Source: a virus
DNA length: 20,177 bases
Strand: one strand, 5' to 3'
IMG/VR virus record: IMGVR_UViG_3300023176_000660
Span: 1 to 20,177 of that record
Numbering within the stretch: the stretch's first letter is position 1; each line of letters starts with the position of its first letter. Of this stretch, positions 1 to 20,177 are shown in pieces. The notes under the pieces are model-generated. The model was not told the DNA's origin. It saw only the letters and a program-made list of their open reading frames with translations, and made no database searches. The translations under genes were made by a program, and so were the position numbers.

Positions 1-1
1 T

Positions 2-148
2 ATCCGGGATGATTATAAATTTCAAGGAGAACCTGCTATCGGAGTGCATATTTTAGCTTTTAGGTACGTAGGTACAGATAAAGAGGATAATTTAGCTAGT
101 TATAGATTTAAAAACCGTTACAAAGAGCTGTGGGAAAAGCACCAATAG
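2..148 (+). CDS. C-terminal end of an unknown gene (5' end outside window)
   Basis: Reading from base 2 there is an open frame of about 48 codons that ends in TAG at 146-148. It is the tail of a gene that begins before the window. The fragment is mixed alpha/beta in character, with a hydrophobic strand (GVHILAFRYVG) followed by a charged tail ending in RYKELWEKHQ. I do not recognise the family. It overlaps the start of the next gene by 19 bases, which suggests translational coupling and co-transcription with the radical SAM gene. Because only the tail is visible, no function can be given. Confidence 0.6.
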   Translation: MRDDYKFQGEPAIGVHILAFRYVGTDKEDNLASYRFKNRYKELWEKHQ

Positions 149-1149
149 ATCTTCAGAATAAACTATTCTACCATCCGGAAAAACTTCAAGAATTTTTTAA
201 ATCCGGAAATACCACTCCTGTAACTTGGGAGTTGGATCCTACTAATAGATGTAATCATAACTGTATTGGATGTTATGCAGCCGGAGCTGGAGGAAGGACT
301 AATGATGACTCTCTAACTTGGGAACAGGCAAAATCTTATGTTGATCAAGTTTACGATCTAGGAGCTAAAGCAATTAACCTAACTGGAGGCGGGGATCCTA
401 TGGTTAATAAGATAACTCCTAAACTAATACAGTATATCAAGTCTTTAGGTATGGATGTCGGTATGATTACTAACGGTACTATATTTACTGATGAGTCTAT
501 AGATGTAGTAGTTCAAAACTGTACCTGGGTTAGAATTAGCATGGATGGAGGTACTCCTGAAGTCTATACTGAGATTAGGAAAGTTCCTGAAAGGCATTTC
601 TATCTTGCTTTTGAGAATATGAAAAAACTCGCCAAGAGGAAGCAGGAACTTAACTCTAATATTACAATCGGTTCAGGTTTCTTAACAAGCACTCTCACTG
701 TTCCTTCTTTAGTTACTTACGCTGAGTTATGTAAAGAAGCAGGTATTGATTATATTCAAATAAGACCTTTCCACGGAGATTATACTATACCTTATAACAT
801 AGAAGAGACTCTGGCTCTGGAGGATTCTAATTTTAAGATTCACTACTCTAAGAATAAGTACGAGGAGGGTTATAAGAAAAAATACCCTAAATGTCTTGCC
901 CAAACTTTTAGCGGGGTTATTAACGTTCATTCAGTATACCTCTGCTGTCATTTTAGAGGAGTAGAAACTAAGAAGCTCGGTGATCTGAGAGAAAAGACTT
1001 TGCTTGAAATATGGGCAGGTAGAAAGAGAATGATTGTATTGGAGGAGTTAAATCTTGATAAATGTATTGCCCACTGCCGTTTAGATCTAGTAAATAGACA
1101 GTTGCAGGATATGTTAGATTCTGTACCGGATCATGTAAATTTTATATAG
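130..1149 (+). CDS. Radical SAM / SPASM-type iron-sulfur enzyme
   Basis: The 339-residue protein has the canonical radical SAM cluster motif CX3CX2C (C41, C45, C48, in RCNHNCIGCY), followed by a TGGGDP glycine-rich motif at 85-90 that fits the SAM-binding GGE-type motif. A C-terminal region carries extra cysteines (C255, C272, C273, C312, C316) around a GDLREKTLLEIW segment near 284-294, typical of SPASM/twitch domains that bind auxiliary Fe-S clusters. Such enzymes cleave S-adenosylmethionine to a 5'-deoxyadenosyl radical and modify peptides, sugars or other small substrates; the substrate here cannot be told. GTG at 130 is the only usable start after the in-frame stop at 109-111, and it lies inside the end of the preceding gene. 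The C-terminus ends in DHVNFI, an ending I recall, unverified, from some bacterial SPASM proteins. Confidence 0.88.
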   Translation: MGKAPIDLQNKLFYHPEKLQEFFKSGNTTPVTWELDPTNRCNHNCIGCYAAGAGGRTNDDSLTWEQAKSYVDQVYDLGAKAINLTGGGDPMVNKITPKLIQYIKSLGMDVGMITNGTIFTDESIDVVVQNCTWVRISMDGGTPEVYTEIRKVPERHFYLAFENMKKLAKRKQELNSNITIGSGFLTSTLTVPSLVTYAELCKEAGIDYIQIRPFHGDYTIPYNIEETLALEDSNFKIHYSKNKYEEGYKKKYPKCLAQTFSGVINVHSVYLCCHFRGVETKKLGDLREKTLLEIWAGRKRMIVLEELNLDKCIAHCRLDLVNRQLQDMLDSVPDHVNFI

Positions 1150-1175
1150 AAGTAGTAATAACTCTTATACCCTCT

Positions 1176-1185
1176 TATATTTATA
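1176..1185 (+). promoter_or_regulatory. AT-rich start-proximal box TATATTTATA
   Basis: This TATATTTATA element ends only 3 bases before the GTG start at 1189. It belongs to a family of similar boxes found before several other starts in the window. It fits TAnnTTTA, close to the Bacteroidota -7 box TAnnTTTG, but its closeness to the start means a transcript from it would be nearly leaderless. The promoter role is inferred. Confidence 0.35.
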
Positions 1186-1188
1186 TAT

Positions 1189-1638
1189 GTGGGAATAGAT
1201 CCTAATAACGTATTTGGACTGTTCGGAGATACTTCCGGATCCTCAGATTCTTTTGAAAAAGAGCCGGGAAGGATTGAGATCTCAGAGCATCCATTAATTC
1301 TAGTAGGGATGTTTACCCGTATGGTTCTTAGAGGGGAAGAGGTTAATAAAGATATAATGAAGTTCTTTCAAGAGATTGAACGTAAGGTAACTGCTTCAGA
1401 ACAAGAACACTTTAATAAGTTTATGATTTATAACCGGGCATTATCTTTTTTAGCCCAAATTAATCTTGATGATCCTTTACATGTTGAAGTACTTTTAGAT
1501 AAGACCGGAGAGGATTTCTTACAGGCTTGTAATGTGACTATTGAGTTCTTTACCGAACGAGAAGAGTATGAAAAGTGTGCATTTATAAAGAAATTTCAAG
1601 ATTTTATAAAATTTTCTCAAAATAAGTTGCCTTTATAG
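1189..1638 (+). CDS. Unknown 149-residue phage protein
   Basis: I do not recognise this family. The first 30 residues are Gly/Ser/Asp-rich and probably flexible (GLFGDTSGSSDSF). The rest is predicted by eye to be mostly helical and acidic. A C-terminal stretch (EREEYEKCAFIKKFQDFI, about 124-141) resembles the helical hairpin pattern of UVR-type motifs (E-YE-A-I-), but this is only a loose likeness. There is no signal peptide or membrane segment. GTG at 1189 is the only start downstream of the in-frame TAA at 1159-1161. An ATG two bases upstream (1187) is out of frame and hits TAG after three codons. The gene sits between the radical SAM gene and another small unknown gene. Confidence 0.7.
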   Translation: MGIDPNNVFGLFGDTSGSSDSFEKEPGRIEISEHPLILVGMFTRMVLRGEEVNKDIMKFFQEIERKVTASEQEHFNKFMIYNRALSFLAQINLDDPLHVEVLLDKTGEDFLQACNVTIEFFTEREEYEKCAFIKKFQDFIKFSQNKLPL

Positions 1639-1642
1639 TTTT

Positions 1643-1681
1643 CCGTGAGTATCTTAATATCACGGGGGTTTGATAAAACCC
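1643..1681 (+). other. Two back-to-back RNA hairpins in an intergenic gap
   Basis: Two perfect inverted repeats abut each other here. The first has arms CCGTGA (1643-1648) and TCACGG (1660-1665), and the stem can extend by TAT/ATA around a CTTA loop with one bulged G. The second has arms GGGTTT (1666-1671) and AAACCC (1676-1681) around a GATA tetraloop. No T-run follows, so this does not look like a simple intrinsic terminator. It may be an RNA processing, mRNA-stability or translation-control element for the gene at 1707. The fold is seen in the sequence; the role is inferred. Confidence 0.55.
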
Positions 1682-1706
1682 AAAGATAAAACAAGACATA
1701 AAAACT

Positions 1707-1904
1707 ATGAGATATAGAGATATTATAATTAACAATGTAGATGTATTAGAGAGTCAATTAAAGACTTTAAGACGTATGGTACAGAGGGGGGAGTCAATAA
1801 AGGAATTTATAGCTACCTTAGATCAAGCAGATGAACGTTTAGAGAAAGTTAAATCTTACGTTCAACTTGAACCTAAAAGTCCTAACGAAGTAGGTGGCAA
1901 TTAA
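1707..1904 (+). CDS. Small helical protein, unknown function
   Basis: This 65-residue protein is predicted to be one or two long helices with heptad-like spacing of hydrophobic residues (VDVLESQLKTLRRMV, then ADERLEKVKSYVQL), so it could form a coiled coil. The last dozen residues are polar and probably disordered. There is no signal peptide and no known motif. The start ATG at 1707 follows an A-rich leader (ataaaaact) with no Shine-Dalgarno. It lies between the double hairpin upstream and the HD-domain gene downstream. I do not recognise the family. Confidence 0.6.
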   Translation: MRYRDIIINNVDVLESQLKTLRRMVQRGESIKEFIATLDQADERLEKVKSYVQLEPKSPNEVGGN

Positions 1905-1913
1905 CCGTTTTCG

Positions 1914-1928
1914 TTCGTATATTTAGAC
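1914..1928 (+). promoter_or_regulatory. Start-proximal box, TTCGTATnTTTAnAC type
   Basis: The sequence TTCGTATATTTAGAC lies directly before the ATG at 1930. Thirteen of its 15 bases match the element at 19378-19392 before the primase gene. The inner TATATTTA resembles a Bacteroidota -7 box with A in place of the final G. No convincing -33 element was found. A promoter function is inferred. Confidence 0.4.
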
Positions 1929-1929
1929 T

Positions 1930-2712
1930 ATGAACCTTACAGCAGAACAAATTCAAGAAAATTGGAATGAGTTTCTCTCAAACATTGAGACTCGTATTTC
2001 CGATCCTCGTAAACAGGCCCTTCTAGATTTTTACAAGACTAACGAAGAACGTTTTGTCTTAATGCCTGCCGCTCACACTACCAAGTTTCATAACTGTTTC
2101 CCTGGAGGATATGTAGAGCATGTTAACCGTGTTGTACGCTGTGCTTTAGCTCAATGTAATCTCTGGGAGAGTATGGGTTGTGATATGACTACTTTTACTA
2201 AAGAGGAACTTGTCTTTGCTGCTATTAACCATGATTTAGGTAAGGTTGGAGATTCATCAAACAATCTCTATATACCTTCCCAGGATGATTGGAGAAAAAG
2301 AAATTTAGGAGAACTCTATACGTTTAACGGGGAAGTAGGGTTCATGACAATCCCTGATCGTTCTCTTTTCCTTCTACAAGAAGCCGGTATTCGTTACACT
2401 CTTAACGAAATGCTAGCTATCAGAACTCATGACGGACTATATGATGATGCTAATAAGCCTTATCTAATATCCAGAATTCCAGAAAGTAAGCCTAAATCTG
2501 CCATTGTTTATATCTTACACCAGGCAGACTTGATGGCAGCCGTTATTGAGACTCAGAGAGGAAAAGAGGACGCTCCTAAATCTAAAAACTTTAAAATGGA
2601 GAAGAAAGCCTCAAGCCCGGTAACACATCAGCAGAAAGCTAAAAATAAAGCTTTAAGCAATGTTAAGTCCGAAGGTTTGAAAAACGTAATGGATAATTTC
2701 TTTAACGACTAA
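1930..2712 (+). CDS. HD-domain metal-dependent phosphohydrolase
   Basis: The 260-residue protein shows the ordered metal ligands of the HD superfamily: H64 (GGYVEH), the HD doublet H101-D102 (NHDLGK), H167 (THDG) and D200 (HQAD). HD enzymes hydrolyse phosphoester bonds of nucleotides or nucleic acids using divalent metals; the arrangement is loosely like that of YhaM-type 3'-5' exoribonucleases or phage nucleotidases, and the substrate is not evident. The catalytic domain spans about 45-205. A lysine-rich, probably disordered linker (about 212-248) follows, and the protein ends in a hydrophobic tail, GLKNVMDNFFND, that could be a protein-docking peptide. ATG 1930 follows a conserved upstream box rather than a Shine-Dalgarno. 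It lies 3 bases before the next gene. Confidence 0.85.
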   Translation: MNLTAEQIQENWNEFLSNIETRISDPRKQALLDFYKTNEERFVLMPAAHTTKFHNCFPGGYVEHVNRVVRCALAQCNLWESMGCDMTTFTKEELVFAAINHDLGKVGDSSNNLYIPSQDDWRKRNLGELYTFNGEVGFMTIPDRSLFLLQEAGIRYTLNEMLAIRTHDGLYDDANKPYLISRIPESKPKSAIVYILHQADLMAAVIETQRGKEDAPKSKNFKMEKKASSPVTHQQKAKNKALSNVKSEGLKNVMDNFFND

Positions 2713-2715
2713 AAA

Positions 2716-3030
2716 ATGCTTATAGCAATTATAATACTTTCTACAACGACGTTGGTTCTAGGTTTCACAACTTGGAACCTTCTTCGTAAGAATGAAAGAC
2801 AGGAAGACGTCCTAGCTAGTTACCTAAGCTACATGGACTCTCTATCAAAGATCATAGAACATTCAGCTACCAGACTTAATAAAATAGATGAGAAAGGTAC
2901 TTTTAAATCTGATGATGAAATCGGATGGTTCTTTGAGCAGGTTCTAAACATACAATCAAGGTTAAACAATTTTAGATTAATTAACACCGAAGATGGAACC
3001 GCAAAAGAAAAAGAGGAGACCGAAAAGTAA
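2716..3030 (+). CDS. Small membrane-anchored protein, unknown function
   Basis: The 104-residue protein begins with an uncleaved-looking membrane segment (about 2-22: LIAIIILSTTTLVLGFTTW), then a basic RKNER, suggesting an N-out/C-in anchor with a cytoplasmic helical domain. A middle segment (DDEIGWFFEQVLNIQSRLNN, about 66-85) looks like a conserved amphipathic helix, and the end is charged (KEKEETEK). Its 3' end overlaps the sigma-factor gene by 38 bases in another frame, so the two are translationally coupled. The start ATG follows an A-run just 3 bases after the HD gene. Small proteins of this layout are, as I recall, common beside gp55 homologues in T4-like phages. The function is unknown. 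Confidence 0.7.
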   Translation: MLIAIIILSTTTLVLGFTTWNLLRKNERQEDVLASYLSYMDSLSKIIEHSATRLNKIDEKGTFKSDDEIGWFFEQVLNIQSRLNNFRLINTEDGTAKEKEETEK

Positions 3031-3679
3031 AAATTACTTTACCTCAGATACAGAAGACGCTATTATTAGATATAATAACGAACCAGATCCAGAAGTTCGT
3101 AGTAAGATTTATAGGGAGGAGTTAGACTATCCCTTTTTTAAATTAACACAAAACCTAATTCACACCTTTAAATTCTATTACACAGAAGAATCTAATCTAG
3201 AGGATTTACAGCATGAAGTGGTAACTTTCCTACTAAGTAAATTACATCTATTTGATCCCTCTAAAGGAGCAAAGGCTTATTCATACTTTGGAACAGTAGC
3301 CAAGCGTTATCTCATAGCTTCTAACGAAAAGAACTATAAGAAGAGAATGCAGATGCTTTCCCTAGATAGTATCTCAAGAGAGGAAGAAGGAGAATGGACT
3401 CATGGTGAACTACCTGATATGTCTCAAGAAGATCAAGGAGCAGTAGCATCACACCACGTTGATGAACTATCAGACTTCCTAGACGTGTATGTTGAGTTCT
3501 GTACAAAAAACATCTTTAACATATTCCCTAAAGAAGAAGATGCCCAGATTGCTGATGCAATCCTTGAATTATTTAGAAAAAGAGAAAGTATCTCAATCTT
3601 CAATAAGAAAGCCCTATACATCTATATCCGTGAAATGGTAGACGTTAAAACACCAAAAATTACTAAAGTAGCTAATTAA
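2993..3679 (+). CDS. 55: Late-transcription RNA polymerase sigma factor, T4 gp55-like (possibly truncated)
   Basis: The 228-residue product resembles T4-superfamily gp55, the sigma-family subunit that directs host RNA polymerase to late promoters. A lysine-rich N-terminus leads into KNYFTSDTEDAIIRYNNE (13-30). A sigma region 2-like core follows (about 40-110), including HEVVTFLLSKLHLFDPSKG and AYSYFGTVAKRYLI. The central part (about 128-160) is acidic and variable. The C-terminal helical segment (IFNKKALYIYIREM) ends abruptly at TPKITKVAN. The frame continues past the TAA at 3677-3679 with plausible protein sequence for 22 more codons, so the annotated end may be a nonsense mutation, a readthrough stop or an error. 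ATG 2993 lies inside the preceding gene. Confidence 0.88.
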   Translation: MEPQKKKRRPKSKNYFTSDTEDAIIRYNNEPDPEVRSKIYREELDYPFFKLTQNLIHTFKFYYTEESNLEDLQHEVVTFLLSKLHLFDPSKGAKAYSYFGTVAKRYLIASNEKNYKKRMQMLSLDSISREEEGEWTHGELPDMSQEDQGAVASHHVDELSDFLDVYVEFCTKNIFNIFPKEEDAQIADAILELFRKRESISIFNKKALYIYIREMVDVKTPKITKVAN

Positions 3680-3748
3680 TTAGGGGATATCTACAAAAAA
3701 CACTATTTACATTACCTAGATCACGGTTATGTAGAATTCAGAATCTAA
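3680..3748 (+). other. In-frame coding-like extension after the gp55 stop
   Basis: In the gp55 frame, 22 sense codons follow the TAA at 3677-3679 before a second TAA at 3746-3748. They encode LGDIYKKHYLHYLDHGYVEF plus Arg-Ile, which reads like the amphipathic C-terminal end of a protein rather than random intergenic DNA. A single change of the internal TAA (for example to CAA, AAA or GAA) would give a 251-residue protein. With the extension, the gap to the next gene shrinks to 31 bases, similar to other gaps here. The stop sits inside a perfect 12-base palindrome, CTAATTAATTAG (3672-3683). Confidence 0.55.
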
Positions 3749-3752
3749 GTGG

Positions 3753-3767
3753 ATTCTATTTATAAAA
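3753..3767 (+). promoter_or_regulatory. Candidate late promoter, 15-mer ATTCTATTTATAAAA
   Basis: This exact 15-mer recurs at 9861-9875. Both copies lie before a gene of the tail module, ending 12 and 11 bases before the ATG. It contains TATTTATAAAA, close to the T4 late consensus TATAAATA. Since the phage encodes a gp55-like sigma just upstream, a late promoter is the natural reading. It overlaps the downstream arm of a short inverted repeat (AGAATC 3740-3745, GATTCT 3752-3757). Function is inferred. Confidence 0.5.
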
Positions 3768-3779
3768 AATAGACCCTTT

Positions 3780-4151
3780 ATGAGCTTAGAAAAGATTATA
3801 TTTAAAGAAAAGCGTTACTCCGAACTTTTAGAGGAGATCTACGATAATCAAAAAAGAAAAGAAAAGCAGATATCGGGATTAATATCCGAACTACGTCCTT
3901 TGATTCAAGATACCGGTGATGCAACCATCATCGTTCCTTTGATTAAGGAGTATATGGAGATAGGAGTTAAGAATGACGAACAGTTAATCAAGGTAGCGAC
4001 TATCCTTCAAAGAGTATTTCAGAACCAGGATTCAGGAGCTGAAGGCTTCGGTATTTCTGATGAAGAAAGAGAACAGCTTTTAAGAGAAATTGACAATATT
4101 CAGAACAGTCAAGAACCACCAAAACAACTTCCAGAAGGAGATAAAGAATAA
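3780..4151 (+). CDS. Helical protein opening the tail gene cluster, unknown function
   Basis: The 123-residue protein is acidic and predicted to be nearly all helical. A charged coiled-coil-like N-terminus (YSELLEEIYDNQKRKEKQIS, about 13-32) precedes a segment (about 46-80) containing DATIIVPLIKEYMEIGVKND and VATILQRVFQ. The C-terminal 25 residues are Gln/Pro/Glu-rich and likely disordered. There is no signal peptide or enzyme motif. It is the first gene behind a candidate late promoter and ends 2 bases before the spike gene, so it is probably expressed with the baseplate genes as a structural or assembly protein. A role as a transcription co-factor like T4 gp33 (similar size) is possible, but nothing in the sequence shows it. 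Confidence 0.65.
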   Translation: MSLEKIIFKEKRYSELLEEIYDNQKRKEKQISGLISELRPLIQDTGDATIIVPLIKEYMEIGVKNDEQLIKVATILQRVFQNQDSGAEGFGISDEEREQLLREIDNIQNSQEPPKQLPEGDKE

Positions 4152-4153
4152 TA

Positions 4154-5425
4154 ATGGCCAGCTCTTTAAACTTAGAACCCGTTCGTGTACTTGCAGTTAT
4201 CTTAGATGATAAAGAGTATCCTGAGTTATTTAAAAAACACGGAGAATGGGCTTCTATCGGCGGTATTATATTTGAATTCGTAAAACAACCTACTAAAGAT
4301 AAAAACCTACTCAACAAACAATTTGCCGCACCTTTATATTCCAATATAAAACACCTACCAGTTGAGCATGAAATAGTACTAGTAGTACAAAGCTCAGACT
4401 CAGGTATATTAGATAACCTCAACTCCTTTAGTTACTACTACCTACCCCCAACTAACGTGTGGGCTAATAGTCACCATAACGCTGTACCAGATCAAATCTT
4501 CGCAATACCTGGAGAAGGTGATGGACTACCTGATAGAAGTAGGTCTGATTATGTTACTGTAGGTGATAAAGTTGTACGTCAAATAGATACTAACGGTACA
4601 GAAATTTTTAAACCAGGAGATCCTTTTACTGAATTTCCATACATCTCAACATTAACACCTTACCCAGGAGACCTAATACTAGAAGGACGTTGGGGAAATA
4701 GTTTAAGGTTTAGCAGTACTAATTCAGATTATGGTTTAGGTAGAAACTGGGGAAACTACTTAAGTACTAACCCTCCAATCACAATCTTGAGAAATGGAGT
4801 AGAACCTAATTTAGGAGAGACTAAACCAGTATGGGAGACAGTATCAGAAGATATAAATAAAGACTACTCTTCTATATATTTAACCTCAGAACAAAAAATC
4901 CCATTAAAACCTTCTGCATTCAGAACAACCTCTTTTGAAGAAAACAAAACACCTATATCTATACCAGAATTTAGAAACCCACAAATAATCCTATCTTCAG
5001 ACAGGTTAGTATTTAATGCAAGTCAAGATTCTATACTAAATTGTGCTAATAAAACCTTTACAGTAACTTCTAATGAATCTATAAATCTACAAACGAAAAA
5101 AACCGTAGTAGAGAGTCAAGAAGTACTACTAGGTTCTAAAGATGCAGAAGAGAGATTAATAAAAGGGGATACTTTTGTTAAAGAGATGCTTTCCTTTTTA
5201 AATGCAATGAAACAAGTTCAAAGAGCTTTAGGAACCGCAACAGTACCGTCCACAGATCCGTTAACCGGATTACCCGTTAATATACCTATTGAATCCTTAG
5301 TAGAAGTAAGTACGATGTTTGGAGCTTCCATAGATAAATTTGCAAACGTATTAGGTAAAGTAAGAGGACCTATGGCAGAAGTTTCTGATTCTACAGTCTT
5401 ATCTAACACCACTAAAACACAGTAA
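4154..5425 (+). CDS. 5: Baseplate central hub/spike protein, gp5-like without lysozyme
   Basis: The 423-residue protein looks like the hub/spike of T4-like baseplates. The N-terminal 80 residues are beta-rich (VRVLAVILDDKEYPELF) and may form the OB-fold. A signature segment GRWGNSLRFSSTN (about 178-190), then PPITILRNG and SSIYLTSEQKIPL (near 238), matches the pattern I associate with gp5-like proteins of marine T4-like phages. From about 278 to 345 the sequence is short alternating strands (IILSSDRLVFNASQDSILNC), as in the triangular beta-helix of gp5 and VgrG spikes. No lysozyme domain is visible, unlike T4 gp5. The last 75 residues are helical. A GGAG about 12 bases upstream of the ATG may serve as a weak ribosome site. 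The family assignment is from memory of patterns, not a search. Confidence 0.68.
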   Translation: MASSLNLEPVRVLAVILDDKEYPELFKKHGEWASIGGIIFEFVKQPTKDKNLLNKQFAAPLYSNIKHLPVEHEIVLVVQSSDSGILDNLNSFSYYYLPPTNVWANSHHNAVPDQIFAIPGEGDGLPDRSRSDYVTVGDKVVRQIDTNGTEIFKPGDPFTEFPYISTLTPYPGDLILEGRWGNSLRFSSTNSDYGLGRNWGNYLSTNPPITILRNGVEPNLGETKPVWETVSEDINKDYSSIYLTSEQKIPLKPSAFRTTSFEENKTPISIPEFRNPQIILSSDRLVFNASQDSILNCANKTFTVTSNESINLQTKKTVVESQEVLLGSKDAEERLIKGDTFVKEMLSFLNAMKQVQRALGTATVPSTDPLTGLPVNIPIESLVEVSTMFGASIDKFANVLGKVRGPMAEVSDSTVLSNTTKTQ

Positions 5426-7212
5426 TGGCTACTGCTTATCCAAATACAGGCCCTTTTAAACGTGGATCCAAAGGACAGGATGTTAAACTCATACAGAGTC
5501 AATTAAAACTATATTATGCTATAAGAAGTTTAGATCTCCCTGCTAATATAGCAGTTCTACCTCAAGATGATGATCAACCTGGTTATGGAATTTATGGACC
5601 TGCAACTGAAAAAGCGGTTAGAACATTTCAAGAAACAGCTCAGATAAAAGTAGATGGTCTAGTAGGCCCTAATACATGGAAAGTTTTATTTGCAGAACCA
5701 ACAGAAGAAGTTGTACCGGAAGAAGAACCTGTACAAGAAGAAAAAACCGAAGTTACTTATAAAGAGTATATCGTACTTAAAGGAACTATTGCTGATGATT
5801 TTGGAGATCCTATAGGAGGAGTAAAAATACAATACTCAGGACAGGAAAAAGGTCCAGATGGAAAATACGTAGAAGAACCTATAACAACTACAGATACGAC
5901 AGAAATACCAACTCCTGTAGATACTGTAACTACACCTAAATTAGTACTGATTGCTGGTAAGACTATAGACGACCCTAAGAAGACTAAAGAAGAACCTCCT
6001 GAAGGCTCTTCTCTTATCGACGTATTTACTGCCAATCCTGCAGATGGAGCATTCGGAGAATTTCAGTTATTTATACCACTATCTCAATTTGACCTCGATA
6101 CAGGTAAACTCAGTATAATACCCCAAGATAAAGGAGCAGATACGAAAGTATCTACAAAAACTATTGATAAAATTAGTACAGCTAATCCATTAGTATATGT
6201 AACCGAGGACGTAGTAATACCTAAAAAGGTACTCAAACTATACACAGATGAAGAAGTACCTAAACAAGGTTTAGCTATTTCAAATCAAAGTACTGCTTAT
6301 GATTTAGGTACTATTAGGTTATCTGCTTTATTACGCGGTCTAAAAGAAATACAACGGTATGCAACTGACCAAATCAACGAGTATACAGGTAAATTTAATG
6401 AAGTTAAAGGTAAATTAAAATTACCCCCTCAAATAGAATTAAAGAAAAGGTTAAATCAAGTTATTGAGGAGGTTAAAGAAAATCTACAACCTATCGTTTT
6501 AGAACTCCTGCAGGAATTTGGACCCCAGATCCTCCAGCTGGTAATGTCAAATGCAGATAAAAATATTATTGAAGCAAATAAAACATGTCCAGATGAAGAA
6601 AAAATTAAAGAAATTATAGCACGTAGAAACAGATTAATTAGAGCACTAAACAGCCTATACAGTCTAGTCCAAATAGGACTACTCTCATCCGCTGGCTTAT
6701 CTGCCGCTATACAAGCAGCTAAGATAGGGTTAGCTGTTTATAACGCAAACCCATTTCCAACACCACCTGCCGTAAATTCCGCTAAAGAGTCCATTATTTT
6801 AAGGTTAAATCTATATGGATTAGTTGCAGACGGTCTCACTACAACTTTTGCAATCCTAGGTTATATTCTTGGCTTGATATTAGACAATCTAAACTCTTTA
6901 GATAATTTAATACTGGGATGTAGTAAAGATCAAGAAATACCATTCGAAGCTATTAACGAAGAATTAAATAATTTAACAGATCCTCAATTAACACAGGAGG
7001 TACAACGTGGAGAAATAGGTTATAAAGGTTTTACTCTAAAAGTACAATTAACAGGTAAGGATGTAAGCGGATACCAGAGTAGAATAGGTATAGCTTATGA
7101 TAGATCAGGAGTAGCAGTATTAACAACTCCACCCTCATTCACCTCAGTACCCGATCTACTATTAAAACAATTACAAGTAAGAATAGATGAAGAAAATCTA
7201 AAAGCAAACTAA
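5425..7212 (+). CDS. Peptidoglycan-binding multidomain tail protein
   Basis: The 595-residue protein starts with a peptidoglycan-binding domain of the PG_binding_1 type (about 11-90): RGSKGQDVKLIQSQL, then YGIYGPATEKAVRTFQ and DGLVGPNTWKVLF. A Glu/Pro-rich linker (91-112) leads to a beta domain with carboxypeptidase-regulatory-like character (KGTIADDFGDPIGGVKI, from about 118). The second half is helical. It has a charged stretch (about 330-400) and two hydrophobic segments, near 405-440 and 464-490 (the latter containing TTFAILGYILGLIL), that could contact or cross a membrane. The start overlaps the spike stop by one base (TAATG), so the two are coupled. The context suggests a baseplate hub or spike-associated protein that binds the cell wall during entry. 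No catalytic domain is seen, and the exact role is inferred. Confidence 0.72.
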   Translation: MATAYPNTGPFKRGSKGQDVKLIQSQLKLYYAIRSLDLPANIAVLPQDDDQPGYGIYGPATEKAVRTFQETAQIKVDGLVGPNTWKVLFAEPTEEVVPEEEPVQEEKTEVTYKEYIVLKGTIADDFGDPIGGVKIQYSGQEKGPDGKYVEEPITTTDTTEIPTPVDTVTTPKLVLIAGKTIDDPKKTKEEPPEGSSLIDVFTANPADGAFGEFQLFIPLSQFDLDTGKLSIIPQDKGADTKVSTKTIDKISTANPLVYVTEDVVIPKKVLKLYTDEEVPKQGLAISNQSTAYDLGTIRLSALLRGLKEIQRYATDQINEYTGKFNEVKGKLKLPPQIELKKRLNQVIEEVKENLQPIVLELLQEFGPQILQLVMSNADKNIIEANKTCPDEEKIKEIIARRNRLIRALNSLYSLVQIGLLSSAGLSAAIQAAKIGLAVYNANPFPTPPAVNSAKESIILRLNLYGLVADGLTTTFAILGYILGLILDNLNSLDNLILGCSKDQEIPFEAINEELNNLTDPQLTQEVQRGEIGYKGFTLKVQLTGKDVSGYQSRIGIAYDRSGVAVLTTPPSFTSVPDLLLKQLQVRIDEENLKAN

Positions 7213-7216
7213 GAAA

Positions 7217-7228
7217 TATTTATAAATA
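7217..7228 (+). promoter_or_regulatory. AT-rich start-proximal box containing TATAAATA
   Basis: TATTTATAAATA occupies the 12 bases immediately before the ATG at 7229. It includes the exact T4 late-promoter core TATAAATA at 7221-7228. If it acts as a -10 element, the transcript would start at or inside the start codon. Its role is inferred. Confidence 0.4.
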
Positions 7229-7603
7229 ATGAAATCAGACGCTCTAAAGAAATTAATTAAAGAAGCTGTTAAAGAAGCTATCCAAGAGGAACTAAAGGAA
7301 ATTCTTCTAGAGGCAGTTCGTGCACCTAAACAAGTTGTAACGGAGAATGTTCAACCGGCAGCAAGACCGGCAGCAGCTCCAACCCAAACAGGACCTTCTG
7401 TAAGAGAGAAGTACTCTTCTCTATTAGATGGAATGGCCCAATCAAGAAACGGAAATTTAAACATGACTTCCACCGACGCTCAAGGCTTTGGAGCCGGACC
7501 AGCTTACCAGCCCCCGGCATCAGCTAACACAGCCGGTGAAGGATCTGCATTACCTCCAGGGGAAGTATCTCTTGACCAGGTAATGGGAATGATAAAAAAA
7601 TAA
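7229..7603 (+). CDS. Small protein with amphipathic helix and Ala/Pro-rich middle, probable virion or assembly protein
   Basis: The 124-residue protein has a strongly amphipathic Lys/Glu helix at residues 5-31 (LKKLIKEAVKEAIQEELKEI), then a disordered Ala/Pro/Gln linker (about 32-58). A Gly/Ala/Pro-rich tail follows, and the protein closes with a short helix, SLDQVMGMIKK. It has no cysteines, no signal peptide and no known domain. It sits 6 bases before the gp25 gene, inside the baseplate cluster, so a structural, scaffold or adaptor role is likely. I do not recognise the family. Helix-linker-helix proteins of this kind could tether two virion parts, but that is speculation. Confidence 0.65.
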   Translation: MKSDALKKLIKEAVKEAIQEELKEILLEAVRAPKQVVTENVQPAARPAAAPTQTGPSVREKYSSLLDGMAQSRNGNLNMTSTDAQGFGAGPAYQPPASANTAGEGSALPPGEVSLDQVMGMIKK

Positions 7604-7608
7604 AATAG

Positions 7609-8013
7609 ATGGCAATCAGAGTAGCAAATAAGACTCTAGCAGATATTCAACCTAGAACTGCAGTAGGTATTAAATTGCCCTTCTCAGGAGAAGCTGTATT
7701 TAACAGTACCTACACTACTGGTGAGCAGATTAAATATAACATTGAAAACTTCTTTAGCACTACTCCTGGAGAACGCTTTATGAATCCTACTTTCGGAGGA
7801 GGTTTAAAGGATGTTATTTTTGAAAATCTAGATGATGAATCTTTTGATCTCGCTCAACAGAGATTACAAAGTGATCTTGCTACGTATTTCCCGAATGTAG
7901 AAATAGTAGAATTACAAGTATACTCAAACGAAGATAGTAACCAGTTATTAGTTAAATTAACTTATAGAGTTAAAAATCTACAAGTAGAAGATACACTTAC
8001 TATAATTATATAA
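7609..8013 (+). CDS. 25: Baseplate wedge protein gp25
   Basis: The 134-residue protein matches the gp25/GPW family of baseplate wedge proteins in length and motifs. Gp25 is a small core wedge component at the sheath-baseplate junction, where the tail sheath starts. The family signature appears as TTPGERFMNPTFGGGLKDVI (51-70), which includes the conserved PGER and P-FG. It is preceded by GEQIKYNIENFF and followed by an amphipathic helix (FDLAQQRLQSDLATYFPNVE) and closing strands (LLVKLTYRV, DTLTIII). The T4 protein is 132 residues, so this one is full length. It lies 5 bases after the preceding gene and 7 before the gp6-like gene, so all are probably on one transcript. The leader is A-rich without Shine-Dalgarno. 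Confidence 0.9.
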   Translation: MAIRVANKTLADIQPRTAVGIKLPFSGEAVFNSTYTTGEQIKYNIENFFSTTPGERFMNPTFGGGLKDVIFENLDDESFDLAQQRLQSDLATYFPNVEIVELQVYSNEDSNQLLVKLTYRVKNLQVEDTLTIII

Positions 8014-8020
8014 ACCTTAT

Positions 8021-9859
8021 ATGGCAGTTCAAAGAAATATAAATTACCTAAACAGAGATTTTAACAGCTTAAGAGAGAGGTTAATAGAATTCTCCAAAAC
8101 ATACTTCCCAGATACCTACAACGACTTTACACCATCTTCAACTGGAATGTTGTTTATGGAAATGGCTGCTTATGTAGGTGATATAATGTCTTTTTATATT
8201 GATAATCAAGCTCAAGAAACTTTTATTCAATATGCAAGACAGACTAACAATCTTTATGAATTAGCCTACTTACTAGGTTATAAACCTAAAGTTACATCTG
8301 CTGCAATAACAACGGTTGAATTTTACCAAGAACTTCCCGCAGTAGCAGGTCAACCGGATTGGAACTATACTATAACGATTCCACAAGGTTTTAAAGTAGG
8401 AAATCCTTCAGACTCTTCTATTAGTTTCATTACTCAAGACACATTAAATTTTGCAGTGTCTAGTAGTGAAAATCCAACTACAACCTCTATATATGAAATT
8501 ACAGGAGGTAATGTCGAGAGTTATTTATTAAAAAAATCCGTACAGGTTATATCTGCTAGAACAAAAACAAAGACTTTCACATTCGGAACCCCAGAATCTT
8601 TTAGTACAGTAGATATTGAAGATGCCGATATTATCGGAATTGAGTCTATTGTAGACAGTGAAGGAAATATTTGGTACGAAGTAGATTATCTAGGTCAAGA
8701 TGTAATTTTTGATAGTATAAGAAATACTAACCCAAATACTCCTACCGAAGATTCCGAAGTACCCTACCTACTTCAAACAAAACAAGTACCTAACAGATTT
8801 ACAACTAGATTCTTAAACGAAACAACTTTACAGTTGCAATTTGGCGCAGGTACTTCTGAAAATGCAGATGGAGAAATTACTCCAAACCCCAACAACGTAG
8901 GGTTAGGTTTACCCTCAGAACAAGATAAACTCACAACAGCTTTCTCGCCTACAAATTTTATCTTTACTAATACCTACGGAACTGCCCCTTCAAACACCAC
9001 ACTGACCGTTACCTACCTTGTAGGAGGAGGTATAGATTCTAACGTACCTGAAAATACATTAACAACATTAAAATCCAATACTGCAGTTTTTAATAATGCA
9101 GGAATAGATCCAGTCATCTCCCAAACTATTTTTGATAGCCTATCTGTAAATAACCCAGAAGCAGCAACCGGCGGTAGGGATGGAGATAATATTACTGAGA
9201 TAAGACAGAACTCACTATCAACATTTCAAAACCAGTTAAGAACAGTTACTGTAGATGATTACCTGCTCAGAGCTCTAAGTCTACCATCCAGGTACGGTAC
9301 CATCGCTAAAGCCTACGTTACAAAGCAAAGCTTAAACGATGTACTACCCGGTGAAGTACCTTCAACTTTAGATCTTTACGTACTATCCTACAATTTAGGT
9401 AAGAGCCTTGTTACTGCAAGCGATGCACTAAAGAAAAATCTAAGAACTTACCTATCTCAGTATAGAATGGTTGGAGATAGTGTCGGTATAAAAGATGCAT
9501 ACGTAGTTAATATAAAGGTTAACTTTGAGATTATTACTTACCCTAATACGAACAGCAGTCAAGTATTAGCCGCATGTATTGAAAGATTACAAGATTATTT
9601 TGATATCGATGACTGGCAAATAAATGAACCTATATTGCTTAATGAATTGTATATTGAATTAGATAAGATTGAAGGAGTACAGACGGTTAAAAACATAGAT
9701 ATTATAAATAAAACTGGCATTTCAGCAGGATATAGTACATATTCATATGATATAAAAGGAGCAACTAAGGATGATATAATTTACCCATCTTTAGACCCTA
9801 TGATTTTTGAAATCAAATACCCGAATAGTGATATAACCGGGAAAGTAGTTTCCAGGTAA
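8021..9859 (+). CDS. 6: Baseplate wedge protein gp6-like
   Basis: The 612-residue protein resembles T4-superfamily gp6 (660 residues in T4), the wedge subunit that forms the inner ring of the baseplate and belongs to the wider baseplate J-like group. The N-terminus carries the characteristic NYLNRDFNSLRERLIEF, followed by STGMLFMEMAAYVGDIMSFY and YELAYLLGYKP (about 8-90). The middle is beta-rich. A J-like core lies around 375-440, with GRDGDNITEIRQNSL followed by TVDDYLLRALSLPSRYGTIA. The C-terminal domain (about 490-612) has two short alpha/beta units. It directly follows gp25, the usual partner in the wedge. ATG 8021 lies 7 bases after the gp25 stop. Confidence 0.87.
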   Translation: MAVQRNINYLNRDFNSLRERLIEFSKTYFPDTYNDFTPSSTGMLFMEMAAYVGDIMSFYIDNQAQETFIQYARQTNNLYELAYLLGYKPKVTSAAITTVEFYQELPAVAGQPDWNYTITIPQGFKVGNPSDSSISFITQDTLNFAVSSSENPTTTSIYEITGGNVESYLLKKSVQVISARTKTKTFTFGTPESFSTVDIEDADIIGIESIVDSEGNIWYEVDYLGQDVIFDSIRNTNPNTPTEDSEVPYLLQTKQVPNRFTTRFLNETTLQLQFGAGTSENADGEITPNPNNVGLGLPSEQDKLTTAFSPTNFIFTNTYGTAPSNTTLTVTYLVGGGIDSNVPENTLTTLKSNTAVFNNAGIDPVISQTIFDSLSVNNPEAATGGRDGDNITEIRQNSLSTFQNQLRTVTVDDYLLRALSLPSRYGTIAKAYVTKQSLNDVLPGEVPSTLDLYVLSYNLGKSLVTASDALKKNLRTYLSQYRMVGDSVGIKDAYVVNIKVNFEIITYPNTNSSQVLAACIERLQDYFDIDDWQINEPILLNELYIELDKIEGVQTVKNIDIINKTGISAGYSTYSYDIKGATKDDIIYPSLDPMIFEIKYPNSDITGKVVSR

Positions 9860-9860
9860 T

Positions 9861-9875
9861 ATTCTATTTATAAAA
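9861..9875 (+). promoter_or_regulatory. Candidate late promoter, second copy of 15-mer ATTCTATTTATAAAA
   Basis: This 15-mer is identical to the copy at 3753-3767. It occurs in the short gap between the gp6-like gene and the coiled-coil gene and ends 11 bases before the ATG at 9887. Identity and spacing to the start codon make chance unlikely. A gp55-dependent late promoter is the inferred function. Confidence 0.5.
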
Positions 9876-9886
9876 TATATATCTTA

Positions 9887-10243
9887 ATGGCTGAAAAAAT
9901 TACATTAAATAAGACCGTTTATAATAAACAAGCTTTTGATAATACTATTAACACCAGTTTTGAAGAAGTAGTAACACCGCCTACAGAAACACAGCAAACA
10001 ATAACTGTTTCAGAATTTTTTGATAATTACCAGCAGATATTTTACAACATCCCAGCAGAAGGAGGTTCAAACAGCCATGCTTACTTAGCAGAAACAAGTG
10101 GACAGTATGCAGGTATAGATCAACTACAATCTATCGTTGAACCCTTAATACAAGAGATAGATAATTTAAGAGCAGCAAATCTAGAGCTAGAGAAAAGACT
10201 TGCAGAATTAACAAATACTAATACACAACAAACAACTGTATAA
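9887..10243 (+). CDS. Small coiled-coil structural protein
   Basis: The 118-residue protein has a polar, Thr-rich N-terminal half, then a segment FFDNYQQIFYNIPAEGG (about 44-60). The C-terminal helix (about 84-110) shows clear heptads (IDNLRAANLELEKRLAEL) and should form a parallel coiled coil. The last ten residues are Thr/Gln-rich. Its final stop overlaps the first base of the giant gene (TAATG), so the two are translationally coupled and probably act together in the baseplate or tail periphery. It has its own candidate promoter. The family is not recognised. Confidence 0.68.
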   Translation: MAEKITLNKTVYNKQAFDNTINTSFEEVVTPPTETQQTITVSEFFDNYQQIFYNIPAEGGSNSHAYLAETSGQYAGIDQLQSIVEPLIQEIDNLRAANLELEKRLAELTNTNTQQTTV

Positions 10244-13200
10244 TGAGTACTATAGTAACTATAAGTGAAGCAGAAGTAAATAGCTTAATTGAAGTTGATT
10301 TAGATCAAATTGATTCTTCCCTTATAGTAAATACAGGTGAAGAAGCTGAATTTGATACAACTCAAGATACAATAGAGTTATTTAGCCTAGATTCTAACAA
10401 AAATATTACTGCTACCAATTATAACTATGTTAACTGGAGAACCAATAATGATTCTTCTAAAGGTAGTACAACAGCGCTATCCAATATAGAGCTTAATCCC
10501 GAAGAAGATGGTAGTAATTTAGGACTTTATAACGGGTTCGGATATATCATATACCAGTTTGTAAATAATAAACTTAGCTCAAATAGTCAAAACGTACTTT
10601 ACATAGATACAATCTCCTCCGATCGTACAGAATTAATACTTAAAAGTAATACTATTTCTGGAATTGAACTACAAAACGGTACACAACTACTCCGTACCGA
10701 GATTCAGCAAAATGAAGATTATTTTAAGGAATTTTATATAGCATTTGAAGATGGTAATAAAGAGATTGCTACTAATATTCAATATGAAGAAACTAACGAA
10801 ACATCTCCAAGAGTTTTAATAAAGCTCTATAGACCTCTTCCAGACGAATATGATATAAAAAGTACACTTTGGATACAAACCCTAAAAGCAGATCCAGTTG
10901 CTTATAGAGTAGATTTTGAAACTACCTTTGATGAAGAAACACTACTAACGCCTTTAAGAAGTCCCAATTTTGACGCATTTAAAAACACAGAAGAGCGAGG
11001 AAAAGTTACAATTTATAAATCTTATAACGATCTAAAGCAGACAAACTTAACCAGCTCTCTAAGTCAAATAGACTACTTACTAAATAAAAATCAAGCTCAA
11101 CTCAGTACTGATTATACAAGCTTCTCTAATTTTGTACATTTTTCTTCTGCAAAAAAGAGATTAGAGAATTTTTACTACAAAGCCAGTCAAATAGAATCCT
11201 ATCAGAATTTAATTGATAACTTACTGACTTCTCCGAGTACTAATTATAGATCTGGAAGTGTTCAAATATACCAAAACTCTATTGACACAATAATCAAAGA
11301 GTTTGACGAGTATGACTATTTCTTATACTACGACTCAGGATCAAAATCTTGGCCTAAAACAAACTCAACTAGACCTTACACCTTAGCTTCTACAGGATCT
11401 GCTGCGGTAACAACATGGTATGGATCAGATTTAGAATCTTCTGGGAATTACGGAGGTGAAATACTTTCTGCATCCCTATATGATAATACCAACAAAGATA
11501 ATTTAATATTCTCCATACCCAGCCAACTACGAGATAATTCCGATAATTCAAAATACCTAACCTACGTAGAGATGATCGGACAAGTACTAGATGAACTCTT
11601 TTTATATACTAAAAATATATCAAGTAAGTATAGCGGTGATAATAGGTTGAATTACGGATCTTCTAAAGATTTAATCGCAGATATACTTAGATCGTTAGGT
11701 TTAAAATTGTATGAGAATAATTTCTCTTCTGCTGACTTATTCTCTGGACTTTTAGGATTAACACCTTCAGGATCTATATTACTCCTACCGGATATAACAA
11801 CTTCCTTCCCAGTTACAGGTTCAGGAATTGAATATATTGAAACTATAGTAAGTGCTTCTAACGACACTGTTACATTAGATGATTTAAATAAATCAGTTTA
11901 TAAGAGACTTTACCATAACCTACCAGCTTTAATTAAAAAGAAAGGAACTTTAGCAGGTTTAAGACTCTTAATTAATACCTACGGAATTCCAGATACTATC
12001 TTAAGAATTTCTGAATTTGGAGGTAAAGATAAAGATAATTCTAATGATTGGGACTACTGGCAAAGAAAATATAATTTAAAAGCTGACCTTAATGGAACAG
12101 ATCAAGTTATTAGAGCTTTCTGGTCTTTAGATTCTGATTGGAATAGTCCGGATGATGTACCAGGTACAGTTTCATTTAGATTTAAAGCAGAAGAAGTAAC
12201 TGCCGATACAGCACCTACTAACGCTTCTCAATCTGTATGGTCTGTAGCAGAAGCTATAGGAGGTACAACCTATATGAATACGGTCTTAACTTACACCGGT
12301 TCTGCTGGTACTTCCGGATCATATTCAGGATCAGTAGTTGATCCATATTACCAGTACGCTACCTTAACTTTCTTTCCAGACTATGCCGATACTACTCAAT
12401 CAGCAAGCATTTACCTACCGTTCCACGACGGAGGATGGTGGTCTGTTATGGTTAATAGATCTGCTAGCATTTATAACATTTATGCTAAGAATAGCATCTA
12501 CAACGGAGATACAGGAACTGAGATAGGATTTCAAGCTTCAGCTTCTTTAGACGCTTCAACCACTCACTGGACTGACCTTACCAATAGAAGATCCTTCTTT
12601 GGGAACTCAATGGATACTTATAGTAAGTTCTCCGGATCAGTTCAAGAATTAAGATATTACACTACTCCATTATCAGAGTCTGTTTTTGACGACTTTGTAA
12701 TGAACCCTAATTCAATTGAAGGTAATTCAATTAACTCTAGTGCAGATGAACTAGCATTTAGAGCAGCATTAGGAGGGGAGTTGTATACAGGTTCACTATC
12801 AATACATCCTAAATCTGCAGGAGCTAATCCAACAGCCTCTTTTGGATTCGGATTAGATAATACATTCCAGATAACAGCCTCTTTTAGTTCCAATACAGAA
12901 GTTCAATTCTTAGATCAACCAGCTGTAGGTATTAAGAATAGAATCTCAGATAAGATAAGATTGGATGATAATAACGCTTACGGAACTGTTCTATCCAATC
13001 AGAGAAGCTTAATACAAAACACCCCAGCAACTAAAAAATATACCAGGGATACAAACTATCTAGAAGTAGGTTTCTCTCCTCAAAATGAAATAAACGATGA
13101 TATTATAAACCAAATTGGATATTTTAATATCGGAGATTATATTGGAGATCCAAGACAGATCTCTTCTAGCAGCTATACATATGCAGATTTAGAAGCTCTT

Positions 13201-16062
13201 AAAAATGCCTACTTTGAAAAATATTCTAAGTCTTACGATTGGAATGATTACCTTAGGCTAATTAAATTTTATGATAACTCATTATTTAAAATGCTTAAAG
13301 ACTTCATACCTGCCCGTACCAGTGCAGCGACTGGAGCAATTATTAAGCAAACTATTCTAGAAAGGAATCGCCAAAAACCAGCTCAAGTTTCCTGGACTAG
13401 GCCTGAATACTCTGCTTCAATACAACCTCAATCAAGAGGTTATGAAACAGGGTCTATAGAGGTTGTCACAGGTGGTCCTGCAGGAGCAGTTAATGACTGG
13501 ATAGATATTAACCAATCATGGACTTCTTCTATTCTAACCCCAGAAGGGCTAGTGACATCAATTGAATCTTCTGAAAGAGAATTTTACACCGGAGAATATT
13601 CCGGATCAGTAATTGATGTAGTTAACGGCGAGTTACAGGATAATCCACTACTTGGAGAAGCTTATAGATTATCAACCGGGGACTTGCAGAGCTTATATGC
13701 TTCTTTAGATGGGAATTTTAACGGAGGATTAACTCATTTAGATGGAGGATTCTATAGAGGTTCTGGAAGTTTAATATTCGACCAGTTAGACAGTGAGATA
13801 GAATACTATGATACAGTTTCCGGAGATTACACCCCTGCTTATACCAGAGTATCAAACCTACAGTTAAATATTTCCGGCGCTTATACTCAAGTAGAAGAAG
13901 ATCCAACTTTATTTAGTTTTACATTTAATTTTGAAAACTTAACAACCGGAGAAGTACTTGCAACAACAACTTATAGTTACGACAATGGAAGCACGTTTAC
14001 TTTCGACGTACCTTTTACCGCTTCTTTAACGTTAAATGACCTTACAGTAGATTCTGGAAGTATATACGGGTTAACCTGGAGTGGGTATACCGATGCTGTT
14101 GGAGATGGATCCGGACTTACAGTTTATGGTACTTCTTTTACTTCGTATAGAATAACAGTAGCTGACCTTTCTAAAAACTCAAAATACTATAATGACCCTA
14201 CAGTTTTCGCACAGCAGAACTTCCCAGGTAATCTAGAAAGATTTAACGACTATAACGCAATTTACAATAACGTATATTCTAACAGAGTATCTAATAAATA
14301 CTTCGATGTAGATTATACAAACGGTGCTTTAAATCCAAGCAACTTCGGACCTATTATAAGCCAGTCAGCATTGTATGCCCAGATTCAAGATTCAAATTAT
14401 GATAATAAATCAGCATTCTTTGAAGCAAGATTTGGAGGAACTAAAAATACCGGAGAGTATAATTTTACAGAATTAATCTCTTCAGAATCAATTGTAGCAA
14501 ATCTACCGATTGATTACTTTACAAATTACTTTGCATATTTTGACTGGGTAGGCGGAGCTAATCCTCAATATCCCGGAGGAGGTAATGTACACTGTATTTA
14601 TTTAGTCAACGCAGAAACCAAAGATACACTAACACTATCCTCAGAAAATAAGAACATAGATATAATATCTCAAATTTTCAAAAAAGGAGATCCTGTATAT
14701 ATGCTACCGGTGACTGCTGGAACTCCATCAAGTGCACTTTATGACTCTACAATCGTAGAAGGAGGTGCTTTATATAATACAATAATAGTTAAGAGCGGAT
14801 CCGTTCCAGATTCTGATACTAAATTAGACATAGTATATGAAAATTCGGCCTATGATGGATCCGGATCATTAAGAACAGGAACAGACGAACTATTATCTTC
14901 TATTACAGTAAATGAAATAACAGGCTCTACCGGATCTACTCCTAGTTCATTTGTAGCTTCAGCTTCTAACGCTAACGTTACAGCATCTTTTATAACCACC
15001 TGGGCTTTCCCTGACCCCTGGGCAGTAGTAACCAGTGTCACCGTAACCGGACAAGCCGGATTCTTTTACCCTACACAACAGTTAATATTTCCAAGTGCAT
15101 CAATGGGAGCAACTACTGGTTCCGGTCAAGACGTAGTCATTACCCTTAACTCAAGCGATCTCTATACTTATGATACTACCTACGATGATATATTCTTCCA
15201 AAGAACAGACCAAAGCGGTACCGGACCCATCCGTCAAAATCCTTATAACTTAGCAGGAGCGTTAGATGCCGGTTACAATATTACCGGTAGTACAAGCCCA
15301 GTAAGTGTGTTAGATGTAAGATCCCCAGATGCCAACGTAACCGCCTCAATAACTATTAACTCAGATACAAATATATCAGCAATATATGTTACCAGTGTCG
15401 GTGATTTCTCTATAGGTCAATCTTTTACATTTACATCTCAATCCATAGGAGCAACCAAACCCAACGGAACAGATGCAACTATAACACTACGAGCAGAAGA
15501 TCTAATATATCTAACCGATGGATTAAGAGATGCCGGATCAGCACCTCCATATTCAGCAGGATGGTTGTCTTCTATGATTACTGGATCTTCTCCGACTTTA
15601 GGTAAAGTCTTATATTACGGATTCGATAATGATACTATTCAAATCTTTAATAAAACTAAAGGTAGGTACATAACCAGCGGATCGGATGTTGTTGATTATG
15701 AAGATACATACTTCCCATTGCAGGCAGGAGATTTTATAAGATTTGGATCAGCTTCATTAGGACTTAACGGTTTAGATTATAATTTTTCCGACAACCTCTA
15801 TACTGTCAAAAACCTCACTGCCGGTGATTATAACGATGTAAAAAGTACAATAACAGTAACAAGTAAAACCTTAGATGAAGACTTCTTTAATCAATCTAAT
15901 CAAAACTTTAGAATCTTCAGAAGAATACCTAACGAAACATTTACATTAATACAGTCGCTAGGATATACAGGTGCAGGTTTACTTTTACCTAAAAACTTTA
16001 ACCCTAAGTATGACCCAGTGAAAATTGCAACAGAGGTAGGTATTATTAATAATACTAACTAA
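10243..16062 (+). CDS. Giant baseplate/tail structural protein with LamG-like domain
   Basis: At 1939 residues this is by far the largest product here. It follows the gp6-like gene in the slot that T4 gives to gp7 (1032 residues), so a wedge role is a positional guess. The N-terminal third is mixed and charged. A segment near 557-600 (HNLPALIKKKGTLAGLRLLI, then YGIPDTILRISEFGG) resembles conserved parts of phage wedge and tail P2 I-like proteins. Residues of about 620-825 look like a concanavalin A/LamG-type domain (AFWSLDSDWNSP, HDGGWWSVMVNRS and, at the end, VQELRYYTTPLSE), a fold often used for binding glycans. The remainder is Ser/Thr/Gly-rich beta structure with a tandem domain duplication at about 1574-1756. 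No catalytic site was recognised. The end, GAGLLLPKNFNPKYDPVKIA, precedes a normal TAA. Confidence 0.75.
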   Translation: MSTIVTISEAEVNSLIEVDLDQIDSSLIVNTGEEAEFDTTQDTIELFSLDSNKNITATNYNYVNWRTNNDSSKGSTTALSNIELNPEEDGSNLGLYNGFGYIIYQFVNNKLSSNSQNVLYIDTISSDRTELILKSNTISGIELQNGTQLLRTEIQQNEDYFKEFYIAFEDGNKEIATNIQYEETNETSPRVLIKLYRPLPDEYDIKSTLWIQTLKADPVAYRVDFETTFDEETLLTPLRSPNFDAFKNTEERGKVTIYKSYNDLKQTNLTSSLSQIDYLLNKNQAQLSTDYTSFSNFVHFSSAKKRLENFYYKASQIESYQNLIDNLLTSPSTNYRSGSVQIYQNSIDTIIKEFDEYDYFLYYDSGSKSWPKTNSTRPYTLASTGSAAVTTWYGSDLESSGNYGGEILSASLYDNTNKDNLIFSIPSQLRDNSDNSKYLTYVEMIGQVLDELFLYTKNISSKYSGDNRLNYGSSKDLIADILRSLGLKLYENNFSSADLFSGLLGLTPSGSILLLPDITTSFPVTGSGIEYIETIVSASNDTVTLDDLNKSVYKRLYHNLPALIKKKGTLAGLRLLINTYGIPDTILRISEFGGKDKDNSNDWDYWQRKYNLKADLNGTDQVIRAFWSLDSDWNSPDDVPGTVSFRFKAEEVTADTAPTNASQSVWSVAEAIGGTTYMNTVLTYTGSAGTSGSYSGSVVDPYYQYATLTFFPDYADTTQSASIYLPFHDGGWWSVMVNRSASIYNIYAKNSIYNGDTGTEIGFQASASLDASTTHWTDLTNRRSFFGNSMDTYSKFSGSVQELRYYTTPLSESVFDDFVMNPNSIEGNSINSSADELAFRAALGGELYTGSLSIHPKSAGANPTASFGFGLDNTFQITASFSSNTEVQFLDQPAVGIKNRISDKIRLDDNNAYGTVLSNQRSLIQNTPATKKYTRDTNYLEVGFSPQNEINDDIINQIGYFNIGDYIGDPRQISSSSYTYADLEALKNAYFEKYSKSYDWNDYLRLIKFYDNSLFKMLKDFIPARTSAATGAIIKQTILERNRQKPAQVSWTRPEYSASIQPQSRGYETGSIEVVTGGPAGAVNDWIDINQSWTSSILTPEGLVTSIESSEREFYTGEYSGSVIDVVNGELQDNPLLGEAYRLSTGDLQSLYASLDGNFNGGLTHLDGGFYRGSGSLIFDQLDSEIEYYDTVSGDYTPAYTRVSNLQLNISGAYTQVEEDPTLFSFTFNFENLTTGEVLATTTYSYDNGSTFTFDVPFTASLTLNDLTVDSGSIYGLTWSGYTDAVGDGSGLTVYGTSFTSYRITVADLSKNSKYYNDPTVFAQQNFPGNLERFNDYNAIYNNVYSNRVSNKYFDVDYTNGALNPSNFGPIISQSALYAQIQDSNYDNKSAFFEARFGGTKNTGEYNFTELISSESIVANLPIDYFTNYFAYFDWVGGANPQYPGGGNVHCIYLVNAETKDTLTLSSENKNIDIISQIFKKGDPVYMLPVTAGTPSSALYDSTIVEGGALYNTIIVKSGSVPDSDTKLDIVYENSAYDGSGSLRTGTDELLSSITVNEITGSTGSTPSSFVASASNANVTASFITTWAFPDPWAVVTSVTVTGQAGFFYPTQQLIFPSASMGATTGSGQDVVITLNSSDLYTYDTTYDDIFFQRTDQSGTGPIRQNPYNLAGALDAGYNITGSTSPVSVLDVRSPDANVTASITINSDTNISAIYVTSVGDFSIGQSFTFTSQSIGATKPNGTDATITLRAEDLIYLTDGLRDAGSAPPYSAGWLSSMITGSSPTLGKVLYYGFDNDTIQIFNKTKGRYITSGSDVVDYEDTYFPLQAGDFIRFGSASLGLNGLDYNFSDNLYTVKNLTAGDYNDVKSTITVTSKTLDEDFFNQSNQNFRIFRRIPNETFTLIQSLGYTGAGLLLPKNFNPKYDPVKIATEVGIINNTN
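14962..15510 (+). repeat. Diverged tandem domain duplication inside the giant protein
   Basis: Two units align at protein level: about 14962-15166 (ASNANVTASF ... GQDVVITLNSSDLYTY) and about 15325-15510 (SPDANVTASI ... GTDATITLRAEDLIYL). Shared positions include ANVTAS, VTSV, F---Q---F-S-S-GAT and D--ITL---DL. They are separated by about 50 residues and are diverged at DNA level, so this is an old duplication of a small beta domain rather than a recent repeat. Confidence 0.6.
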
Positions 16063-16120
16063 AATAAAATAAAAGTTGCAAAAGAGCAGAACATAAACTA
16101 AATTAACTTTAAACTAGACA

Positions 16121-16133
16121 TATATTTATTATA
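16121..16133 (+). promoter_or_regulatory. AT-rich box TATATTTATTATA before the 218-residue gene
   Basis: TATATTTATTATA ends 4 bases before the ATG at 16138, in a 75-base gap after the giant gene. It contains TATATTTA, the same core as the boxes at 1176 and 1918. The gap also holds three copies of TAAACTA (16094-16100, 16110-16116, 16132-16138). A promoter role is inferred. Confidence 0.38.
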
Positions 16134-16137
16134 AACT

Positions 16138-16794
16138 ATGGGATACCTAAATAATACAGCAGTTACAGTTGATGCTATCCTGACTAAGAAAGGTAGAGAG
16201 CTTCTTGCCAGAGGAGACGGTTCTTTCCGCATCACACAATTTGCATTATCGGATGATGAGATTGATTACACTCTCTACAATCCAACACATCCATCCGGAT
16301 CAGCTTTTTACGGAGAGGCTATTGAAAATATGCCGCTACTGGAAGCATTTCCTGATGAGACTCAAATAATGAAATACAAGCTTGTAACTCTACCAAGAGG
16401 AACAGCTAGAATGCCAGTTCTTGATATTGGGTATTCTGCAATCAGAATCAAGCAAGGTGCAAGTCTGGCAATTACACCACAAACACTAAACTACCTATCT
16501 CAAACAAGCGTTAACGAATCATCAGGGTACACCTTTACAATCTCAGATGTAAGATTATTTAATACCTTTAACGGTATCGGTATAACGACTCCTGAAGCTC
16601 AAGCAGCTAATCAAACTACTACTATAGGAACTAACGTTTCTAAGACAATTATTGGAACCACATTAAATCTTACAGCTACTACTGTTAATACTTTATTTGG
16701 AGGTAACACAAACTTGACAGCAACCTTACAAGTAGTAGGTAGAGATTCCGGAGCTAGAATTCAGATACCAGTAACAGTAACTAAAACAACCTAA
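16138..16794 (+). CDS. Virion structural protein, unknown specific role
   Basis: The 218-residue protein has a distinctive N-terminal domain: NTAVTVDAILTKKGRELLAR (6-25), then DGSFRITQFALSDDEIDY. I associate this pattern with structural proteins of T4-like and related marine phages, without a firm function. The middle contains KYKLVTLPRGTARMPVLDIG (about 81-100). The last 70 residues are Thr/Asn-rich beta strands (LNLTATTVNTLFGGNTNLTA) ending in IQIPVTVTKTT, like a small immunoglobulin-type or exposed decoration domain. There is no signal peptide. It has its own upstream box and is followed 7 bases later by the first of two paralogous structural genes. A baseplate-peripheral or fibre-attachment role fits the position, but this is inference. 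Confidence 0.68.
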   Translation: MGYLNNTAVTVDAILTKKGRELLARGDGSFRITQFALSDDEIDYTLYNPTHPSGSAFYGEAIENMPLLEAFPDETQIMKYKLVTLPRGTARMPVLDIGYSAIRIKQGASLAITPQTLNYLSQTSVNESSGYTFTISDVRLFNTFNGIGITTPEAQAANQTTTIGTNVSKTIIGTTLNLTATTVNTLFGGNTNLTATLQVVGRDSGARIQIPVTVTKTT

Positions 16795-16801
16795 TTAAGA
16801 C

Positions 16802-17800
16802 ATGTCATTTAAAACCTTAGACCCAGAAGATTTTTTAGTGAGTGCAGATTCAGTTACTGCAACTGCTTGGTCAACTAATTCACCGACCTTAAGTACGTTC
16901 TTTACCTCATCAACAACTTCTACTAACGATTCTTATTATAAGAACGTATACCAGACTGGATCCGACCTAGCAGGAGCAGCTGTTCAATTTGCTATCGCTT
17001 ATGGAAATGAGCAGGGATCTGGAAGTGCTTTATTTAACGATTTAGTAGCAGGAAAGTCTCCTACAAGAACAGTTTACGGACAATACCGTAACTTAGTTTA
17101 TGGAGATGAGAATGCATCTTTTATATTCGGAGGAATAACCGCTTCCGACTTCTGGGCAGTATCAGTTGAAAGAGCAAGATATAAAGAACATCTTCTAAAA
17201 GGAACCTTCAACATAACATTGACTAACGGATCTGACACTATTAAACTAACAGATAATTCAGGAACAGTATCAACAGATACTTTCTTAGATTGCGGTAGGG
17301 TTTATCAAATTGTATCTGGTTCAAACGGAACTCCTTATACCGGAGTAAATGCAAACGGATACTCGGAAGCTTCTGGATCTTACGGATTATTCTTACCAGA
17401 CGTTGGAGTAATGTTGTTTAACCCCTTAGCACTTTCTGCATCTATCAATTTAGAGCCTAACAGATCAAATGATTCAGATGGTTCAAATATACAGAGTATG
17501 TTTAATGCTATTGACTCCGGAAATGCATTCCAGCTTAATAGTGAAGAGACAGTAACCTCTGATTTTGTTTATATTAGGACTAGAAACGCCGAATTTAACT
17601 ACTCAGAAAACCCTTCATTCATTTCAGGTTCAACCGGAGACGTACTTTACACTCAGTTTATTAATTCACCACAATCCTATATTACAACCGTAGGAATGTA
17701 TAATGATAATAATGAACTAGTAGCTGTAGCTAAACTATCCAAGCCGTTAACTAAAGACTTCACAAAAGAAGCATTGATTCGAGTTAAATTAGACTTCTAA
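16802..17800 (+). CDS. Structural protein, paralogue 1 of a tandem pair
   Basis: The 332-residue protein is beta-rich with many Ser/Gly/Thr turns. A middle segment has the form LLKGTFNITLTNGSDTIKLT (about 132-151). The C-terminal domain (about 265-332) contains NAEFNYSENPSFISGSTGD and ITTVGMYNDNNELVAVAKLS. The same layout recurs in the next gene, so the two are diverged copies of one ancestor. The TTVG-YN---L-AVAKL-KPL pattern is one I associate with virion proteins of T4-like phages, possibly at the baseplate periphery or fibre base. No enzyme motif or signal peptide is present. It sits 7 bases after the previous gene and 5 before its paralogue. Confidence 0.7.
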   Translation: MSFKTLDPEDFLVSADSVTATAWSTNSPTLSTFFTSSTTSTNDSYYKNVYQTGSDLAGAAVQFAIAYGNEQGSGSALFNDLVAGKSPTRTVYGQYRNLVYGDENASFIFGGITASDFWAVSVERARYKEHLLKGTFNITLTNGSDTIKLTDNSGTVSTDTFLDCGRVYQIVSGSNGTPYTGVNANGYSEASGSYGLFLPDVGVMLFNPLALSASINLEPNRSNDSDGSNIQSMFNAIDSGNAFQLNSEETVTSDFVYIRTRNAEFNYSENPSFISGSTGDVLYTQFINSPQSYITTVGMYNDNNELVAVAKLSKPLTKDFTKEALIRVKLDF

Positions 17801-17805
17801 AATGA

Positions 17806-18789
17806 ATGGGTGCTTTCAAGAAACTTCTATCTTCCGACTTAATAGTCACTCCGTTTGAGGTAAATAAGAGCTTCTCTTTTACTGGAGCAGCTGCCTTTAC
17901 CGGATCTGATGTTGGTGTAGATAGGTATTTAGGAAAGAATCTACAGACTACTTACTTCCAATCTGGATCCAATCCACAAACAGGTGAGATTCAAAAGTTA
18001 GATCAAGAGTTAGTTTATAATTCAACCAAGCAGCTTTACTATACAAACTACCAGAGTTCTTCTTTCGGTGATGAACCTACACTACCGTTCGTAGTACCTG
18101 GTTTAGATGAAACCGGAGATGTAAGAATAGGACCAGCATCATCAGCCGGTAGATTTGAAAACTATCTTCAAACCACTTTAAGAACCGAGCATTATTTTCC
18201 AACCGAATCAAATGCTATTATAGGTGTTATTTCTGTACCGACTAAACTATACGGGGAAAGAATACAACCTGGAACTTTTAGCATAAGTGCTGAATCCGGA
18301 AGTATAACAGACGATGGTAATGGAGGGCTCTACGCTAACAGCAACTACATAGGTAATATAATTTATCAACACGGACTTGCAATCCTAACTTTAGATCAAG
18401 CAGGTATAGGAGCAGGAGCTATATACGGCAGTGGAGTTTACGGAACTGCTTCTTATGGAGATACCGGAGCAAGTGGTCTGATTGAGAATATAGTAACTTC
18501 TTCAAATGCTGTCTGTTCTTTTTCAAGCTCCTATACACTATTTGAAACCCAGTATAAATGCACTGTAGATTCTAACGAATTTAGCTTCACTCTAAATCCA
18601 ACGGTTATTTCCGGTTCCACAGACGGAACAGTTTATGATTTTGCAACCGGTTCTTATTTTGATCCTTACGTAACCACGGTAGGACTTTATAACGAAGCCC
18701 AGGACTTAATCGCAGTTGCTAAATTAGGAAAACCGCTTCCTTTAAACTCAACCACAGATACTAACATAATTATTAATATAGACCGATGA
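17806..18789 (+). CDS. Structural protein, paralogue 2 of a tandem pair
   Basis: The 327-residue protein is a diverged paralogue of the preceding one. Matching features are a middle segment, RIQPGTFSISAESGSITDDG (about 152-171), and a C-terminal domain with SNEFSFTLNPTVISGSTDGT and VTTVGLYNEAQDLIAVAKLG, ending in NIIINIDR. The first 100 residues differ more, with a conserved-looking TEHYFPTESNAIIGVISVPT near 126-145. It probably assembles next to paralogue 1, for example as a heteromer, but that is inference. An alternative ATG at 17802 is in another frame. The gene ends in TGA, the only TGA stop in the window, which overlaps the ATG of the next small gene (ATGA). Confidence 0.7.
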   Translation: MGAFKKLLSSDLIVTPFEVNKSFSFTGAAAFTGSDVGVDRYLGKNLQTTYFQSGSNPQTGEIQKLDQELVYNSTKQLYYTNYQSSSFGDEPTLPFVVPGLDETGDVRIGPASSAGRFENYLQTTLRTEHYFPTESNAIIGVISVPTKLYGERIQPGTFSISAESGSITDDGNGGLYANSNYIGNIIYQHGLAILTLDQAGIGAGAIYGSGVYGTASYGDTGASGLIENIVTSSNAVCSFSSSYTLFETQYKCTVDSNEFSFTLNPTVISGSTDGTVYDFATGSYFDPYVTTVGLYNEAQDLIAVAKLGKPLPLNSTTDTNIIINIDR

Positions 18790-18941
18790 GAAAACTAGAA
18801 GAAATTTTGGATGAAATCCTAGCAGAGAAAGCCAAAAAAGCAACCTGCTGTCATAGATGCGGTCGTAAGCATGTTAAAGGTACAGCCTGTAAAAAGCCGT
18901 ATCTGTCAAAAGACAACCCCAGACACTGTAAAAATAAATAA
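18786..18941 (+). CDS. Small cysteine-rich, probably zinc-binding protein
   Basis: This 51-residue gene is easily missed. It starts with an ATG overlapping the TGA of the upstream gene (ATGA) and ends in a TAA directly abutting the next ATG. Residues 1-19 form a charged amphipathic helix (RKLEEILDEILAEKAKKA). Residues 21-48 carry five cysteines and two histidines: C21, C22, H23, C25, H29, C35, H47 and C48, including CHRCGRK. This is a plausible single zinc ribbon, although the ligand spacing (CX2C, then C35 and C48) is irregular. Tight coupling on both sides and biased amino-acid content argue that it is a real gene. It might bind nucleic acid or assist the nuclease encoded next. The family is not firmly recognised. 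Confidence 0.75.
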   Translation: MRKLEEILDEILAEKAKKATCCHRCGRKHVKGTACKKPYLSKDNPRHCKNK

Positions 18942-19376
18942 ATGACCCAGAATTGGATTTATATTGATCCGGTCCACCCTGAGGACTGGTTTGGATTCGT
19001 ATACGTGATTAAAAATAAAGTCACCGGAAGAATCTATGTAGGTAAAAAAGTCTTCTGGAATAATCTTAAGAAGAAACTTACCAAGACTGAACTAGCAGAA
19101 CAGACCGGCCCAGGTCGTAAGCCGACTCATAAAAGAGTAACCAAAGAATCAAATTGGTTAACTTATTGGGGTTCTAATAAAGAACTTCTAGAAGACGTTA
19201 AGGAGCTAGGTCAAGATAACTTCGAAAGAAAGATCCTAAAACTTTGCAAATCTAAAAAAGAATTAACATATTACGAATTACACTACCAATGCAAGGAAGA
19301 GGTTCTATTAACTAATTCCTATAATGATAATATCTTAGGTAAATTCTACCGGAGAGACTTGCTTTCGGAAGATTAA
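18942..19376 (+). CDS. SegE-like GIY-YIG endonuclease
   Basis: The 144-residue protein has a GIY-YIG nuclease core in which the two name motifs read FVY (19-21, GFVYVIKN) and YVG (32-34, GRIYVGKK). Downstream are WLTYWGSNKELLEDVKELG (72-90) and NFERKILKLC. E112 in YYELHYQ is the likely metal-binding catalytic glutamate. The layout matches the SegE-type GIY-YIG family of T4-like phages, which cut DNA and can act as free-standing homing enzymes. The basic linker (about 41-70) may contact DNA. No DNA-binding module is fused. The gene abuts the zinc-type gene upstream with no spacer and lies 19 bases before the primase. Whether it is a mobile element or a resident phage nuclease cannot be told. 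Confidence 0.8.
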   Translation: MTQNWIYIDPVHPEDWFGFVYVIKNKVTGRIYVGKKVFWNNLKKKLTKTELAEQTGPGRKPTHKRVTKESNWLTYWGSNKELLEDVKELGQDNFERKILKLCKSKKELTYYELHYQCKEEVLLTNSYNDNILGKFYRRDLLSED

Positions 19377-19377
19377 T

Positions 19378-19392
19378 TTCGTATCTTTATAC
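19378..19392 (+). promoter_or_regulatory. Start-proximal box before primase, TTCGTATnTTTAnAC type
   Basis: TTCGTATCTTTATAC starts one base after the nuclease stop and ends 3 bases before the primase ATG at 19396. It matches the element before the HD gene (1914-1928) at 13 of 15 bases. The inner TATCTTTA resembles a Bacteroidota -7 box, and a TTG about 20 bases further upstream could be a weak -33 element. A promoter function is inferred. Confidence 0.42.
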
Positions 19393-19395
19393 CGT

Positions 19396-20177
19396 ATGGT
19401 AAATCACCTACTAGTAAATCTAGTAAATAACGTTTTAGGGAATGGTAAAGCAACCTCGGGTGCTAACTACTCCTACCATTGTCCTTTCTGCAATCATAGA
19501 AAACCTAAACTCGAAATTAACTTTAGGGAGAATGAAGAAGGTTTAAATAACTGGCATTGCTGGGTATGTAACCGGAAAGGTAAAAAACTGATAACATTAT
19601 TCCGTGCCATAGACGCTCCCCAGCACCGTATTGATGAATTAGGATCTTATGTTAAGATTGCCTTTCATGACCAGAAAGGAAAGCAGGAAGAGACTTTATC
19701 CCTACCTAAAGAATATAAACCTTTATACCAGGCTGATACCAAAGACATAACCGTCCGTCAGGCCCTTAGGTACCTTAAAGAAAGAGGCATAACTAAATTA
19801 GATATTGCCCGTTATAATTTAGGATACTGCGATAAAGGCCGCTATAATAATATGGTCATTACTCCATCCTATGATGAATCAGGTACCTTAAATTATTTTG
19901 TAGGAAGAAACTTCGGACCGGGGGTAGTCAAATATAAAAACCCTTCTTTCTCAAAAGATATAGTTCCTTTTGAATTATTAATTAACTGGGAGAGTCCGAT
20001 TATACTATGTGAAGGTCCTTTTGATGCAATGGCAATCAAACGTAATGCCGTTCCTTTACTTGGAAAGACTTTACCTAAGAAATTATTGAAAAAGATAGTG
20101 TCTTCTAAAGTAAAACAGATCTTCATAGCACTTGATAGTGATGCCTTAAAACAAGCTCTCTCCTACTGTGAGACACT
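19396..20177 (+). CDS. 61: DNA primase with zinc finger and TOPRIM domain (3' end outside window)
   Basis: An open frame of 260 codons runs from ATG 19396 off the end of the window without a stop. The N-terminus has a zinc-binding set, C29-X2-C32 (HCPFCNH) and C55-X2-C58 (HCWVCNRKG), as in T4 gp61- and DnaG-type primases. A helical linker with a QALRYLKERGITKLDIARY segment (122-140) is typical of the region joining zinc finger and catalytic core. The TOPRIM motifs follow: IILCEGPFDAMA with E206, and IFIALDSDA with D247 and D249, the expected Mg-binding acidic residues. It would make RNA primers for lagging-strand synthesis. It is the first replication gene after the tail module and has its own upstream box. 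The 5' part shows no defects; the remainder cannot be assessed. Confidence 0.88.
   Translation, partial: MVNHLLVNLVNNVLGNGKATSGANYSYHCPFCNHRKPKLEINFRENEEGLNNWHCWVCNRKGKKLITLFRAIDAPQHRIDELGSYVKIAFHDQKGKQEETLSLPKEYKPLYQADTKDITVRQALRYLKERGITKLDIARYNLGYCDKGRYNNMVITPSYDESGTLNYFVGRNFGPGVVKYKNPSFSKDIVPFELLINWESPIILCEGPFDAMAIKRNAVPLLGKTLPKKLLKKIVSSKVKQIFIALDSDALKQALSYCET

Follow-up and report, generated by a model that had tools for sequence, protein, structure and literature searches.

A private in-frame TAA interrupts the conserved 3' part of a sigma-like gene in an uncultured phage contig

The late sigma factor gp55 of phage T4 has a length of 185 aa. A variable linker precedes its clamp-binding motif, which is a short tail; loss of this motif impairs activation but does not abolish it (PMC7892883, PMC2988020). 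Here we analysed a stretch of 20,177 nucleotides of viral DNA (IMG/VR record IMGVR_UViG_3300023176_000660, positions 1 to 20,177), referred to as the window, in which a sigma-like frame is ended by an in-frame TAA. The label gp55-like, given to this frame in the initial annotation, is plausible but unproven, the match to PHROG 234 (the T4 late-sigma family) being weak (E = 0.0075) and covering residues 42-114 only, i.e., region 2. Likeness to T4 gp55 consists of this weak similarity over sigma region 2 and of a gene position adjoining late structural genes, whereas the protein encoded here is larger (about 250 aa) and has a second predicted helical domain.

Compared with sigma-70 factors carrying regions 2 and 4, the protein shows fold matches and a Pfam Sigma70_r2 match (E = 5e-4, 20.2 bits, below the cut-off of 24), but all sequence scores, including that for NCBIfam TIGR02937 (17.1 bits, cut-off 42.9), are under the curated cut-offs and no PDB fold match has an E-value under 0.001. 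The region 2 matches are weak, yet co-located across Pfam, NCBIfam and PHROGs (residues about 42-117); searches of PDB sequences and of phage DNA returned no match. In the AlphaFold model (mean pLDDT 73.6, pTM 0.44), helical parts at the N- and C-terminus flank a poorly predicted stretch (residues 124-156), and helix 220-244 closes the C-terminal one. Sigma factors make up most of the top PDB matches and of the named BFVD matches in the fold search, at low significance (E of 0.03 or worse in PDB, and a lone BFVD match under 0.001, at 8e-5, that carries no name) and with TM-scores that are low. We describe the protein as sigma-like, with two helical domains in the prediction. The C-terminal one, considering its sequence and the order of its helices, may be a DNA-binding helix-turn-helix.

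The start of the sigma-like gene overlaps the end of gene 2716-3030, and the next gene downstream is 3780-4151 (Table 1). Inspection of the window sequence confirmed the initial description of a TAA at 3677-3679 that is followed by 22 sense codons (LGDIYKKHYLHYLDHGYVEFRI) and a further in-frame TAA at 3746-3748. It had also been stated that this extension fills most of the longest gap, and the spacer created by the premature stop (3680-3779, 100 nt) is indeed the longest in the window. At the protein level, the stop cuts the predicted helix 220-244 after residue 228, with about half of this last helix being lost.

Table 1 Coordinates of the sigma-like gene, its interruption and related stops in a sister contig (window positions).
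Feature	Position	Strand	Remarks
Sigma-like gene, form seen in all relatives	2993..3748	+	251 codons plus stop; interrupted at codon 229 in the window
Open frame present in the window	2993..3679	+	228 aa; ended by in-frame TAA
Premature TAA, derived from GAA by a single G>T, private to the window	3677..3679	+	only stop at this codon among 108 distinct homologues
GAA at the same codon in relatives	3677..3679		L086, L001, L084, L082, L083, L085, L087
Conserved coding tail past the stop	3680..3745	+	22 codons; covers the later portion of the predicted last helix and a short end
Ancestral stop codon of the sigma-like gene	3746..3748	+	position same in L086, L001, L084
Private stop E48* in L086	2857		gene 2716; GAA to TAA
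Private stop E243* in L086	8747		baseplate-wedge-like gene 8021; GAA to TAA

Homologues were collected by tblastn against IMG/VR, and the best 80 matches were examined for the tail. All 80 have a sense codon at the position of the window's stop and continue past the ITKV segment with a homologous, similar tail of 21-23 residues, as the initial annotation had supposed. Across all loci fetched, 108 distinct homologous sequences of the gene include this codon; in 107 of them it is sense and encodes Q, E, R, K, D, H, I, L or V as residue 229, the sole stop being that of the window. The tail residues L230, Y238, Y241, G245 and Y246 are invariant in an alignment of 51 sequences. The gene also runs past codon 229 in relatives from metagenome bins labelled Flavobacteriaceae or Flavobacteriales and in Flavobacterium phage vB_FspM_immuto_3-5A (MW353176.1), where the hypothetical protein QQO92070.1 represents the same gene, about 46% identical and with the tail present. 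Closer to the window, the uncultured phage contigs L086, L001 and L084 carry intact orthologues with the tail and no stop at codon 229. In the 66 bases after the stop, only silent codon differences from the window were found in these contigs (three in L001, one in L084, none in L086), whereas five silent and five amino-acid codon differences separate the window from the contig L002. As the tail shows no amino-acid change relative to L086, L084 and L001, there is no sign of decay.

Judging from these alignments, positions 3680-3745 are genuine coding sequence whose match to homologous tails is far above chance, the ancestral gene extended to 3745, and the sigma-like gene is otherwise intact and under purifying selection. 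The proposal that the extension is the natural C-terminus is hence upheld by the sense codon in the 107 homologues and by the conservation of the tail. That the TAA at 3677 is instead the natural gene end, with the tail as mere spacer, agrees with the stop in the window's own frame, but is extremely improbable in the face of homologues that run on with invariant positions, and the alignment led us to reject it. The gene is properly annotated as 2993-3748, its codon at 3677 being disrupted.

In L086, L001, L084 and the immuto phage, the intact gene has similar neighbours, a phosphohydrolase-like gene upstream and baseplate genes downstream. Elsewhere in the window, a Radical SAM/SPASM-type gene (Pfam, 130-1149) lies within the phage late-gene block, and a SegE-type GIY-YIG endonuclease-like gene (18942-19376, Pfam E = 1e-29) adjoins a primase-like gene. 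Simple consensus searches of 3600-3900 yielded no promoter or terminator. The motif TATTTATA is present on the + strand at 1178, 3757, 7217 and 9865, in short spacers just upstream of genes 1189, 3780, 7229 and 9887, so that four of its five + strand copies in the window sit in spacers. Moreover, 41 of 41 distinct relatives have TATTTAT downstream of the sigma-like gene, mostly some 20-30 nt ahead of the following ATG, compared with 141 of 4000 random stretches from the same loci. In this phage group, TATTTATA/TATTTAT is a candidate for a late-promoter element, and in reverse complement it is similar to the T4 late promoter TATAAATA.

According to the initial annotation, the tail might correspond to the sliding-clamp contact of gp55, and the stop might uncouple late transcription from replication. 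This idea found no support, because the T4 gp55 layout of variable linker and short tail is absent here and the conserved tail directly continues the predicted helix 220-244, which leaves a loss of clamp coupling unsupported. Models of the T4-type clamp (PF09116, PF02916) gave no match in five long related records, a result of little weight as they matched no control genome either, and the end of the single DNA polymerase found in long relatives (L258, ending ...NVTKFFKF) is by eye unlike the sigma tail.

The nearest relative, L086, is 99.70% identical to the window over 177-8930 (8,754 bases), and the change at 3677 is among the 26 differences. Here a single G>T change distinguishes TAA in the window from GAA in L086, while the following 66 bases are identical. 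A pattern scan allowing either base at 3677 recovered seven contigs, every one with GAA (Table 1), and scans for the flanking sequence revealed no other allele at this position in a collection that may omit records very close to the window. Outgroup comparison polarises the site, with the T of the window as the derived state. These comparisons show that the TAA occurs in no surveyed contig but the window, and that what lies past it is conserved coding sequence. Within the same gene, five silent differences between the window and L086 are clustered at 3475-3517; at several of these sites the window's base recurs in more distant relatives, and the cluster is possibly a small recombination tract.

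Conserved coding sequence behind a stop is also what programmed or regulated readthrough would leave, with two forms of the sigma factor, short and long, being produced, and the RNA downstream of the stop folds slightly better than shuffles (z -2.0). However, a programmed stop is expected to be conserved, and none of the 107 other distinct sequences has a stop at this site; TAA followed by T, the context found in the window, is not known to be leaky. Regulated readthrough, raised as an alternative in the initial annotation, is thus very improbable and was rejected, as no relative has a stop at codon 229 and the RNA structure signal is weak. An even smaller, almost negligible probability is assigned to TAA being read as an amino acid by the phage, to which three GAA-to-TAA changes in two contigs of the population could be attributed. 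Against such recoding, 16 of the 19 complete window genes end in TAA (the sigma-like gene being counted by its first stop), no other window gene contains an internal TAA, and no tRNA gene was found in the window. The use of TAA at gene ends led us to reject this reading too, in agreement with the earlier view that genome-wide recoding is unlikely.

The two further GAA-to-TAA changes are private stops of L086 in other genes (Table 1; the name baseplate wedge for gene 8021 is taken from its annotated match in immuto), and the base at 8747 is G in the two closest outgroups and C in L087. In addition, L092/L204 has a private 2-bp deletion at window 19526-19527, which causes a frameshift in the primase-like gene. 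When 13 window genes were surveyed by tblastn over all loci, near-identical contigs had no clear internal stop apart from the one of the window and the two of L086; other stops fell at the variable end of gene 2716 or in distant alignments. In the diverged contig L162, the sigma-like gene has a stop at residue 182.

To characterise these changes, we considered those confined to one of four near-identical contigs (window, L086, L091, L092). They comprise 26 transitions (19 silent, 7 non-silent) and seven transversions, of which one is A>T and six are G:C>T:A, so that the latter class is over-represented among transversions relative to site counts (p ~2e-4). All six G:C>T:A changes are non-silent and three are stops; in these genes, random G:C>T:A changes are expected to be 92% non-silent, with 13% stops, and random transitions 66% non-silent. 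Purifying selection is visible among the private transitions (p ~5e-5) and not in the G:C>T:A class; like the test of the skew, this comparison was devised after the pattern was seen and comprises small numbers. The differences from L001 shared by the window and L086 show no such skew, as 6 of their 19 transversions belong to the G:C/T:A class, both directions being counted. For the window alone, 3677 is the only private transversion; the 17 private changes besides it are without exception transitions, most of them silent. Guanine that is oxidised ex vivo is known to give G>T (PMC12390751), and the spectrum looks like DNA damage or low-coverage consensus error.

Since the G:C>T:A excess in the population is without visible selection, we place consensus error ahead of a nonsense mutation that is real but unfixed. 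The TAA at 3677 is probably a consensus error of this contig, and we infer an artefact as opposed to a rare real mutant. Oxidative DNA damage or library preparation may have introduced the G>T that turned GAA into TAA, and low read depth would have retained it in the contig consensus, while the phage population itself would most likely produce the full 251-aa sigma-like protein. As the window itself is not error-rich, its 17 other private changes being ordinary, this case leans on the sister contigs and one site, and G>T also arises by genuine mutation. A serious, if clearly less probable, alternative is that some or all phages of the sample carry a real and recent nonsense mutation, with half of the last helix lost, whereby the genome might be defective, complemented in mixed infection or tolerant of a weaker sigma factor. 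It would need a single step, the remainder of the contig looks like clean natural variation, and a tail intact in near-identical relatives fits a very young mutation. Nevertheless, the change is missing from every other contig, L086 included, and it would remove invariant residues from a gene that is intact in the other surveyed relatives except L162, with its one stop. Both possibilities had been named initially, as recent nonsense mutation and sequencing error, and both are retained here for what is an isolated nonsense singleton. A truncation that is real and established in the strain, which would leave a functional sigma factor lacking the last portion of its C-terminal helix and thereby change late-promoter use, is improbable.

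Overall, the isolated stop is an ordinary finding, most likely an error in the sequence or a dead-end mutation, and needs no new regulatory device as explanation. Singleton stops with a G:C>T:A skew, as in this phage population, can mimic readthrough, recoding or gene decay, and comparison with near-identical contigs settles such cases quickly. If the truncation were true, this sigma factor could dispense with the end of its last helix.
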